Positions 1 through 64,000 of a stretch of DNA of 64,000 nucleotides are shown in pieces (positions within the stretch are counted from its first letter, which is position 1; each line of letters opens with the position of its first letter). Source of the DNA: Mesorhizobium australicum. Lineage in GTDB: Bacteria; Pseudomonadota; Alphaproteobacteria; Rhizobiales; Rhizobiaceae. The DNA lies in contig NZ_FXBL01000004.1 in assembly GCF_900177325.1 (NCBI RefSeq), forward strand, positions 1,922,001 to 1,986,000, in the 5' to 3' direction. The notes below the pieces were generated by a model. The model was given only the letters and a program-made list of their open reading frames with translations. It searched no databases and was not told the DNA's origin. Made by a program: the position numbers and the translations under genes.

Positions 1-1
1 G

Positions 2-175
2 TGGATCACTGATTTCTTCGTGATTATTGTCGAGTTGCATGATTGGTTGTTACCCAATAAGGCAACGTCTCAAAATTTTCTAAAGTCGATTTCTCAAGAG
101 AGGCGTGACTTCATACTAAGTGGCGAGAATATTTTTAGCATTCAATGTGCCCGGCAGATGGCGATAAATCGATGA
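2..175 (+). CDS. FkbM family methyltransferase, C-terminal end (partial)
   Basis: An open frame enters from the left edge and stops with TGA at 173-175. Its last 57 residues include ELHDWLLP and, further on, RDF..SGENIFSI, which match the conserved C-terminal end of FkbM-type SAM-dependent methyltransferases. These enzymes often O-methylate sugars in polysaccharide or glycolipid clusters, which fits the rhamnose genes directly downstream. Only the C-terminus is visible, so the SAM-binding part cannot be checked. The family call is from recalled motif similarity, not a search. Confidence 0.55.
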   Translation, partial: WITDFFVIIVELHDWLLPNKATSQNFLKSISQERRDFILSGENIFSIQCARQMAINR

Positions 176-195
176 TTCAGCATAAGGCAGGTTCC

Positions 196-1058
196 ATGCT
201 GGTCTTTGGCCGAAGCGGTCAGGTCGCAACAGAACTGCAGCGACTAAACGATGTAGTGGCGCTGGGACGCGATCAGGTTGATCTCTTGTATCCGGCCGCC
301 TGTGCTGCGGTCGTGCGCGCCCACCGCCCCCGAGCCGTGATCAATGCCGCTGCCTATACCGGCGTCGATGCCGCAGAGGAGGACGAAGCGATGGCCACAG
401 TGATCAACGCCAACGCCCCCGCGGCTATGGCTCGGGCCTGCGCGGCGCTGGATGTCCCTTTCGTGCATATCTCGACCGACTATGTATTTGCCGGCACTGG
501 CAGTCAGTCTTGGACGCCTGATGACAGCGTCGACCCCCAAAACGCATATGGCCGCAGCAAGCTGGCGGGCGAAGAGGCGATCCGTGCGGTGGGTGGCCGC
601 TATGCCATCATGTGCACCTCTTGGGTGTTTTGCGCCCATGGCGGCAATTTCGTCAAGACCATGCTGAGCTTGTCGGAAAGCGGCGCCAGCTTACGCGTGG
701 TGGACGACCAGATCGGTGCCCCACCCCCGTCCGCGCGGTTGCCGCAGCCTGCCTCAACATCGCCGATCAACTGGGCCAAAGCCCCACTAAATCGGGCACA
801 TATCACTTCAGCGGAGCGCCCGATACCAACTCGTGCGATTCCGCCCGCGCGATCCTTGCCATGGCCAAGCGCGCCACCATCGTCCAGCAGATTGCCACCG
901 CTGACTATCCCACGCCAGCCGCGCGGCCGCTGAATTCGCGGCTGGATTGTCGCCAGACCGAACAGGCCTTTGGGTTAGCCCGCCCCGATTGGCGCAAAGC
1001 GCTGACCGACGTCATTCACGAGTTGGAGCAGCAGATATGTGCACTCGAAAATGAATAA
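196..1058 (+). pseudogene. rfbD: dTDP-4-dehydrorhamnose reductase, frameshifted
   Basis: The product would reduce dTDP-4-dehydrorhamnose to dTDP-L-rhamnose, the last step of rhamnose donor synthesis. The N-terminal part starts at ATG 196 and shows the Rossmann motif GRSGQVATEL, then AYTGVDAAE, STDYVFAG and the catalytic YGRSK (Tyr and Lys of the SDR motif). At about 715-725, in a C-rich run after VVDDQIG, the frame shifts. The rest (VRAVAAACLNIADQLG, KSGTYHFSGAPD, to a stop at 1056-1058) continues in the next frame. The upstream frame opens at 145, but the homologous part begins at 196. A one-base loss in the C run is the simplest cause; a sequencing error is not excluded, though rfbA beside it is also broken. 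Confidence 0.85.
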
Positions 1059-1261
1059 TCTTGGCAGGTGGGTTGGGCACGCGGCTTCACCCGATCGCCA
1101 TGGGTATCTCGAAACAGCTTTTGTCGATCTACGACAATCCGATGGTCTATTACCCGCTGACGGTGCTAATGCTGGCGGGCATCCGCAATATCTTGATAAT
1201 CACCACCCCGCATGACCAAGAGCAATTCCAGCGCGCGCTTGGCGATGGGTAACCGCTGTTC

Positions 1262-2791
1262 TCAGGCCACGGCCTTGAGTGGCGCGGGGGCATAGGCCCA
1301 GGGCAGCAGGTCGTCGAGCTGGCTTTGCGGATGGCCTGCAACGATGAGGGTGATGACGTCGGCGAGGTAGGCGTACGGGTCGACACTGTTGAGTTTCGCG
1401 GTTTCTACGAGCGAGGCGATGGTCGCCCAGTGCTCGCCACCGCCGTCGGAACCGGCGAAGAGCGCATTCTTCCGATTGAGGGCGATTGGCCTGATCGAGC
1501 GTTCGACGACGTTGGAGTCGATCTCGACGCGGCCGTCGTCGAGGAAGCGACCAAGTCCGGCCCAGCGCGAGAGCGGGTAGCGGATTGCTTCGGCGAGCTT
1601 GCTCTTCTGGCTGATCAGGGCGAGCTTCTCGCGCAGCCATGGCTGGAGGGTATCGATGACGGGGCGGCTTCTTTCCTGGCGGGCGGTGCGCCGCTCTTCG
1701 GGCGAGCGTCCCCGTATCTCGCTCTCGATCTTGTAGAGTTCGGCGATGCGCTGGAGCGCCTCCGTGGCGATCGGCGCAGGTCCGGACTGGGCCAGTTCGT
1801 AGAAGCGTCGACGGACATGCGCCCAGCAGAACGCCAGGCTCACGGCATTGCGCTCGGCCAACGCCCGGTATCCGGCGTAGCCGTCGACTTGCAGGATTCC
1901 GACGAAGCCCTGAAGGTGCCGCAGTGGCTGTTCGGCCTTGCGGTCGGGCGCATAGAGATAGGCGACGCCAGGTGGAGCGATCCCGCCCCAGGGGCGATCG
2001 TCGCGGGCGTAAGCGAACAGCTGGCCCGTCTTGGTTCGGCCGCGCCCGGGATCGAGCACCGGCGCCGTGGTCTCGTCGGCGAAGAGCTTGCCGGACGCCT
2101 TCAGCCGCTCGAACAGCCGCTCGTGGACCGGCCGGAGCAGGAAGGCTGCCTTGCCGACCCAGTCGGCGAGCGTCGATCGATCCAGGTTCACGCCTTGGCG
2201 GGCATAGATCTGCGCCTGGCGATACAGCGGAAGGTGGTCGGCGTACTTGCCGACCAGAACATGGGCGACGGTCGCCTCGGTCGGGATGCCGCCTTCGACG
2301 AGCCGCGATGGAGCCGCCGCTTGCACAACGACCTCCTCGCAGCTCCGGCAGGCGTATTTCGGCCGGCACGTGACGATTACACGGAACTGGGCCGGCACGA
2401 TGTCGAGGCGCTCGGAGCGATCCTCGCCCATGACGTGCAGCATGCCCTTGCAGCACGGGCAGATCTTGTCGGGAATGTCGATGACCTGCTCGATACGCGG
2501 CAGGTGCGCGGGCAGTGCACCGCGGTTGGTGCGGCGCTTGCTGGCGCGAGCCTCGCGCTTGGCAGGATCGGCGGTGTCCTCCGCGGCGAAGCCCTCCGCC
2601 TCGACCTGCTCGGCCTCTTCCAGGCCCAGCAGCAGCTGCTCGACGGGCAGGCTCTCTGCCCTGCGGCCGAAGCGGTGGCGCTGCAGTTCCTTGATGATCT
2701 GGCGCAGCCGCTCGTTCTCGGCGCGCTCCGCCGCGAGCATCGCTTGAAGCGCGATCGGATCGTTGGTCTGAGGCTCGGCCGGGTTGCTCAC
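1262..2791 (-). CDS. tnpC: IS66 family transposase TnpC
   Basis: This 509-residue protein is the DDE transposase of the IS66 element. It has an N-terminal coiled-coil (MLAAERAENERLRQIIKELQRHRFG), the zinc-finger stretch CPCCKG with RPKYACRSCEE, and the catalytic core (LADWVGKA, LFADETT, VDGYAGY, CWAHVRRRF). The C-terminal part shows RWAGLGRFLDDGRVEIDSNVVER and ends in LLPWAYAP. The length is normal for IS66. It follows tnpB and ends 12 bp inside the left end of the element. It looks intact. Confidence 0.95.
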   Translation of the reverse strand: MSNPAEPQTNDPIALQAMLAAERAENERLRQIIKELQRHRFGRRAESLPVEQLLLGLEEAEQVEAEGFAAEDTADPAKREARASKRRTNRGALPAHLPRIEQVIDIPDKICPCCKGMLHVMGEDRSERLDIVPAQFRVIVTCRPKYACRSCEEVVVQAAAPSRLVEGGIPTEATVAHVLVGKYADHLPLYRQAQIYARQGVNLDRSTLADWVGKAAFLLRPVHERLFERLKASGKLFADETTAPVLDPGRGRTKTGQLFAYARDDRPWGGIAPPGVAYLYAPDRKAEQPLRHLQGFVGILQVDGYAGYRALAERNAVSLAFCWAHVRRRFYELAQSGPAPIATEALQRIAELYKIESEIRGRSPEERRTARQERSRPVIDTLQPWLREKLALISQKSKLAEAIRYPLSRWAGLGRFLDDGRVEIDSNVVERSIRPIALNRKNALFAGSDGGGEHWATIASLVETAKLNSVDPYAYLADVITLIVAGHPQSQLDDLLPWAYAPAPLKAVA

Positions 2792-2849
2792 AAGGCCGAT
2801 TCAATCATGCATTCCAATGCTTTGCCAGCGTCTCTAGCCGCCCATGGAA

Positions 2850-3206
2850 TCAACTTGCCGCGACCGGCGCGCGCGTCTCACGGGCGTCATGCACGCGCCG
2901 CCAATCCAACCCTTCCAGGAGCGCCTGCAATTGCGCCGCCGACAACCTCACCACGCCGTCGGTGATGGCAGGCCAGCAGAACTTCCCGTCCTCCAGACGC
3001 TTCGCCAGCAGGCACACGCCGGTGCCGTCGAAGTACACCAGCTTGACCCGATCGGCGCGCTTGGCCCTGAAGACGTAGACCGCGCCAGAGAACGGATCGG
3101 CGCCCATCGTCTCGCGTACCAGCGCCGCCAGGCCCTCGGCCCCCTTGCGGAAGTCCACCGGCTTCGTCGCGACCATCACCTTGACCGCACCCGTCGGCCC
3201 GATCAC
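2850..3206 (-). CDS. tnpB: IS66 family accessory protein TnpB
   Basis: This 118-residue protein carries the family signature TKPVDFRKGAEGL near the N-terminus, then FSGAVYVFRAKRADRVK and VYFDGTGVCLLAKRLEDGKFCWP. TnpB is needed for transposition in studied IS66 elements, but its activity is not defined. Its start overlaps the end of tnpA by 4 bp (ATGA type), which suggests translational coupling. tnpC follows after about 58 bp. Confidence 0.95.
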   Translation of the reverse strand: MIGPTGAVKVMVATKPVDFRKGAEGLAALVRETMGADPFSGAVYVFRAKRADRVKLVYFDGTGVCLLAKRLEDGKFCWPAITDGVVRLSAAQLQALLEGLDWRRVHDARETRAPVAAS

Positions 3207-3652
3207 GACGGCGCCTTCAGCGCACGGATCACCGCCGCCACCGTCCTGGCGTCGGCGCCACGACCGATCCGCATGGCGACGCCGTCAATCTCCAGCTCGA
3301 TCACGCCGGCTTCTCGCGCGGCCTTCCGCTTGCGCGTCGATCTCGCGCGCTTCCCCGCCGGTTCGGGCTCCGGTGCCGCCGCGACCACTGCTGGAACAAA
3401 CAATGGCTCCGGTGCCGGCGCACTCCCCAACGGCACCCGCGCGGACCGGCGCCAGGCGAACAGCTGCTGCGGGGACAATGCATAGCGCCGGGCCACCGCG
3501 CTCACGGTCTCGCCGGCATCGTAGCTTTCCGCCACGATCCGCGCCTTCTCCTCCGGCAACCATTCGCGCCGCCGTCCAGAACCCGTGAATATCTCAAGCC
3601 GTCGAACCGGCTCCTCGTCCCTGGACTTAAGCGTAAGCTCTGAAATCGTCAT
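3203..3652 (-). CDS. tnpA: IS66 family accessory protein TnpA (helix-turn-helix)
   Basis: This 149-residue protein has an N-terminal helix-turn-helix of the IS66/IS3 Orf1 kind: [37 protein letters not shown]. An Ala/Pro-rich linker and a short basic region follow ([11 protein letters not shown]), then [14 protein letters not shown]. It is the first gene of the element and overlaps tnpB by 4 bp. Length and layout are normal for the family. Confidence 0.9.
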
Positions 3653-4403
3653 GTGTCGAAGCCCTCAAAGGCTCCGAGCATCGTGGCTCATGACCACGCG
3701 CGAAAGGTGGTGCCGCAACAGCGCTCACGGCGATGGCAGCCAATGGGGCGTTTCACTCAGCTACGTGATCCAGCCCAACCCCGACGGGCTAGCGCAAGCG
3801 TTCATCTCGGGTGAAGATTTCCTTGATGGGGCGCATCGGTGATGGTGCTGGGCGACAACGTTTTTTTTTGGCCACGGTTTGTCTGACCTCTTGCAAGACG
3901 CCGTGCGGATGAAGACCGGCGCCACCGTCTTTGGCTATCGCATGGCCGACCCGGAGCGCTATGGCGTGGTGGATTTTAATGCCGATGGCACAGTGCGGTC
4001 GATCGTTGAGAAACCCTCGGTGCCGCGCTCGAATTACGCGGTCACCGGGCTTTACTTCCTCGACGGAACCGCGCCCGAACGCGCCAAAAAGGTGCAGCCA
4101 ACGGTCCGCGGCGAGCTGGAGATTACCAGCCTGCTGGAAAGCTATCTGTCTGACGGCACCCTCTCAGTAGTGAAAATGGGCCGCGGCTATGCATGGCCGG
4201 ACACCGGCACCCACGTCAGCCTGCTGGATGCGGGCAACTTCGCACCCTGACCGAACGCCAGGGCCAGCAAGTGGGTTCCCCAGACGAGGTCGCTTTCATT
4301 ATGGGCGGGATCACCAACGAGCAGCTCAATTCCCGTGCAAACCAGTTCGGCAAGAATGACTACGGGACATATCTGAAAGGCACAGGACGCCGCCGTCACT
4401 CAC

Positions 4404-4435
4404 AATCGATTCATCGATCAAAGGACGTGCTCTAG
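4404..4435. repeat. 32-bp repeat, inverted copy of 12177-12208
   Basis: Read on the minus strand, this stretch starts CTAGAGCACGTCC and ends GAATCGATT. It matches 12177-12208 (plus strand) at 29 of 32 positions; the differences are TT/CG and G/A in the middle. The two copies face each other across 7.8 kb of surface-polysaccharide, IS and integrase DNA. The copy here covers the last codons of the dead rfbA. CTAGAGC-starting intergenic repeats are common in Rhizobiales, so this may be a dispersed chromosomal repeat. Confidence 0.7.
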
Positions 4436-6193
4436 CGTCGCCAACGGATGACAGTTCAGCGACTGGTCAACCAAAATTCCACAGCGATCTTACTCATCGC
4501 CAAAATTTATCTTCCCTACTATCGAGGCAGCTAACAGGCGACTACCCAAAATGTTCAGGTGATTGTCATCTCTATAGAGTACCGCATTCCCCCGCGTCAT
4601 ACTGCATACTTCGCCGGAACAAAGCTCTCGCCCAATCGAGATGTATTGAATACTGAATTCTCCTGCCAGTTCCTTGAGAATTGTTTCATAGACCGTCTCC
4701 TGTTAAATTAATTTATCTATTTTTATTTCACAAGTGTGGCTACGTCGATATATGCAATTATCCGGGCTCTTCGCGAACACTGGAACATCACCCAATAAAA
4801 CTACACGATGACCGGCGAACTGCAGGAACTTTATTGTTTCGGAAAATCCCCGTCGGAAGTCTTCGGAATCTAATACTCTTCGATTGTATTGCATCGCGAG
4901 AAAGATCGTTTTTGAAGAGCTCGCGCTTCCCAGATACGAAAATACTTCCCGAAACACCTTCTCGTCGCGATAGGGCGGTGCGGCAAAGATAAAATATCCA
5001 ACATTTATTCTTGGGCGCGCCTCCGCCAGCCCTAAGAACAAATGCTCCACATGTGAGTCCCCGAGCAAAATCCAGTCCAAGTCTCCTGCGCGAGATTGCC
5101 TGCAACGAACAATCCCTTGATATATTAGTGCGCTCGCACGTAGTTTCTCCGGTTCACAATCGATATATCTTTTACTCAAATATTCAAAAAAACTCTCATT
5201 TCCTGTATCACCGACAAATAAGGGATCAAATCGACTTCTAAAACCATCCTTCATATGGCCCAATGCACCAAATCCGATCAAGCCAATAGACATTATTGTT
5301 GAACCTAGAAAAATCATTCTTCGACTAAAAGCAGGGACTCTGCTTCTAAACGGCATCTCGACGGCATAGTATGTGAAAACCGCGAGCAGCACCGAAGTAA
5401 GTGTTGCGATGACCAATTGCGACTGTGTTATTTCAATCGATGAATACTGTCGCAAAAAAGCGAATATAGGATGGTGCCAAAGGTATAAACTGTATGATAT
5501 AAGCCCAATACCGATACTTAATCGTGAAGACAAAATCGCATACAATATTGTATTTGGCAATGCAAATATTATTATAAGAACGGCTCCAAGAGTAGGAATA
5601 AGGGTATAAAGACTAGGAAACGGTGTCAGATTATCATAACGAATTACCGAATAGGCTATAAAAGAAAGGCCCAAGAGTGATAGAAAGTTGTTTGCCCATC
5701 CGGCCGTACTTGTATCTCGATCGTGCATGTAGAACGCTACGAACGCACCAATGAGTATCTCCCATGCCCGCGTGGAAAGCAGATAGAAGGTGGCGCCAGG
5801 GTATCTGGATGAGCCCCAGTGCGCCGCAACCAGACTCAGAACGAAAGTAGCCACGAGCATCCCGACAACTATTCGGGTGCCGCAGCGCCAAGCGACGATT
5901 AAGAAGACCGGAAAGATAATGTAGAACTGCTCTTCTACGGCCAAACTCCATGTATGTAAGAGTGGCTTCAATTCCGTAGCTGTGTCAAAGTATCCACTCT
6001 CGCGCCAAAACAAGATATTTGATGTAAACGACGCAACAGCCAATAAGCTCTGTGAAAAATCCTTCATGTCGTTAGGTGGCAAGAGAAGCCATGCAGTCGC
6101 GATGCAGAAAACATCGACACCGACAAAGCCCCCGTCAAAATAATCGGGAAGTATCCCCTTGACACAAGTAGAGGGTTCGTTCTATGAAGGGGC

Positions 6194-7081
6194 ATGAGAA
6201 AGAGCAAATCCCCTGCCTTTTCGGTCCGCGACTTCTTCGCCCGGTTTCCCGATGATGAAGCCTGCCTCCAGCACATCATGGACGTGCGATTCGGCATGCG
6301 TCACGCCTGCCGCGAGTGCGGCGTTGAGGCGACCTTCCACCGTATGACTGACCGCCGCGCGTTCGCCTGCGCGGCTTGCGGCGACCATGTGTATCCGACC
6401 GCCGGCACCGTGTTAGAGGACACCCGCACGCCTCTCCAGTCGTGGTTCTATGCCATCTATCTGTTCGTCACGACGCGCCACGGCGTTTCGGGCAAGGAAC
6501 TCCAGCGCCAGCTTGGCGTGACCTATAAGACGGCTTGGCGAATGGGCATGAAAATCCGCGAGCTGATCGGCTCGGGCGAGGACTTCGACATGCTCCAGGG
6601 TCACGTCGAAATGGACGAAGCGTATGTGGGCGGCAAGCGTCCCGGCAAGCGCGGTCGCGGCGCCGAAGGTAAGACGATCATCATGGGCATGAAGCAGCAC
6701 GGCGGGCCGATCCGCACTGTTGTCATCCCGAACGTAAAGAAGCCGACCCTTCGCGGCGTAGTGCTTAAGAACGTGAAGCCGGGTTCGGTCGTCTCGACGG
6801 ACGAACTGATGTCCTATGGCTTACTGACCGACGATGGTTACGTGCACGGCACCGTGACGCATTCTGAGAAGGTCTGGCGCGCTTACGATCTGCGCACAAA
6901 GCAGTTCCATTCGACCAATTCGGTGGAGACGTTCTGGGGGCTGTTCAAGCGTTCGATTTGCTCGACGCATATCAGCGTGTCCAGCAAATACATGGACCGC
7001 TACCTTGCGGAATTCACTTTCCGGTCGAACTATCGCGTGATGCAGAACGCGATGTTCGATCTGATTGTGTCTCGTGTTTGA
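6194..7081 (+). CDS. IS1595 family transposase (ISXO2-like)
   Basis: This 295-residue protein has an N-terminal zinc ribbon (CRECGV at about 36-41 and CAACGD at about 58-63), then a helical region (WFYAIYLFVTTRHGVSGKEL). The ISXO2-like DDE-type core shows GHVEMDEAYVGGKRPGKRG, VSTDELMSY and HSTNSVETFWGLFKRSI. The length is normal and no lesion is visible, so it can probably act on the 17-bp ends of this element. The frame starts at 6194, 32 bp inside the left end. Confidence 0.93.
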   Translation: MRKSKSPAFSVRDFFARFPDDEACLQHIMDVRFGMRHACRECGVEATFHRMTDRRAFACAACGDHVYPTAGTVLEDTRTPLQSWFYAIYLFVTTRHGVSGKELQRQLGVTYKTAWRMGMKIRELIGSGEDFDMLQGHVEMDEAYVGGKRPGKRGRGAEGKTIIMGMKQHGGPIRTVVIPNVKKPTLRGVVLKNVKPGSVVSTDELMSYGLLTDDGYVHGTVTHSEKVWRAYDLRTKQFHSTNSVETFWGLFKRSICSTHISVSSKYMDRYLAEFTFRSNYRVMQNAMFDLIVSRV

Positions 7082-7205
7082 TCACCTTGGAGGCCGCACC
7101 TAAGAACGCGGCCTCATTTGCCGCGCCGATGCCCGCTTCCTCAGCCTGACGAATGAAGTCTTCCAAGCGGTTTTCTTTGATCGCCCGCGCCAAGGTCAGT
7201 TCCAT
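7014..7205 (-). CDS. small IS1595 passenger protein (unknown function)
   Basis: This 63-residue frame starts at ATG 7203-7205 and runs convergent to the transposase gene, overlapping its 3' end by 68 bp. It has the pattern ELTLARAIKENRLEDFIRQAEE..G and a tail TSRSASRDSSTGK. Small proteins with an AIKENRLEDFI block and a TSRSAS tail are, from memory, common beside IS1595 transposases in rhizobia. Because the 3' half overlaps the transposase gene, part of the tail could be a coding shadow. No function is known to me. Confidence 0.45.
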   Translation of the reverse strand: MELTLARAIKENRLEDFIRQAEEAGIGAANEAAFLGAASKVIKHETQSDRTSRSASRDSSTGK

Positions 7206-7247
7206 CCTAGGTTCCCACTAACGGCCTGTTGACCTGCCACTGAACTG

Positions 7248-8177
7248 TCATCCAGTGGCGATTAGAGCCTCGGCCGTTTCTGTTACGCCGTAGGGCGCGG
7301 GTTGAGCAACCGGTGGAGACGCGAAGCCCTTATCGAGCGAAGCGTCGGAGGCGGTTGCGGCGAGGGTTCCGGCGAAGGCCGCCGGGGTCTGGTAGCCGAG
7401 CGAGGAGTGTGGCCTCGCGGTGTTGAAGTCCTGCCTCCATTCGGCGATGGCGCTGCGCGCATGGTCGATGCCGAAGAACAGGCTCTCGTTCAGCAGCTCG
7501 TCCCGCATCCGCCCGTTGAAGCTCTCGACATAGCCGTTCTGCATCGGCTTTCCCGGCGCGATGTAGTGCCACTCGACACGATGGTCCTTCGACCAGGCGA
7601 GGATGGCGTTCGAGGTGAACTCCGTGCCGTGGTCGGAAACGATCATGGCCGGCCTGCCGCGACGGCCGATCAGATCGGTCAGCTCACGTGCCACCCGACG
7701 ACCGGAGATCGACGTGTCGGGGATCGCGGCCAGGCATTCGCGCGTCACGTCGTCGACGATGTTGAGCACGCGGAACCGCCGACCGCAGGCGAACTGGTCG
7801 TGCACGAAGTCCAACGACCAACGCGCATTCGGTCTCGCCTCGACCAGGATCGGCGCTCGCGTGCCCACCGCTCGTCGCCGCGCCCGGCGCTTGCGAACTG
7901 TCAGCCCTTCCTCCCGGTAGAGGCGATAGATCCGGTTGATCCCCGAAGGCTCACCCTCCCGCCGCAGCAGAATGAACAGGCGCCGATAGCCGAAACGCCG
8001 GCGTTCATTGGCGAGGTCACGCAGCTTGCCGCGCAACTCCGTCTCCGGCGGACGGCAGGACCGGTAGCGGATCATCTTGCGATCGGCACCGACGAAGGAA
8101 CAGGCCCGCCGCTCCGACAGGCCCATGGCGGACCTCAGATGCGCGACGGCTTCGCGCTTGGCGGCGGGCCCTACCAT
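7248..8177 (-). CDS. IS3 family transposase OrfB (DDE core)
   Basis: This frame encodes the rve-type integrase core: an N-terminal HTH_21 region ([29 protein letters not shown]), then [24 protein letters not shown] and [18 protein letters not shown], ending with [14 protein letters not shown]. The three catalytic acids are in place. It lies in the -1 frame relative to orfA; the overlap at 8171-8177 sits in a run of seven A (minus strand), a likely programmed frameshift site that gives the OrfAB transposase. Confidence 0.93.
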
Positions 8178-8452
8178 TTTTTTGACAGCAGCTCGCGAAG
8201 GGCCGAGGCTTCCAGCATCTGGTCGGCGAGCAGCTTCTTCAGCTTCGCGTTCTCGTCTTCCAGGGCCTTCAGGCGTTTGGCGTCGGACACGTCCATGCCG
8301 CCATACTTCGCCTTCCAGTTATACAGCGTCGCCTCCGAAACCCCGTGCTTGCGGGCCAGGTCGCCCGCCTTCGCACCCGCCTCGTGCTCGCGCAGAACCG
8401 CGATGATCTGCTCTTCCGTAAACCGCTTCCGCTTCATCTGTCCGTCCTTCAA
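8171..8452 (-). CDS. IS3 family transposase OrfA (helix-turn-helix)
   Basis: This 93-residue protein begins [26 protein letters not shown] and has the HTH block [25 protein letters not shown], then a leucine zipper ([21 protein letters not shown]). It is the DNA-binding first frame of the IS407-type element. It ends SKKW just after the A7 run used for frameshifting into orfB. Confidence 0.93.
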
Positions 8453-8553
8453 TCGAGGCCGGACTCTAACTCCAGGTGGAGGAAAAACTCAGTGGCAGGT
8501 CACTGTTTACGGGGCATTGGTATCAGTCTAGAATCGCCTGAGGAGGCTTGCGA

Positions 8554-9384
8554 GTGACTAAGCCGCTTCGGCATGACGAGATACGTCTGATAATTAAGCC
8601 AGCCGATGCGCCGGCCGATTCCACGCGTCCTATTCCCGCGAGAGTCCTTCAGCGCACCTTTAGCACAGTTCTCCGATCGCTCAAAGTTGCGGACGCGGAA
8701 CTCCACGATAAGGCTCACCGAAGCGAGTTTTTTATCTCGCATCTCGCTATGGGATCAAACGAGATTGGTGTGTTTGAGCAGCCGCGGTCTGCCTCACCCA
8801 TGTCGTCGATCGACCTTTTCAGGCAGATTACGGGTTCAATCTATCGCAGTGAATTTGAACGCGCCGCTGAGAGTGAGAACGTTGCCAAAAGTGTTGTGGC
8901 GGTAGGTAAGGCGGTTGATATTGATTTCCCGGCTGTCGCTCTATTCCCGACGGACAGCATCCCTCTGGACGGTTTCTTTGCGAAACAGGCAGATCGCCTC
9001 AGGCAAACGATGACGACAAGTGGCCTCAAGAGCCTCTTTTTTGCCGGAAGTGCCATTGGGGCATTTGATGGCACGCTAGGGGAAATCGACTATCGCGGCC
9101 CAACGTGGACAGGGCATTTGGTTCTGCCTGGCGGTGGAGTCCAGATTGAATGCGTTTTCAACCGAAGCATGGGTGAGGACGCATTTAATCGGTATGGAAA
9201 CAAGCGGGTATCGATAAGCGGTCGGGCAATCTACACCGGCGACAGTCAACTGCCGGAACGTATCGAAGTGAAGACAATCGAAGAGATACCACTGGCGCGA
9301 GAAGCCATCGACATACGGGGCAGTCTTTCGGGGAAACGTTATTTCGGCGTTCGGGGAAACAGTGACGGCAAAAATCTCCAGTAG
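8554..9384 (+). CDS. uncharacterised partner of PIN-domain protein
   Basis: I place the start at GTG 8554, seven bases after AGGAGG at 8541-8546; the frame is open from TTG 8548. The 276-residue product is soluble, without signal or membrane segment. The C-terminal third (GTLGEIDYRGPTWTGHLVL, CVFNRSMGEDAFNRYGNKRV, ISGRAIYT, RIEVKTIEEIP) has the beta-rich pattern of small barrels seen in uncharacterised proteins next to PIN genes: a short ligand-facing strand set, then 'G.rV.v.G.a.y......i.v..ie'. It overlaps the PIN gene by 23 bp. I infer a long antitoxin or regulator; no named family is recognised. It rides on the IS1595 element. Confidence 0.75.
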   Translation: MTKPLRHDEIRLIIKPADAPADSTRPIPARVLQRTFSTVLRSLKVADAELHDKAHRSEFFISHLAMGSNEIGVFEQPRSASPMSSIDLFRQITGSIYRSEFERAAESENVAKSVVAVGKAVDIDFPAVALFPTDSIPLDGFFAKQADRLRQTMTTSGLKSLFFAGSAIGAFDGTLGEIDYRGPTWTGHLVLPGGGVQIECVFNRSMGEDAFNRYGNKRVSISGRAIYTGDSQLPERIEVKTIEEIPLAREAIDIRGSLSGKRYFGVRGNSDGKNLQ

Positions 9385-9976
9385 CTCCAACCATTTCCTC
9401 GATACCAACGTGGTGTTGCGCCACGCCAACGACGATTCCGGCGAGTTCGCCACTGATATTGCCACGATCCTTTCGGAGTCAGCCGGCAAAGCCCCAACGC
9501 GCAAACTATGGGTAAGCCACGTTTTGTTCGGGGAACTTCGGGCGAAGAATTTTAAGCCCGGCAGATTCACAGACGTGAACGATCTAGCTCGATACATTCG
9601 TTCGATTGCTACGGTCGTGACCCCTGATCCGGCAACAATGCTGAGGGCTGCGCGGCTCCGCAATTTCGATTGGACAAGATCGCCCGCAAAGAAGGGCAAG
9701 CAGGAAAAGCCCCGGTGCATGACCCTCGGGGACGCCATCCATCTTGTGTCAGCGCTTTGGGTGAAGGAAGCCACCGAAGTTTCGGATCTAGAGTTTATGA
9801 CGTTCGACAACAGCTCAAACAAGTCGGTAGAAACCGACATCGGGACAAAGGCGCTGCCGATCCTAAACCTTGAGGAATTCACTCACGGGATAAGCAGCGA
9901 CCCCGACGTTTTCGCTCTTCTTCGATTACAGAGGCTTAGGCCCATTCTGAGACAAATGCCTTTTGATCTTGGCTAA
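9362..9976 (+). CDS. PIN-domain protein (VapC-like nuclease, candidate toxin)
   Basis: The start is GTG 9362, inside the end of the preceding gene, so translation is likely coupled. PIN features are visible: FLDTNVVLR (first Asp, about residue 15), a Glu in LFGELRAK, GDAIHLVSAL (Asp, about 125), and FMTFDN (Asp, about 148). PIN proteins are Mg-dependent ribonucleases and are often toxins. At 204 residues it is longer than a typical VapC (about 130-140), with an insert around RSPAKKGKQEKPRC and a C-terminal extension. The gene ends 6 bp before the IS1595 terminal repeat. Confidence 0.8.
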   Translation: MTAKISSSSNHFLDTNVVLRHANDDSGEFATDIATILSESAGKAPTRKLWVSHVLFGELRAKNFKPGRFTDVNDLARYIRSIATVVTPDPATMLRAARLRNFDWTRSPAKKGKQEKPRCMTLGDAIHLVSALWVKEATEVSDLEFMTFDNSSNKSVETDIGTKALPILNLEEFTHGISSDPDVFALLRLQRLRPILRQMPFDLG

Positions 9977-10082
9977 CTTGCTTCAAGGGGATACTTCCCA
10001 AATAATCAAAGCCTGCGTGGAAAAAAATAACAGAAACAACTGGGAAAGCTCGAAGTCCGTCAATTTCACTTCGATATTTCAT

Positions 10083-10419
10083 GTAGATTTAAATCTCCAT
10101 ACCGTAGCTGTTTATTATTCTGTCTCGCATCCAAGCCTGCTCTGTAATCGTGTTAATGTGAGTTTCACTATAAGTAGTCTAACAATAGTCGTCCTGTAGT
10201 AGAATTATCCCCATGGCGTACATGAAAACGGTTGTTTCTTCGAAATGACCAACCCGTTAATATCGAAGTCACGGCATGCTTACAAAAAGACACACACGTT
10301 CCTTCACGCTACCTTATCATATTCGCTAGGCCACCAAGGTATTTCATATTCATTTTCACCTAAGACCCCAATCTCCTCCGGCTTGAGGGAGACGGCTGGA
10401 GGATTTTCCGGGCTGAAGC
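10083..10419. other. AT-rich upstream region of the acyltransferase gene
   Basis: This stretch holds no credible gene. It is AT-rich like the acyltransferase gene whose start is at 10082 (minus strand), so it should hold that gene's promoter, but no clear -35/-10 pair stands out. From about 10365 the composition changes to that of the IS3 remnant. Confidence 0.5.
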
Positions 10420-10634
10420 TCACGGCGAATGGGATGCGCCGGAGCCATTCATGAGCGATATTGGCGGCTTGTTGCCGATGGCGCTGTGAGGACGAACCTC
10501 GTTGTAGTCTCGACGCCAATGCTCCATCTTCCGACGGGCGTCGTCAAGCGTTAAGAGCCAGTGCGCGTTCAGACACTCCGCCCGGTACTTGCCGTTGAAC
10601 GACTCGATGAAGGAGTTGTCGGTCGGCTTGCCTG
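10420..10634 (-). pseudogene. IS3-family transposase OrfB, 3' remnant
   Basis: The last 70 or so residues of an IS3 OrfB are visible: PTDNSFIESFNGKYRAECLN, LLTLDDARRKMEHWRRDYN and RPHSAIGNKPP, ending at 10420. It is fused in frame to the end of the P4-type integrase remnant (AYHRA/GKPTD at about 10634), so a chimeric frame of 145 codons results. The 5' part of this IS3 is missing. The IS3 end probably lies near 10365, but no partner repeat was found. Confidence 0.85.
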
Positions 10635-11760
10635 CCCGATGATAGGCGCGCCGAACGTCGTCCGCGCCGACATGGCCAAGTTCCGCTTTGATGGCGTCAG
10701 CTCCCCATTTGCCGCTCTCGTTCAGCAATGTGAACGCCGTGGCTCGGAGGCCATGCGACGTGGCTTCGGCATTCAGATAACCAAGCCGCCTGAGCGCAGC
10801 GTCGGGTGCGTTTTCGCTAAACGGCCGTTCCGGTAACTGGATCGACGGGAACGCCAAACGCCGTTTGCCGGTGTGGTTTCGAAGCTCCCGCAGAACCTCA
10901 ACAGCAGAGCCGGAAGCGGCTTCCTATGTTCCCGACGTATCTTCAATCGTGTAGTCGGGATCGTCCAGACGCGGTTGTCCAGATCGAACTCTGTCCATTC
11001 GGCTTGCCGCAGTTCGCCTGGCCGAGGATATCGAAGCGCCATGAGCTTCAGTGCGGCGCGGGTTTCCGCCGTGCCGTCATAGTCCCAAAGCGCCCTCAGT
11101 AGGCCGGCGCACTTTCGCCATTTGGTGATCGCCGCACGGTGCGTGACAATCGGAGTCATAAGCGCGCCACGTAAGCCGAACGTAGCATCGTTCGTTGCGC
11201 GCGAAGTCGAGATAACGCAGCGGAACACTTGGCCGATCACCGCACGCAGTCGGCGCGCCGTCTCGTAATTGCCGTCGCCTTCAACCTTTCGCAGTGGCAC
11301 GAGGATTTCGGCGACGGTGATTTCGGCGATTGGTCGCTTTCCAAGCCTGGCGAGCGCGATTCCGTCCAGCCAACGCTTCTTTGTAAGTGTAGCCTCTGCC
11401 TTTCCTTCCCGTTCCACCTTGACCAAGTATTCGGCGGCGACGGCCTCGAAGGTGTCCGCAAGCATGGCCTTCTGTCTTGCCTACTCCTGTTTCGCCTCGA
11501 CAGACGGATCGATCCCGCCGGCCAGCAGCCGCTTCGCTTGGGCGCGCCGTTCAAGGGCGTCGGAGAGTGAAACGGCAGGATATGCCCCCAGCGCCAGAAG
11601 CATCTGTTTGCCGCCATACCGATAGGCGAGACGCCATAGTCTGGAGCCTTGCGGCGTAATCAGCACACGCAGCCCGCTGCCGTCACTCACTTTTCGGGCG
11701 GTCGATTCGGACTTCAGACTGTGCACTGCGCGTCAGAGAGTGCATTGTTGGTATCCCGTG
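10635..11760 (-). pseudogene. P4-type tyrosine integrase, degenerate
   Basis: This is the remnant of a site-specific integrase of an integrative element or prophage. The N-terminal DUF4102-like part shows VSDGSGLRVLITPQGSRLWRLAYRYGGK and LALGAYPAVSLSDA. The core shows ADTFEAVAAEYL, then ALKLMALRYPRPGELRQAEW, then SHGLRATAFTLLNESG and ELGHVGADDVRRAYHR. Lesions: a frame slip near 11725 before VHSLK, an in-frame TAG at 11481-11483, a frameshift near 10860, and loss of the C-terminal catalytic Tyr region where IS3 DNA replaces it. No matching tRNA attachment site was found upstream. Confidence 0.85.
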
Positions 11761-11862
11761 CTGGCCTCCGACCCCTCAAGGCCGGAATACCAACGATGAT
11801 GCCAACACTTCGATCGGATACTAACACACCGCGCTGGACGTCACCGGACGATCAGACAACAA

Positions 11863-11884
11863 AAAGCCCGGAAATCCGGGCTTT
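11863..11884. terminator. Rho-independent-like hairpin
   Basis: Two perfect 10-bp arms, AAAGCCCGGA and TCCGGGCTTT, flank a two-base loop. A-rich sequence lies on the left and T-rich on the right, so it could stop transcription in both directions. It lies upstream of the dead integrase and before the SNase-like gene. Confidence 0.7.
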
Positions 11885-12176
11885 CTTTGGTGTTTCTGAA
11901 CTTCCTAGGACAGCCTGAAACGGGAATTTGGTGCCGAGGAGAGGACTCGCATTCGCAGCCACCCGCAAATCACCGCAAGAGTGAATCACGAAACGGCTGG
12001 AATGAGCAGGTTCTTCGAGGTGTCTGCCTGTCTCGATGGCAGCTATGGTCACAGTGTCGGATTTGCTGAGGTGATCGCCATTGTTATCAATCGCGCGATC
12101 GTCTGGGCGGATGGCACCTTTCGAAGTCGCCCGTCGGATGCGCGTTCGGCGCAGCGGCGGCGGGTCGCGCACTAGT

Positions 12177-12208
12177 CTAGAGCACGTCCCGTGATCAATG
12201 AATCGATT
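12177..12208. repeat. 32-bp repeat, inverted copy of 4404-4435
   Basis: Starts CTAGAGCACGTCC and ends GAATCGATT; 29 of 32 positions match the reverse complement of 4404-4435. It lies 25 bp before the open frame of the SNase-like protein. Together the copies bracket the block with the acyltransferase, IS elements and integrase remnant. Confidence 0.7.
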
Positions 12209-12403
12209 ATGATATGACACGGTCGTTCTCCGATGATTCGCTTTTCCGCTTCGGCCGTCGAGTTCTACTTCATCGTCTCATACCCTAACGCAGTGATGCC
12301 GAATTTCGACTGGGTCTACCGGTCGAAACATGGCTCTTGGCAGAGCAAACCGAACTATGATGGGCGGTTGAACATGATGGCTTGTGGGTCTAGTGAAAAC
12401 AGC

Positions 12404-12862
12404 ATGCGGAACAACACTCTGATCACAGCCATCACCGCGACAATGCTTTTCGGGATCGCCATGACCTACATGGTGTCGCGGGCTAACCAGTACACTACGA
12501 AGACCACCCCGCCGATTCCATCAGAACCCCTGTACATCGAAGGGCGGCTTTCGATCGAATCCGTCGAGGACCTGAGCGTAGCCGGGCACCGGATACGCCT
12601 GTGCGGCGTTGCTTTCGTGCGCGCTGTGGAACTGCGCCCCCTAGTGCTTGAGGCCATGAAACGCGAATTCGAGGGAAAGACAGTCACGTGCAGGCAGGTC
12701 GGCGCAGGCACGCCTTGCGACGGACGAAGCGCTCCAAGTTTTCAGCGTTCATCGGTGATGCAGTGCTTCATTGGGGAAACTGACGTAGCCCAGGCTCTGG
12801 CCGAGCGAAAGCTATTATGTGACGTAGCCGCGCTCTCCGGCGGGCGCTATCCGGGTTGTTAA
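12404..12862 (+). CDS. membrane-anchored SNase-like (thermonuclease-fold) small protein
   Basis: I prefer ATG 12404, which gives a 152-residue protein with an N-terminal signal anchor (TLITAITATMLFGIAMTYMV); the frame itself is open from 12233. The rest resembles a degenerate staphylococcal-nuclease fold: IEGRLSIESVEDLSVAGHRIRLCGVAF, GKTVTCRQVGAGTPCDGR, VMQCFIGETDVAQALAERKL and a C-terminal GGRYPGC. The usual catalytic Asp/Arg/Glu set is not clearly present, so binding rather than cleavage is possible. Four or more cysteines suggest a periplasmic disulfide protein. It has no obvious operon partner; an IS66 element follows. Confidence 0.6.
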   Translation: MRNNTLITAITATMLFGIAMTYMVSRANQYTTKTTPPIPSEPLYIEGRLSIESVEDLSVAGHRIRLCGVAFVRAVELRPLVLEAMKREFEGKTVTCRQVGAGTPCDGRSAPSFQRSSVMQCFIGETDVAQALAERKLLCDVAALSGGRYPGC

Positions 12863-12965
12863 GAAAACTCGTGGACCGTTCAAGCTATCGTAGGACTTGG
12901 GTCGCCATTTGCTGCTCGACCCGATCTTACAACGCGCCGTCGTTGTTAGATCGAAACTTCATCAA

Positions 12966-13553
12966 TCACACTTCGCCGAGGGCGCGGCGTCTGGCGAGCT
13001 TTTTCATCCGGGTTTGGATTTCGTCTTCAGCGGCATGTGCGGGATCGAACGGACGCCCGTGCCAGCGTTTGAGTTCGCGATGCTGCTCGTGCTTGGGATC
13101 GGCGACGGCATCGAGGAACAATTCGAAGCCGGGGATGCCGCCGACATCTTCGGGTGGGGCGCGGCCGGCACCGTCGATGTAGCGGGGATACTCGGCAGCG
13201 GGATCGGCGTCGCCGATTGCCTCGATCGTGATCGTGTGCCGCCAGTCGTCGCCGAAGTCGTAGGTGTAGGTCAGTTGCGTGATGCCGCGATCGACCAGCG
13301 TTCCGAGCCGCATGGTCTTCGCCGAGTAGGTTTTGTCGCGCAGGCTGTCCCATTCGGGATCGGGAATGGCGTAGCGCTTTCCGTGGGCCCGGAACTCGAA
13401 CAGGTGATAATTGTCGAACGGCATGGCCGCCTGGATGACGTCGTGCAAGGCCTTGAGCGTTGTCGTCAGCGGCACCTCGGCGCGCCGCCAGATGGCGGGC
13501 TGCCAGTCATCGAGTTGGATCCTGATGCGGGCGATGCGATCGGCGTGGCTCAT
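12966..13553 (-). CDS. plasmid pRiA4b ORF-3 family protein (IS66 cargo)
   Basis: This 195-residue protein matches the pRiA4b ORF-3 family: RIRIQLDDWQPAIWRRAEVP, LKALHDVIQAAMPFDNYHLFEF, LTYTYDFGDDWRHTITIE and PPEDVGGIPGFELFLDA. The function is unknown; the family is common on rhizobial plasmids and near IS66 elements. The start (ATG 13551-13553, with GGGGGAA upstream) lies within the 3' end of the tnpC remnant on the same strand, so it was probably co-translated with the IS66 transposase operon. It appears intact although the host element is dead. Confidence 0.85.
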   Translation of the reverse strand: MSHADRIARIRIQLDDWQPAIWRRAEVPLTTTLKALHDVIQAAMPFDNYHLFEFRAHGKRYAIPDPEWDSLRDKTYSAKTMRLGTLVDRGITQLTYTYDFGDDWRHTITIEAIGDADPAAEYPRYIDGAGRAPPEDVGGIPGFELFLDAVADPKHEQHRELKRWHGRPFDPAHAAEDEIQTRMKKLARRRALGEV

Positions 13554-14082
13554 GCCGCCAGTCTTGCAGATTCCCCCTCCAGTTCCACGGCAGGAGATCG
13601 GTCAGTCGGTTCTGCGGCGCGGCGGCGATGCGGGCGAGCACATCTGCGAGCCAGGCCTGCGGGTCGACATCATTGAGCTTTGCCGTGCCGAGCAGGGTAT
13701 ACATGACTGCCGCGCGATCGGCGCCGCGCTGGGAGCCAGCGAAGAGCCACGACTTTCAGCCGAGAGCCAGGCCACGCAGCGCCCGCTCGGCAGCATTGTT
13801 GGTCCGGCAGATGCGCCCGTCTGCGAGGAAACGGCTGAACCCTTCCCAGCGCTTGAGCATGTAGTCGATCGCCTGGGCGACCGGGGCGTGGCGCGAGAGC
13901 CTGGCACGCTCGCCACGCATCCACTCTTCCAGATCGGCAACGAGCGGCGCGCTCCTTTCGGTCCTGACGGCGAGGCGCTGTTCGACGGCCAGTCCATTGA
14001 TGTCGCGCTCGATGTCGAACAGCAGATCAATGCGTTTGACGGCCTCGAAGGCGATCGGCGAGATCGGCGGCGCGGCCTTACC
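13507..14082 (-). pseudogene. IS66 transposase TnpC, 3' remnant
   Basis: The C-terminal third of TnpC is recognisable: AVKRIDLLFDIERDING, RHAPVAQAIDYMLKRWEGFSRFL and ICRTNNAAERALRGLALG, then a frameshift near 13757. The last part (MYTLLGTAKLNDVDPQAWLADVLARI, LTDLLPWNW) follows in another frame. At 14082/14083 it joins directly to the middle of an IS21 istA gene. The middle of tnpC is lost. Confidence 0.88.
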
Positions 14083-14451
14083 CCGGCGTTGCGCCCGCTT
14101 GGCGGCCGTTCGCCGTTCGGTCAACTGCGGGACCTGGTTCGCAGGGTGCAGGCGGACTGCGCCGTCGACGTGGACACCAACAGCTACTCGGTGCCCTGGC
14201 GGCTGATTGGGGAGACGGTGCAGGTGACGATCTGTGCCGGCCGCATCGTCGTTCGCCATGCCGGCGAGGTCGTGGCCGACCACGCGGTCTGCTCCGGCCG
14301 CCGTCAGCGCATCACCGATCGCGCCCATCTCGCCGGTGTCGTGGGCGCCGACGGCCCCGTGCGGCGGACAACGCCGCCGCCGGCGCCGCCTCCTGCCTCG
14401 TTGCTGCGACCGCTTGCCGAATATGAGCTCGCCGCGGGAGGTGGCTGGTGA
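14083..14451 (+). pseudogene. istA: IS21 transposase IstA, C-terminal remnant
   Basis: Only the last 122 codons remain, from ALRPLGGRSPFGQLRDLVRRVQ through DVDTNSYSVPWRLIGETVQVTI to LAEYELAAGGGW, reading into a stop at 14449-14451. The sequence is the same as the 3' part of istA at 16310-16678. The DDE core is missing. Confidence 0.9.
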
Positions 14452-15253
14452 TCGAAACCATCGACCACGACGCGCTGGTCGCCATGCTCGACCGGCTGAA
14501 GCTGACCGCAATCCGCGACCAGCTCGACACGCTGCTGGACGAGGCGGCCCGCTCGGACATGACATTGCGCGAGGCGCTCAGCTTCCTCGTCTCGCGCGAG
14601 ATCGCCCGACGCGACGAGCGACGCACGAAATGGCGACCAAGCTCGCGCAGTTCCCGTTCGTGCGCGAGCTGGAGGGCTTCGAATGGACCGCACAGCCTTC
14701 AGTGGATCAGCGCCAGATCCGCGAACTGGCGACCTGTCGCTGGATCGCCCATGGCGACGCGCTTCTGTTCCTGGGACCGCCCGGAACCGGCAAGACGCAT
14801 CTGGCGGTCAGTCTCGGACGCGAGGCGATCCGGCACAACTACAGCGTCCAGTTCGTCACGGCGGCGACCCTGGTGGCCACACTGGCCAAGGCCCATGGCG
14901 ACGGCAGGCTCGACGAGCAGTTGACGATCTACGCCAGGCCCAGGCTGCTGATCATCGACGAACTCGGTTATCTACCGTTCGAACCCGACGCCGCGCATCT
15001 GTTCTTCCAACTGGTCAGTCGTCGCTACGAACGCGGTTCCATGCTGGTGACGTCGAACCGCTCCGTCGTCGAATGGGGAATGGTGTTCGGCGATCCCGTC
15101 GTCGCCACGGCGATCCTGGACCGGCTGCTCCACCACTGCAGCGTCATTACCATCCGCGGCGACAGCTATCGCCTACGCGAAAAGCGCCGTGCCGGCCTTC
15201 TGCAGAAGGTCGGCACGGCGCACGAACAGCAAACTGAAAACGCCAACCAATGA
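14448..15253 (+). pseudogene. istB: IS21 helper ATPase IstB, frameshifted (left copy)
   Basis: The first part (DRLKLTAIRDQLDTLLDEA, LVSREIARRDERR) reads from 14448. At about 14628 the family sequence continues in another frame from an internal ATG at 14630: KLAQFPFVRELEGF, the Walker A LGPPGTGKTHLA, Walker B LLIIDELGYLPF and RGSMLVTSNR, to a stop at 15251-15253. The same lesion is present in the right copy. A protein started at 14630 would keep the whole AAA+ domain. Confidence 0.88.
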
Positions 15254-15300
15254 GGGGGTCAGTTCTTCATGTCGCCAAAGGGGTCAGTTCCCGGAGTCGC

Positions 15301-15329
15301 TTGACAGTGTGTCAGGCGACCTGAGAAAT
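15301..15329 (+). promoter_or_regulatory. IS21 tandem-junction promoter (candidate)
   Basis: The right end of the left copy gives a perfect -35 box TTGACA at 15301-15306. After a 3-bp spacer and the abutting left end, a weak -10 (AGAAAT, 15324-15329) lies 17 bp away, upstream of istA at 15380. In IS21, abutted ends are known to form a promoter that drives istAB strongly. The -35 is clear; the -10 match is poor. Confidence 0.5.
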
Positions 15330-15379
15330 TGACCCCCTTCCGACACGAGGAACTGCCCCCCTCTTCGTGAAGAGGAGGG

Positions 15380-16678
15380 ATGATGGAAACGTTCGAATCC
15401 GGCCACTCTGTCCCGCGTGGATCAATGACGCGGGGAGAGGAGATGCTGCAGCCCGAGGAGGTGGCGGCGATGATGCGGCTGCACGGACTTGGCTGGGGAG
15501 CCAAGCGGCTAGCGCGCGAGTTCGGCTGCGCACGCAACACGGTGCGACGATATCTTCGCCAGGGTGGTTCAGCGCCGTTTCGGCAGCCTGCGCGGCGTTC
15601 GGCGCTGGACGGGCTCGAGGATTGGCTGCGCGAGCGGTTCTTCCGGCACGGCGGCAATGCCGACGTCATCCGCCAGGAACTGGCGGCCGAGCATGGTGTG
15701 GTGCTCAGCCTTCGCCACGTCGAGCGGCGTGTCGCGGGCTGGCGGCGTGAGCTTAAGGCGCAGACCCGCGCGACGGTGCGGTTCGAGACGCCGCCTGGAA
15801 AGCAACTGCAGATCGACTTCGGCGAGGCGCGAGTGTGGATTGGCGAGGAGAAGCTGCGCGTGCATCTGTTCGTCGCCATGCTCGGCTTCTCGCGTCGGAT
15901 GCACGTGCGGGCCTCGCTGCGGGAGCGGCAGGCGGACTGGTTCGAGGGAATGGAGAGCGCCTTCCTGCACTTCGGCGGCGTGCCCGTGGAGGTGCTTCTG
16001 GACAATGCCCGGGCGCTGGTCGAGCATCACGACGCGGTGACGCGGGAGGTTCGGTTCAGCGCCAAGCTTCACGCCTTCGCGCGGCACTGGGGCTTCCGGC
16101 CCCGCGCCTGCGCGCCGTATCGGGCCCGGACGAAGGGTAAGGACGAGCGCGGCGTCGGCTATGTGAAGAAGAACGCGGTGGCCGGCCGTCGCTTCGACAG
16201 CTGGGCAGCGTTCGAAGCGCATCTGGCCGCATGGTGTCGCGATGTCGCCGACCAGCGTGTTCACGGCACCACGGGCGAGCTGCCGGCCGTGCGCTTCGCG
16301 CACGAGGCGCCGGCGTTGCGCCCGCTTGGCGGCCGTTCGCCGTTCGGTCAACTGCGGGACCTGGTTCGCAGGGTGCAGGCGGACTGCGCCGTCGACGTGG
16401 ACACCAACAGCTACTCGGTGCCCTGGCGGCTGATTGGGGAGACGGTGCAGGTGACGATCTGTGCCGGCCGCATCGTCGTTCGCCATGCCGGCGAGGTCGT
16501 GGCCGACCACGCGGTCTGCTCCGGCCGCCGTCAGCGCATCACCGATCGCGCCCATCTCGCCGGTGTCGTGGGCGCCGACGGCCCCGTGCGGCGGACAACG
16601 CCGCCGCCGGCGCCGCCTCCTGCCTCGTTGCTGCGACCGCTTGCCGAATATGAGCTCGCCGCGGGAGGTGGCTGGTGA
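15380..16678 (+). CDS. istA: IS21 family transposase IstA
   Basis: This 432-residue protein has an N-terminal HTH (AAMMRLHGLGWGAKRLAREFG, ARNTVRRYLRQG), then the rve/DDE core: KQLQIDFGEARVW, PVEVLLDNARALV and the acidic region after RTKGKDERGVGYVK. The C-terminal part shows the Mu-like DVDTNSYSVPW motif. Length and motifs are complete. Translation may begin at 15380 or 15383 (AGGAGG lies directly upstream). Its stop overlaps the start of istB by 4 bp. Confidence 0.92.
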   Translation: MMETFESGHSVPRGSMTRGEEMLQPEEVAAMMRLHGLGWGAKRLAREFGCARNTVRRYLRQGGSAPFRQPARRSALDGLEDWLRERFFRHGGNADVIRQELAAEHGVVLSLRHVERRVAGWRRELKAQTRATVRFETPPGKQLQIDFGEARVWIGEEKLRVHLFVAMLGFSRRMHVRASLRERQADWFEGMESAFLHFGGVPVEVLLDNARALVEHHDAVTREVRFSAKLHAFARHWGFRPRACAPYRARTKGKDERGVGYVKKNAVAGRRFDSWAAFEAHLAAWCRDVADQRVHGTTGELPAVRFAHEAPALRPLGGRSPFGQLRDLVRRVQADCAVDVDTNSYSVPWRLIGETVQVTICAGRIVVRHAGEVVADHAVCSGRRQRITDRAHLAGVVGADGPVRRTTPPPAPPPASLLRPLAEYELAAGGGW

Positions 16679-17480
16679 TCGAAACCATCGACCACGACGC
16701 GCTGGTCGCCATGCTCGACCGGCTGAAGCTGACCGCAATCCGCGACCAGCTCGACACGCTGCTGGACGAGGCGGCCCGCTCGGACATGACATTGCGCGAG
16801 GCGCTCAGCTTCCTCGTCTCGCGCGAGATCGCCCGACGCGACGAGCGACGCACGAAATGGCGACCAAGCTCGCGCAGTTCCCGTTCGTGCGCGAGCTGGA
16901 GGGCTTCGAATGGACCGCACAGCCTTCAGTGGATCAGCGCCAGATCCGCGAACTGGCGACCTGTCGCTGGATCGCCCATGGCGACGCGCTTCTGTTCCTG
17001 GGACCGCCCGGAACCGGCAAGACGCATCTGGCGGTCAGTCTCGGACGCGAGGCGATCCGGCACAACTACAGCGTCCAGTTCGTCACGGCGGCGACCCTGG
17101 TGGCCACACTGGCCAAGGCCCATGGCGACGGCAGGCTCGACGAGCAGTTGACGATCTACGCCAGGCCCAGGCTGCTGATCATCGACGAACTCGGTTATCT
17201 ACCGTTCGAACCCGACGCCGCGCATCTGTTCTTCCAACTGGTCAGTCGTCGCTACGAACGCGGTTCCATGCTGGTGACGTCGAACCGCTCCGTCGTCGAA
17301 TGGGGAATGGTGTTCGGCGATCCCGTCGTCGCCACGGCGATCCTGGACCGGCTGCTCCACCACTGCAGCGTCATTACCATCCGCGGCGACAGCTATCGCC
17401 TACGCGAAAAGCGCCGTGCCGGCCTTCTGCAGAAGGTCGGCACGGCGCACGAACAGCAAACTGAAAACGCCAACCAATGA
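16675..17480 (+). pseudogene. istB: IS21 helper ATPase IstB, frameshifted (right copy)
   Basis: This carries the same lesion as the left copy: the N-terminal domain reads from 16675 to about 16855 (ending ARRDERR), and the AAA+ domain continues in another frame from ATG 16857. That part runs 207 residues with Walker A GPPGTGKTHLA, Walker B LLIIDELGY, sensor-like SMLVTSNR and the C-terminal RGDSYRLREKRR. Either IstB is dead, or the AAA+ part is made from the internal ATG or by frameshifting. IstB normally stimulates IstA and targets insertion. Confidence 0.85.
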
Positions 17481-17533
17481 GGGGGTCAGTTCTTCATGTC
17501 GCCAAAGGGGTCAGTTCCCGGAGTCGCTTGACA

Positions 17534-17578
17534 GTGCGCGGCGGCGAGGTCGGAAGGGAGCGATTCAGCAGCGGACAC
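17534..17578 (-). pseudogene. IS66 TnpC, 5' stub
   Basis: A GTG at 17576-17578 (minus) opens the frame VSAAESLPSDLAAAH, typical of a TnpC N-terminus, and is cut after 15 codons by the IS21 element. It follows tnpB by 45 bp, the expected spacing. It belongs with the tnpC 3' remnant at 13507-14082. Confidence 0.6.
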
Positions 17579-17623
17579 AGGGCGATGGAATCACATCCAC
17601 CGCCATGTGCAAGGCTAAAGTCT

Positions 17624-17971
17624 TCAGCCAGTCGCCGTCGGCCGCCAAGTCTTCTGCGGCATGCGCCAGTCGATGCCTTCGAGCAGATAGCCGAGCTGCG
17701 CCGACGTGATCGTGACCGCGCCGTCGGCCGGCGACGGCCAGATGAAGCGGCCGCGCTCGAGCTTCTTCGAGAACAGACAGGCGCCCTGGCCGTCGTGCCA
17801 CAGAACCTTGATCAGATCGCCGCGGCGACCGCGGAAGACGAACAGGTGACCATTGTGCGGATCACGCTTCAGCGTCTCCTGCACCACCAGAGCCAGGCCC
17901 GGAAACCCTTTCCTCATGTCGGTGTGACCTGTCGCCAGCCACACCCGCACGCCGCTCGGAACCGGGATCAT
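17624..17971 (-). CDS. tnpB: IS66 family accessory protein TnpB
   Basis: This 115-residue protein has the TnpB signature: [60 protein letters not shown] and LEGIDWR near the end. It overlaps tnpA by 4 bp. Intact itself, but its element lacks a complete tnpC. Confidence 0.93.
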
Positions 17972-18372
17972 CGCGACCCGAGTGCGTCCAGAACGCGCCG
18001 CAGCGCTTCCGCATCCACGTCACGGTCGACGCGGACGCGGCGCCCGCCGCCAAGCTCGATCTCGATGACGCCGCTCTTGCGGCGACGTCGGCCGGGAGAC
18101 GCCGATGCCGCCGGCGCCTCAACCGCGGGCGGCAGGGTAGCAGCAGGAACGATCTCGACCGGAACCAATTGCGATGAACTGGCATCGACCCGATCACACA
18201 GCTCCTTGCGCCATCGAAAGAGCTGGCTGACGTGAATGCCCGCCGATCGCGCGACTTCCGACACCGATACGCCGGGCTCGAACGACGCCGCGACCAGGCG
18301 CTCCTTCTCCTCCCGCGACCACCGCCGGCGCCTCTCAACCGACGTGATCACCTCCACCCGCGGCATCGTCAT
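17968..18372 (-). CDS. tnpA: IS66 family accessory protein TnpA (helix-turn-helix)
   Basis: This 134-residue protein shows the HTH block [23 protein letters not shown] with [22 protein letters not shown], a Pro/Ala linker, then a basic patch and [29 protein letters not shown]. It is the first gene of the second IS66 element and differs clearly from the tnpA at 3203, so the two IS66 elements are distinct types. Confidence 0.9.
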
Positions 18373-18416
18373 AGGGCTACTCCTAGGATTATCCCTAGGA
18401 CTTCCGACGTTCGCCC

Positions 18417-18584
18417 TCAGCCCACAAGGCGGCCCTCACCGGAGGGATACCGTAAACACAACGCGCTGGTGAGTTGGGTGACGAGCCTGAGTTGCAGTCG
18501 CGGATCTTTCACGCCCGTTGCAGCCAGCAGCTGCGCGGGCGAGGTGGCAAGCGTTAGTTTGGCTTTCTCGGTCTTGGCGGCCAT
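18417..18584 (-). other. possible 5' gene fragment cut by IS66
   Basis: A frame opens at ATG 18582-18584 and reads MAAKTEKAKLTLATSPAQLL, then VKDPRLQLRLVTQLTSAL, before running into the IS66 right end at about 18445 and stopping at 18417. The first 45 codons have normal codon use, so this may be the start of a gene truncated by the IS. No family is recognised and no continuation was found at the left IS66 flank. Confidence 0.3.
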
Positions 18585-18860
18585 TCCGCGCCCCTGTCCT
18601 GGTCAGACCCAAGGTGCCGGTCTCGCAACTCGCCAATTCGTGGCGCGCCTAACGTGCTGGCGACTATGCGGTCGTAGTGCCTCTCCGCCAAGTCCGTTTC
18701 TCTAGTGTACATGGGATTGCTATTCGGTTCTCCCCTTTACCCCACCCCCCACCTCCTTCGGTGTGCGCAGAAGTGCGATAATACCGATAACCCCAGATAC
18801 ATCCGTGTAGGTGGAAGCACGACAATTGGCGGTCTTGAGGAAAGCGGAAGCGCCTGATCC

Positions 18861-20204
18861 TCACGCGGACGGCTCGACGGCAACGGCAATCCGGCGCTTG
18901 CCATGCTTGATCTTGACATAGCGCGTGGCCGAGTCAGGCCGAGGCTGCAGGGCCCGGTGGAACAGGACCGCATTTAGAAACACGAACGTTGCTCCTACCG
19001 CAGCTGTTCGCAAAGGGTAGTCGACGGTCGAATGCAGCAGGATGAACAGAATACCAAGGAAGGCCGCCTTCTGAAACTGATTGTGTCGAATTCGAAGCAC
19101 TTGGACCGAAACGAGGACGACATAGGCGATAACGAGCACTATCGCCGGCAGGCCGCCTTCGAAGGCCAATTCCAAGTAGTCATTGTGGGCGTGATTGGCA
19201 TAGGCTCGTCCGAGCGAAGCCGGGTCTTCGAAGAGCTGATAGGCCCGGCTGAAATTCCCGTAACCCACACCGAACAGCCAATTCTCCCAAATTCCATTCA
19301 TCGTGCCGTGGGCGAAGTCCCAGCGCGCATCGTCCTCCATCGCGCTGTTTCGTTGCTCGAACTGCGCCCAGGCGCCGAATCCGAAGATCCCCAAAGTCGC
19401 GACAAGCAACCCAATGCCGGCCACTGAGAAGCGCGACCGGGCATTGATAAAGACACCCGAGAGGATAATGGCTGCCAGGCCGATCGCCGCACCAGCGCGA
19501 GAGCCCGCCGCCAAGAGTACGAGCAAAACCACCAGCATCCCTAGGAGCGACCAGAGCCGCATGCCGCGGAAGGTGCCCACATAGACGAGAAACGGGATCG
19601 CCACATAGAGAAGCGACACGAAATGGTTCCGGTTGGCAAAGGTGCCGGCCGTGATCGTGTATGGCAAAACCCCTTCGATGCTGACCCGATCTGTGCCGGC
19701 ATACTGGATTGCGCCGGCGAGCGCCTGGCAGGCAATTCCGGCAATCAGGAAGGGCAGAAGGGCATGAACCTGCTCGCCCGGAAGCCGGGAGATGGCGAGC
19801 ATCAGAAAGACGAGTGCGCTCGCATAGGTGAGGTTGTCCACGGTGCGACCCACCCCAAGCGTAATCAGGTCGAAACCTGCTCCCGCTTCTGTTCGGCCTT
19901 GCGAAAAGGCTTCGCTGCGAACCAGATCCAACAGACCAGCTGGCAGGGGAATGAGCTGGATGAGGATGGCCGCCAGTATGGAGGCGCAATAGGCGAGCAC
20001 CTTTCTGTCGATCGGTTCACCCGCCGAGGCGGATAGTATTGGTGCCGCGACAAGAATTGTAAGCGTCTGAAGGAGCGCGTCGGTCCACATTCCGCTCGCT
20101 GCGCTTCCCCCCAGAAGGAGCGAGCAGACGAGGATAGAGCCAAGAAGGTATTTGCGCCATTCAGCTCCGATTTTGATCAACGGAAGCCCTCGTAACCGAG
20201 ACAT
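18861..20204 (-). CDS. O-antigen ligase/polymerase family membrane protein
   Basis: This multi-pass protein has about ten hydrophobic segments and the Wzy_C/ligase-type periplasmic motif HAHNDYLELAFEGGL near residue 345, preceded by NWLFGVGYGNFSRAY. It should polymerise or ligate polysaccharide repeat units at the outer face of the inner membrane. The start at ATG 20204 (MSRLRGLPLIKIG) overlaps the preceding gene by 44 bp; a longer frame opens at 20267. It is the last gene of the minus-strand export operon. The basic tail KIKHGKRRIAV is probably cytoplasmic. Confidence 0.8.
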   Translation of the reverse strand: MSRLRGLPLIKIGAEWRKYLLGSILVCSLLLGGSAASGMWTDALLQTLTILVAAPILSASAGEPIDRKVLAYCASILAAILIQLIPLPAGLLDLVRSEAFSQGRTEAGAGFDLITLGVGRTVDNLTYASALVFLMLAISRLPGEQVHALLPFLIAGIACQALAGAIQYAGTDRVSIEGVLPYTITAGTFANRNHFVSLLYVAIPFLVYVGTFRGMRLWSLLGMLVVLLVLLAAGSRAGAAIGLAAIILSGVFINARSRFSVAGIGLLVATLGIFGFGAWAQFEQRNSAMEDDARWDFAHGTMNGIWENWLFGVGYGNFSRAYQLFEDPASLGRAYANHAHNDYLELAFEGGLPAIVLVIAYVVLVSVQVLRIRHNQFQKAAFLGILFILLHSTVDYPLRTAAVGATFVFLNAVLFHRALQPRPDSATRYVKIKHGKRRIAVAVEPSA

Positions 20205-21438
20205 CGTGGAACACGACCTCGCCCGAATAGCGATAAGACCAGCTTTCGGCGACCAGGCCAGTTGCAAGCCTGATCGACTGTGCGGGGCAATCAGCCACCT
20301 CGAAGTCGGATTCGAGCGAGCTTTCGCGGTAGTTGCCTTCTGGCACCGTCAGGCGCACGAGCTCGCGGTTTGGAGCGCCGCAACTCACGATCAGGAATAG
20401 TTCCCGCGGCATTTTAAGGTTGAAGGCGGAGGCATTCACCGTGAGCCGGTATCGGCCTTGAGGCAGGACCAACGTCTGCATCAGAACGACCTCGCGGGCG
20501 GGTTTGTCGAGGAAGCGCAGGATTGCCCCATTGTAGGGGGGAGGCGCATCTGAGAACCTGATATCGGCTTCCGGTGTGTTGCGATACGTCCAGGCAAAGA
20601 TCTGTGGCTCTTGGGCCCGAGAAAAGCCCGAATTGTGCACAAACCCCGTCAGGTCTCTTTCCGCCTCGTTCAGTGACATCAAAAACAGTCTGTAGGCATC
20701 CGCGTAGTTGCCCTGACGCCAGTATCCATTGATGACGGCTGCCTTCTCGGAAGACGAGGCTGGCACCTGTGCTTGGGAGAGATCGAGCAAGAGCCGGTGG
20801 GCGAGGGGACGAAATTCATCGTGTTCTGCCAGATAATTCATCAGCCGCCCACGCCAAGGAAGCCCTTCTCCCGCAAGTTCGAGAAGGGTTGAATAGGCTT
20901 CCTCTTCCGTGATGAGGGTGCCGATGACAGGAGCCAACTCATTGAATCGTTCGGGCCATCGCCGGAACAGCGCGTCGGCCGTCCGAACAGCCTTTCCGTA
21001 AGAACCTCGTTCTACGGAAATGCGGATCACATTCAGAAGTGCATGAAACTCGGTTCGGGAGATCTTGTGCGCGGTATCGAAAAGCAAATTCGCCTTGACT
21101 TCGTCTCCCTTGCGCTTTTCCAGCTCGGCAAGGCTGCTGAAGAAGCGTGCATCGATAGGATCGAGAGCAAGCCCCATTCTGGCCTCACCTTCTACATCTG
21201 CGACTTGCTTGTTCCCGTTCAACGCATCGCCAATCAGGGCAACGCGGGCCTCAGTATTGAGGGGAAATATTGAAAGAGCTTGTTCGGGATTGATTGTTTC
21301 AAAATGCCGGCTTAAGGCGCCGAGCAACACGGTTGAAAGCAGCGCGCATGCGCATGCCCAGACCGATAGCCGCCGTATCCAGGTCAGGGTTTCGCTTGTC
21401 CTCTCCACCGCTTTGACCCTCCAGCTTTGGCGTCTCAT
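20161..21438 (-). CDS. TPR-like exopolysaccharide cluster protein
   Basis: A membrane anchor lies at about residues 27-46 (LSVWACACALLSTVLLGALS). A helical, TPR-like region follows (DPIDARFFSSLAELEKRKGDEVKANLLFDTA; YGKAVRTADALFRRWPERF), then a C-terminal beta-rich domain (FLDKPAREVVLMQTLVLPQGRYRLTV, to VVFHDVSVT) that looks carbohydrate-binding-like. No named family is recognised. Its start (ATG 21438; GTG 21408 is possible) lies at least 110 bp inside the 3' end of the Wzc gene, so it is likely translationally coupled. The context suggests a periplasmic helper of polysaccharide assembly. Confidence 0.7.
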   Translation of the reverse strand: MRRQSWRVKAVERTSETLTWIRRLSVWACACALLSTVLLGALSRHFETINPEQALSIFPLNTEARVALIGDALNGNKQVADVEGEARMGLALDPIDARFFSSLAELEKRKGDEVKANLLFDTAHKISRTEFHALLNVIRISVERGSYGKAVRTADALFRRWPERFNELAPVIGTLITEEEAYSTLLELAGEGLPWRGRLMNYLAEHDEFRPLAHRLLLDLSQAQVPASSSEKAAVINGYWRQGNYADAYRLFLMSLNEAERDLTGFVHNSGFSRAQEPQIFAWTYRNTPEADIRFSDAPPPYNGAILRFLDKPAREVVLMQTLVLPQGRYRLTVNASAFNLKMPRELFLIVSCGAPNRELVRLTVPEGNYRESSLESDFEVADCPAQSIRLATGLVAESWSYRYSGEVVFHDVSVTRASVDQNRS

Positions 21439-23680
21439 TGCCGTAGGCATAGTAGCTATAATTCATGTACTTGTAGGCGTAGTTGTAGTCGAACTTCCCT
21501 ATGCTGAACTTCGACAGACTAGCGCCCACCACATGAGTTCCCGCGGCCCGTAGCCGCTTCAGCGCGTTCTTGACGGAGTTACGAGATACTTGATTGGAGG
21601 AAACAACCAGAAGCGCGGCCTGCGTTAGCCTGCCAAGCAGCGGCGCATCCGACAAGCCGACCACCGGCGGGGCGTCAACGAGAACCAGGTCGAACCGCGT
21701 CGACATAGAATTTAGAAGCATTGCCATCCTGGCGGAGGACAAGAGGTCCGCCGGGTTCGGCGGAATCGTACCGGACGACATGATCCAGACATTGCTGCCG
21801 GGGGCGGTTTGGCGAAGAATTCTCGGAAGATCTTCCCGGCTTGCGCTGTTCGTCAGGAGGTTGCTCAAACCCAGCGTGTTGTTCGTCTTGAAGAGCCGAT
21901 GCATGTTCGGCTTGCGCAGATCGGCATCGATTACCAGAACTTTCTGGCCGAGGGCCGCAAAATCCTCCGCAAGCTTGTAAACCGTCGTAGATTTGCCCTC
22001 GGAAGGTTCAGCGCTCGTAATCATCAAGGTCTTGGGCATGCCCTCGGCTCCGGAAAACTGCAGCGAGGTTCGAAGTGAGCGGTAGGCTTCCGAAAGGGCG
22101 GATTGTGGATCCGCCAGATCGGCCTGCAAACTCTTGTCGTCCACCAGGGGGACGACTCCCATGACAGGGAGGCCAAGGCCCTTCTCGACTTGGTCGGGAT
22201 TGACGAAGGTGTTGTTGAGGAGTTCCAGCAGATAGATGACCGCCGCGCTGATCATCATTCCAAGTGCCAGTGCAATCGCGAGATTGAGGGTTAGGCGAGG
22301 CGAAAAGGGAGAGCGCGGCGTAACGGCGTTATCGACCAGAGTGGCCGTTTGTGTCCGAAGCTCTGAACCGACGCCGGCCTCGTTCAGCTTCGAGATCAGG
22401 CTGTCGTATTGAGAACGGTTCGAATCGACCTCTCGCCGCAGGATAGTATACTGGATATTCTTGTCCTGGAAAGCGATCTGCTGCTTCTCGAGTTCTGCAA
22501 TCTTCTCGCGAAGGTCGTTCTCCCTTGAAACGGCTTCTTCAAAGCGTATCTTCACGCCTTCGGCAATGATCGTGACACCATCATCATACTGCTTCGACAG
22601 CTCGTCGATTTGTGCCCGGAGTTGCACCATCTCCGGGAAGCCCGGCTTGAAGGTTGGGAGCTTTTGCTGATACTCGCCCCGCAATTTGGCGATTTCGCCC
22701 CTTAGATTCTGCAGACCTTCGCTTGACAACACGTCCTGGAGACTGGCCGCCCGCCCGGCATCGATCTGCTGAACAAGCAGCCCGTAGTTGAGCCGATCCT
22801 CGACCGCTTTGGACAGCGACGTATTGATCTGTTCAATGCTGGCGGCAATCAGCGAGCGCTCGCTGCCGGTAACCGTGATTCCCTGCTCCTTTGCGTATTG
22901 TACAAGCGCGCGTTCGGATTCCTGCAGGCGCTCCTTCACCTGAAGCACCTGCTCCTGGATGAATTGGCGCGCAAGACCGGACGTCTCGCTGGTGTTGTCG
23001 ACACGCTGATCGATATAGCTCTGAGCGACTTGGTTTGCGATTTTGCTGGCGTAATCCGGGCTCTGATTTCGAAATGTGATCGAGATGAGGCTGGTATTCG
23101 TGACCAGTTCGACAGAAAGCCCATCGAGGACGCGTCCGACGGCGATCCGCTCGCGATCTTCCGGAGGAATATTTTCCAGGCTTGGCGTGCTGCTCAGCCC
23201 GAAAGCGCGATTGAAGATATTGGCCACGGAGAAATCGGGCGCAGGAAAAAGGAAATCCGCCCTTTCGCTCAAACCGAGCTCATAGACAACACGCTGGGCA
23301 AGCGACCGGCTTCTCAGCCGTTCGCGGGCGGTCAGAAAGGCGCGAACATCGCTCGTCTCCGATATGACCTCGAGATCCTGTATGACGCGCGCAGAAGGGC
23401 TCATGACCTCGAGTTGCGCAGTCGCCTGGTATTTCGGCGTCTGCATCAAGGTAATGACGACACCGGACACCAATCCCATTGCCAGCAGAAAGGTGATCAG
23501 CCAGCGATACTGGACAACGTAGATCAGAAGATGGAGGGGGTTGAAGCCATTCTCGTGTTCCTGGTCGAACGGTCCGTAGCCTTGCGGATGCCCATAGAAG
23601 GAATCGCGCATCGGGTCCATCGGAAGCCCGCCATTGGGGGTCCATCCGGCTGCTGGCATGGGGTTCGTTCGATCGAGCAC
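21299..23680 (-). CDS. polysaccharide co-polymerase and BY-kinase (Wzc/ExoP-like)
   Basis: This 793-residue protein combines a Wzz chain-length domain with a bacterial tyrosine kinase. A first membrane segment lies at about 52-75, a long periplasmic coiled-coil region with GNVR-type sequence at about 210-430, and a second membrane segment near 465-490. The kinase has Walker A SAEPSEGKSTT (about 555-565), A' VLVIDADLRKPN (about 585) and B LVLVDAPP (about 665). A Tyr-rich cluster FDYNYAYKYMNYSYYAYG near 730-745 is the autophosphorylation tail. It works with the Wza-like exporter and the PHP phosphatase just upstream in the operon. Confidence 0.93.
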   Translation of the reverse strand: MLDRTNPMPAAGWTPNGGLPMDPMRDSFYGHPQGYGPFDQEHENGFNPLHLLIYVVQYRWLITFLLAMGLVSGVVITLMQTPKYQATAQLEVMSPSARVIQDLEVISETSDVRAFLTARERLRSRSLAQRVVYELGLSERADFLFPAPDFSVANIFNRAFGLSSTPSLENIPPEDRERIAVGRVLDGLSVELVTNTSLISITFRNQSPDYASKIANQVAQSYIDQRVDNTSETSGLARQFIQEQVLQVKERLQESERALVQYAKEQGITVTGSERSLIAASIEQINTSLSKAVEDRLNYGLLVQQIDAGRAASLQDVLSSEGLQNLRGEIAKLRGEYQQKLPTFKPGFPEMVQLRAQIDELSKQYDDGVTIIAEGVKIRFEEAVSRENDLREKIAELEKQQIAFQDKNIQYTILRREVDSNRSQYDSLISKLNEAGVGSELRTQTATLVDNAVTPRSPFSPRLTLNLAIALALGMMISAAVIYLLELLNNTFVNPDQVEKGLGLPVMGVVPLVDDKSLQADLADPQSALSEAYRSLRTSLQFSGAEGMPKTLMITSAEPSEGKSTTVYKLAEDFAALGQKVLVIDADLRKPNMHRLFKTNNTLGLSNLLTNSASREDLPRILRQTAPGSNVWIMSSGTIPPNPADLLSSARMAMLLNSMSTRFDLVLVDAPPVVGLSDAPLLGRLTQAALLVVSSNQVSRNSVKNALKRLRAAGTHVVGASLSKFSIGKFDYNYAYKYMNYSYYAYGNETPKLEGQSGGEDKRNPDLDTAAIGLGMRMRAAFNRVARRLKPAF

Positions 23681-23716
23681 CCGTGTTCGTTCCCTCTCCT
23701 AGCCTATTGACGGGAT

Positions 23717-24478
23717 CTAGAGACCCATTGCGGTGAGCCGACCGACAGATGTCGCAACGCCAAGGGCTTCCTTCAGATTCTGAAACGCCACACGCGAAGA
23801 GGATGGGAACACCACCACAACGTCTCCCCCGTACAGATTAGGTGCGTTGCGCCGCCCGCTCTTTATCGCAGACACGTCGTAATTTGCTACAAGTTTCTGG
23901 GATCCCGCTTGCCGAAAGACATAGACCTTCTTTTCATCTGCGACGGGACTGAAACCGCCGGCAAGCGCGACCGCGTCAAGCAGCGAGGCGGACGGCGGCA
24001 GCGGGAATACGCCGGCACGACGGACCTCCCCATCCACAGTCACCCGATTGGCCGCCGATTCCTTTACGAGAACGGAGACCTGCGGCGACTGCAGGAAGTC
24101 GCGGCCATAGGCAATCTTGACGTCGTTTTCAAACGTTCGAACAGACTTGCCTGCTGCCGGAATAACGCCGATCAGGGGCAGCGACACGCGGCCGACACTA
24201 TCGACCTGAGCGGTGCGTGAGAGGTCGGGAACCTGAAAGACAGAGACTTCCAAAATGTCTCCCGGTGCGATCGGTCTCTCCGTTCCGCCGGCAGTATCTT
24301 CGGGGACAGGCAATTCCGAGACGACCCTAAGGTCCCTGTCTCCCGAAGCTGGTGGGGCGGCGGCCGGCTTCGACCCGACGCCCGCGAGGGAGCCTTCAGA
24401 CGACGACATGCAGCCAGCTGCCAAAAGCAGCAGCAGGAGGGTGGCGAAAGCCAAGGCGCGGTGCGAAAAGCCGTTCAC
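23717..24478 (-). CDS. polysaccharide export outer-membrane lipoprotein (Wza/GumB-like)
   Basis: This 253-residue protein starts with a lipoprotein signal ending in LLLLAAGCMSS (lipobox Cys about residue 23). The Poly_export domain follows (ERPIAPGDILEVSVFQVPDLSRTAQVDSVGRVSLPLIG), then an SLBB-type beta-grasp region (VTVDGEVRRAGVFPLP, SLLDAVALAGGF). It should form the outer-membrane channel for the polymer. Its start overlaps the stop of the phosphatase gene by 4 bp, and Wzc follows after 36 bp. Confidence 0.9.
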   Translation of the reverse strand: MNGFSHRALAFATLLLLLLAAGCMSSSEGSLAGVGSKPAAAPPASGDRDLRVVSELPVPEDTAGGTERPIAPGDILEVSVFQVPDLSRTAQVDSVGRVSLPLIGVIPAAGKSVRTFENDVKIAYGRDFLQSPQVSVLVKESAANRVTVDGEVRRAGVFPLPPSASLLDAVALAGGFSPVADEKKVYVFRQAGSQKLVANYDVSAIKSGRRNAPNLYGGDVVVVFPSSSRVAFQNLKEALGVATSVGRLTAMGL

Positions 24479-25290
24479 GCTTCGCGCCTCCTCAAAAGAC
24501 GTCCAACCAGACCGGAAATACCGGAAGCAGCTTCCCGGTCATTGTTAGAAATCTCTTTGTCGGCGCCAACAGCAGTCAACGGGCGATCCATCACGATCAT
24601 TGCCGGCCTGTCAAAGACCATGCGCCGCGCCTCGTCAGCTCCAAGCCGTTGTTCAACAAGCTGACGCGCCTTAGATAGAATCGGTGGCCGACTCTTTGTG
24701 TTGTGGCTGTCTGTGGCCAAAATATCGACTCGTCCCTCATCAAGCATGCGCTCGGCGAAATAGCGTGCTGACTTGCCAAAATTCCCCGTCAACGATGCAG
24801 CCGTTACCTGCATAAGACACCCGCGCGCATTAATTCTGGCAATCACGTCGAAATGGGAGTGAATCCAGGATAGGCGTTCAGGATGTGTCAATATCGGACA
24901 GAACCCGGCCGCAATAAGGCGAACGACAAGTTCCTCCAGTCGAGGCGGAACAACATGATGTGGTGGTTCAAATAGGAAATAGCGTGAATTGTTAAGAGTG
25001 GGAATTTGTTTCTCCGAGATCTTTGTGACCAGATCGGGAGCGGCGTGGACGTCGGCGCCTACAATCAAATTCAGCGCGATATTTTCGTGCTTCAGAGCCT
25101 CACTCAGTAACTTGACCGCTGTCGTTATCTTATCATGGCCATTGTCATAGAGGCCCGGCACGATGTGCGGCGTGCAGGCCATCACTTGGATTCCGTCATT
25201 GACGGCCAAGCGCGCCATGGAAATGGACTCCGCCAAGCTGGCTGACCCGTCGTCTATTCCCGGCAAGATATGTGAGTGCAGATCGATCAT
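24475..25290 (-). CDS. PHP-type protein-tyrosine phosphatase (CpsB/YwqE-like)
   Basis: This 271-residue enzyme has the PHP metal-binding motifs: DLHSHILPGIDDG at the N-terminus, ACTPHIVPG near 45, THPERLSW near 135 and ATDSHNTKSRPP near 190. It should dephosphorylate the Tyr cluster of the Wzc-like kinase and so control polymer length or export. It is coupled to the Wza gene through a 4-bp overlap. Confidence 0.9.
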   Translation of the reverse strand: MIDLHSHILPGIDDGSASLAESISMARLAVNDGIQVMACTPHIVPGLYDNGHDKITTAVKLLSEALKHENIALNLIVGADVHAAPDLVTKISEKQIPTLNNSRYFLFEPPHHVVPPRLEELVVRLIAAGFCPILTHPERLSWIHSHFDVIARINARGCLMQVTAASLTGNFGKSARYFAERMLDEGRVDILATDSHNTKSRPPILSKARQLVEQRLGADEARRMVFDRPAMIVMDRPLTAVGADKEISNNDREAASGISGLVGRLLRRREA

Positions 25291-25374
25291 AGCCCTCTCC
25301 TAGACAGATGAGGGCAATCATCCAAACATTCGCCACCAATCACAGTTCTGCGGATCGGCGCATATAAGTTCCAG

Positions 25375-25869
25375 CTACGGACTGACAGGAACATCATCGC
25401 GGCGGTCTAATACTACATCGCCGAGAATAGCCCCCGCTGCAAGCGTCCCGAAAATCGCCAGCGGAGCTTTTGAACCTAAAACGCCGGCGGGCTGGACAGA
25501 GGCATCCGTCACAGCGACGCAAAGAGCGCCATCAACTGGCTGCAGTGTCATCTCCGTCTGAGCGACGAGACTGAGTGCGCAAGTCCCGATTGAGAGGGAA
25601 GCCGAGCTTTGCGGGCCAACCGATAACTGATCACCCATTCGAAGAGGTACCCCAGACGCAGCTCTCTGAGGGCCGCCAGAACCGGTCAGCACCACAGTGC
25701 CAGAAACGTCCGTGAGTCGGCCAATTGGACCCGCCGCCGGGAGCGCGGCCCCGGGAACCACGCATTCGCAATTGGCACCTTGAGCCATCGCGCCGGAACC
25801 TGCCGAGAGAATCATCGTCCCAAAGAGGGCCACACTTCCGACGACACCAAGGAGGTTGGACTGACGCAT
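25375..25869 (-). CDS. secreted FecR-like small protein, paralogue of 25894-26373
   Basis: A signal peptide (LLGVVGSVALFGTMILSAGSGAMA) is followed by a Cys pair in NCECVVPGA. A FecR-like beta region comes next (IGRLTDVSGTVVLTGSGGPQRAASGVPLRMGDQLSVGPQSSASLSIG), with Cys in GTCALSL and GALCVAV. The C-terminus has a hydrophobic stretch (LAIFGTLAAGAILGDVVL) and ends PVSP. FecR-type domains often bind glycans or pass signals at the envelope. Its neighbour has the same layout, so the two arose by duplication. RBS GAGG precedes ATG 25869. Confidence 0.7.
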   Translation of the reverse strand: MRQSNLLGVVGSVALFGTMILSAGSGAMAQGANCECVVPGAALPAAGPIGRLTDVSGTVVLTGSGGPQRAASGVPLRMGDQLSVGPQSSASLSIGTCALSLVAQTEMTLQPVDGALCVAVTDASVQPAGVLGSKAPLAIFGTLAAGAILGDVVLDRRDDVPVSP

Positions 25870-25893
25870 GATGTTACCTCATTAGAACGGGGA

Positions 25894-26373
25894 TCAAGGA
25901 CTAACAGGATTGTCGCTTCCGAGCGACAGGATAATAGCCGCCCCTCCTGCCAGAGCCACGCCACCTAGGATCAGGGGCCCGGCCTGGCCGAAGATCGGGG
26001 CGCCGGCGTCGCTGACCGCAACACAGATGTTGCCGTTGACCGGCGACATGGTCATTTCTGTCTTGGCGGTCAACCTTTGAGAGCAGCTGCCGACCACGAA
26101 GGCCGCCGAACTCGCTGGACCAACCGTCAGCGTATCGCCAAGCCGAAGCGGCGCGCCTGCAACAGCTCGTCCCGGGCCGGCAGGGCCGGACAGCGTTACA
26201 TTGTTGCCCGAAATATCCACCACCCGCCCCACAGGAGTTCCAGGGGACGACGCCTGCGGCACGAGACAGGTGCAATCGGCGATCTGAGCCTGGGCAAAGC
26301 CACCTGTAAACGCGACAGCAAGCGAAAAGATTGCCGCCAGTCCGCCTCTAAAGCAGTAAGTTACCCCAATCAT
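25894..26373 (-). CDS. secreted FecR-like small protein, paralogue of 25375-25869
   Basis: ATG 26373 gives a signal peptide (RGGLAAIFSLAVAFTGGFAQA) and has AAGAAGG upstream; the frame is open further to 26463. The mature part mirrors the neighbouring gene: DCTCLVPQA, VGRVVDISGNNVTLSG, GAPLRLGDTLTVGPASSAAFVVGSC, NGNICVAVSDAG. A hydrophobic C-terminal segment (LILGGVALAGGAAIILSL) and the ending DNPVSP follow. The conserved last residues after a membrane-like helix could be a sorting or anchoring signal. Confidence 0.7.
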   Translation of the reverse strand: MIGVTYCFRGGLAAIFSLAVAFTGGFAQAQIADCTCLVPQASSPGTPVGRVVDISGNNVTLSGPAGPGRAVAGAPLRLGDTLTVGPASSAAFVVGSCSQRLTAKTEMTMSPVNGNICVAVSDAGAPIFGQAGPLILGGVALAGGAAIILSLGSDNPVSP

Positions 26374-26539
26374 TAGACGCCTTCTTCTATCCCCAACACC
26401 TAATATAAGTTTTACCTCATTCGCAGCTGCAGCACAAGCACGCATCCTGCCTTCGAGGTCCATGTTTGCAGAATCGTTAGCAAATCACACGCGGCCGGAA
26501 ATCGTTCGTTCTTATTTCCGCGCTTTGCCCGAGAGATTT

Positions 26540-26596
26540 GGGGAGGGTGGAATGTAAGAATTGGGATTCGGTCCGATTCTTAACAAATCCCTCCCC
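26540..26596 (-). promoter_or_regulatory. large imperfect hairpin between nusG-like gene and the export genes
   Basis: Outer arms GGGGAGGG (26540-26547) and CCCTCCCC (26589-26596) are perfect complements. Inner arms AAGAAT (26556-26561) and ATTCTT (26576-26581) nest inside. It lies in the 410-bp gap after the NusG-like gene, on the path of transcription into the operon. No long T run follows in either direction, so it is more likely a leader structure or pause site than a simple terminator. The rest of 26374-26783 holds no gene I can support. Confidence 0.5.
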
Positions 26597-26783
26597 GGGA
26601 GAAGGCCCCCAACTGTGCCTCATAGCGGACCTTCCTTTGCGCTCGGATGCGGAGGAACTTCAATTGTCACTGGCAAGGCGGTGCTGGCGTTCATGCCGAT
26701 TGTCGTTTCAACCAGGAGTGGGAAGAAGATGAACTCATGGCCTGAGATCCCGCCTTAAATTGACATCCCAACTGAGCGCCTGC

Positions 26784-27317
26784 TCAGGCCGCTGCGAGGT
26801 CCTTTGCGGCAATGGTCGCGGCAACCTCGCCATTCATAATCGATAGCAGCACCCGGGCGCGACCTGGCCCATCAAGGCGATCGAGCCTTCCGATCAGGTT
26901 GGCGAAGGGGCCCGACACCACCCGCACGGCATCCCCAACGCGCAGCTTCGAACTGAAATCGAGGATGCCGTCTGCGTTTGTCATGTCTATTAGCTGTTCA
27001 ACCAGACCGGCTGGGCACGGGGCTGGCCTCTCGCCAATCATAACGATCGACCGGACCCCCATGGTACCGTTCACGCTACGCCACCGGTCTCGTGTAAGAT
27101 CGAGGCGAACAAACATGTAGCCGGGGAAAAAGGAGCCTCGGCGCACGGTCAGCCGGCGCGCGTGACGAACTGTAAAAAGCTGGCGGGCAACGAACGGTTT
27201 GAAGCCCTGCCGAAGCAGATTTGCCTCGGCGATGTCCTCGCGACCTGGCTGATGGCTCACAGCAAACCATTGTGCTCCCGCCCTAATGTTCGAAGGTGTA
27301 GGGCTCATGAGGCGCAC
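26784..27317 (-). CDS. NusG-paralogue antiterminator (RfaH-like)
   Basis: This 177-residue protein has a NusG N-terminal domain (WFAVSHQPGREDIAEANLLRQGF, RRGSFFPGYMFVRLDL, VNGTMGVRSIVMIG) and a C-terminal KOW domain (LRVGDAVRVVSGPFANLIGRLDRLDGPGRARVLLSI). The N-terminal region matches specialised NusG paralogues of polysaccharide operons, which load on RNA polymerase and suppress termination. It is the first gene of the minus-strand cluster. ATG 27308 (MSPTPSN) is an alternative start. Confidence 0.9.
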   Translation of the reverse strand: MRLMSPTPSNIRAGAQWFAVSHQPGREDIAEANLLRQGFKPFVARQLFTVRHARRLTVRRGSFFPGYMFVRLDLTRDRWRSVNGTMGVRSIVMIGERPAPCPAGLVEQLIDMTNADGILDFSSKLRVGDAVRVVSGPFANLIGRLDRLDGPGRARVLLSIMNGEVAATIAAKDLAAA

Positions 27318-27873
27318 ACCATTCGGCCGCCGGCACTTGGAAGTGTCAGCTTGAACATCAAAGCAGGAATAGGGCGATCATGCCCGCGGGACCTCGCCGA
27401 CCTCCTCTCAGAATCTTGAAAGACTGGTCGCCATGATTGCTCATGTGCAGCCCCCGCATCGCTCGGGCAGCAACGCCCCAGTTGAATCGACGTGTTGCTT
27501 TCTTTGAGCAGTATCGAAAAAGCTAACTTAGTCCGTGATTTAGGTAGGAATTCCAGATGGATGGCACGACCTTTGAGATCGCCCCTCGGACTGACATAGC
27601 TTGCCAAGCCATAACGGTTTGATCCGCACGGCTCGCAGCATGGGTCACGCCGGACTAAGGCCTGACCCTCCAAGCTTTGTTGCACGCTCATTGTCATATC
27701 GCGTCCCCCGACACGGTCCCTCAAGGAAATTGCACGAATGCATAAGCCTGCGCTTCACCCGTTTGGGGTAGTGCCGATACATTCACTCCGAAATATGAAC
27801 ATCGGGTCGTCCTAAAAAATTAGCTATAGCACTAGATTTAGGCAATACAGCTAAGCTTGAAAATTTAGATTCA
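27318..27873. promoter_or_regulatory. divergent intergenic region between nusG-like and luxR-like genes
   Basis: No gene here looks real. The region should hold both promoters of the divergent pair. An inverted repeat TTAGCT (27820-27825) / AGCTAA (27849-27854) with an AT-rich spacer lies about 20 bp before the luxR-like start and could be an operator. No clear -35/-10 was assigned. Confidence 0.4.
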
Positions 27874-29061
27874 TTGCGCTCACATGGAACCGTGGAGCGG
27901 TTCGAACCATTGGCAGTGAAGCCGTTCCAACGCTATTGGGGAAAAGCGGTGCAAGACCAGGAAAGATTTACCGACAAGATCTACGAAGCGGCGCTAATAC
28001 CAGAACTGTGGCCGAGCGTTCTGGACGAGCTCGCCAAGCTTGCGGGTGGCATCGGAACGATCCTGTTTGCGAGCACAGGAAACTCGACCCGCTGGATCTC
28101 CTCTGAAAGCACTCACCAGGTGATGGAGAAATTCGTCGCCGATGGCTGGATGGATCGAAACACGCGCGCCGCCCGCTTGCTGAACTACGATTTCCAAGGT
28201 TTCGTGACCGACCTAGACGTCTATACGCGCGAGGAACTCGAGCAAGACCCCGTCTATCGCGAGGCTTTGCGGCCGGTGGGGCTGGGCTGGGGTGCAGCGA
28301 CTGCGATACCAGCGCCCAGCGGCGAATTGCTCGTGTTCAGCATCGAGCGCAAGTTTTCAGATGGTCCGGTTGAACGTCACCGATTGGCCGCACTGGACGC
28401 CGCACGACCGCACTTGGCGCGAGCCGCGCTCCTGTCGTCTCGCTTGGTGTTTGAGCGTGCGAAACTGATCGTGGAAACGTTGAATATGCTTGGTCTTCCT
28501 GCGGCCGTTATCGACAGTTCCCGCAGAGTCATCGCTCATAACGACATGTTCCTAACGATGGCGCCGCAGATTCAGATTAGCGCCAGGAATGTCGTATCCG
28601 TAACCGATTTGAAAGCCCGTTCCTTGTTCGAAGAAGCGGTCAAGACATTTTCCCTCCGGACTTCGAGCGGATGTTCGCTGCCGCTTTCGGCCATCGATTC
28701 GAGTCCGCCTGCAGTTCTTCACGTTCTTCCTCTGCGCGGTGATGCGCGCGACGTATTTTCAGGCGCGACCGGCCTGCTACTGATCAACCCGATCGACACT
28801 CGGGCCGTGCCCTCCGTCAAGCTTCTGCAGGGCCTCTTCGATCTGAGCCCTGGAGAAGCCCGTGTCGCCAAAGCCATACTGGCAGGGGGAGGGGTCAAAT
28901 CCGCCGCGGGGCAACTCGGAATCTCCGATCAGACAGTTAGAACTCATCTAAAGGCAATCTTCGCAAAGACCGGGCAGAATTCCCAGGCTTCATTATTGGC
29001 ACTGTTAAGTGGTTCGGCGAAATATGAACCGACGCCGGGCAAAATAAGAGACACTAAGTAA
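27874..29061 (+). CDS. LuxR-type HTH transcriptional regulator
   Basis: This 395-residue regulator has a C-terminal LuxR/GerE HTH (LFDLSPGEARVAKAILAGGGVKSAA, then LGISDQTVRTHLKAIFAKTGQNSQASLLALL). A long N-terminal region has PAS- or GAF-like features (VIDSSRRVIAHNDMFL), but no acyl-homoserine-lactone-binding signature is seen. It is divergent to the NusG-like gene and is the likely regulator of the polysaccharide cluster. The frame begins at TTG 27874; a later start is possible. Confidence 0.8.
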   Translation: MRSHGTVERFEPLAVKPFQRYWGKAVQDQERFTDKIYEAALIPELWPSVLDELAKLAGGIGTILFASTGNSTRWISSESTHQVMEKFVADGWMDRNTRAARLLNYDFQGFVTDLDVYTREELEQDPVYREALRPVGLGWGAATAIPAPSGELLVFSIERKFSDGPVERHRLAALDAARPHLARAALLSSRLVFERAKLIVETLNMLGLPAAVIDSSRRVIAHNDMFLTMAPQIQISARNVVSVTDLKARSLFEEAVKTFSLRTSSGCSLPLSAIDSSPPAVLHVLPLRGDARDVFSGATGLLLINPIDTRAVPSVKLLQGLFDLSPGEARVAKAILAGGGVKSAAGQLGISDQTVRTHLKAIFAKTGQNSQASLLALLSGSAKYEPTPGKIRDTK

Positions 29062-29101
29062 TTGAACCGCCCCTGGTGGTTCGAAGGCCGTGGCGTTTGC
29101 G

Positions 29102-29240
29102 TCACGCGGCCATGGCCGGTTCATCTAGCGTGGCGTAGGAGCGTTCGCTGGTTTCCGCCGGGGAGATGTTGCGGACTGGCTCCGGTAGCCGGCGATTGTT
29201 CAAGCAGTCCAGGGTGGCGAACTCGACGGCCCGAATGAGC
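29102..29240 (-). pseudogene. IS3-family transposase, 3' remnant
   Basis: The minus strand encodes VEFATLDCLNNRRLPEPVRN with ISPAETSERSYATLDEP, ending AMAA at 29102. This matches the C-terminal end of IS3 OrfB proteins (WFNNRRLLEPIGNIPPAEAE-type). The rest of the element is absent. The region 29241-29561 up to traG holds no gene I can support. Confidence 0.65.
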
Positions 29241-29561
29241 GCCATGGTCCGTGTCGGTGGATCACCGCGGCCTTTCTTCTGGCGAGGGTTGATAGCTTTG
29301 GCGAGAGCGTTGTCATTGCTGTCACAGACGTCGCCTACTGAAAGTCTAACCCCGGCCTCTCCCGGGGCGGTCGGCCCCGTTTGACCCATTGTCAATTGCT
29401 GTGCGGCACCACCTTTTTCGACGGCACGAAGTGAATAGACCTCGACCCACGTGGCCTGCACCGGTCATTTCCCGACGCACCACGCCACGGTGCGACGAGA
29501 GCGAAAATGAACTTGAGGTCTGTTCCTGACCCGCCTGACGTCCAGACCGAAGGAGAACAAC

Positions 29562-31547
29562 ATGTCGGGCACCAAAATCCTCTGGGGCCAGATCATCGTG
29601 GTCGGCCTGATCGTGCTGTCCGCGATTTGGGCCGCCACGCAATGGACAGCTTGGCGGCTCGGTTTCCAGGCCCAGCTTGGCACGCCCTGGTTCGATCTCG
29701 CCGGCTGGCCAGTCTATCATCCGCCAGCGTTCTTCCTGTGGTGGTTTTCCTACGACGCCTATGCGCGTTCGATTTTCCACGAGGGCGCTGTCGTTGCCGC
29801 ATCGGGCGGCTTCGTCAGCATCGCTGTCGCGATCCTGATGTCGGTGCTGCGGGCACGCGAGACCGATGACGTTGAGACCTACGGCTCGGCCCGCTGGGCG
29901 ACCCCGCTCGAGATAAGGCAGGTCGGCCTTCTCGGACCGGACGGCGTGGTGCTCGGCCGATATGGGCCCGACTATCTCCGGCACAACGGTCCCGAGCATG
30001 TGCTGTGCTTCGCGCCGACCAGAAGCGGCAAAGGCGTCGGTCTCGTCATCCCGTCGCTGTTGACCTGGCCCGGTTCGGCGATCGTCCACGACATCAAGGG
30101 CGAGAACTGGCAACTCACCGCCGGCCTACGCGCGCGGCACGGCCGCGTTCTGTTGTTCGATCCCACCAATGCCGGCTCCTCGGCCTACAATCCGTTGTTT
30201 GAGGTCAGGCGTGGAGAATGGGAGGTGAGAGACGTCCAGAATATCGCCGACATCCTCGTCGACCCGGAAGGGAGCCTGGAACGCCGCAACCACTGGGAAA
30301 AGACCTCGCACGCTCTGCTGGTCGGCGTCATTCTCCACGTCCTCTATGCTGAGCGCGATAAGACGCTCGCCGGCGTCGCCAACTTCCTGTCTGATCCAGC
30401 CCGCTCGATCGAGGCCACGCTTGCCGCGATGATGAAGACAAAGCATCTGGGCGAGGCGGGGCCGCATCCTGTCGTCGCCTCGGCGGCCCGCGAGCTGATC
30501 AACAAATCGGATAATGAGCGATCGGGCGTATTGTCGACCGCCATGAGCTTTTTGGGGCTCTATCGCGACCCCGTCGTGGCGAAGGTGACGTCTCGCTGCG
30601 ACTGGCGAATTGCCGACATCGTTGGTGGCGAACGACCTGCAACGCTTTATCTCGTCGTACCGCCCTCGGACATAAACCGCACCAAGCCGCTGGTCCGGCT
30701 CCTGCTCAACCAGATCGGCCGGCGCCTGACAGAGGATCTTGATGCCAAGACCGAACGGCATCGGCTGCTCTTGATGCTCGACGAGTTTCCGGCGCTCGGC
30801 CGCCTCGATTTCTTCGAGTCGGCTCTCGCCTTCATGGCAGGCTACGGGCTGAAGAGCTTTCTCATCGCCCAGAGCCTCAACCAGATCGAAAAGGCCTACG
30901 GTCCGAACAACTCGATCCTCGACAACTGCCATGTCCGGGTCTCGTTCGCGACGAACGACGAACGTACCGCAAAGAGGATATCCGATGCGCTCGGCACCGC
31001 GACAGAGATGAGGGCAATGAAGAACTACGCCGGGCACAGGCTCGCGCCATGGCTCGGGCATTTGATGATCTCGCGCCAGGAGACAGCGCGACCGCTGCTC
31101 ACGCCCGGCGAGGTGATGCAGCTGCCGCCAAGCGACGAGATCGTCATGGCAGCCGGCATCCCTCCTATCCGGGCGCGCAAGGCGCGCTACTACGAGGATG
31201 CCCGCCTTACTGAACGTATTCTGACGCCTCCAACCATCCAACCTGGGCATAGCGTCGAGGCCGATGACTGGAGCGTTCTCGCGCCGCCACCGCGCCCCGA
31301 CCTCGTCGCGGGAGACCTTCCATCAACGCTCGCGGCTGATAACGAGGACCTAACGGAGTCGGAGTGGCGCCGGCAGCCTGAACTCAGCAGCAAGATCGCC
31401 GCTCAGTCACCCCCGGTCGGCGAGGACGAGTTCGATCCGGAGCGTGACGCCAACGACGAAGCGGCGGTGTTCGCCCGTACTCTCAACCGCGCCATGCAGA
31501 AGGTGGCGCGCCAGGCCGACCTCGATCCTAGCGACGGCATGCTGTGA
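29562..31547 (+). CDS. traG: type IV coupling protein TraG (VirD4 family)
   Basis: This 661-residue inner-membrane ATPase links the relaxosome to the transfer channel. Two N-terminal membrane segments (about 7-27 and 70-95) precede the cytoplasmic ATPase with Walker A APTRSGKGVGLV (about 150-161) and Walker B LLLMLDEFPALG (about 401-412). The acidic C-terminal tail is unlike other parts. RBS AAGGAG lies 6 bp before ATG 29562. It is the first gene of the Trb operon and overlaps the next gene by 4 bp. No relaxase gene lies upstream in this window. Confidence 0.93.
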   Translation: MSGTKILWGQIIVVGLIVLSAIWAATQWTAWRLGFQAQLGTPWFDLAGWPVYHPPAFFLWWFSYDAYARSIFHEGAVVAASGGFVSIAVAILMSVLRARETDDVETYGSARWATPLEIRQVGLLGPDGVVLGRYGPDYLRHNGPEHVLCFAPTRSGKGVGLVIPSLLTWPGSAIVHDIKGENWQLTAGLRARHGRVLLFDPTNAGSSAYNPLFEVRRGEWEVRDVQNIADILVDPEGSLERRNHWEKTSHALLVGVILHVLYAERDKTLAGVANFLSDPARSIEATLAAMMKTKHLGEAGPHPVVASAARELINKSDNERSGVLSTAMSFLGLYRDPVVAKVTSRCDWRIADIVGGERPATLYLVVPPSDINRTKPLVRLLLNQIGRRLTEDLDAKTERHRLLLMLDEFPALGRLDFFESALAFMAGYGLKSFLIAQSLNQIEKAYGPNNSILDNCHVRVSFATNDERTAKRISDALGTATEMRAMKNYAGHRLAPWLGHLMISRQETARPLLTPGEVMQLPPSDEIVMAAGIPPIRARKARYYEDARLTERILTPPTIQPGHSVEADDWSVLAPPPRPDLVAGDLPSTLAADNEDLTESEWRRQPELSSKIAAQSPPVGEDEFDPERDANDEAAVFARTLNRAMQKVARQADLDPSDGML

Positions 31548-31984
31548 GGCGCGCCATGTCCAGGATCGGCAAGAAGCAGCGCCTCTCAATCTATCTGGAT
31601 CCACCGGTGATGAAGGCCCTGGTCGAGCACGCCGCACGGCGCAATCTCTCGCGCTCGCTCGTGGCCGAGGCTGCGATTGCCTCCTTCCTGTCGCCCGATG
31701 CCGCCGAGCGGGAGGAAGCGGCCATGACCAGGCGGCTCGATCAGATCGACCGGCGCCTCAACCGCCTCGAACGCGATCTCGGCATCTCCGTCGAGACCCT
31801 CGCCGTCTTCGTGCGGTTCTGGCTGACGACAACGCCGCAACTCCCCGAGCCCGCGCAGGCCGCCGCCCGGGCACAGTTCGGCAAGCGCTACGATGCTTTC
31901 GTGGCTGCGCTCGGGCGGCGGCTCGCGCAGGGTCCAAAACTGCGCAGCGAAATCCCCGAAGACGTTTTTTCCACCTCCGATTAG
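31544..31984 (+). CDS. CopG/ribbon-helix-helix family protein
   Basis: This 146-residue protein begins at GTG 31544 in a GTGA overlap with traG, or at ATG 31556. The N-terminal part KKQRLSIYLDPPVMKALVEHAARRNLSRSLVAEAAI is a ribbon-helix-helix fold. The central part is a predicted coiled-coil (RRLDQIDRRLNRLERDL). A copG-like gene between traG and trbB is typical of Tn4371-type and related conjugative elements, where it probably regulates transfer. Confidence 0.85.
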   Translation: MRRAMSRIGKKQRLSIYLDPPVMKALVEHAARRNLSRSLVAEAAIASFLSPDAAEREEAAMTRRLDQIDRRLNRLERDLGISVETLAVFVRFWLTTTPQLPEPAQAAARAQFGKRYDAFVAALGRRLAQGPKLRSEIPEDVFSTSD

Positions 31985-32163
31985 GCTTCGGACGGCACGG
32001 GATGGGCTGGCGCCGCCAGGGCGCTTCCGCCGTTCCCCGGTAATACTGCGCCAGACTACGACGACCCCTTGAGGCTCGTTGCCGCCGGCCCATTCCTGCC
32101 TTTTCTACTCATCCCCGATCCAGGGCCGCGCATCGTGCGCGCCCGCAGCGGAGCGGGGACGAC

Positions 32164-33153
32164 GTGGCAGTTTCGTTCAGACCATCGGTGGCGGTCGAAC
32201 GCGGAACGCGCATGCTGCGCACCGCTCTGGGTCCCGCCGTCGTCCGCTTCCTGGACGACCCCGCGATCGTCGAGGTGATGCTCAACCCCGACGGGCGGCT
32301 CTGGATCGACCGACTGGCCGAAGGTCTCGCCGATACGGGCGAACGGCTCGCTCCGGCCGATGGCGAGCGCATCATTCGCCTCGTCGCGCACCATGTCGGC
32401 GCCGAGGTCCATGCCGGCGCGCCGCGCGTCTCGGCCGAGCTGCCCGCAACAGGGGAGCGCTTCGAGGGTCTATTGCCGCCCGTCGTGGCCGCCCCGGCCT
32501 TCGCGATCCGCAAGCCGGCGGTCGCGGTGTTCACGCTTGCGGACTACGTGGCCGCCGGCATCATGTCCGCCGCCCAGGCCGACGTGCTGCGCCAAGCCGT
32601 CGCGGAGCGGCAGAATATCCTCGTCGCCGGCGGCACCTCGACTGGAAAGACGACGCTGACCAATGCGCTTCTGGCTGAGGTCGCCAGGACCGGCGATCGC
32701 GTCGTGCTGATCGAGGATACGCGGGAGCTGCAGTGCCCCGCGCCCAATCTCGTGGCGCTGCGGACCAAGGACGGCATCGTCTCCCTCTCCGACCTCGTGC
32801 GCTCTTCTTTGCGGCTCAGGCCCGACCGGATACCGATCGGCGAGGTCCGCGGCGCCGAGGCGCTCGACCTGCTCAAGGCATGGTCGACCGGCCATCCCGG
32901 CGGCATCGGCACCATCCATGCGGGCACGGCCATCGGCGCACTGCGCCGCCTCGAACAGCTCATCCAGGAAGCCGTGGTCACCGTGCCGCGCGCGCTGATC
33001 GCCGAGACCATAGACGTCATTGCCGTGCTCACCGGCCGCGGGTCTGCGCGCCGCCTCTCCGAGCTCGCCCTTGTCACCGGGATCGGCCCGACCGGCGACT
33101 ACGACCTCTTCCGCGCCATCCCGACCCCCGAACCCACCGGAGCCTCGCAATGA
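32164..33153 (+). CDS. trbB: conjugal transfer ATPase TrbB (VirB11-like)
   Basis: This 329-residue hexameric secretion ATPase starts at GTG 32164. It shows an N-terminal domain ([21 protein letters not shown]), Walker [12 protein letters not shown] (about 155-165), the Asp box [12 protein letters not shown], Walker B-type [13 protein letters not shown] and the His box [12 protein letters not shown]. Its stop overlaps the trbC start (ATGA). The 179 bp before it hold no gene. Confidence 0.93.
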
Positions 33154-33482
33154 CATCGATGACCCTTCGCGCCCGAGCACGCTTTGCGGCAACCGTGCTC
33201 GCCACCTCGTTCAGCCTCGCCATGACCCAGACCGTCTATGCCGCCGGTTCTTCTATGCCTTGGGAGGAGCCGCTGCAGCAGATCCTCGAATCCATCGAAG
33301 GCCCGGTCGCCAAGATCATCGCGGTGATCATCATCATCGTCACTGGCCTCACGCTTGCTTTTGGCGACACCTCGGGCGGCTTCCGGCGCCTGGTGCAGAT
33401 CGTTTTCGGTCTGTCGATCGCCTTCGCAGCGTCGAGCTTCTTCCTCTCCTTCTTCAGCTTCGGCGGCGGAGCCATGATCTGA
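33150..33482 (+). CDS. trbC: conjugal transfer pilin TrbC (VirB2-like)
   Basis: This 110-residue prepilin has a signal sequence (FAATVLATSFSLAMTQTVYA) and two hydrophobic helices (IIAVIIIIVTGLTLAFG; IVFGLSIAFAASSFFLSFFSF) flanking a short loop with GDTSGGFRRL. This is the VirB2/TrbC pattern. It starts at ATG 33150 in a 4-bp overlap with trbB and overlaps trbD by 1 bp (TGATG). Confidence 0.9.
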   Translation: MTSMTLRARARFAATVLATSFSLAMTQTVYAAGSSMPWEEPLQQILESIEGPVAKIIAVIIIIVTGLTLAFGDTSGGFRRLVQIVFGLSIAFAASSFFLSFFSFGGGAMI

Positions 33483-33742
33483 TGGAAGACGTCCCCGGAT
33501 TCACCGCTCCCGTCCATCGCGCGCTGACCGAGCCGATCCTGCTCGGTGGTGCGCCGCGCTCAGTCGCGATCCTCAACGGAACCCTCGCGGCAGCGCTCGG
33601 CCTTGGCCTGCGCCTTTGGCTGGTTGGCGTCCTGCTTTGGGCCATCGGGCACCTCGCCGCCGTCTGGGCGGCACGGCGCGATCCGCTCTTCGTCGAGGTC
33701 GTGCGCCGGCATCTGCGAATCCCCGCTCATCTCGGCCTGTGA
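33482..33742 (+). CDS. trbD: conjugal transfer protein TrbD (VirB3-like)
   Basis: This 86-residue membrane protein starts at ATG 33482 within the trbC stop. It shows VHRALTEPILLGGAPRSVAILNG, then hydrophobic segments (LAAALGLGLRLWLVGVLLWAIG) and the end DPLFVEVVRRHLRIPAHL, all typical of TrbD/VirB3. trbE follows after 9 bp. Confidence 0.9.
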   Translation: MEDVPGFTAPVHRALTEPILLGGAPRSVAILNGTLAAALGLGLRLWLVGVLLWAIGHLAAVWAARRDPLFVEVVRRHLRIPAHLGL

Positions 33743-33751
33743 GGTGGAACG

Positions 33752-36226
33752 ATGATGAACCTTGCCGAATACCGCCGCACCGGAGCCCGGCTCGCCGACT
33801 ATCTCCCCTGGGCCGCGCTCGTCGGCGAAGGCGTCGTCCTCAACAAGGATGGCAGCTTCCAGCGCTCGGCCAGGTTCCGCGGCCCCGATCTCGACAGTTC
33901 CGTGCCAGCCGAACTCGTCGGCGTCGCCGGACGCCTCAACAACGCCTTCCGTCGCCTCGGCTCGGGCTGGAGCATCTTCGTCGAGGCGCAGCGCCACGAG
34001 GCTGCGACCTATCCGACAAACACGTTCCCCGATGCCGCCTCCGCGCTGGTCGATGCCGAGCGCAAGGCCGATTTCGAGGAAGCCGGTACTCATTTCGAGT
34101 CGAGCTATTTCCTGACCATCGTCTATCTGCCGCCGGCCGAGGATTCGACTCGCGCCGAGTCCTGGCTCTACGAGGGCCGCGAGCAGACCGGGGTGAACCC
34201 CTGGGAGATCGTGCGCGGCTTCGTCGACCGGACCGATCGGGTGCTGGCGCTGCTCGACGGCTTCATGCCCGAATGCCGCTGGCTCGATGACGCCGAGACG
34301 CTGACCTACCTGCACTCGACCATCTCGACCAAGCGCCACCGCGTCCGCGTCCCAGAAACCCCGATGTATCTCGACGCCCTGCTGGCCGACCAGCCTCTGG
34401 CTGGCGGGCTGGAACCGCGCCTGGGCGACACGCACCTGCGCATCCTCACCATTGTCGGCTTTCCGGCGACGACCACGCCCGGCATCCTCGATGAGCTTAA
34501 CCGCCTGGCCTTCCCGTACAGGTGGAGCACACGCGCCATCCTGCTCGACAAGACCGACGCCACGCGGCTGGTGACGAAGATCCGCCGCCAGTGGTTCGCC
34601 AAGCGCAAGTCCATCGCGGCGATCGTCAAGGAGGTCTTGACCAACGAGGCGTCCGTCCTGGTCGACACCGACGCGGCTAACAAGGCGGCCGACGCGGACT
34701 TCGCCCTCCAGGAGCTTGGCGCCGACTATGCCGCCGAAGCCTTTGCGACTGCGACGATCACAGTCTGGGACGCGGACGCGCGCATCGCCGACGAGAAGGT
34801 GAGGCTGGCCGAGAAGGTCATCCAGGGCCGCGACTTCACCGGCATGATCGAGACGATCAACGCCGTCGACGCCTGGCTCGGCACGCTGCCCGGCCATCTC
34901 TACGCCAATGTGCGCCAGCCGCCAATCAGCACGCTCAATCTCGCCCACATGATCCCGCTCTCGGCGGTGTGGGCGGGGCCGGAACGGGACGAGCACTTCC
35001 AAGCGCCCCCGCTGCTCTATGGCAGAACGGAAGGCTCGACCCCGTTCCGGTTGTCTCTCCATGTCGGCGACGTCGGCCACACCCTCGTCGTCGGCCCGAC
35101 CGGTGCCGGCAAGTCGGTGCTGTTGGCGCTGATGGCGCTCCAGTTCCGGCGCTATGAGTGCGCGCAGGTCTTTGCCTTCGACTTCGGCGGCTCGATCCGC
35201 GCCGCCTCGCTCGCCATGGGCGGCGACTGGCACGATCTCGGCGGCGAACTCACCCAGAGCACCGAGGCCTCCGTCTCGCTTCAGCCGCTCGCCGGGATCA
35301 CGCATACGCCGGAGCGCGCCTGGGCGGCCGATTGGATCGTCGCGATCCTGACCCGCGAGGGCGTCACAGTTACGCCGGAGGTCAAGGAGCATATCTGGAC
35401 CGCGCTCACCTCGCTCGCCTCAGCGCCGGTGGGGGAGCGGACCATCACCGGGCTGACGGTGCTCCTCCAGTCCAATGATCTCAAGCGCGCGCTTCAACCC
35501 TATTGCTTCGGTGGACCCTATGGCCGGCTGCTCGACGCCGAGGCTGAAAGCCTCGGCCAAACCACGGTGCTGGCCTTCGAGACCGAAGGCCTGCTCGGCA
35601 CCGGGGCGGCGCCGGCGGCTCTCTCCTACCTCTTCCACAGGATCGCCGGCCGGCTGGACGGAAGGCCGACTCTCGTCATCGTGGACGAGGGCTGGCTGGC
35701 GCTCAGCGATCCGGGGTTTTCCAAACAGCTCGCCGAATGGCTGGTCACGCTGCGCAAGAAGAACGCCAGCGTCGTCTTCGCCACCCAGTCGTTGGCCCAA
35801 CTCGAGAAGAGCACGATCGCGGCCGAGATCATCGATTCCTGCCACACCCGTATCCTGCTGCCGAATGACCGCGCGATCGAGCCGCAGATCACCGCGATCT
35901 ATCACCGCTTCGGGTTGAACGACAGGCAGATCGAGATCATCGCACGGGCCATGCCGAAGCGGGACTATTATGCCCAGTCCCGCCGTGGCAACCGTCTGTT
36001 CGAACTCGGCCTCGGCAAAGTGGCGCTGGCGCTGTGCGCCGCCTCCGCCAAGTCCGACCATGCCCGGATCGAAGCGGTGCTCGCCGAACATGGGCGCGAG
36101 GGTTTCCTCGCCGCCTGGCTGCGCGCCAACGACCTCGATTGGGCAGCCGACCTCATCCCCGACCTCACCAACCTCGACGCGCTGACGCCGGCGCTCGAAC
36201 ACCTCATAGAGGAGATTTTCGTATGA
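33752..36226 (+). CDS. trbE: conjugal transfer ATPase TrbE (VirB4-like)
   Basis: This 824-residue ATPase energises pilus and channel assembly. The N-terminal CagE/TrbE domain begins MMNLAEYRRTGARLADYLPW. Walker A VVGPTGAGKSVLL lies at about 447-459 and Walker B LVIVDEGWLAL at about 641. ASVVFATQSLAQLEKS follows. The length is normal. Its stop overlaps the trbJ start (ATGA). Confidence 0.93.
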   Translation: MMNLAEYRRTGARLADYLPWAALVGEGVVLNKDGSFQRSARFRGPDLDSSVPAELVGVAGRLNNAFRRLGSGWSIFVEAQRHEAATYPTNTFPDAASALVDAERKADFEEAGTHFESSYFLTIVYLPPAEDSTRAESWLYEGREQTGVNPWEIVRGFVDRTDRVLALLDGFMPECRWLDDAETLTYLHSTISTKRHRVRVPETPMYLDALLADQPLAGGLEPRLGDTHLRILTIVGFPATTTPGILDELNRLAFPYRWSTRAILLDKTDATRLVTKIRRQWFAKRKSIAAIVKEVLTNEASVLVDTDAANKAADADFALQELGADYAAEAFATATITVWDADARIADEKVRLAEKVIQGRDFTGMIETINAVDAWLGTLPGHLYANVRQPPISTLNLAHMIPLSAVWAGPERDEHFQAPPLLYGRTEGSTPFRLSLHVGDVGHTLVVGPTGAGKSVLLALMALQFRRYECAQVFAFDFGGSIRAASLAMGGDWHDLGGELTQSTEASVSLQPLAGITHTPERAWAADWIVAILTREGVTVTPEVKEHIWTALTSLASAPVGERTITGLTVLLQSNDLKRALQPYCFGGPYGRLLDAEAESLGQTTVLAFETEGLLGTGAAPAALSYLFHRIAGRLDGRPTLVIVDEGWLALSDPGFSKQLAEWLVTLRKKNASVVFATQSLAQLEKSTIAAEIIDSCHTRILLPNDRAIEPQITAIYHRFGLNDRQIEIIARAMPKRDYYAQSRRGNRLFELGLGKVALALCAASAKSDHARIEAVLAEHGREGFLAAWLRANDLDWAADLIPDLTNLDALTPALEHLIEEIFV

Positions 36227-37002
36227 CCCCTCGTCGCTCGTTCCTTCGCGCCGCCCTGCTCGCTGCCACCATTCTGTCGGTACCGGTGGCGCTCTTTCCC
36301 GTCGCCATTACTCCTGCCTATGCGCTGTTCGGCTTGGGACGCATCGTCTTCGATCCGTCCAACTATGCCGAGAACGTTCTGCAGGCGGCGCGGGCACTCG
36401 AGCAGATCAACAATCAGATCCAGAGCCTCCAGAACGAGGCCCAGATGCTGATCAACCAGGCGCGCAATCTCGCAAGCCTGCCCTATTCCTCGCTGCAACG
36501 AATCCAGCAGTCGGTCGAGCGGACCCAACAGCTCCTCGGGGAGGCGCAGCGGATCGCCTTCGACGTGCAGGAGATCGACCGGATCTTCTCCGACCAATAC
36601 TCCAACATGGACCTCACCGTCTCTGACCAAAAGCTTGTCGAGCTGGCGCGAGAGCGATGGGGTAACACCGTCGGCGCCTTGAAGGACGCCATGCGCGTCC
36701 AGGCGGGCGTGGTCGGCAACATCGAGACACAGCGTGTAGAGCTCTCCAATCTGGTTGGCGAAAGTCAGGGCGCGACCGGCGCACTCCAGGCGACCCAGGC
36801 CGGCAACCAGATCCTTGCCCTCCAGGCACAGCAACTCACGGACCTGACGGCACTGCTCGCCGCCAATGGTCGGGCCGACGCTTTGTCGTCCGCCGAGCAG
36901 GCCGCAGCGGCCGAACAGGGCCGCGAGCAGCGCCGCCGCTTTCTCGAACCGGGTGCCGGCTACCGGCCCGGAAACGCCCAGATGTTCCGGGGCGGAAACT
37001 GA
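36223..37002 (+). CDS. trbJ: conjugal transfer protein TrbJ (VirB5-like)
   Basis: This 259-residue periplasmic protein starts at ATG 36223 and has a signal peptide (FLRAALLAATILSVPVALFP, cleavage near AYA). A long helical region follows (ARALEQINNQIQSLQNEAQMLINQARNLASLP), then a Gln/Ala-rich second half. This is the TrbJ pattern; it is a minor pilus or channel component. Confidence 0.9.
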   Translation: MTPRRSFLRAALLAATILSVPVALFPVAITPAYALFGLGRIVFDPSNYAENVLQAARALEQINNQIQSLQNEAQMLINQARNLASLPYSSLQRIQQSVERTQQLLGEAQRIAFDVQEIDRIFSDQYSNMDLTVSDQKLVELARERWGNTVGALKDAMRVQAGVVGNIETQRVELSNLVGESQGATGALQATQAGNQILALQAQQLTDLTALLAANGRADALSSAEQAAAAEQGREQRRRFLEPGAGYRPGNAQMFRGGN

Positions 37003-37023
37003 GCTCAAACGGAGGGGGCGATC

Positions 37024-37293
37024 ATGGACGGCAAAATGCTTGCGCGCCTCGCGGCCGTCGTCGCCATCGCCGTGGCCGTCACGGCCGCGGCGACCCATCT
37101 CGCGCGCGACGGGAAACCGACCGGACCGCAATCATCTCCACCCACCGCCATCGATACTCCGCGCCCCGATCCCCTGCGAGAGACGCTCGGGCGTTGTCGG
37201 GAGATGGGCGAGGCCGCAACGCGCAACCCCGAATGCCTCGCCGCATGGGACGAGAACCGCCGCCACTTCCTTTCGCCGACACCAGGGAACTAG
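37024..37293 (+). CDS. trbK: TrbK-like entry-exclusion candidate
   Basis: This 89-residue protein has an N-terminal membrane segment (LARLAAVVAIAVAVTAAATHLA) and a soluble part with CREMGEAATRNPECLAAWDENRRHF. The C..mG.aA..d..C..aW.enRrrF pattern is that of the alternative TrbK family, proposed to block redundant transfer. It sits between trbJ and trbL as expected. The exclusion role is by family, not shown here. Confidence 0.8.
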   Translation: MDGKMLARLAAVVAIAVAVTAAATHLARDGKPTGPQSSPPTAIDTPRPDPLRETLGRCREMGEAATRNPECLAAWDENRRHFLSPTPGN

Positions 37294-37296
37294 TCC

Positions 37297-38655
37297 ATGG
37301 AAGGCGCGGGCGTCATCGATCGTTTCCTCGAGGTTTTCACCTCCTACATCGACAGCGGTTTCGGCCTGCTCGGCGGTGAAGTCGCTTTCATTGCTTCGAC
37401 GCTTATCGTCATCGATATCACACTCGCCGCCTTGTTCTGGGCTTGGGGCGCCGACGAGGACATTGTTGCGCGCTTGGTCAAGAAGACGATCTTCGTCGGC
37501 ATTTTTGCCTATCTGATCGGCAACTGGAACAGCCTGGCCAGCATCGTCTTCGACAGCTTCGCCGGTCTTGGCCTAATGGCATCGGGCACCGGTTTCTCGG
37601 TTGCGGATCTGATGCGTCCCGGCCGTGTCGCCCAGACCGGATTGGATGCCGGCCGGCCGCTGCTCGAATCCATTTCCGATCTGATGGGCTATTGGAGCTT
37701 CTTCGAAAACTTCATCCAGATCGCCTGCCTGCTGTTTGCCTGGGCGCTCGTGCTGCTCGCATTCTTCATCCTGGCCATCCAGCTCTTCGTCACGCTCATC
37801 GAATTCAAACTGACCACATTGGCGGGATTCGTGCTGATTCCGTTTGGCCTCTTCAGCCATTCCGCCTTCATGGCCGAGCGGGTGCTTGGCAACGTCATCT
37901 CCTCGGGGGTCAAGATTCTGGTACTGGCCGTCATCATCGGCATCGGATCGACCCTGTTCGGCGAGTTCACATCCGGCTTTGGTGGCGAGGAGCCGACCAT
38001 CGACGACGCCATGGCCATCGTGTTGGCGGCGCTTTCGCTCCTCGGTCTCGGCATCTTCGGACCGGGCATCGCCAACGGCATCGTCTCCGGCGGACCGCAG
38101 CTCGGCGCGGGCGCCGCAGTGGGGACCGGCCTTGCGGTGGGCGGTGCTGCCGTCGCCGCGGGTGGCGCCACGATGCTCGCCGCCAGGGGCGGGCGAGCTG
38201 CCTTGTCGGCGAGTGCCGCTGGCGTTCGGGGCGGCGCCACGTTGGCTGGTGGCGCTTCGACCTCCTATTCTCTCGCCTCTGCCGGCGAGACCGGATCGGC
38301 CGGCATTGCCGCGGGCCTCGGCGGTGTCGCGCGTGCCGCCGGCGGGGCAGCAGCCGCCCCGCTCAAGCGCGCCGCATCGCGCGCCTCCGAAAGGCTCAGT
38401 TCCTCCTTCGACTCTGGCGGCAGTTCAGCCTTCGCAGCCACCGGCGGCTCGTCGTCGATGGGCACAGTCGGTGGGGGCGTCCCCGATCCGCCCGCGTCAC
38501 CCACCTCCACAGAAGACCCGCCAGCCTGGGCACGCCGCATGCGCCACAGCCAGTCCGTGAGCCACGGCGTCACGGCCGCCGCGCACGCCGTCCGCTCTGG
38601 TGACAACCACGGCGGCGGTGCCTCCGTCAGCCTCTCCGAAAGAGACAGATCATGA
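37297..38655 (+). CDS. trbL: conjugal transfer protein TrbL (VirB6-like)
   Basis: This 452-residue polytopic protein begins MEGAGVIDRFLEVFTSYIDSGF. It has several membrane segments (TLIVIDITLAALFWAWG; IFAYLIGNW; LVLLAFFILAIQLFVTLIEFKL; ILVLAVIIGIG) and a low-complexity Gly/Ala/Ser-rich C-terminal third ending in a polar tail. It forms part of the inner-membrane channel. Its stop overlaps trbF by 4 bp. Confidence 0.92.
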   Translation: MEGAGVIDRFLEVFTSYIDSGFGLLGGEVAFIASTLIVIDITLAALFWAWGADEDIVARLVKKTIFVGIFAYLIGNWNSLASIVFDSFAGLGLMASGTGFSVADLMRPGRVAQTGLDAGRPLLESISDLMGYWSFFENFIQIACLLFAWALVLLAFFILAIQLFVTLIEFKLTTLAGFVLIPFGLFSHSAFMAERVLGNVISSGVKILVLAVIIGIGSTLFGEFTSGFGGEEPTIDDAMAIVLAALSLLGLGIFGPGIANGIVSGGPQLGAGAAVGTGLAVGGAAVAAGGATMLAARGGRAALSASAAGVRGGATLAGGASTSYSLASAGETGSAGIAAGLGGVARAAGGAAAAPLKRAASRASERLSSSFDSGGSSAFAATGGSSSMGTVGGGVPDPPASPTSTEDPPAWARRMRHSQSVSHGVTAAAHAVRSGDNHGGGASVSLSERDRS

Positions 38656-39341
38656 CCTTCTTCAAGCGAGCCACGACACACTACGGCAAGACGCCGGAAC
38701 CCGAGACACCCTACCAGCGGGCGGCTCAAGTCTGGGACGAGCGAATCGGCTCCGCCCGCGTTCAGGCACGGAACTGGCGGCTGATGGCCTTCGGCTGCCT
38801 GATCCTGTCGGCCGGCTTAGCCTGTGCTCACGTTTGGCAATCGGCGCGTGGAACCGTCGTGCCGTGGGTGGTCGAGGTGGACCGCACTGGCGAGGCCCGC
38901 GCGGTCGAACCCGCCACCGCCGATTATCGGCCGACCGATCCGCAGATCGCCTTCCATCTGGCGCGCTTCATCGAGCAGGTCCGCGGCCTGCCCGCCGACC
39001 CGATCGTCGTTCGCCAGAACTGGTTGAGGGCCTATGAGTTCACAACCGACCGCGGTGCAGTCGCCCTCAACGACTATGCGCGCTCAAACGATCCGTTCAC
39101 CCGTGTCGGCCGCCAGCAGGTTGCGGTCGAGGTCTCGAGCGTGATCCGCGCCTCGCCGAACTCCTTCCGCGTCGCCTGGACGGAACGCCGCTACGAGGAC
39201 GGCCAGCTCGCCGGCACCGAACGCTGGACCGCCATCCTCACCGTCGTCATCCAGCCGCCGCGCGATGCGGAACGCCTGCGCCGCAATCCACTCGGTGTCT
39301 TCGTCAATGCCATCAACTGGTCAAAGGAGCTGGGACAATGA
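38652..39341 (+). CDS. trbF: conjugal transfer protein TrbF (VirB8-like)
   Basis: This 229-residue bitopic protein has PETPYQRAAQVWDERIGSARVQARNWR, one membrane segment (LMAFGCLILSAGLACAHVW) and a periplasmic VirB8 domain (WVVEVDRTGEARAV; RTGRQQ-like region; NSFRVAWTERRYEDGQL). It nucleates the channel. It overlaps trbG by 4 bp. Confidence 0.92.
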   Translation: MTFFKRATTHYGKTPEPETPYQRAAQVWDERIGSARVQARNWRLMAFGCLILSAGLACAHVWQSARGTVVPWVVEVDRTGEARAVEPATADYRPTDPQIAFHLARFIEQVRGLPADPIVVRQNWLRAYEFTTDRGAVALNDYARSNDPFTRVGRQQVAVEVSSVIRASPNSFRVAWTERRYEDGQLAGTERWTAILTVVIQPPRDAERLRRNPLGVFVNAINWSKELGQ

Positions 39342-40408
39342 GCAGACCGACGATCCGCAGAGCCGATACTCCGGCTTTCCGCAGTTCCGTGTCCACGCTT
39401 GGCGTGCTCCTGATCTCGACCGTGACGCTCGCGGCTTGCGCTACCGCGCCGAAGCCGCCGCAGATCAGCTACGATGCTGACGTCCCGCCGCTACCGGCGA
39501 TCACCGTCAACACCGACGAGGTGGCGCCGCGGCCGATCCTCGTGCCGCCGGCGTGGACGCCCTCGAAGGGCGGCGATCGCGCGAGCACGACAACTGGCCG
39601 CGTTGAGAACGCCAACATCGCGGCGCGTGTCGAGCCGCGCAAAGAGGGATATTACAACGCCATCCAAATCTATCCGTGGAGCGAAGGCGCGCTCTATCAG
39701 GTCTATGCCGCGCCCGGTCAGATCACTGTCCTCGCGCTGGAACCGGGCGAGCGCCTGACCGGGACCGGGCCGATCGCGGCCGGCGACACGGCCCGCTGGA
39801 TCATCGGCGACACCGAATCCGGGGCGGGCATTACCCGCCGCATCCATGTTCTGGTGAAGCCGACGCGCACCGACATCACCACCAATCTGATCATCACGAC
39901 GGACCGCCGAACCTACATGATCGAGCTGCGCGCCGGCGAGAAGCCCTACATGCCGGCAGTGGCGTGGGCCTACCCGCAAGTCGCGTCGTCGCGGCCCAGC
40001 GTTTCGGCCGCACCAATCATCCCGGCCCAGCCCGCGCGCAACTATCGCTACGGGCTGACTGGCGATACCCCACCCTGGCGGCCGGTTTCGGTCTATGACG
40101 ACGGTCGCCATGTTTATGTCGAGTTTCCGCGTGGGATCGTTCAGGGCGAAATGCCGCCTATCTTCGTCATCGGCTCGAACGGCGAGCCCGAGATCGTCAA
40201 CAGCCGCGTCCATCAGAACATCCTTATCGTCGACCGCCTGTTCGGCGCGGCCGAATTGCGGCTCGGGAGCGGCAAGCAGCAGCAGACCGTCAGGATCGTG
40301 CGCACCGATGCGGTGAGGAGCGGTCTCCGAGAGGGGAGGCGAAGCTCCAATAGGGCGGCTTTTCAACCGACGGACGCCCGGGGCCTTGGTGGAGGGCCTT
40401 CGACATGA
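39338..40408 (+). CDS. trbG: conjugal transfer protein TrbG (VirB9-like)
   Basis: This 356-residue protein has a lipoprotein-like signal (LLISTVTLAACATAP), a proline-rich linker, and the VirB9/CagX beta domains: NAIQIYPWSEGALYQVYAAPGQITVLALEPGE, and YRYGLTGDTPPWRPVSVYDDGRHVYVEFP. It is an outer-membrane core component. The gene overlaps trbI by 4 bp. Confidence 0.92.
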   Translation: MSRPTIRRADTPAFRSSVSTLGVLLISTVTLAACATAPKPPQISYDADVPPLPAITVNTDEVAPRPILVPPAWTPSKGGDRASTTTGRVENANIAARVEPRKEGYYNAIQIYPWSEGALYQVYAAPGQITVLALEPGERLTGTGPIAAGDTARWIIGDTESGAGITRRIHVLVKPTRTDITTNLIITTDRRTYMIELRAGEKPYMPAVAWAYPQVASSRPSVSAAPIIPAQPARNYRYGLTGDTPPWRPVSVYDDGRHVYVEFPRGIVQGEMPPIFVIGSNGEPEIVNSRVHQNILIVDRLFGAAELRLGSGKQQQTVRIVRTDAVRSGLREGRRSSNRAAFQPTDARGLGGGPST

Positions 40409-41583
40409 TTGAGACCGACGCAGGGAAGGGGAACGGGGTGCGCGCCGCGACGCAGGATCCTGTCAGCGCGATGCGTCTGCGGGCTGAAGCTCCAAGGGTG
40501 ACGCGTATTTCACGCCGCGTGCTGACGGGACTCGGTCTCGTCGCAGGTCTCGGCATCGGCGCCGCGCTGATCTATGCGCTCCAGACCGCCGATCGCCAGC
40601 ACGGCGAGGCGGAGCTATTCACCACCGACCGAAGGCAGACTGCCGACGGCCTGCGGGGCTTGCCTTCCGACTACAGCGGGATTCCGCAGCTCGGCCCACC
40701 GCTTCCCGGCGACCTCGGCGGCCCGATCGTCCGCGCCCGCCAGGACGGGCGAGCGGTTCCAGCCGAGGTGCTTCCCGTCCCGCAGACAAATCCCGAGGAA
40801 CAACGCCGCCTCGCCGACATGGAAGCGGCCCGGACCAGCGAGGTCTTCTTCCAGACCCGAACGCCGGCTGCATCGGGACTTGTCGCTCTCCAGCCCACGC
40901 TCGGCGACCCTCCGCCGGCCATCGGTGGATCAGGAAACCAGGACCGGCAGCTCGCCTTCCTCAAAGCCGAGGTCGATCGCCGCACCATTGCAAGTGATCG
41001 TGTGGTCGCGCCGGCCTCGCCCTTCGTGCTGCAAGCCGGCTCCGTAATTCCGGCCGCACTCATCACCGGCATTCGTTCCGACCTTCCCGGCCAGATAACG
41101 GCGCAAGTCACCCAGCACATCTATGATAGTCCCACCGGCGGCATCCTTCTCATTCCTCAAGGCACCAGGCTTGTCGGCGAATACGATAATGGCGTCGCCT
41201 TTGGTCAGCGTCGCGTCCTTCTGGTGTGGTCGCGGCTGATCTTCCCGAACGGTCGCTCCGTCGTGCTGGCGCGCCAGCTCGGCGCGGACACCGCCGGCTA
41301 CGCCGGCCTCGAAGACGGTGTCGACTATCACTGGTGGGATCTGATCAAGGCGGCCGGCCTCTCCACGCTGCTCGCCGTCGGCGCGGAGCTGACGATGGAC
41401 GACGAGGACCGACTCATCGCGGCTATCCACGGCGGCGCCCAGGATACGATCAACGACGCCGGCCAGCAAATCATCCAGCGCCAGTTGAAGGTCGCGCCGA
41501 CGCTCACGATCCGTCCCGGCTTCCCGGTCCGGGTGGTCGTCACGCGAGATCTCGTGCTCGAACCCTATGGAGCAGACCGATGA
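40405..41583 (+). CDS. trbI: conjugal transfer protein TrbI (VirB10-like)
   Basis: This 392-residue protein has one membrane segment near residues 40-57 (VLTGLGLVAGLGIGAALIYAL), a Pro-rich periplasmic region, and the VirB10 domain (ASPFVLQAGSVIPAALITGI, LPGQITAQVTQHIYD, LIPQGTRLVGEYD, FPVRVVVTRDLVLEPY). It spans inner and outer membrane in the core complex. The family order G-I without trbH is the usual one for chromosomal elements of this kind. Confidence 0.93.
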   Translation: MIETDAGKGNGVRAATQDPVSAMRLRAEAPRVTRISRRVLTGLGLVAGLGIGAALIYALQTADRQHGEAELFTTDRRQTADGLRGLPSDYSGIPQLGPPLPGDLGGPIVRARQDGRAVPAEVLPVPQTNPEEQRRLADMEAARTSEVFFQTRTPAASGLVALQPTLGDPPPAIGGSGNQDRQLAFLKAEVDRRTIASDRVVAPASPFVLQAGSVIPAALITGIRSDLPGQITAQVTQHIYDSPTGGILLIPQGTRLVGEYDNGVAFGQRRVLLVWSRLIFPNGRSVVLARQLGADTAGYAGLEDGVDYHWWDLIKAAGLSTLLAVGAELTMDDEDRLIAAIHGGAQDTINDAGQQIIQRQLKVAPTLTIRPGFPVRVVVTRDLVLEPYGADR

Positions 41584-41822
41584 CCAAACTCAAGCTCGGT
41601 GCTATTCATGACGACAAACCGACCAAGATCACCGTGGAGTTGCCGGCGGCGCTGCATCGTGACCTCCTAACCTACGCCGAGATTCTGGGCCGCGAGACGG
41701 GCCAACCGGTCGGCGATCCGGCCAAGTTGATCGCCCCGATGGTGGGGCGCTTCATGGCGACCGATCGCGCATTTGCAAAGGCGAGGCGGAACCCTCAGCC
41801 CCCGATGTCTGCAAAGGCTTAG
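41580..41822 (+). CDS. DUF2274 domain protein
   Basis: This 80-residue protein starts at ATG 41580, overlapping the trbI stop (ATGA). The sequence LKLGAIHDDKPTKITVELPAALHRDLLTYAEILG, then PAKLIAPMVGRFMATDRAFAKAR, is the DUF2274 pattern, a small RHH-like protein commonly found right after trbI. The function is unknown; it may regulate transfer. Confidence 0.85.
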   Translation: MTKLKLGAIHDDKPTKITVELPAALHRDLLTYAEILGRETGQPVGDPAKLIAPMVGRFMATDRAFAKARRNPQPPMSAKA

Positions 41823-42135
41823 CGCTCCCCAGCAGCTTGAAAAATACACCGGCGCCCGATTGTCGCCTTAGCCATACGGCGTACCAGTGAGCCACATGCC
41901 GCGGGGTGTGTGCCGACCGGATTTTTGTCGACGCGAGCGCGGCTATTTCCTCGTCGGACAATGCCGATCCCTGCAAAATCGTGCGGAGCTTGCCCAACGT
42001 GGCTGCGTTCGCAGGCTCCGATTGCTTCAGCAGATTTGCGATGTGCGTTCCGAGGTTTACCCAGCTCCATTCACCGGACCAGCTAATGTCACTGACGAGG
42101 TAATTTTCCTCCTTCTCACGTGTCGCTTTCGAAAG
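41752..42135 (-). other. possible gene fragment of unknown family
   Basis: A minus-strand frame is open from 42135 (after a TAG) to a stop at 41752. It reads ENYLVSDISWSGEWSWVNLG, then LLKQSEPANAATLGKLRTILQG and SDEEIAALASTKIRS, then HTPRHVAHWYAVWLRRQSGAG. It lacks a good start codon upstream of TTG 41997 and overlaps the end of the DUF2274 gene. The aromatic-rich start looks like real protein, but I do not recognise it. It may be the 3' end of a gene cut by the IS256 element. Confidence 0.3.
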
Positions 42136-42241
42136 CTAGAAGCGAATCTCCTGAAGAAGGAAATCTGTGACGGGATGGTGTCCCATGGCGTGGTGTAGCT
42201 GGCGGCATTGGTCGCCATGCTCTCCGGCATTGCCGGGCTGA

Positions 42242-43483
42242 TCAGCGCGCCACTGCGGGCAGGCTGATGAGCGGATCATCGCTCAACTGGCCGACGCTTT
42301 CCAGTGTCATGTATCGGGCCCTCTGGACGGCCCATTCATCGTTCTGTTCCAGCAGCAACGCGCCCACGAGACGGACGATGGCGTCGTCGTTCGGGAAGAT
42401 GCCGACCACGTCGGTCCGCCGCTTGATCTCGCCGTTGAGGCGCTCGATCGGGTTCGTGCTGTGGAGCTTTGCCCGGTGCTCCTTCGGGAAGGTCATGTAG
42501 GCGAGCACGTCGGGCTGGGCGTCGTCGAGGATGGCGGCGAGCTTCGGCACCTTCGGGCGGATCTGATCGGCGACGGCACGCCACTGGGCGCTGGCGGCCT
42601 CGGGTGTCTCCTGGGCGAAGGCGGTGGCGATGAAGGCCGAGACGACGCGACGGCCGCTCTTGCCTGCGTGCGCCAGCACGTTCCTCATGAAGTGGACGCG
42701 GCAGCGTTGCCAGGTGGCCGAGAGCACCTTGGTGACGGCCGCCTTCAGGCCTTCGTGGGCATCGGAGACGACGAGCTTCACCCCGCGCAGGCCTCTGCGG
42801 GTGAGCTTGCGCAGGAACTCGGTCCAGATCGGCTCGGCTTCCGACGTGCCGATCTCCATGCCCAGCACCTCGCGCCGGCCGTCGGTGTTGACGCCGACGG
42901 CAATGATGACGGCGACAGAGACGATGCGGCCGCCACGGCGCACCTTCAGGTAGGTCGCATCGATCCACAGGTATGGCCAATCGCCTTCGATCGGCCGTTC
43001 GAGGAAGGCCTTCACCTTGCCGTCGATCTCCTCGCACAGCCGGCTGACCTGGCTCTTCGAGATGCCGCTCATGCCCATGGCCTTGACCAGGTCGTCGACC
43101 GACCGCGTCGAGATGCCCTGGACATAGGCTTCCTGGATGACAGCCGTCAGTGCCTTCTCGGCCATGCGGCGCGGCTCCAGGAAGCCTGGGAAGTAGGATC
43201 CCTTCCTCAGCTTCGGGATGCGCAGCTCGACGGTGCCGGCCCGCGTCTCCCAGTCCCGGTCGCGATAGCCGTTGCGCTGGGCGGTCCGCAGTGGCGACTT
43301 CTCGCCCCAGGCGGCGCCGGTTGCGGCGCCCACCTCCATCTCCATCAGCTTCTCGGCGGCAAAGCCGATCATCTCGCGCAGCAGATCGGCATCCGCCTTC
43401 GCCGGGAAATCAGTCCACCGGACTGATTTCTAGTCCGGCTCAGTCTCCACGAGCGCGCGCAGGTTCATCATGTCGTCGGTCAT
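42242..43483 (-). pseudogene. IS256 family (Mutator-like) transposase, nonsense by palindrome insertion
   Basis: The frame starts at ATG 43481-43483 (MTDDMMNLRALVE) and stays in frame to 42242 with one TAG stop. It is otherwise a full-length IS256 transposase: [85 protein letters not shown]. About 14 extra codons, including the TAG, sit between LVE and DADLLREM and coincide with the palindrome at 43406-43430. A 376-residue product from a downstream start would lack only the extreme N-terminus, so some activity cannot be excluded. Confidence 0.88.
43406..43430. repeat. short palindromic element inserted in IS256 transposase gene
   Basis: Arms GAAATCAGTCC (43406-43416) and GGACTGATTTC (43420-43430) are perfect complements around a 3-base loop ACC. 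Extended arms CCGG..CCGG lie just outside. The insert is about 42 bp relative to usual IS256 genes, so it keeps frame but adds a TAG. Hairpins of this AAATCAGTCC type recall dispersed palindromes of Rhizobiales genomes (recalled, not searched). Confidence 0.75.
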
Positions 43484-43893
43484 CGGTGTTCCTTCCAGTG
43501 AGGACTTGGCTTCGACAACCAGACCCTACCGGAAAGCGCCGATGACCACCGCGCTACCCAGCTACACCACACCAGGGACGTCACCCCGCATCCCGGCCCT
43601 TCGCCTGTTCCGCTGTAATCGAATGAACAGTTCAAATGGCGTGGGCTGAGCCGATAATATCTTCGCTCAACTCATGGCGAGGTCAACAGCTATGCTTTTG
43701 CCAAGGCAATAATCAGCCACTTGGGAAGGACGCGGCTGCCGAACCCCAGATCTAGATCGCCGAAAACGCTTCGCTACCGCTCCGCTACCCAGCCTTCTCC
43801 TCAAATACAATTCAAATTGCCCGTTCCCGCTGAATATATCCGAAGTTTTCGTATCCTATTCATTAATCTGTGGCTTTCTACTTGGGGGCGAAT

Positions 43894-45114
43894 ATGAAAT
43901 TCAGATTCCTCGAATCTGGATCCGGGAACGTTGCGGCGATTCTCCCGATCGCCACATTCCGCTCATGATGGCATTTTCCGGCGCGCTCGATGTGGTCAAC
44001 CTCCAGCGCAAGAGTGTCGAGCTTCAGAATTCACTCGATTCCGCAGCCCTGGCGATCGGGACGGTCTACTATTCCGGCATGACGACGGCGGAACTCGAGG
44101 CGCTCCGCAAAGACGTCTTTTCCGCCAACATGCTGACTGCCGAAGGGGTGCCTTCCGAGTTCGAATACGAGGACGCGGAAGTCAGCCCGCTGACGGCCAC
44201 CGCGGAGGCGGATGGACCGGACAACTACATTACCGTCGCGTCGCATCTGACCCTGGAGCCGCTGGTACGCTGGTCGTTCGAATGGAGGAGCGCGAAAAGC
44301 AGCGTCGTGCGCGTGGAACCCGGCCGGTCGGCATGCGTCCTGGCTCTCAATGGAAGCGCCTCCTCGTCGGTCAAGATTCAGGTTTCGAAGCAGATGGACA
44401 TGGAGGGCTGCGTGCTGGCGGCCAATTCGAAGTCCGACTCGGCAGTGACGCTCGATGGTGCGGCCAACCTCAAGGCCGAATGCGTGCTCACCTCCGGACG
44501 GACGTCGGGGCTCGGCGTGGCCGATCTCGAGTGCCCCGAAGTGCTCGAGAAGCAATATCCGTCCGTCGATCCGCTGGCCGGGGTCGAGCCGCCCAGCTAT
44601 ACGAGCTGCCAGTCCGTTCCGGAAGGAAAGACCAAGACCCTTTCTCGGGGGACCTATTGCGACAAGACGATTTCGGGAGAAGTGACACTCGAAGCGGGCG
44701 TCTATATCCTCCGCGGCGGCCGCGTGAATCTCGGCGGAAACGGTTTCCTGAGAGGCGCGGGCGTGACGATCTTCCTGATGGACGCGGAGTTCACCATCAA
44801 CGGGAACGAGATCGTACAGCTCTCTCCGCCGGAAACCGGCCCCTATGCGGGCATTACTATCTACCAGCCGAAGAGCAACACCAACGGTATCGATCAACGG
44901 AACGTCCGGTTCCTTCGTCGACGGCTTCCTCTACGCGCCGGGAGCCCATGTCTCCTTCACCGGCAATGCCGGCGCGACCGCCGATGGCGAATGCCTGCGC
45001 ATCGTCGGAGATACGATCGAGTTCAACGGCAATTCCCGGTATGGGGCAAACTGCGAGGGTAAGCTCGGCGACCACGCACTCACCGCCGGGCGCCATATCT
45101 CGATCGTCAGATAG
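43894..45114 (+). pseudogene. TadE/TadG-like pilus assembly protein, two frameshifts
   Basis: TadG-like proteins are minor pilins or surface proteins of Flp/Tad systems. ATG 43894 follows GGGGG. MKFRFLESGSGNVAAILPIAT is the typical N-terminus and is followed, after a one-base loss near 43955, by IPLMMAFSGALDVVNLQRKSVELQNSLDSAAL. The middle (LEAGVYILRGGRVNLGGNGFL, GVTIFLMDAEFTINGN) is intact. Near 44880-44895 the frame shifts again to GTSGSFVDGFLYAPGAHVSFTGN and ends ISIVR at 45114. No other Tad genes lie nearby. Confidence 0.75.
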
Positions 45115-45282
45115 TGTCGCGCAGGGGCGGGCAAAGCTAGCTGGCTCTATAGTTTCGGTCATTCGAGCCGGCTTCAGCGATGCTGCCATGAGCCCGCTTT
45201 GCTCGCAGCCAACCGCAAGGCTCACTCAAGGTCCATGGCAGATGATGTAGTGGGGAGCATCTTAACCCCGGAGGGTTATGCT

Positions 45283-45483
45283 ATGACCGCTAAATCGAAG
45301 ATAAATGCGCCGACCATCACGCAGGAGCATGCGGATTATCTGAGGCAATGCGAGTTCTCTTTGGAACCGTCCGTCAGGAAACTGTTTGATCTGGCGACTG
45401 CTGCCGGTTGGACGGGTGAGCATACCGCGCTATCGATAGCCCGGATCGCAGCTCAGCGATGGCGGGAGGCCTTCCGGAACTGA
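45283..45483 (+). CDS. small conserved-looking protein, unknown
   Basis: ATG 45283 follows GGAGGG with good spacing and gives 66 residues: TAKSKINAPTITQEHADYLR, then SLEPSVRKLFDLATAAGWTGEHTALSIARIAAQRW. It is mostly helical, soluble, and has no signal. It ends one base before the AbiEii pseudogene on the opposite strand. No family is recognised. Confidence 0.5.
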   Translation: MTAKSKINAPTITQEHADYLRQCEFSLEPSVRKLFDLATAAGWTGEHTALSIARIAAQRWREAFRN

Positions 45484-46477
45484 ATTAGGCGCAAAGACAC
45501 GGCCGATCCATCACGCACGCCATCGGGGCAACTTGCTCTGTAGTCAGAGCGGAGATCCTTGAGCCGCGCCTCGTCAGGCAAAAGCCGCAGCGAGCCTGGA
45601 CAGGCGGTGTCGTAGTCGGCCCAGCCGGACCGGAAGAAGATCGCCTTGTGCTTGGCGACCTGAGCGAGAAGCTCGAAATCGGTGGCGGCGGCTTTGCCTT
45701 CGTCGGTCTCGAAGTGCATGGCGAGATCGTAGTAGTGCCGCGAGAAATACTGCGATGTCGAGGACTCGGTCGGACGATGCGCCTCGGCATGCAATGCGGT
45801 CGCCTTCTCCCAGAAGGTGCGGCGGGCGGAGAGGACGACGACGGTGCTGTCGGGGTTCTCGAAGAAGTCGGGATAGTCATCCGCCGCATAGGGGCGGATG
45901 ACTCGTTCTTCCGTAGGCTAGGGATCTCCGCGAGCCCCGAGTTCGAGCTTCACCCGAGGCGTGATGTACCCCATGCGCTCGTATTCGGCGGCGGCGAGCG
46001 CGGTGGGGTAGTGGAAGTTCACCGTCTGCGCGTCGGCGCCGTCGATCTCCAACGACCATTCGCCGTTGGTCTGTTCGCCGAGCTGCCGGACGGTCGAAGC
46101 GCGGAGTGCGGGAAAAAGCTTCTTGGCGATGTGCAGTTCGACGTCGCGAACCAGGTCGTCGATGAGCTGCCCGACCTTTTTTCTGCTCAGGCCTTCCTTC
46201 TCGGGATCTCGGTCCCCGGTATAGCCAAGGTCGGCTCGATCGAAGGACAGGTCGATGTCCTCCGAGAAGCGGCGGATGGCATTGAAGGCCTTGGAGAGCG
46301 ATGTGCCACCTTTGAAAACGAGGGTGGGCGCGTCCTCGGGCTGTTCGAACAGGCGGCGCAGAGTCCAGCAGACCCAGAAGTCCTTTTCGATGATCGTGTC
46401 CGCACGCCCCGAGTCGCGCCGGTTTCTCCGAACAGGGCGGCACGGTCTCGAGCGGGGAGCAGGGCGACCTTATCCAT
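45484..46477 (-). pseudogene. AbiEii/AbiGii-type nucleotidyltransferase toxin, inactivated
   Basis: AbiEii toxins are GTP-dependent nucleotidyltransferases paired with AbiEi antitoxins. ATG 46475-46477 (MDKVALLPARDRAALF) overlaps the antitoxin gene by 8 bp. After a one-base loss near 46411, the reading continues as IIEKDFWVCWTLRRLFEQ, TLVFKGGTSLSKAFNAI and RRFSEDIDLSFDR, which holds the GGTSLSK and SEDIDL active-site motifs. An in-frame TAG near 45924 (in GDP*PTEERVIRPYAAD, probably from TGG) and a further slip near 45520 break the end. Confidence 0.88.
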
Positions 46478-47099
46478 CCAACTCGCCCGACACCGTGTTT
46501 GCGATGGAGACGAGCGTCGGCCGCATCCAGGCAGGCGCCTGGACGGCTGTGGATCCCAGCGTCTTCTTGTCGTTGGCCGACAGGCGACGGGCTGCGACCT
46601 GCGCCACGTCCGCAGCACGGACGGGCCCAACATGACGAAGGGCCTGTACTACGGTGCCAGCCGGACTGCCCGGAGCGATGAGGTGCTTGGGCGAAGCATG
46701 ACGAAGATCGACTACGCGCTTGCCAAGCACGACGCGCCGGGAAGGTCCGTCGGTCAGGTAGGTACTCTTCGCCGGAACCTGGGTTGAGAGGCCGAGCGCA
46801 TTGGCCGCGCGAGCGCCGGCGATCTGCACTTGCGATCCTGTCTCGCGCGCCAGCGCCTGGGCCACGTCGTCGGGCGTCGGTGAAAGCGGGCCGAGATTCG
46901 GATGAATCTTCGGGAAATCGTAAAGGCCCCGGGTCAGACGGCGGAGCTGCCCACCCTTGGCCAATCGCGAAAGCGCCTGGTCGATCGCCGACCGCCCCGC
47001 CACGTCCAAGAAGTCACTGGGCGTGAAGACGCCGCCACGCCCCCGTGCACGGGCCCGCTTCATAATCCGGTCAGGAACTGAGGTTGCTTGCGTTTTCAT
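46470..47099 (-). CDS. AbiEi-type antitoxin / DUF6088 family protein
   Basis: This 209-residue protein has an N-terminal winged-helix (RIMKRARARGRGGVFTPSDFLDVAG, IDQALSRLAKGGQLRRLTRGLYDFPK), then IAGARAANALGLSTQVPAKSTYLTDG and VVDLRHASPKHLI. It is the usual partner of AbiEii, neutralises it at the level of activity or transcription, and represses its own promoter. It is intact, while the toxin gene coupled behind it is broken. Confidence 0.88.
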   Translation of the reverse strand: MKTQATSVPDRIMKRARARGRGGVFTPSDFLDVAGRSAIDQALSRLAKGGQLRRLTRGLYDFPKIHPNLGPLSPTPDDVAQALARETGSQVQIAGARAANALGLSTQVPAKSTYLTDGPSRRVVLGKRVVDLRHASPKHLIAPGSPAGTVVQALRHVGPVRAADVAQVAARRLSANDKKTLGSTAVQAPAWMRPTLVSIANTVSGELDG

Positions 47100-47484
47100 G
47101 CGTCAGAAAATAGACCATCTTTTTCTGACATTCAAGTAGGACCTCGCGCGCCTCGTGGCTGATTGCCCGAGAACCCTTCGCATGGGCCGCAGTGATGGGC
47201 CGTAGCGCAGATCTCGCCACCGACCGGCAGATGTGCTAGAAGACTGACGGTGCTTTCCCCGGCGGCGAGTCTGGGGAAGCCGAGCGAGAATTTTGGCCTC
47301 TGAAGGGTGATTGGTCCCGATAGATGCCGACACCCCAAGAATAATTTCTGGGGCATATTTCCCTTTAAAATCAATACCGTAACTTTTTGACGGCCCCCAT
47401 GGCGGCGCCTTGGTGGGCAAGCGAGAAATTGTCGTTTTAAATCAGCATGTTAGGTGTGATCTGAACAATCGAGTGGGAATGAAT

Positions 47485-47640
47485 TAGGTCGTCCACAAAG
47501 AGAGTGCAAAGCTGCTTGGTGACGTTCCTCGGCGTTCACCGGATGCGGCGACCGCCGACGACCTGCGCCGGTTCCAGATGGAGATCGTCGCAGCGCCGGT
47601 AACCATACGTGTCAGCCTGCGGACTGGCCCTTTAATTTCG
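47485..47640 (+). pseudogene. tyrosine recombinase N-terminal remnant
   Basis: The plus strand reads KLLGDVPRRSPDAATADDLRRFQMEIV, which matches the N-terminal core-binding part of site-specific recombinases found with IS91-like elements (FLGRSPDTATAEDLRRFQLHL-type). It has no valid start and no continuation past 47640, where the methyltransferase gene lies on the other strand. The rest of 47100-47484 holds no gene I can support. Confidence 0.4.
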
Positions 47641-48465
47641 GGGACGCGCGATAACCAGATAGCCGTAGCCGCGGTCGGCTGGCAGCGCGCTGCATGCCAG
47701 GTCGTCGATGAGCGCCAGCGCTTTCGAGTTCGTGACGACGGTCTCCGGCAACATGCTTTCGCTCGTCAGCCGCTCGACCACATAACCAGCCTCGTCAAGA
47801 TCGGCATAGATCTCGCCCCGACGGAAAAGGTGGTAGAAGAGCGGAACGGTGCCTGCGTCGGACACCCGTTCGTACTGGATGTCGCCTTCCTCGAATTCTC
47901 CGGTGTGCACACGGGGCGCGTATCGGGCCTGCTCGGCCCGGAAACGCCGCATCGCATTGGGCAGGCCGAGAACCAGGTGTCCGTGCGGCGATAGCGCGTC
48001 GCGCAATTCCAGGAGCAGCGCCAGGCGCCGAGAGCGGCCGGCCACATGGCCCAGCACACCGAAGCCGAGCAACGCCACGTTGAAACCACCATCGTCGCTG
48101 ATCTCGGCACGATAGGTCGCATCGCCTGGTTCGCATATGACAACGCGGTCGGCGAGGTTCATGTCGCGCGCTCGGTTCGCCAGCGTAAAGCGTGCGGTGG
48201 TGCTGATGTCGACGGCAACGACATGAGCCGCGTGCGATTTCGCCAGGCTCAGGCAATAGCGTCCCTCGCCGGCGCCGTAGTCGAGAAGGCGGCCTTCGAT
48301 GGGAAGAAGCTGTTCCAGCGTGCGCAGGGTTCGCCTGTTTGGCCGGGGGTAACGCGACCGGTAGAGGCCGGAGGCGAAATAAGTGTCATAGCTCTTGCCA
48401 ATGTCGACCTTTTCGCTGGCGCCCGGTTTCGCGTCCGCACGAGGCGCCGTCTTCTTCATCGCCAT
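47632..48465 (-). CDS. class I SAM-dependent methyltransferase
   Basis: This 277-residue enzyme has motif I LLDYGAGEGRYCLSLAK (about 60-76) with the acidic end of strand 2 in VVAVDIS, then GDATYRAEI and LGFGVLGHV with later-strand features. The substrate is unknown. It is last in a minus-strand trio behind the carbonic anhydrase and the permease-ATPase gene, 12 bp after the latter, so it is probably co-transcribed with them. Confidence 0.85.
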   Translation of the reverse strand: MAMKKTAPRADAKPGASEKVDIGKSYDTYFASGLYRSRYPRPNRRTLRTLEQLLPIEGRLLDYGAGEGRYCLSLAKSHAAHVVAVDISTTARFTLANRARDMNLADRVVICEPGDATYRAEISDDGGFNVALLGFGVLGHVAGRSRRLALLLELRDALSPHGHLVLGLPNAMRRFRAEQARYAPRVHTGEFEEGDIQYERVSDAGTVPLFYHLFRRGEIYADLDEAGYVVERLTSESMLPETVVTNSKALALIDDLACSALPADRGYGYLVIARPRN

Positions 48466-48477
48466 CGTTCGCCCTCT

Positions 48478-50190
48478 TCAATCCTTGAATGTCAGGCGCA
48501 GCTCGGCTCGGTTGCTCACCGTTCGCGTCCGGACGCCGTCGGCAAGGCGACCGATCAGATAGCCGGCCATGTGGCGCGGGGCATCGACATCCTCGATCAT
48601 CTCTTCCGCGCTGGGGCGGCGGTTGGAGAGTTCCGGCAGTGTCCCCTTGTAGCGAACGAAGATCGTCAGGTTGTGCTCGTTCAGCTTGGTTTCGATCTCG
48701 ATCGCCTCGCAGTCGTCGGCGAGCAAGTGGTTGTCCATCAACAGTTCGAAGGTCTGCCAGGAGGCGAGTTCGGCTCGTCTGACCGACTCGTGACGTGCCC
48801 CCCAGATGCGGCCCTGGCTTTCGATGAATTCGATCATTTCCTCGAAATGCGTCGAGGCCACCGTGAAGACCCTGCGGGTGCGGCGGCCGATGCCGATGCG
48901 GAAAATGGACTGGAGGGTGACCGCCAAAGTCAGCACAAGCGCGAACTGGGAAAAATCGATATAGCGGGCGACCGGGAGCATCTTGTCCAGGCTTTCCCGG
49001 ATGCCGTCATAGGTCAGGAAGACAAGCAGCGGTATGCCGATGGCCAGCGTGCGGCGGTTGTCCAGCATCCGCAAGCCGATCATCTGGATGCCGCCGATCG
49101 TGGCGAAAGATGAGAGAAACAGGAAAAGTGCGCCGAGCACTTCGGGAGGCAGGATCATCCACGCGACGATGATCTTGGGGCAGAGGGCGATCACGACCAG
49201 CAAGCCCGCGGTCCATACGGCGAGATGGCGGCTGGTACACCCGGACGCGAGCGCCAGGCTCGCCGCGCCGCCGCTGGCGACCATCGGCAGCGCATTGATG
49301 GCGGAGGCGAATATCTGCGCCAGCCCCTCGGCGCGCACGCCGCGGCCGATGGACTCGAAATCCGGTCGCGAGAAGTCGGCGTCGTTGAAGCGTTGCGCCG
49401 CAATCTGCACGCCCATGGAGGTCAACGATAGCGAGAAGCCGGTGACGATGGCCGGTACCAGCAAGTCCGGGTCGAACTGCCAGCCGAACTGCTGCAGGGA
49501 GGGCAGGCGAAAGAAGCTGGCGCTGTCGAATACCGCGAGATCGGAAGGCAGCACGATGCCGGCCGCAAAACTGAGAACCAGTCCGACTCCCAGCCCCGTG
49601 AGGGTGGCGAACAGGCGAAGACTGCCCTTTACCCAGACATTGCAGATGACCATCACCGCCAGCGTCGCTGCCGCGATGCCGATGCGCTGGGGGGAGGGCG
49701 CAGCCCCGTCAGCTACTGAAAAAATCAGCTTCAAGCCGATGACGCCAATGCCGGAACCGATCAGCAGCATGGCAAGGCCAGCCACCTCCACGGTGAAGAT
49801 CGCCTTCAGGCGTGGCAGGATGAAACTGAAGATGATCATCGATAGGCCGCAGATCGCAAACATGCCGAAGCCTCCGCCAAGGCCTGATGTCGTCGTGGCG
49901 AGGGCAAGGATCGGCAATACGGAGGTTGTGCTTTGGACCGGAAGAAACATTCCGGCCCCGATCCCGAAGCGACCCAGCGACTGGAGAAGCAATGCCGCTG
50001 CCGAATAGATCAGGCCGCAGGCCGCGAGATTGAGGAATTGGGCGTGATCCATGCCTGTGGTGCGGGCAAACAGGGCGGGCACGGCCATCAAGGCGCCGAG
50101 GAAGGCGGCCTGCTGCAGCGCCAGACCGAGCGCGAAGCGCGCAGGCGGCACTTCGTCTATCCAATAGAGGAGAGTGTCCGGACGGCGCAT
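48478..50190 (-). CDS. NCS2-type (xanthine/uracil) permease with C-terminal RsbW-like ATPase domain
   Basis: ATG 50190 (MRRPDTLLYWIDEVPPARFALGLALQQAAFLGAL) fits the gap to the upstream gene; the frame is open further. Residues 1 to about 440 form an NCS2/SLC23 permease: many membrane helices, TTTSGLGGGFG, TGFSLSLTSMGVQIAAQRF, the GRGVRAEGLAQIFASAINALP motif. After position 440 comes a soluble domain of about 125 residues: ASWQTFELLMDNHLLAD (N-box-like Glu and Asn), LTIFVRYKGTLPEL, APRHMAGYLIGRLADGVRTR. It resembles HATPase_c_2 anti-sigma kinases (RsbW/SpoIIAB), though degenerate in the G boxes. With STAS and RsbU-like genes next door, a signalling transporter is likely. Confidence 0.8.
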   Translation of the reverse strand: MRRPDTLLYWIDEVPPARFALGLALQQAAFLGALMAVPALFARTTGMDHAQFLNLAACGLIYSAAALLLQSLGRFGIGAGMFLPVQSTTSVLPILALATTTSGLGGGFGMFAICGLSMIIFSFILPRLKAIFTVEVAGLAMLLIGSGIGVIGLKLIFSVADGAAPSPQRIGIAAATLAVMVICNVWVKGSLRLFATLTGLGVGLVLSFAAGIVLPSDLAVFDSASFFRLPSLQQFGWQFDPDLLVPAIVTGFSLSLTSMGVQIAAQRFNDADFSRPDFESIGRGVRAEGLAQIFASAINALPMVASGGAASLALASGCTSRHLAVWTAGLLVVIALCPKIIVAWMILPPEVLGALFLFLSSFATIGGIQMIGLRMLDNRRTLAIGIPLLVFLTYDGIRESLDKMLPVARYIDFSQFALVLTLAVTLQSIFRIGIGRRTRRVFTVASTHFEEMIEFIESQGRIWGARHESVRRAELASWQTFELLMDNHLLADDCEAIEIETKLNEHNLTIFVRYKGTLPELSNRRPSAEEMIEDVDAPRHMAGYLIGRLADGVRTRTVSNRAELRLTFKD

Positions 50191-50225
50191 CGACAGTCTT
50201 CCGGGCTGGTCGGTCGGTTGGACGT

Positions 50226-50921
50226 TTAACTCACAGGAAACAGGGTGCTCTCGCCCGCCCTGGTCTGCCACAGATCTCCTGTCTCGAGGTCGAACCACCA
50301 ACCGTGCAATTGCAACGTTCCGGCATCCACGCGTTCGCGCAGCCACGGATAGGTCAGCAGGTTCTTGAGAGATCCGGCGATGGCCGCCCGCTCCACCAAG
50401 AAGGCGTTTTCCCGCAGCAGATCCAGCGAGACTTCGCGTCGCCCGCCCTGGGTCTTGGGGTCATTGACGTGCAGCCTGCAGGCATCGAGGGCGATTTCGA
50501 CCCAGTCGTTGATGAAGTCGCGCGCCATGCGCTGCCCGCCAGCGCCGTTGATCAGCGCCTTGATGCCCCCGCAATGAGCATGGCCCATCACGACGATGTG
50601 GTCGACCCCGAGGTCGCGGACCGCATATTCGATCGCCGCGCCCGTGCCATGCAGCGACGGACCCGGCTGATAAGGGGGAACCAGATTGGCAACGTTGCGC
50701 ACTGTGAACAGTTCGCCAGGTTTCGCGCCCGACAGGATCGCCGGATCGACGCGGCTGTCGGAACACGAGATCATCAGGGTTGCCGGCGCCTGGCCATCCT
50801 CGACAAGCGACTGCATGAGGCCAGGTTCACGCCCGTAATGGCTGGCCTTGAATGCCATGATGCCCGCGGTCAGGTGGCTGATGTCGCGGCAGGTGCAGCC
50901 CGGAGGTCGATCTACGCTCAC
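50226..50921 (-). CDS. beta-class carbonic anhydrase
   Basis: This 231-residue enzyme has the zinc ligands of beta carbonic anhydrases: Cys and Asp in ISCSDSRVDP (about 50-57) and His and Cys in VMGHAHCGGIKAL (about 108-120). PGELFTVRNVANLVPPY is the conserved loop. It interconverts CO2 and bicarbonate. It lies 35 bp before the permease-ATPase gene on the same strand, which raises the idea that bicarbonate or CO2 is linked to the signal. ATG in MAFKASHY downstream is an alternative start. Confidence 0.93.
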   Translation of the reverse strand: MSVDRPPGCTCRDISHLTAGIMAFKASHYGREPGLMQSLVEDGQAPATLMISCSDSRVDPAILSGAKPGELFTVRNVANLVPPYQPGPSLHGTGAAIEYAVRDLGVDHIVVMGHAHCGGIKALINGAGGQRMARDFINDWVEIALDACRLHVNDPKTQGGRREVSLDLLRENAFLVERAAIAGSLKNLLTYPWLRERVDAGTLQLHGWWFDLETGDLWQTRAGESTLFPVS

Positions 50922-51035
50922 ATTCGTCCCCTGTGCCGGTCATCGGATGAGAGGCCCGTAGACAGAACCGCCATCCTGCCGCGGAGGCAGGTTCCGCGGC
51001 TGTTGCAGCCAAGACATGGAATGTGGAGAGAAAAC

Positions 51036-51164
51036 GTGAAGATTTTGTTCAGAAGTGCAGCGGAAATCCGGCAGCACGCCGATAGAGATGGCTGCTGTTC
51101 GTCACCTCGCCTTGAAGCCGGCTCGACGCCGGTACCTGAAGAAGACTATGAGCACCGGCGTTAA
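51036..51164 (+). CDS. possible small protein (42 residues), unknown
   Basis: GTG 51036 follows GGAGAG with good spacing and gives KILFRSAAEIRQHADRDGCC, then a short acidic tail (VPEEDYEHRR) to a stop at 51162-51164. It has no signal peptide or known family. It lies between the carbonic anhydrase and STAS genes. A chance frame is quite possible. Confidence 0.25.
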   Translation: MKILFRSAAEIRQHADRDGCCSSPRLEAGSTPVPEEDYEHRR

Positions 51165-51291
51165 TTTTCCGCATCGTCGGCGAGCTCCGAGGGGGCTGCC
51201 ATGGCCGGCGATTGCCCACCCTCGTCTGCGGATCGACGTTTTGTCGTCCTAACGGAACACTTCGCTTCCAGTTTGAGTGGGATATTTACCA

Positions 51292-51328
51292 TTCAGAGAC
51301 ACTTTGTCTTTCAGAGACAATTGTCCTT
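51292..51328. promoter_or_regulatory. paired direct repeats upstream of the STAS gene
   Basis: The decamer TTCAGAGACA occurs at 51292-51301 and again at 51310-51319, 18 bp apart, and each is part of an inverted repeat (AGACA..TGTCT in the first; GACAATTGTC, perfect, in the second). They lie about 40-65 bp before the STAS start and could be a two-site operator or an extended promoter. No factor can be named. Confidence 0.45.
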
Positions 51329-51357
51329 TCCGAGGTTCAACAGGAAGCAGGTTCGTC

Positions 51358-51684
51358 ATGGGCATCACGTTTGAAAGGGTGGGCAATGCGACCGTCGCCA
51401 GCTTGCAGGGGCGGCTCGACAGCAGCAACTCCTCCACCGTCGAGACTGAACTCTTCAATCAGCTGGGCGATGGCGGCTTCGTTCTGGATGTGAGCAAGCT
51501 CGATTACATTTCAAGCGCGGGTTTGCGGGTCGTTCTCGTCGTGGCCAAGCGCCTGAAACAGTCGGGCAGCGCCTTCCTTCTAGCTGGCATGCAGCCGCAT
51601 ATCCGGGATGTGTTCGAGATTTCCGGCTTTCTCAGCCTTCTCGCCGTGGCGGAAAATCGCGACGAGGCACTGACGCGCGTCTGA
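51358..51684 (+). CDS. STAS-domain anti-anti-sigma factor-like protein
   Basis: This 108-residue STAS protein (SpoIIAA/RsbV type) starts at ATG 51358. The sequence ITFERVGNATVASLQGRLDS is followed by the phosphorylation loop LDVSKLDYISSAGLRVVL with a candidate Ser at about 56-57, then FLLAGMQPHIRDVFEISGF. In known circuits an RsbW-type kinase phosphorylates this Ser and a PP2C phosphatase reverses it. It ends base-to-base with the RsbU-like gene, which runs on the opposite strand. Confidence 0.92.
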   Translation: MGITFERVGNATVASLQGRLDSSNSSTVETELFNQLGDGGFVLDVSKLDYISSAGLRVVLVVAKRLKQSGSAFLLAGMQPHIRDVFEISGFLSLLAVAENRDEALTRV

Positions 51685-53598
51685 TCAGGACTGGTTGCTG
51701 CGCGGACCATTGTAGCGGATGACAAGGCAAGTAATGTCGTCCGACTGTTCGGCCGCGCCAACGAAATTACCGACGGCGTTCGTGACATCGGCAAGCACGA
51801 GTTCGACGGTCAGCCTATGCGCGTCGGTCAGTGCGCTCCGCAGACGCGCTTCGGTGAATTCCCTCCCGTCGCCGTCCATCGCCTCCGATATGCCGTCGGT
51901 ATAGAGAAATAGCGTGTCACCCTCCTTCAGCATCACGCTCTTTTCCGCATAATCAAGTCCAGGCGCCACCCCCAGCGCCACGCCTCCGGTGCGCGGCAGG
52001 TCCTGTACGCTGCCGTCCAGGCGGCGGATGACCATGGGTGGGTTGTGCCCGCCATTGGCATAGGTCAGCGTGCCGGTTTCCGTGTCGAGAATGCCGTAGA
52101 AGGTGGTTACGAACAGGTCCATCGGGTTCTGACCGCACAGCATCGTGTTCGCCGCCGCGAGGCAGGTGCCGGCCGAGCGGTTCTCGCGCGCGCTGGATTG
52201 CAGCACGGTACGGGAGATCGCCATGAAAAACGCCGCCGGCACACCCTTGCCCGAAACATCGGCGATCACGATACCCAGATGGCGGTCGTCGATGGCGAAG
52301 AAATCGTAGAAGTCGCCGCCAAGCTCGCGTGCGGGAATCATCGTCGCGTTGCCCGCATAGGAAGGGTGCGCGGGCAGCCCTTGCGGCAGGATTGCGGCCT
52401 GAAGCGAGCGTGCCGCATCGAGTTCCGCCTCGACCCGGCGTTTGGATTCCTCCAGCAGTCTGTTCTTCTGCTCCAATTCCGTTGTGCGCGCGCGGACCTG
52501 GGCCTCGAGATGTTCCTCACGAGCCTGCACCTCGATGGCCATATGCTGGAATACGCGGGCGAGCGTACCCAGTTCATCGGCCCGTCGGGCGAGCGGATTC
52601 AGGCTTTCCGGGCGAAAGACGCGACTGTCGACTTGATTTGCGGCCGCGGTCATTGCGGAGACCGGGCGGGCGATGCGGCCGGCGAACAGTCCGGCGACGC
52701 CGACGCCGACCGCAAGTACGAGACCTGCGGCAAGCATGCCGTAATAGAGATAGTCGAGCAGCATGTCCTCCAGCCGCTGCGTCGACATCGACAGAACGGT
52801 TGCACCAATGGTGATGCCGGCCGTATCGCGGATAGGCGCGGCCACGAGAAGACGCGCTTGCCCGAAGTCGAAGTCGGCGGCGGTGCCTTCGATCGCCCTC
52901 GCCGCGAGCCTGCCGGCTGTCTCCGGCATGTCGTCGCCCACCGAAGCCATCGATACCTGGGCGTCGTCGAAAACCTGTATCGCCCTCATCCCGTCCCGAT
53001 TGATCAGCGCAGCCAGGAGCACCGGCAGGCTGTTGGCCGCGCGTACCGGATCGAGAACGGCATCTGGTTGGCCGGCAATCAGCGCCCGTCCGCCGTCGAC
53101 ACGCACGCCGACATAGCGGACGCCGTCGATCGCCCCACCGAGCGGCAGGCGGAAGCGGCGACCGCTCGTCAAGGCATCCAGTGCTGCGCGAGGCAGGCCG
53201 TCTGGAAGGCTCTCGCCGCTGACCACCGCTCCATAGTCGCCAACGGAACTTGCCAGCACCGCGAGGTCCTTGTCGACCAGCCAAAGGGAGGAGATATTGC
53301 CGCGTGCAGCGACTTCCGCGAGCAGATTGCCGAAGTCCGGACTGGCCTGCGCCGGCATGCTGGCAATGGCGAAAGCCAATGTGGACAGATCGTCGACAAG
53401 GACCGACTGCATCTCCTCCAGCGATATTTCGGTGAGGCGGGCGCTTTCGGCGACAATGCGGGCGACGGCTTGCGCCTGCGCCTCGGCCTGCTCGATGAGC
53501 GCGTGTCGTCCGAGCCAGCCGAACACGATGCTGATGGTGATGATCGCCAGCGTGATGCAGGCGGCGACCATGAGGATGAGGCGCCGGGTCAGGGTCAC
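51685..53598 (-). CDS. RsbU/SpoIIE-type PP2C phosphatase with periplasmic sensor and HAMP domain
   Basis: I choose GTG 53598 (VTLTRRLILMVAACITLAI), which overlaps the small upstream gene by 4 bp (GTGA); the frame is open to 53835. The 637-residue protein has a membrane segment at about 5-27, a periplasmic sensor of about 250 residues, a second membrane segment at about 284-306, HAMP (IARPVSAMTAAANQV), a coiled-coil (AREEHLEAQVRARTTELEQKNRLLEES) and a PP2C SpoIIE domain (GGDFYDFFAID, VIADVSGKGVPAAFFMA, YANGGHNPP, TDGISEAM, QSDDITCLVI). It should dephosphorylate the STAS protein on an external cue. Confidence 0.92.
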   Translation of the reverse strand: MTLTRRLILMVAACITLAIITISIVFGWLGRHALIEQAEAQAQAVARIVAESARLTEISLEEMQSVLVDDLSTLAFAIASMPAQASPDFGNLLAEVAARGNISSLWLVDKDLAVLASSVGDYGAVVSGESLPDGLPRAALDALTSGRRFRLPLGGAIDGVRYVGVRVDGGRALIAGQPDAVLDPVRAANSLPVLLAALINRDGMRAIQVFDDAQVSMASVGDDMPETAGRLAARAIEGTAADFDFGQARLLVAAPIRDTAGITIGATVLSMSTQRLEDMLLDYLYYGMLAAGLVLAVGVGVAGLFAGRIARPVSAMTAAANQVDSRVFRPESLNPLARRADELGTLARVFQHMAIEVQAREEHLEAQVRARTTELEQKNRLLEESKRRVEAELDAARSLQAAILPQGLPAHPSYAGNATMIPARELGGDFYDFFAIDDRHLGIVIADVSGKGVPAAFFMAISRTVLQSSARENRSAGTCLAAANTMLCGQNPMDLFVTTFYGILDTETGTLTYANGGHNPPMVIRRLDGSVQDLPRTGGVALGVAPGLDYAEKSVMLKEGDTLFLYTDGISEAMDGDGREFTEARLRSALTDAHRLTVELVLADVTNAVGNFVGAAEQSDDITCLVIRYNGPRSNQS

Positions 53599-53807
53599 GC
53601 CGCGCCTCCGTCGGCGGGCACTTTGATCTCTTCCCGTTTTATGGCGATCGTCCCCAATGTCGCGGCGAGATCGAGCTTGCGTTCGAGCGGAGGGGCGCCA
53701 GCCATGAGGCGTCGCTCCCCTGGGTGAGGAGATATCCCCTTGATCTTGAACGAGACCGGATAGGGCTTTTGCAAAGCCAGAAACATTTTGTGGGTAACAC
53801 GATTCAT
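53595..53807 (-). CDS. small coupled protein upstream of the RsbU-like gene, unknown
   Basis: This 70-residue frame (MNRVTHKMFLALQKPYPVSF, ending KREEIKVPADGGAA) stops in a GTGA overlap with the proposed RsbU start, a sign of translational coupling. No signal peptide or membrane segment is clear. It starts 40 bp from the divergent open frame of the binding-protein gene. No family is recognised; it may be a regulator of the phosphatase. Confidence 0.5.
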   Translation of the reverse strand: MNRVTHKMFLALQKPYPVSFKIKGISPHPGERRLMAGAPPLERKLDLAATLGTIAIKREEIKVPADGGAA

Positions 53808-53906
53808 GCGTTTCGACGCATCCTCTCAGCAGCATCGACGTAATTTATGAACGAGTGTGTCCCAAACTGGAGAGAATTTGCAGCCGGGGTGTTGAGAGGT
53901 CCACAT

Positions 53907-54782
53907 ATGGCGAGATTTGCATTGGTTGCGATTGCCTGGACGTTGATGTGGCCCGCCCAGACGGAGGCGGTTCATGCTGGCACACTGTCGCAAATTGCCG
54001 AAAGTGGCGTCCTTCGGGCGGGTACAAGAGCGGATGCCGTGCCGTTTGCCTATCTGGCCGAAGACGGCAAGCCGGAAGGCTTTTCCGTCGACCTGATAGA
54101 GGAAATCCGCGCCGCGGTGGAGGCGCGTCTCGGGCGGCCGGTGCGGACGGAACTGAACCGGGTAACGCCGGCGAATCGTGTGCAGATGGTCGCATCCGGC
54201 GCGCTCGATATCGTTTGCGAGATCACGACGCCGACTTGGGATCGTGAGAAGCTCGTGGACTTCTCGGTTCCCTTCTTCAGGGATGGCACCCGTATTCTCG
54301 CATTCCGCGATACGCTGAAGACCACACCGGAAATAAAGGACATGACGATCGGCGTGGCTGAGGGCACGACGACAGGCGATATCCTGACAGAAGCATTGCC
54401 GGGGATAGTGACGCGCTCCTACCCGTCGATGGACGAGGCATTCGCGGCGCTCAGAAGCGGCGAGGTCCAAGGTGTCGCCAATATCGGCATCATCCTGCTC
54501 GGCCTGTCGCGAAAGCTGGAGCCGGACCGCAGCGTCGTTCTGCTGCCGCGCACCGAGCCCCTGGGCAACGAGACGATGGCCTGCATGCTGCCGCAAAACG
54601 ACAGCGAATGGCGGGATTTCGTCAATGCCACCATCATCGGGCTGACGCGTGACCTTGCCGACTATCGCGGCCACTACATGCAGATTTATGACAAGTGGTT
54701 CGGGCGCGAGGGTCGACTGGTCTATCCGCTGGACCGTTCCACCCGCGACTATCTGCTGAATGCAAACGTCTGGGCGCGCTAG
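53907..54782 (+). CDS. periplasmic amino-acid-type solute-binding protein (orphan)
   Basis: ATG 53907 gives a signal peptide (ARFALVAIAWTLMWPAQTEAVHA). The PBP2 (SBP_bac_3) fold follows: LSQIAESGVLRAGTRADAVPFAYL, GKPEGFSVDLIEEIRAAV, NRVQMVASGALDIVCEITTPTWDREKLVDFS, MTIGVAEGTTTGDIL. No permease or ATPase gene of an ABC system lies nearby. It is divergent to the RsbU-like operon, so it may present a ligand to the periplasmic sensor of the phosphatase. The frame is open from 53847. Confidence 0.85.
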   Translation: MARFALVAIAWTLMWPAQTEAVHAGTLSQIAESGVLRAGTRADAVPFAYLAEDGKPEGFSVDLIEEIRAAVEARLGRPVRTELNRVTPANRVQMVASGALDIVCEITTPTWDREKLVDFSVPFFRDGTRILAFRDTLKTTPEIKDMTIGVAEGTTTGDILTEALPGIVTRSYPSMDEAFAALRSGEVQGVANIGIILLGLSRKLEPDRSVVLLPRTEPLGNETMACMLPQNDSEWRDFVNATIIGLTRDLADYRGHYMQIYDKWFGREGRLVYPLDRSTRDYLLNANVWAR

Positions 54783-54914
54783 GATCGGGAACTGCAGAGC
54801 GGGCGGTGAATCGACGTTCGTCAGGACAAAACCGCGGGGCAAACGGCCGCCAAGCTTGAAATGTTCACTTTTTGTTCTATTCTGTCGCCCGCGATCCTGT
54901 CGGGAGTTCGCAGA

Positions 54915-55520
54915 ATGGAACAACTGTCGTTCGGCCTGCCGGCGCTGCCTCGCGCGACGGTTCGCCTGCTCTTCTTCGCGTTGCGGCCCGATGCGGCCGT
55001 GAACGCCGAGGTCGATCGCTGCCTGCCGGTGTGGCGCGGCCGGTTCGGCCTGCGCGGCAAGGCGATGGCGCCCGCGCGCCGGCACGTTTCCCTGCTGGCG
55101 CTCGGTCCGCGGACGCGGCTGCCGGCCGGCCATGTCGAGCGCGTGTGCAGCGCGGCGGCCGGCTTCTCGTGCCCGCCGTTCGAAATCCGGTTCGACAGGA
55201 TCATGCGCTTCGGCGGCAACAACATCGTCCTGACGGGTGGCAACGGCAATCTGGCGACGGACGCCTTCCGGCAGGACCTCGCGACGCGACTGCGGAACGC
55301 GCTGCCACCGCAGCACGGCCGGTTCACGCCCCACATGACGCTGCTGCACGACCGCGGGGCATCGTTCGCCACTTCCGAGATCGAGCCGCTGGGCTGGGTC
55401 GTTCGCGACTTCGTCCTCGTCGAGAGCTATCGGGGTGAGGGGCTCCATGTCGAAGTCGACCGGTGGCCTCTCGCCGACGGTGCCGCCGTGCCCCCGATCG
55501 ACGCCCTTGCGGCGACTTGA
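54915..55520 (+). CDS. 2'-5' RNA ligase-like (2H phosphoesterase) protein
   Basis: ATG 54915 gives 201 residues. Two H-x-T/S motifs mark the 2H superfamily: RRHVSLLAL (His-Val-Ser, near residue 57) and FTPHMTLLHD (His-Met-Thr, near 138). The first uses Ser in place of Thr. Such proteins act on 2',3'-cyclic phosphates or RNA ends. The frame is open from 54861. Confidence 0.85.
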   Translation: MEQLSFGLPALPRATVRLLFFALRPDAAVNAEVDRCLPVWRGRFGLRGKAMAPARRHVSLLALGPRTRLPAGHVERVCSAAAGFSCPPFEIRFDRIMRFGGNNIVLTGGNGNLATDAFRQDLATRLRNALPPQHGRFTPHMTLLHDRGASFATSEIEPLGWVVRDFVLVESYRGEGLHVEVDRWPLADGAAVPPIDALAAT

Positions 55521-55628
55521 CGAGGATCAAGGTCTTGTTCTGCGTTGTGGCCGAAAGGAGGAGCAAGGCCGATGAGGCCTCCGTTCGGGCGTGTGCGCGG
55601 GCGGTCGAGAGAATGCGGGAGAAAGCGA

Positions 55629-56033
55629 ATGATCCTACCCAACGAAACGACCGTCGCGGTGGTCGACGGCACGAGGCTTCGCCTCTTCCGAAACCGGGGC
55701 CACGAACCGCAGATCGATCTCTTGGAACTTCCCGAGCCCACGATCGCCGTCGAGAACCAGGGCTCGGGCGGGCGCCATCACAGTTCGACCGCCAATCCCG
55801 ACACGTCGCGCCTCGCCGAGGACAATTTCGCGGCCGCGGTGGCGGATCACCTCAATCGCCAGGTGCTCTCAGGCGAGATCAGCACGCTTTTCGTCATCGC
55901 CGATCCGCGAACGCTGGGAGAACTGCGCCGCCATTTTCATGATACGGTGCGCGCGAAGCTCGTAGGCGATCTCGCAAAGGACCTCACGGCGCAGGACAGG
56001 CAGGACATCGAGAGGATCCTCGCCAAGGCATAG
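55629..56033 (+). CDS. host attachment family protein (AttH-like, baeRF fold)
   Basis: ATG 55629 gives 134 residues: VAVVDGTRLRLFRNRG, then GGRHHSSTANPDTSRLAEDNFAAAVADHLN, FVIADPRTLGELRRHFHD and KDLTAQDRQDIERIL. This is the family annotated as required for attachment to host cells, related to archaeal/eukaryotic release factor-like folds. The molecular role is unknown. The name comes from Agrobacterium work on the family. Confidence 0.85.
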   Translation: MILPNETTVAVVDGTRLRLFRNRGHEPQIDLLELPEPTIAVENQGSGGRHHSSTANPDTSRLAEDNFAAAVADHLNRQVLSGEISTLFVIADPRTLGELRRHFHDTVRAKLVGDLAKDLTAQDRQDIERILAKA

Positions 56034-56116
56034 ACGGGTCATTTCAGTCCGCCGACGCCGAGGCATCGGGGGCTCGGGTCAGGATCGGTCATAACCCCGC
56101 GAAAGGAGATCGCAGC

Positions 56117-57211
56117 ATGAACAGGCGTCATCTTCTCGGGGCAATGGCCGGCCTCGCCGTCATCGGCGGCGGTGGCGCCTTCGCCTGGAATAGGGCCACC
56201 GGATCGCTCGCCGACTACGAGCGCTATGCGGCTGGCCTTCGCGCGCCGCTCTCCGGGCGGCCGGACCTGAAAAACCTCGTCCGCTATGCGACGCTGGCCG
56301 CCAACAGCCACAACACGCAGGCCTGGAAGTTTGCCGCGACGCAGACCACCTTCGGCCTCTTCCCGGACGAGAGCCGCCGCACGCCGGTTGTCGATCCGGA
56401 CGACCATCATCTCTATGTCAGTCTGGGCTGCGCGGCGGAGAACCTCGCGATTGCGGGCCGAGCCGGCGGATGGCCGGGCGAACTGCTGGCAGCACCGGGT
56501 GACGGCAGCGCGATCCGCTACGATTTCGCGGAAGGCGCAGCGCACGCCGATCCGCTGTTCGACGCCATCCCGCTGCGCCAGTCCACACGCGCCGACTATG
56601 ACGGCCGGCCAGTCACGGCGGCGGATCTGGCAGTGCTGGAGAAGGCAGCCGCGGAGCCCGGCGTCCGGCTGGTCATCCTGACGGAGGAAACGGCGCGGGC
56701 GAAACTGCGGGACCTGATCGTCGCGGGCAACGACGCCCAGATGACAGATCCCGCCTTCGTGGCCGAACTGCTGGAGTGGATCCGCTTCAACCCGCGCGAC
56801 GCCATGCGCACGGGCGACGGGTTGTTGTCCGCCGCGAGCGGCAGTCCGTCCCTGCCGGGGGCGGTCGGCCGACGCCTCTTTCCGCTCGTCGCCACGCCGA
56901 AGGGCGAGGCGGACCGCTATGCCCGGCAGGCCGCGTCGACGCCGGCCTTCGCCGTGTTCTTCGCCGAGCGCGCCGACAGCGAGCACTGGATCGCGGTCGG
57001 CCGCGCCTGCCAGCGGATGCTGCTGACGGCGACGACGCTCGGGCTTCGGCACGCCTTCGTCAATCAGCCGGTCGAGGTGGCCGCGTTCAGGCCCGATCTC
57101 GCCGCGCTTGCAGGCGAGGCGGGCAGGCGGCCCGACCTCGTGCTGCGGCTCGGCTACGGGCCAACGATGCCGTATTCGCCGCGCCGGCCAGTCGAGGCGG
57201 TGCTGGCATAG
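56117..57211 (+). CDS. Acg family FMN-binding oxidoreductase
   Basis: This 364-residue nitroreductase-fold protein has an N-terminal twin-Arg-like signal (MNRRHLLGAMAGLAVIGGGGAF), then NLVRYATLAANSHNTQAWKF, LYVSLGCAAENLAIAGRAGG, PLRQSTRADYDGRP and ACQRMLLTATTLGLRHAFVNQPVEV. Acg proteins are tied to dormancy and stress in mycobacteria; they may sequester FMN. AAAGGAG precedes ATG 56117. Confidence 0.87.
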   Translation: MNRRHLLGAMAGLAVIGGGGAFAWNRATGSLADYERYAAGLRAPLSGRPDLKNLVRYATLAANSHNTQAWKFAATQTTFGLFPDESRRTPVVDPDDHHLYVSLGCAAENLAIAGRAGGWPGELLAAPGDGSAIRYDFAEGAAHADPLFDAIPLRQSTRADYDGRPVTAADLAVLEKAAAEPGVRLVILTEETARAKLRDLIVAGNDAQMTDPAFVAELLEWIRFNPRDAMRTGDGLLSAASGSPSLPGAVGRRLFPLVATPKGEADRYARQAASTPAFAVFFAERADSEHWIAVGRACQRMLLTATTLGLRHAFVNQPVEVAAFRPDLAALAGEAGRRPDLVLRLGYGPTMPYSPRRPVEAVLA

Positions 57212-57215
57212 CAGC

Positions 57216-57695
57216 CTACTTGCCCGCCTTGATGTGCTGCACCATCTGGGTCACCACCGTGCCCCAGCCGTCGTGGAAGCCCATTTCCTCATGGCTCTTG
57301 CGGGTCTCGTCGTTGCCGTGGATGGCGATCGCCTTGTAGCGCGTGCCGCTGCCGTTGGGCATCAGTTCGAGGACCGCCGTGAAGAACGGCTTGGCAGAGG
57401 GGCGATAGCCGGGCAGCAGCGTGTCGGTGAAGACCAGCCGCTGGTTCGGAACGACCTCGAGGTAGCACCCGATATTCTCGAACTCCTGGCCTTCGGGCGA
57501 GCGCATCGTCGAGGCGAAGATACCGCCGGGTCGCAGGTCGATCTCGACCGAGGTAATCGACCAGGGCTTGGGAACGAACCATTCCTTCAGGCTGGCTGGC
57601 GTCGTCCACGCCTTCCAGACGAGTTCGACGGGAACGTCGATCTCTCGTTCCAGCACAAGGTCCAGCTTCGGGTCGATCTTGATCACGGACGTCAT
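57216..57695 (-). CDS. SRPBCC (AHSA1/START-like) protein
   Basis: ATG 57693-57695 gives 159 residues of the activator-of-Hsp90-like fold: [30 protein letters not shown], then [32 protein letters not shown] and [17 protein letters not shown]. It overlaps the ArsR-type gene by 4 bp. ArsR-AHSA1 pairs are very common; the ligand is unknown. Confidence 0.9.
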
Positions 57696-58054
57696 TCGGC
57701 ATTCTCCTCTCTGATGGACAAAAGATAATTGTCGAGCCGGTCCAACCGGCGCTCCCAAAGGGTGCGCTGCTTGCCGAGCCAGTCTTCCGCGAGTTTCAAC
57801 TGCTCGGAGGCGACCTGATAGGTGCGCACGCGGCCTTCCTTGCGCGACCGCACGAGGCCGCAGTTTTCCAGCACCCTGAGATGTTCCATGAACGAGGGCA
57901 GGGCCATCTTGTAGGGAGCCGCGAGTTCGGAGACCGAGGCCTGCCGTGCGCTCAGCCGCTCGATGACGCTGCGGCGCGTCGGGTCCGCCAGCGCGCGGAA
58001 GATGCCGTCCACCGCGGACGGGTCTAGCATCGATGCGGTCTGCTCCTGCAGCAT
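57692..58054 (-). CDS. ArsR family transcriptional regulator
   Basis: ATG 58054 ([19 protein letters not shown]) gives 120 residues; the frame is open upstream. A winged-helix is clear: [60 protein letters not shown]. Cys metal sites are absent, so it is the non-metal type usual with AHSA1 partners. It probably represses its own operon. Confidence 0.9.
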
Positions 58055-58302
58055 CTCGAGTGAAGCCCTCCAGCGCTGTCGTGCGCGGAAGCCTCGATAC
58101 CTCATCCAAACACTTAGGTCAAATCCTAAGTGTTTGTCGGTGGGGATTCCTAAGAAAGTTAGGCACGTGTTAAACTGCTGCACGACGCGCCGGAGCACGA
58201 CCTGTCCGCTACAGGCTGAAAAGCGTCGGCGCGCACGATGTCCGGAACCAAGATTGCGGGAGACGGTTTCACCATCTCTCAACCGCTAGGGAAGGACGGA
58301 CA

Positions 58303-58806
58303 ATGGCCCGTGAAGAACAGACCGACAAGACGCCCGCAGAATTGATCGACCGCGCCTGGGATCTCGCCGAATCGATCGGCATCTGCAACTTCAACACCTG
58401 GAACGGCCGCGAGCTGCACTCGCGTCCGATGGATGCCAAGGTCGAGCGCGACGAGGAGGCGGTCTATTTCCTAACCGACGTGGAAAGCTACAAGGTCGAG
58501 GAACTGGAGCGCTTTCCGGTGTCGACGCTCTCCTTTGCGGACCCGGGCTCGTACAAGTTCGTCACGATGACGGGCAAAGCGAGCGTGTCGAACGACCGCG
58601 CAAGGATCAAGGAATTCTGGTCCGACGCCAACAAGATGTGGTGGGATTCGGAGGATGATCCGCGCATCCGCCTCGTCAGCTTCGTCCCCGACGATGCCGA
58701 GATCTGGGACAGCCCCGGCAAGGTGATCTCGGGCATCAAGATGCTCACCGCAGCGGTCACTGGCGCCAAGCCGAAACTCGGCGACCACGCCAAGGTCGCG
58801 ATGTAG
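58303..58806 (+). CDS. pyridoxamine 5'-phosphate oxidase family protein (general stress protein 26-like)
   Basis: This 167-residue split-barrel protein shows AWDLAESIGICNFNTWNGRELHSRPM, YFLTDVESYKVEEL, FVTMTGKASVSNDRARIKEFWS, MWWDSEDDPRIRLVSFVPDDAEIWDS. The W(S)..... K.WW pattern fits the flavin-binding general stress protein 26 group. It lies divergent from the ArsR gene. RBS AGGGA precedes ATG 58303. Confidence 0.88.
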   Translation: MAREEQTDKTPAELIDRAWDLAESIGICNFNTWNGRELHSRPMDAKVERDEEAVYFLTDVESYKVEELERFPVSTLSFADPGSYKFVTMTGKASVSNDRARIKEFWSDANKMWWDSEDDPRIRLVSFVPDDAEIWDSPGKVISGIKMLTAAVTGAKPKLGDHAKVAM

Positions 58807-58860
58807 CGCCCTCGACATTGGAGCACCGCTCGGCCACCTTCGCACGTCGGAGGTGGCCGC

Positions 58861-59976
58861 ATGCATATCAGGGAATTCGCCGTCGAGACGTGGATGAATG
58901 CGCACGAGACGCAGTGCGAGTGGAACCTCGCGGAAACCTGCGTCGCCTCGCTCACCGTGCAGGAACTGCTCGACCTTGTCGGCAAGGGCAATTCCGTCCT
59001 CGACGATCTCCTGCCGATGAGGCTCACCTACGGCGCCATCGAAGGTTCGGAGCGGCTTCGCGCGGCGATTGCCTCTCTCTACGAAACGAAATCTGCCTCC
59101 GATGTGCGCGTCACCCACGGCGCCGTCGGCGCGAACGCGCTGGTCTATCAGGCGCTGGTCGGGCCGGGTGACGTCGTCGTGTCGGTCCTGCCGACCTATC
59201 AGCAGCACTATTCGATCCCCGAGAGCCTCGGGGCCGAGGTGCGGCCGCTCTGGCTGCGCGCGGCGGACGGTTTCCTGCCCGATCTCGAGCGCCTGCGCGA
59301 ACTCGCGCGGGGTGCCAAGCTCATCGCGCTGACCAACCCGAACAATCCGACCGGCGCGCTGATCGACCGTTCGACGCTGGAGGAGATCGTCGCGATCGCG
59401 CGCGGCGCAGGCGCATGGCTGCTCGCCGACGAGGTCTATCGCGGCGTCGATCAGGAGGGCGACGGCTTCACCGCTTCTGTTGCCGACCTTTACGAGAAGG
59501 GCATCTCGACCGGCTCCATGTCCAAGGCTTATGCGCTGGCAGGCCTGAGGCTCGGCTGGATCGTTGCTCCGACGGAGGTGCTCTCCGCCGCGATGATCCA
59601 TCGCGACTACAACACGATCAGCGTGTCGATGATCGACGACCATCTCGCCGCGCTTGCGTTGGAGGCGCGCGACCGCGTCCTGGCGCGCAGCCGCGACATC
59701 ACCCGTGGCAACCTTGCCATCCTGTCGGACTGGGTTGCTGCCGAACCGCTGATCTCCTGGGTCAGGCCGCGCTCCGGCACCACTGCCTTGCTCCAATACG
59801 GCCTCGACATGTCCTCGGTCGAGTTCTGCTCGCGCCTGCTCGAAGGGACCGGCGTGCTCCTTGTCCCAGGCTCCGCCTTCGACATGGACGGACACGTCCG
59901 CATCGGCTACGCCAACGCCCCGGACATCCTGCGCGAGGGACTTGCGCGAATCTCGACATTCCTGAAAGGACTTTGA
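58861..59976 (+). CDS. class I/II PLP-dependent aminotransferase
   Basis: This 371-residue enzyme has fold-type I features: VTHGAVGANALVYQALVGPGD, LTNPNNPTGALIDRSTL (Asn of the PLP site), LLADEVYRGVD (Asp/Tyr), and the PLP lysine in STGSMSKAYALAGLRLGWIV. The substrate is unknown; the N-terminus MHIREFAVETWMN suggests the group annotated as capreomycidine-synthase-like or general aminotransferases. Confidence 0.88.
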   Translation: MHIREFAVETWMNAHETQCEWNLAETCVASLTVQELLDLVGKGNSVLDDLLPMRLTYGAIEGSERLRAAIASLYETKSASDVRVTHGAVGANALVYQALVGPGDVVVSVLPTYQQHYSIPESLGAEVRPLWLRAADGFLPDLERLRELARGAKLIALTNPNNPTGALIDRSTLEEIVAIARGAGAWLLADEVYRGVDQEGDGFTASVADLYEKGISTGSMSKAYALAGLRLGWIVAPTEVLSAAMIHRDYNTISVSMIDDHLAALALEARDRVLARSRDITRGNLAILSDWVAAEPLISWVRPRSGTTALLQYGLDMSSVEFCSRLLEGTGVLLVPGSAFDMDGHVRIGYANAPDILREGLARISTFLKGL

Positions 59977-59987
59977 TCTTGGCTGCC

Positions 59988-60329
59988 ATGCTCTACGGCT
60001 TCAAATCCTGCAGCACCGTCAAGTCGGCGCGCAAATGGCTCGACGACCATGGCGTCGAACACAGCTTCTTTGATTATCGTGTCGACAAGCTCGACCCGAA
60101 GGTGGTGGACGACTGGTTCAAGCGGGCCGGGTGGGAGGCTGTGTTCAACCGCAACTCCACCACGTTCAAGGAACTGCCCGAGGCCGAGAAGGAGAGCGTC
60201 GACGCAAAGAAGGCCCGCGCCATGATCCTCGCCGAGACCAACCTCATCAAGCGCCCGGTGCTCGACACCGGCAAGACCCTGCTCTTCGGCTTCAAGGCCG
60301 ACGCCTACGCGGCCGCCACGGGGAAGTAG
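59988..60329 (+). CDS. ArsC/Spx family thioredoxin-fold protein
   Basis: ATG 59988 gives 113 residues; TTG 59979 with AAAGGA upstream is an equally good start (adding three residues). The family pattern is LYGFKSCSTVKSARKWLDDHGVEHSFFDYR, then FNRNSTTFKELPE and LIKRPVLDTGKTLLFGF. A single Cys in KSC-ST-VK takes the place of the CxxC site, as in YffB-like ArsC-family proteins. It follows the aminotransferase gene by 11 bp. Confidence 0.88.
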   Translation: MLYGFKSCSTVKSARKWLDDHGVEHSFFDYRVDKLDPKVVDDWFKRAGWEAVFNRNSTTFKELPEAEKESVDAKKARAMILAETNLIKRPVLDTGKTLLFGFKADAYAAATGK

Positions 60330-60338
60330 GGCTAGGCG

Positions 60339-60593
60339 ATGTCCAGAACGGAGAAGCTGATCCGAAAACTGCGCTCCGGGTCGGCGCTTTCGTTCGGGGA
60401 ACTACAGGCGATACTCGAACTTTTCGGATTTCGTCTGGATCGCACAGGTGGCAGCCACCACATCTATGTCCATCCGCAGGTCACACGGCCTGTGAGTATT
60501 CAACCTGACGGAAAGGATGCCAAACGCTATCAAGTCCGCCAGGTTCGGGATATGATTGAAGAATTCCAGTTGGAGCGGATCCGAGATGAATGA
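60339..60593 (+). CDS. hicA: HicA-family toxin
   Basis: This 84-residue protein has the dsRBD-like HicA fold with the catalytic His in DRTGGSHHIYVHP, after ELQAILELFGFRL. It is longer than typical HicA (about 60-65), with a C-terminal helix (VRQVRDMIEEFQLERI). HicA toxins are ribonucleases. It overlaps hicB by 8 bp. Confidence 0.88.
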   Translation: MSRTEKLIRKLRSGSALSFGELQAILELFGFRLDRTGGSHHIYVHPQVTRPVSIQPDGKDAKRYQVRQVRDMIEEFQLERIRDE

Positions 60594-60807
60594 AGACTAT
60601 GCCATCGCGGTCTTCTGGTCGGGTGCAGACAAGGCCTGGATAGCCGATGCGCCGGACCTCAAGTCCTGCTCGGCCTTCGGTGCGACGCCGGAGGAGGCGG
60701 TGAGCGAGCTGCGGGTCGCGATGGCTGCGTGGATCGAGGCGGCCAAGGCAAATGGCATGCCGCTGCCTGAGCCATTGTTTCGACAGGCGCTGCCTGCCGC
60801 CGAGTAG
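60586..60807 (+). CDS. hicB: HicB-family antitoxin
   Basis: ATG 60586 gives 73 residues: YAIAVFWSGADKAWIADAPDLKSCSAFGATPEEAVSELRVAMAAWIEAAKANG. This is the partial RNase H-like fold of HicB antitoxins. It lacks a long C-terminal DNA-binding domain, as in short HicB forms. It is coupled to hicA by overlap. Confidence 0.88.
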   Translation: MNEDYAIAVFWSGADKAWIADAPDLKSCSAFGATPEEAVSELRVAMAAWIEAAKANGMPLPEPLFRQALPAAE

Positions 60808-60834
60808 CTCCGCTCTTCCTTTACGCCACGCCTC

Positions 60835-61728
60835 TCAAAGCCTGATCACGTTGTTCGGATCGGGCTGCTCGTCCTTCGGTGCCTGGCTGTAGTCGCCGAA
60901 GGGGCCGTCCCTCGCCTCGATCACCGCGCGCACGCCCTCGCGGCCGGCCTTGTCGATGAACGCCTTGGCCTCCGGCGTGTTGCGCATCAGACCGTCGAGA
61001 ATGGGCCCGAGCGTCTGCGTCGATGAGAGACCCATGTTCTCATAGGCGTGATTCACCACCAGCTTCATCGCCGAGAGCTGCGACAGCGGAATCGAGGCAA
61101 GCTGCCGGGCGGTCTCACGCACCGTGTCCTCCAGTTGCGCGAATGGAACCGCCCGGTTGATCAGACCGACATCGGCTGCCTCGCGGCCCGACAGCGGCTT
61201 GCCGGTCAACGCATATTCCTTGGCCCTGGTCAGCCCCAGCCGGTAGAGCCACATGCCGGAGAGATACGCGCCCCACATGCGCGAATAGGGCGTGCCGATC
61301 CGCGCGTCCTCGCTGGCGATGACGATGTCGGCGCAGAGCGCATAGTCCGAGCCGCCGCCGACGCACCAGCCGTGCACCTGCGCGATCACCGGTTTCGGCG
61401 AGCGCCAGATCGCCATGAACTTCTGCGTCGGCGCAAGCTCCTGCGCGGTCGAGAAGGCGAAGTCCTTGCCGGCGTCCCACTCTCCGTCGGTGGTGAAATA
61501 CTGGTCCCAGTGGTGGAAGCCGCCGCCGAAGTTGAACCCGGCGCAGAAGGAGCGCCCCGCGCCGCGCAGGATGATGACTTTTACCGCCGCATCGCGGATC
61601 GCCAGCCCGATCGCCCGCTCGATCTCGTCGGGCATCGGCGGCACGATCGTGTTGAGCTCGTCGGGCCGGTTCAGCGTGATCGTTGCGACCGGCCCGTCCG
61701 TCGAATAGGCGATTGTCTCGAATGTCAT
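60835..61728 (-). CDS. enoyl-CoA hydratase/isomerase (crotonase) family protein
   Basis: ATG 61728 follows GGGAGGAG. The 297-residue protein shows the crotonase core: VATITLNRPDELNTI, ILRGAGRSFCAGFNFGG (oxyanion hole), VIAQVHGWCVGGGSDYALCADIVIAS, and GLINRAVPFAQLED. The catalytic Glu of hydratases is not clear from reading, so the exact reaction is open. It is 46 bp from the aminopeptidase gene upstream in the same strand. Confidence 0.9.
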   Translation of the reverse strand: MTFETIAYSTDGPVATITLNRPDELNTIVPPMPDEIERAIGLAIRDAAVKVIILRGAGRSFCAGFNFGGGFHHWDQYFTTDGEWDAGKDFAFSTAQELAPTQKFMAIWRSPKPVIAQVHGWCVGGGSDYALCADIVIASEDARIGTPYSRMWGAYLSGMWLYRLGLTRAKEYALTGKPLSGREAADVGLINRAVPFAQLEDTVRETARQLASIPLSQLSAMKLVVNHAYENMGLSSTQTLGPILDGLMRNTPEAKAFIDKAGREGVRAVIEARDGPFGDYSQAPKDEQPDPNNVIRL

Positions 61729-61774
61729 CTGCGCTCCTCCCAAAGCGGATGCAAAAAGACGTTCGGGCGTCTCC

Positions 61775-63025
61775 TCAGGCCCACTCGCCCTTGCGGAACA
61801 CCGGCTCGCGGCGGCCGTCGGCGTGCACGCCGTCGATGTCGATCTCGTCCGAGCCGATCATCCAGTCGATGTGGATGAAACTCTTGTTGCCGCCACGTGC
61901 CGCGATCTCTTCCGCCGAAAGGTTCGCGCCGCCGACAAAGCACTTCGAGTAGCACTGGCCCAGCGCGATGTGGCAGGCGGCGTTCTCGTCGAACAATGTG
62001 TTGTAGAACAGGAGCCCGCTTTTCGAGATCGGCGAGGAGTGCGGTACCAGCGCCACTTCGCCGAGCCGCGACGCGCCTTCGTCCGTCTCCAGCACTTTCC
62101 TGAGCACGTCCTCGCCGCGCGAGGCCTTGGCCTCGACGATGCGCCCATCTTCGAAGCGCACCTCGATGTTCTCGATCAGCGTGCCCTGGTGCGACAGGGG
62201 CTTGGTCGAGCGCGCGGTGCCCGACACGCGACGCGCATGCGGGGTGGTGAACACCTCCTCGGTCGGGATGTTCGGGTTGCAGGTGATGCCGTTCTTCGCC
62301 GTCGAGGCGCCGCCCTGCCATTCGTGCCCGTCAGCCAGCCCGACGACGAGATCCGTTCCCGGTCCCTTGAAATGCAGCGCGGAGAAGTTCCGGCCGTTAA
62401 GCCAGGCCGTGCGTTCGGCGAGCTGGGCGTTGTGCGCCTTCCATTCGGCCACCGGATCGTCGCGGTCGACCCGGCTCGCCGCGAAGATCGCATGGGCGAG
62501 CTTGGCCACCGCCATTTCCTCGTTGTCCTGCGGGAAGACGAGCTTGGCCCAGCTCGGACCCGGATAGGCGACGATGTTCCAGTTGATGTCGAAGCCGGCG
62601 ATCTTCTCCAAAGCCGGCTGGTAGGCGATCGAGTTCGCCTTGTTGGCGCGGGCGACCCTGGCCGGGTCCTCGCCCGACAGCAGCATAGGGTTGTCGCCGA
62701 CGATGGCGAGCCGCGCCGCATTGCCGGCAAAAGCCTTCGCCATGCCCTCGTAGAGCCAGCTCGACGCCCGGTCGAAGCTTTCGTCCGGGCCATTGCGGTA
62801 GCGCGACAGCGTGATCTCCTCGTCGGAGAGGAACGGCGTCACCAGTCCTGCGCCCGCCTTGTAGGCGTGGTCGACGATGCGCCGCACCAGCGGCAGCGCG
62901 GACACCGGCGCGGTCATCACCAGATCCTGGCCCGGCTCCAGCCTCAGGCCCACCTTCACGGCGACTTCGGCGAGGCGGTCGAGGTGGGCGGGATCGATGA
63001 TGGCGTGATTGTAGGGATAGTCCAT
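61775..63025 (-). CDS. M29 family aminopeptidase
   Basis: ATG 63025 (MDYPYNHAIIDPAHLDRLAEVAVKVGLRLEPGQDLVM) gives a 416-residue metallopeptidase of the AmpS/AmpT (thermophilic aminopeptidase) type. Conserved blocks: NIPTEEVFTTPHARRVSGTA, FEDGRIVEAKASRGEDVL, GEVALVPHSSPIS, LFYNTLFDENAACHIALGQCY, FIHIDWMIGS. The metal ligands Glu, His and Asp are within these. It probably shares a transcript with the crotonase gene. Confidence 0.92.
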   Translation of the reverse strand: MDYPYNHAIIDPAHLDRLAEVAVKVGLRLEPGQDLVMTAPVSALPLVRRIVDHAYKAGAGLVTPFLSDEEITLSRYRNGPDESFDRASSWLYEGMAKAFAGNAARLAIVGDNPMLLSGEDPARVARANKANSIAYQPALEKIAGFDINWNIVAYPGPSWAKLVFPQDNEEMAVAKLAHAIFAASRVDRDDPVAEWKAHNAQLAERTAWLNGRNFSALHFKGPGTDLVVGLADGHEWQGGASTAKNGITCNPNIPTEEVFTTPHARRVSGTARSTKPLSHQGTLIENIEVRFEDGRIVEAKASRGEDVLRKVLETDEGASRLGEVALVPHSSPISKSGLLFYNTLFDENAACHIALGQCYSKCFVGGANLSAEEIAARGGNKSFIHIDWMIGSDEIDIDGVHADGRREPVFRKGEWA

Positions 63026-63107
63026 GTCGCACATCCTGGCTGGGGATCGGTCACCCGGATGTGCGACGTCTCGGTCCCGTTCGCAAGGGTGAAATGTGCC
63101 TCGTCGG

Positions 63108-63182
63108 TCAGCCCAGTCCGAAGAAGGACAGCACCGCGAGCACGACCACGACCAGGCCGATAAGGTAGATGATGCCGTTCAT
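63108..63182 (-). CDS. 24-residue hydrophobic protein
   Basis: ATG 63180-63182 follows GGAGAG and encodes MNGIIYLIGLVVVVLAVLSF plus four more residues, a single membrane helix. Very small proteins of this kind are common and conserved in Rhizobiales, though mostly unannotated. It lies 83 bp upstream of the aminopeptidase start, on the same strand. Confidence 0.6.
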   Translation of the reverse strand: MNGIIYLIGLVVVVLAVLSFFGLG

Positions 63183-63320
63183 GTAAGTCTCTCCATGTGG
63201 TGGTATTCCGGTTTTCCAACTGCCTTCGCCTGAAATCGTTCCCCACCGCACGGCCGCCATGCGCTCTGGACCAGCGCTTTTGCGTTGCAACACGCGCGTC
63301 TCCAGCTAGGTTGCGCGTCG

Positions 63321-64000
63321 ATGCCGACCTCCTCCGTCTCGCCCTATCGCTACGCCCTCGGCGGCATGATCGGCATGGCCGCCGGCATGGGCATCGGCCG
63401 TTTCATCTACACGCCGCTACTCCCCGGCATGATGGAGGAGCTCGGCCAGTCGGCGTCGGATGCGGGCCTGATCGCGTCGGCCAACTTCCTCGGCTATCTC
63501 GTCGCCGCAGTGCTCGCCGCCGGCGGCTGGGCACAGGGTCGCGAACGCCCGCTGATGCTGGTCGGCGTCGGCGGCACCGCCGTGCTCGCAGCGCTGATGG
63601 CGCTCACCGACAATCTCTTCGCCTTCATGGCGATCCGCTTCCTGGCCGGCATGGCGAGTGCGTTCATGCTCGTCTTCCTCGCGACGATCGTCTTCGGCCA
63701 TCTCGCCCGGGCCGGTCGGACCGAGCTTCAGGCGCTGCATTTCGGCGGCGTCGGGGTCGGCATTGCCGTTTCCGCGATCGTCAGCGGCGCGATGGTGCTG
63801 TGGCATGCGCCCTGGCAGGCGGGCTGGATCTCCGCCGCGGTCCTGTCTGCGCTCAGCTTCGTGGCTGTCCTCCTTCTCGTGCCAGACGGCCCCGTCGCCG
63901 CGGCCGAGGCGGGGCGGGAGCCGCCGCTGCCGAAAAGCCCGGCGCTGCGGCGGATGATCCTGTCCTACGGCCTGTTCGGTTTCGGCTATGTCGTCACCGC
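63321..64000 (+). CDS. MFS transporter, YbfB/YjiJ family (partial)
   Basis: ATG 63321 opens a frame that runs past the right edge; 226 codons are visible. The first helices show GMIGMAAGMGIGRFIYTPLLPGMMEELGQSASDAGLIASANFLGYLVAA, the pattern of the YbfB/YjiJ group, followed by MALTDNLFAFMAIRFLAGMASAFMLVFLATIVFGHLA. The substrate is unknown. It is divergent to the small-protein/aminopeptidase genes. Confidence 0.88.
   Translation, partial: MPTSSVSPYRYALGGMIGMAAGMGIGRFIYTPLLPGMMEELGQSASDAGLIASANFLGYLVAAVLAAGGWAQGRERPLMLVGVGGTAVLAALMALTDNLFAFMAIRFLAGMASAFMLVFLATIVFGHLARAGRTELQALHFGGVGVGIAVSAIVSGAMVLWHAPWQAGWISAAVLSALSFVAVLLLVPDGPVAAAEAGREPPLPKSPALRRMILSYGLFGFGYVVT

Follow-up and report, generated by a model that had tools for sequence, protein, structure and literature searches.

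A candidate partner-switching module in Mesorhizobium australicum with a membrane transporter as its proposed output

The best-known role of partner switches is the release of sigma factors. The Bacillus systems RsbU/RsbV/RsbW and SpoIIE/SpoIIAA/SpoIIAB have three component families in common with the locus described here, the HATPase_c_2 kinase being found in the clusters of relatives. They differ in that the RsbW fold occurs twice in the present case, in one copy as an intact kinase and in the other as a dead domain fused to a transporter, and no sigma factor was found among the selected neighbours scanned with Pfam. The SiaABCD system of Pseudomonas aeruginosa consists of the PP2C phosphatase SiaA, the kinase SiaB, the STAS-like protein SiaC and the diguanylate cyclase SiaD, and SiaC interacts with both SiaB and SiaD according to sections of a published account (PMC7647112). 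Its effector is a cyclase, whereas the proposed effector here is a permease bearing its own RsbW-like domain; Pfam reported no cyclase domain in the six proteins encoded at 47.6-54.8 kb. The icfG cluster of Synechocystis (IcfG PP2C, the kinase Slr1861 and Slr1856/Slr1859) resembles the locus in that a carbonic anhydrase gene lies in the cluster that we analysed. Sections of one paper (PMC12329169) tie the icfG partner-switch genes to inorganic-carbon physiology and describe Slr1861 as an anti-SigC factor, and a permease with an RsbW-like domain does not figure in those sections.

Two further groups of proteins are relevant. According to section 6 of a 2021 review (PMC8256260), which counts the targets of several non-canonical STAS proteins as unknown, the STAS proteins RbaV (Rhodobacter) and SypA (Vibrio fischeri) act in their unphosphorylated form on a target that has yet to be identified. 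That section names no transporter as a target of RbaV or SypA, whereas a candidate target domain can be pointed to here. The SLC26/SulP anion transporters (BicA and others) share the 7+7 transmembrane carrier fold and a cytoplasmic C-terminal domain drawn from the STAS/anti-sigma pair, but they bear the STAS half, whereas the SLC23 carrier described here bears the RsbW half. This arrangement did not emerge from searches of the open-licence literature, a scope outside which most subscription papers fall. The parts are of known kinds, and what appears to be new is partner switching with a transporter as the proposed output, by way of a pseudo-kinase docking domain.

The DNA analysed, referred to as the window, is a stretch of 64 kb of the M. 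australicum genome. The following features of the window are relevant here.

47632-48465, minus strand: SAM-dependent methyltransferase, 12 bp downstream of the NCS2 permease and on the same strand
48478-50190, minus strand: NCS2 permease with an extra C-terminus
48901..50190, minus strand: NCS2/SLC23-fold part of the permease, residues 1-430 (Pfam and AF2 model)
48481..48900, minus strand: C-terminal domain (CTD) of the permease, residues 431-570, catalytically dead RsbW/SpoIIAB fold and proposed STAS-docking module
50226-50921, minus strand: beta-carbonic anhydrase (PF00484, E 7e-45), 35 bp upstream of the permease start and on the same strand
51358-51684, plus strand: STAS-domain-only protein of SpoIIAA/RsbV type (Pfam E 6e-17, motif YISSAGLR)
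51685-53598, minus strand: HAMP-SpoIIE membrane phosphatase, PP2C-type (PF07228, E 1.5e-48)
53847-54782, plus strand: periplasmic family-3 solute-binding protein (PF00497, E 1e-23), divergent from the phosphatase

The STAS protein, SpoIIE phosphatase, NCS2 permease, beta-carbonic anhydrase and methyltransferase were all found where the initial annotation had placed them. Carbonic anhydrase, permease and methyltransferase genes follow one another tightly on the minus strand (gaps of 35 and 12 bp), and the stop codons of the STAS and phosphatase genes abut (51684 plus, 51685 minus). The STAS protein scores above the TIGR00377 cut-off, and the second Ser of its YISSAGLR motif is invariant in all nine STAS proteins aligned. 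The phosphatase, the sole SpoIIE match in the whole genome, has an N-terminal hydrophobic stretch, a region without family assignment, a second hydrophobic stretch, HAMP and SpoIIE, an arrangement assigned by visual inspection of the sequence; the region between the hydrophobic stretches is presumed to be periplasmic. Its start is likely the GTG at 53598, and a longer ATG frame reaches 53835. The methyltransferase gene adjoins the NCS2-CTD gene in 12 fetched loci (window, L022-L025, L028, L029 and L107-L111), and the solute-binding protein gene neighbours the phosphatase gene in 11 fetched CTD loci (window, L022, L023, L025, L028, L029 and L107-L111); the encoded protein is a possible ligand donor for the phosphatase sensor.

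The interval 53599-53846 of the window lacks three genes that separate phosphatase and solute-binding protein in relatives (L029, 4121-6837; L022, 2896-5650): a fusion of solute-binding protein and ABC permease, a further ABC permease, and the kinase. The solute-binding protein gene of the window has been left on its own. On the other side of the cluster, an AbiEi-type antitoxin-like gene lies at 46470-47099 on the minus strand (DUF6088 E 1e-36, AbiEi_4 E 3e-8). Downstream of it, at 45.5-46.4 kb, several frames overlap, and that at 45877-46443 has no Pfam match.

We examined the fold of the permease CTD by profile comparison and modelling. Pfam did not report HATPase in the window CTD at E up to 1, and at the same threshold HATPase_c_2 (PF13581) matched 8 of 27 members of the CTD family, with a best E of 6.5e-4. 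When the CTD profile was aligned by hhalign with six free kinases, taken from related genomes and from this one, the comparison gave 92% over 123 columns; the corresponding values were no more than 0.7% for 100 column shuffles, 0.1% for the reversed profile and 0.3% for a STAS profile. Among the 12 loci with all three switch genes, 7 had a free kinase that the CTD profile itself found when run on the frames in the fetched loci (E 3e-3 to 3e-6). Furthermore, the AlphaFold (AF2) model of the CTD (pLDDT 91.5, pTM 0.85) had anti-sigma kinases as its top PDB matches (Foldseek, VIA). Profiles and model together support a predicted RsbW/SpoIIAB fold for the fused domain. The RsbW-like domain that the initial annotation had seen at the end of the permease is therefore real, and the HATPase fold on which its circuit depended is present.

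The same annotation had described the ATPase domain as degenerate, which agrees with the loss of key ATP-binding residues in all 27 CTDs. We used motif names (N-box, DxG, loop Gly, LxD) with the roles that we take them to have in SpoIIAB. In a joint alignment, the N-box Asn, the DxG Asp and the third loop Gly were each present in 6/6 free kinases and in 0/27 CTDs, where Y, W, H or F stands in place of the DxG Asp; since this is a sequence alignment at low identity, the motif columns may be off by one residue. The first and second loop Gly are kept in 4/27 and 2/27 CTDs and the N-box Glu in 3/27, and the DxG Gly and the LxD Asp are retained in 25/27 and 24/27, respectively. With the N-box Asn, DxG Asp and third Gly gone throughout, we did not file the CTD as an anti-sigma serine kinase.

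A domain that has kept its fold and lost ATP binding would be suited to serve as a docking receptor. With such a dead RsbW fold on a transporter amid switch genes, the switch probably controls the transporter directly and not gene expression. We therefore consider it rather likely, though well short of certain, that the locus belongs to a partner-switching module whose output is the membrane transporter, with the STAS protein docking on the dead RsbW-like domain of the permease. In such a module, the SpoIIE phosphatase would sense a periplasmic signal and dephosphorylate the STAS protein, and a stand-alone RsbW-type kinase would rephosphorylate it on the conserved serine. The unphosphorylated STAS protein would then bind either the kinase or the permease CTD, and its presence on the CTD would open, close or stabilize the carrier. 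Since part of the phosphatase seems to lie in the periplasm and its gene has a solute-binding protein gene as neighbour, the signal probably comes from that compartment. By analogy with SiaC, which interacts with SiaB and SiaD, alternation of the STAS protein between soluble kinase and CTD is the most economical reading. Gating of the permease by STAS binding without catalysis had been given as an alternative in the initial annotation, and the sequence evidence now favours it.

Next, we asked how often CTD-bearing permeases lie beside switch genes. Profiles for STAS, kinase and SpoIIE, whose seeds came in part from these loci, were applied at E 1e-4; the fetched CTD stretches measured 9.0-21.7 kb (median 18.0), apart from the window with its 64 kb, and some end at contig ends (e.g. 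L073). Within these stretches, STAS was present in 16 of 43 NCS2-CTD loci, representing 9 of 24 genera. Kinase and SpoIIE accompanied it in 12 of the 16; the window and L028 had STAS and SpoIIE only, and L024 and L117 had STAS alone. The remaining 27 loci had neither STAS, kinase nor SpoIIE in the stretch read. For comparison, we used CTD-less NCS2 genes of relatives, unmatched in genome size, in 18.0 kb each from 19 of 20 matched CTD-less genomes (G007, at a contig start, was left out), and none of the 19 had STAS, kinase or SpoIIE. The difference between CTD and CTD-less loci gave Fisher p values of 0.001 by locus and 0.006 by genus, with loci that are not phylogenetically independent. Several loci stand outside the 43: L124 (no CTD match), L063 (the same stretch as L024), the CTD matches G698:C23 and G1104:C16, the second G1080 match, which is the kinase in L109, and L141 and L142, because they were found through the kinase.

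The module was found in several genera of Alpha- and Betaproteobacteria and in several gene orders. The alphaproteobacterial cluster runs solute-binding protein, ABC, kinase, SpoIIE, STAS, NCS2 and methyltransferase; L068 has SpoIIE-kinase-STAS-NCS2 on a single strand, L106 has NCS2-STAS-kinase, and in L114 kinase-STAS-SpoIIE faces NCS2. In L141 and L142 (Verticiella and Pusillimonas), STAS is divergent from NCS2-CTD-kinase. A maximum-likelihood tree of the permeases (46 CTD-bearing and 4 CTD-less rows) separated the CTD-bearing ones from the rest by a branch with full support, and on this tree 'switch nearby' as a label has to change at least five times; the trees leave out L073 and CTD matches above E 1e-8. 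In a class sample, SpoIIE was found somewhere in the genome for 11 of 12 CTD-bearing genomes, the exception being G324. The link with STAS and SpoIIE that had been proposed from the window alone thus recurs across genera and gene orders, but most of the CTD loci lack switch neighbours in the stretch read, and the local circuit is therefore not universal.

Two assignments were discarded along the way. The other NCS2-CTD genes of Verticiella and Pusillimonas (L026 and L027) appeared orphaned, which had suggested that betaproteobacteria have no switch; the same genomes hold separate STAS/NCS2-CTD/kinase clusters. A SpoIIE beside NCS2 in L064, matched by a profile of the full-length phosphatase, was also rejected, as Pfam showed HAMP alone and a phosphatase-domain query gave no match. 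The dead RsbW-like domain with switch genes absent from the stretch was observed in L064-L067, L069-L072, L074-L078, L112, L113, L115, L116, L118-L123 and L125. In Zavarzinia (clusters L024 and L025), two NCS2-CTD permeases from different clades, about 26% identical, lie together in a locus that also has genes for STAS, carbonic anhydrase and methyltransferase, which suggests two carriers under one switch.

These counts bear on a reading without contact between the proteins, in which the CTD serves a divergent clade of NCS2 carriers for structure or dimerization and the switch genes adjoin for other reasons, such as a shared regulon. RsbW-type proteins form dimers. SLC23 carriers are dimers as well, according to sections of one paper (PMC6497670), and the 27 of 43 CTD loci without switch genes nearby also speak for this reading. 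However, the permease has gained exactly the fold that binds STAS, recurrently beside STAS genes in several orders, and CTD-less NCS2 genes lay beside STAS in 0 of 19 cases. We regard a purely structural role as unlikely, although it keeps more weight than the other alternatives.

The preferred reading, STAS docking on the permease, calls for a separate kinase, and no stand-alone kinase was found in the window's own cluster. A search of the whole genome revealed an RsbW-type kinase, P0035 (G000:C4:4401.9-4402.4 kb; PF13581 E 2.6e-20), about 2.4 Mb from the cluster and with intact motifs. The best HATPase_c_2 match in the genome had 73 bits in a 163-residue frame, the size of a kinase. The remaining 19 matches had at most 31.4 bits, some above the Pfam cut-off of 27.4 bits, in frames of 358-914 residues, and are taken for histidine kinases by frame length. 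In relatives, an RsbW-type kinase gene directly precedes the SpoIIE gene, as seen in Aquamicrobium (L022 and L023), Zavarzinia sp. (L025), Oryzicola (L029) and likewise five genomes of one genus (L107-L111), and the motifs were intact in the five cluster kinases checked (L022, L023, L025, L029 and L068). Of the kinase picture in the initial annotation, the RsbW-like fold on the transporter stood, but the true kinase, elsewhere in the genome, had been missed.

Beside the P0035 kinase lies a second STAS gene, which is whole in the window genome, and with it a DUF308/HdeD-like gene. In the sister genome G005, the kinase is whole and 81% identical to that of the window genome, and tblastn found only 31 residues of the second STAS beside it (L140, G005:C1:1052000-1070000, 8789-8881); the cluster STAS would there be a natural client of the kinase. 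In Oryzicola, an HdeD-like gene follows the cluster methyltransferase. The presence of such a gene beside the kinase here and beside the cluster in Oryzicola hints that the two loci were once one. The membrane protein in question (L043:8816-10288 and L029:11894-13234) has a weak DUF308 (HdeD-like) match in L029 and a long part without family; it adjoins the kinase/STAS pair in one genome and the NCS2-methyltransferase cluster in another.

A membrane sink would have an anatomy identical to that of the docking module. Here the state of the transporter would sequester STAS and thereby shift the action of the free kinase on another target, such as a sigma factor or a different effector, so that the transporter would be the sensor and not the output; the true output could be the second STAS next to the kinase. 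The sister genome argues against this, as it has kept kinase, phosphatase, permease and cluster STAS although its second STAS is truncated, and the Pfam scan of selected neighbours showed no sigma factor; we hold such a sink to be distinctly improbable. Least probable is the initial proposal that the transporter carries the circuit's own active or conditionally active STAS kinase, with substrate flux setting STAS phosphorylation: the RsbW/SpoIIAB fold, the lack of another kinase in the window's cluster and the retained LxD Asp and DxG Gly speak for it, but the ATP residues lost from 27/27 CTDs, on which we rejected the CTD as an active kinase, and the separate kinases in sister clusters and in this genome make it very unlikely.

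We then considered what the permease under the proposed STAS control might carry. It matches Pfam PF00860 (Xan_ur_permease) over residues 23-389 with E 3e-28 and 99 bits (cut-off 27) and is the sole such match in the genome. The solved structures nearest to its full-length AF2 model (pLDDT 80.9) were UraA, UapA and SVCT1, with SLC26 and BicA among the lower-ranked Foldseek matches. Residues were compared with the UraA sequence of E. coli K-12, in which we take H24, E241, H245, E290 and N291 to bind nucleobase or couple protons. All eight sequences of the window's clade, NCS2a, have Q for H24, T, L or G for E241, V or T for H245, G for E290 and A for N291. The 11 sequences of the NCS2b clade keep H24 and N291 and have D for E241 and A for E290; Arg stands at E241 in 15 of the 28 CTD-bearing sequences outside both clades. 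With the UraA-site residues replaced, the carrier is probably not a proton-coupled nucleobase symporter of known type, and we rejected the plain label of xanthine/uracil permease.

Of the 8 NCS2a loci, 7 have a carbonic anhydrase gene (window, L028, L022-L025 and L027; absent from L026), and it was found in none of the nine NCS2b-only loci (L029, L107-L111, L117, L141 and L142). SulP-type bicarbonate carriers are a named class, and SulP carriers fused to carbonic anhydrase occur. Site loss, carbonic anhydrase company and the SulP precedent make inorganic carbon or another anion a plausible substrate of NCS2a. It is accordingly possible, if tentative, that in the window's clade a dead copy of an anti-sigma kinase serves as the docking module through which the switch would gate the flux of inorganic carbon (bicarbonate) or another anion post-translationally.

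The locus joins an SLC23-fold carrier to a C-terminal domain predicted to belong to the interaction pair that also supplies the STAS domain of SLC26 and, if the proposed docking is true, these permeases would be the mirror image of the SLC26-STAS transporters. A transporter with a dead RsbW domain would be a specific type of target, and thus a candidate kind for non-canonical STAS proteins, and it would extend partner switching to the direct control of transport.
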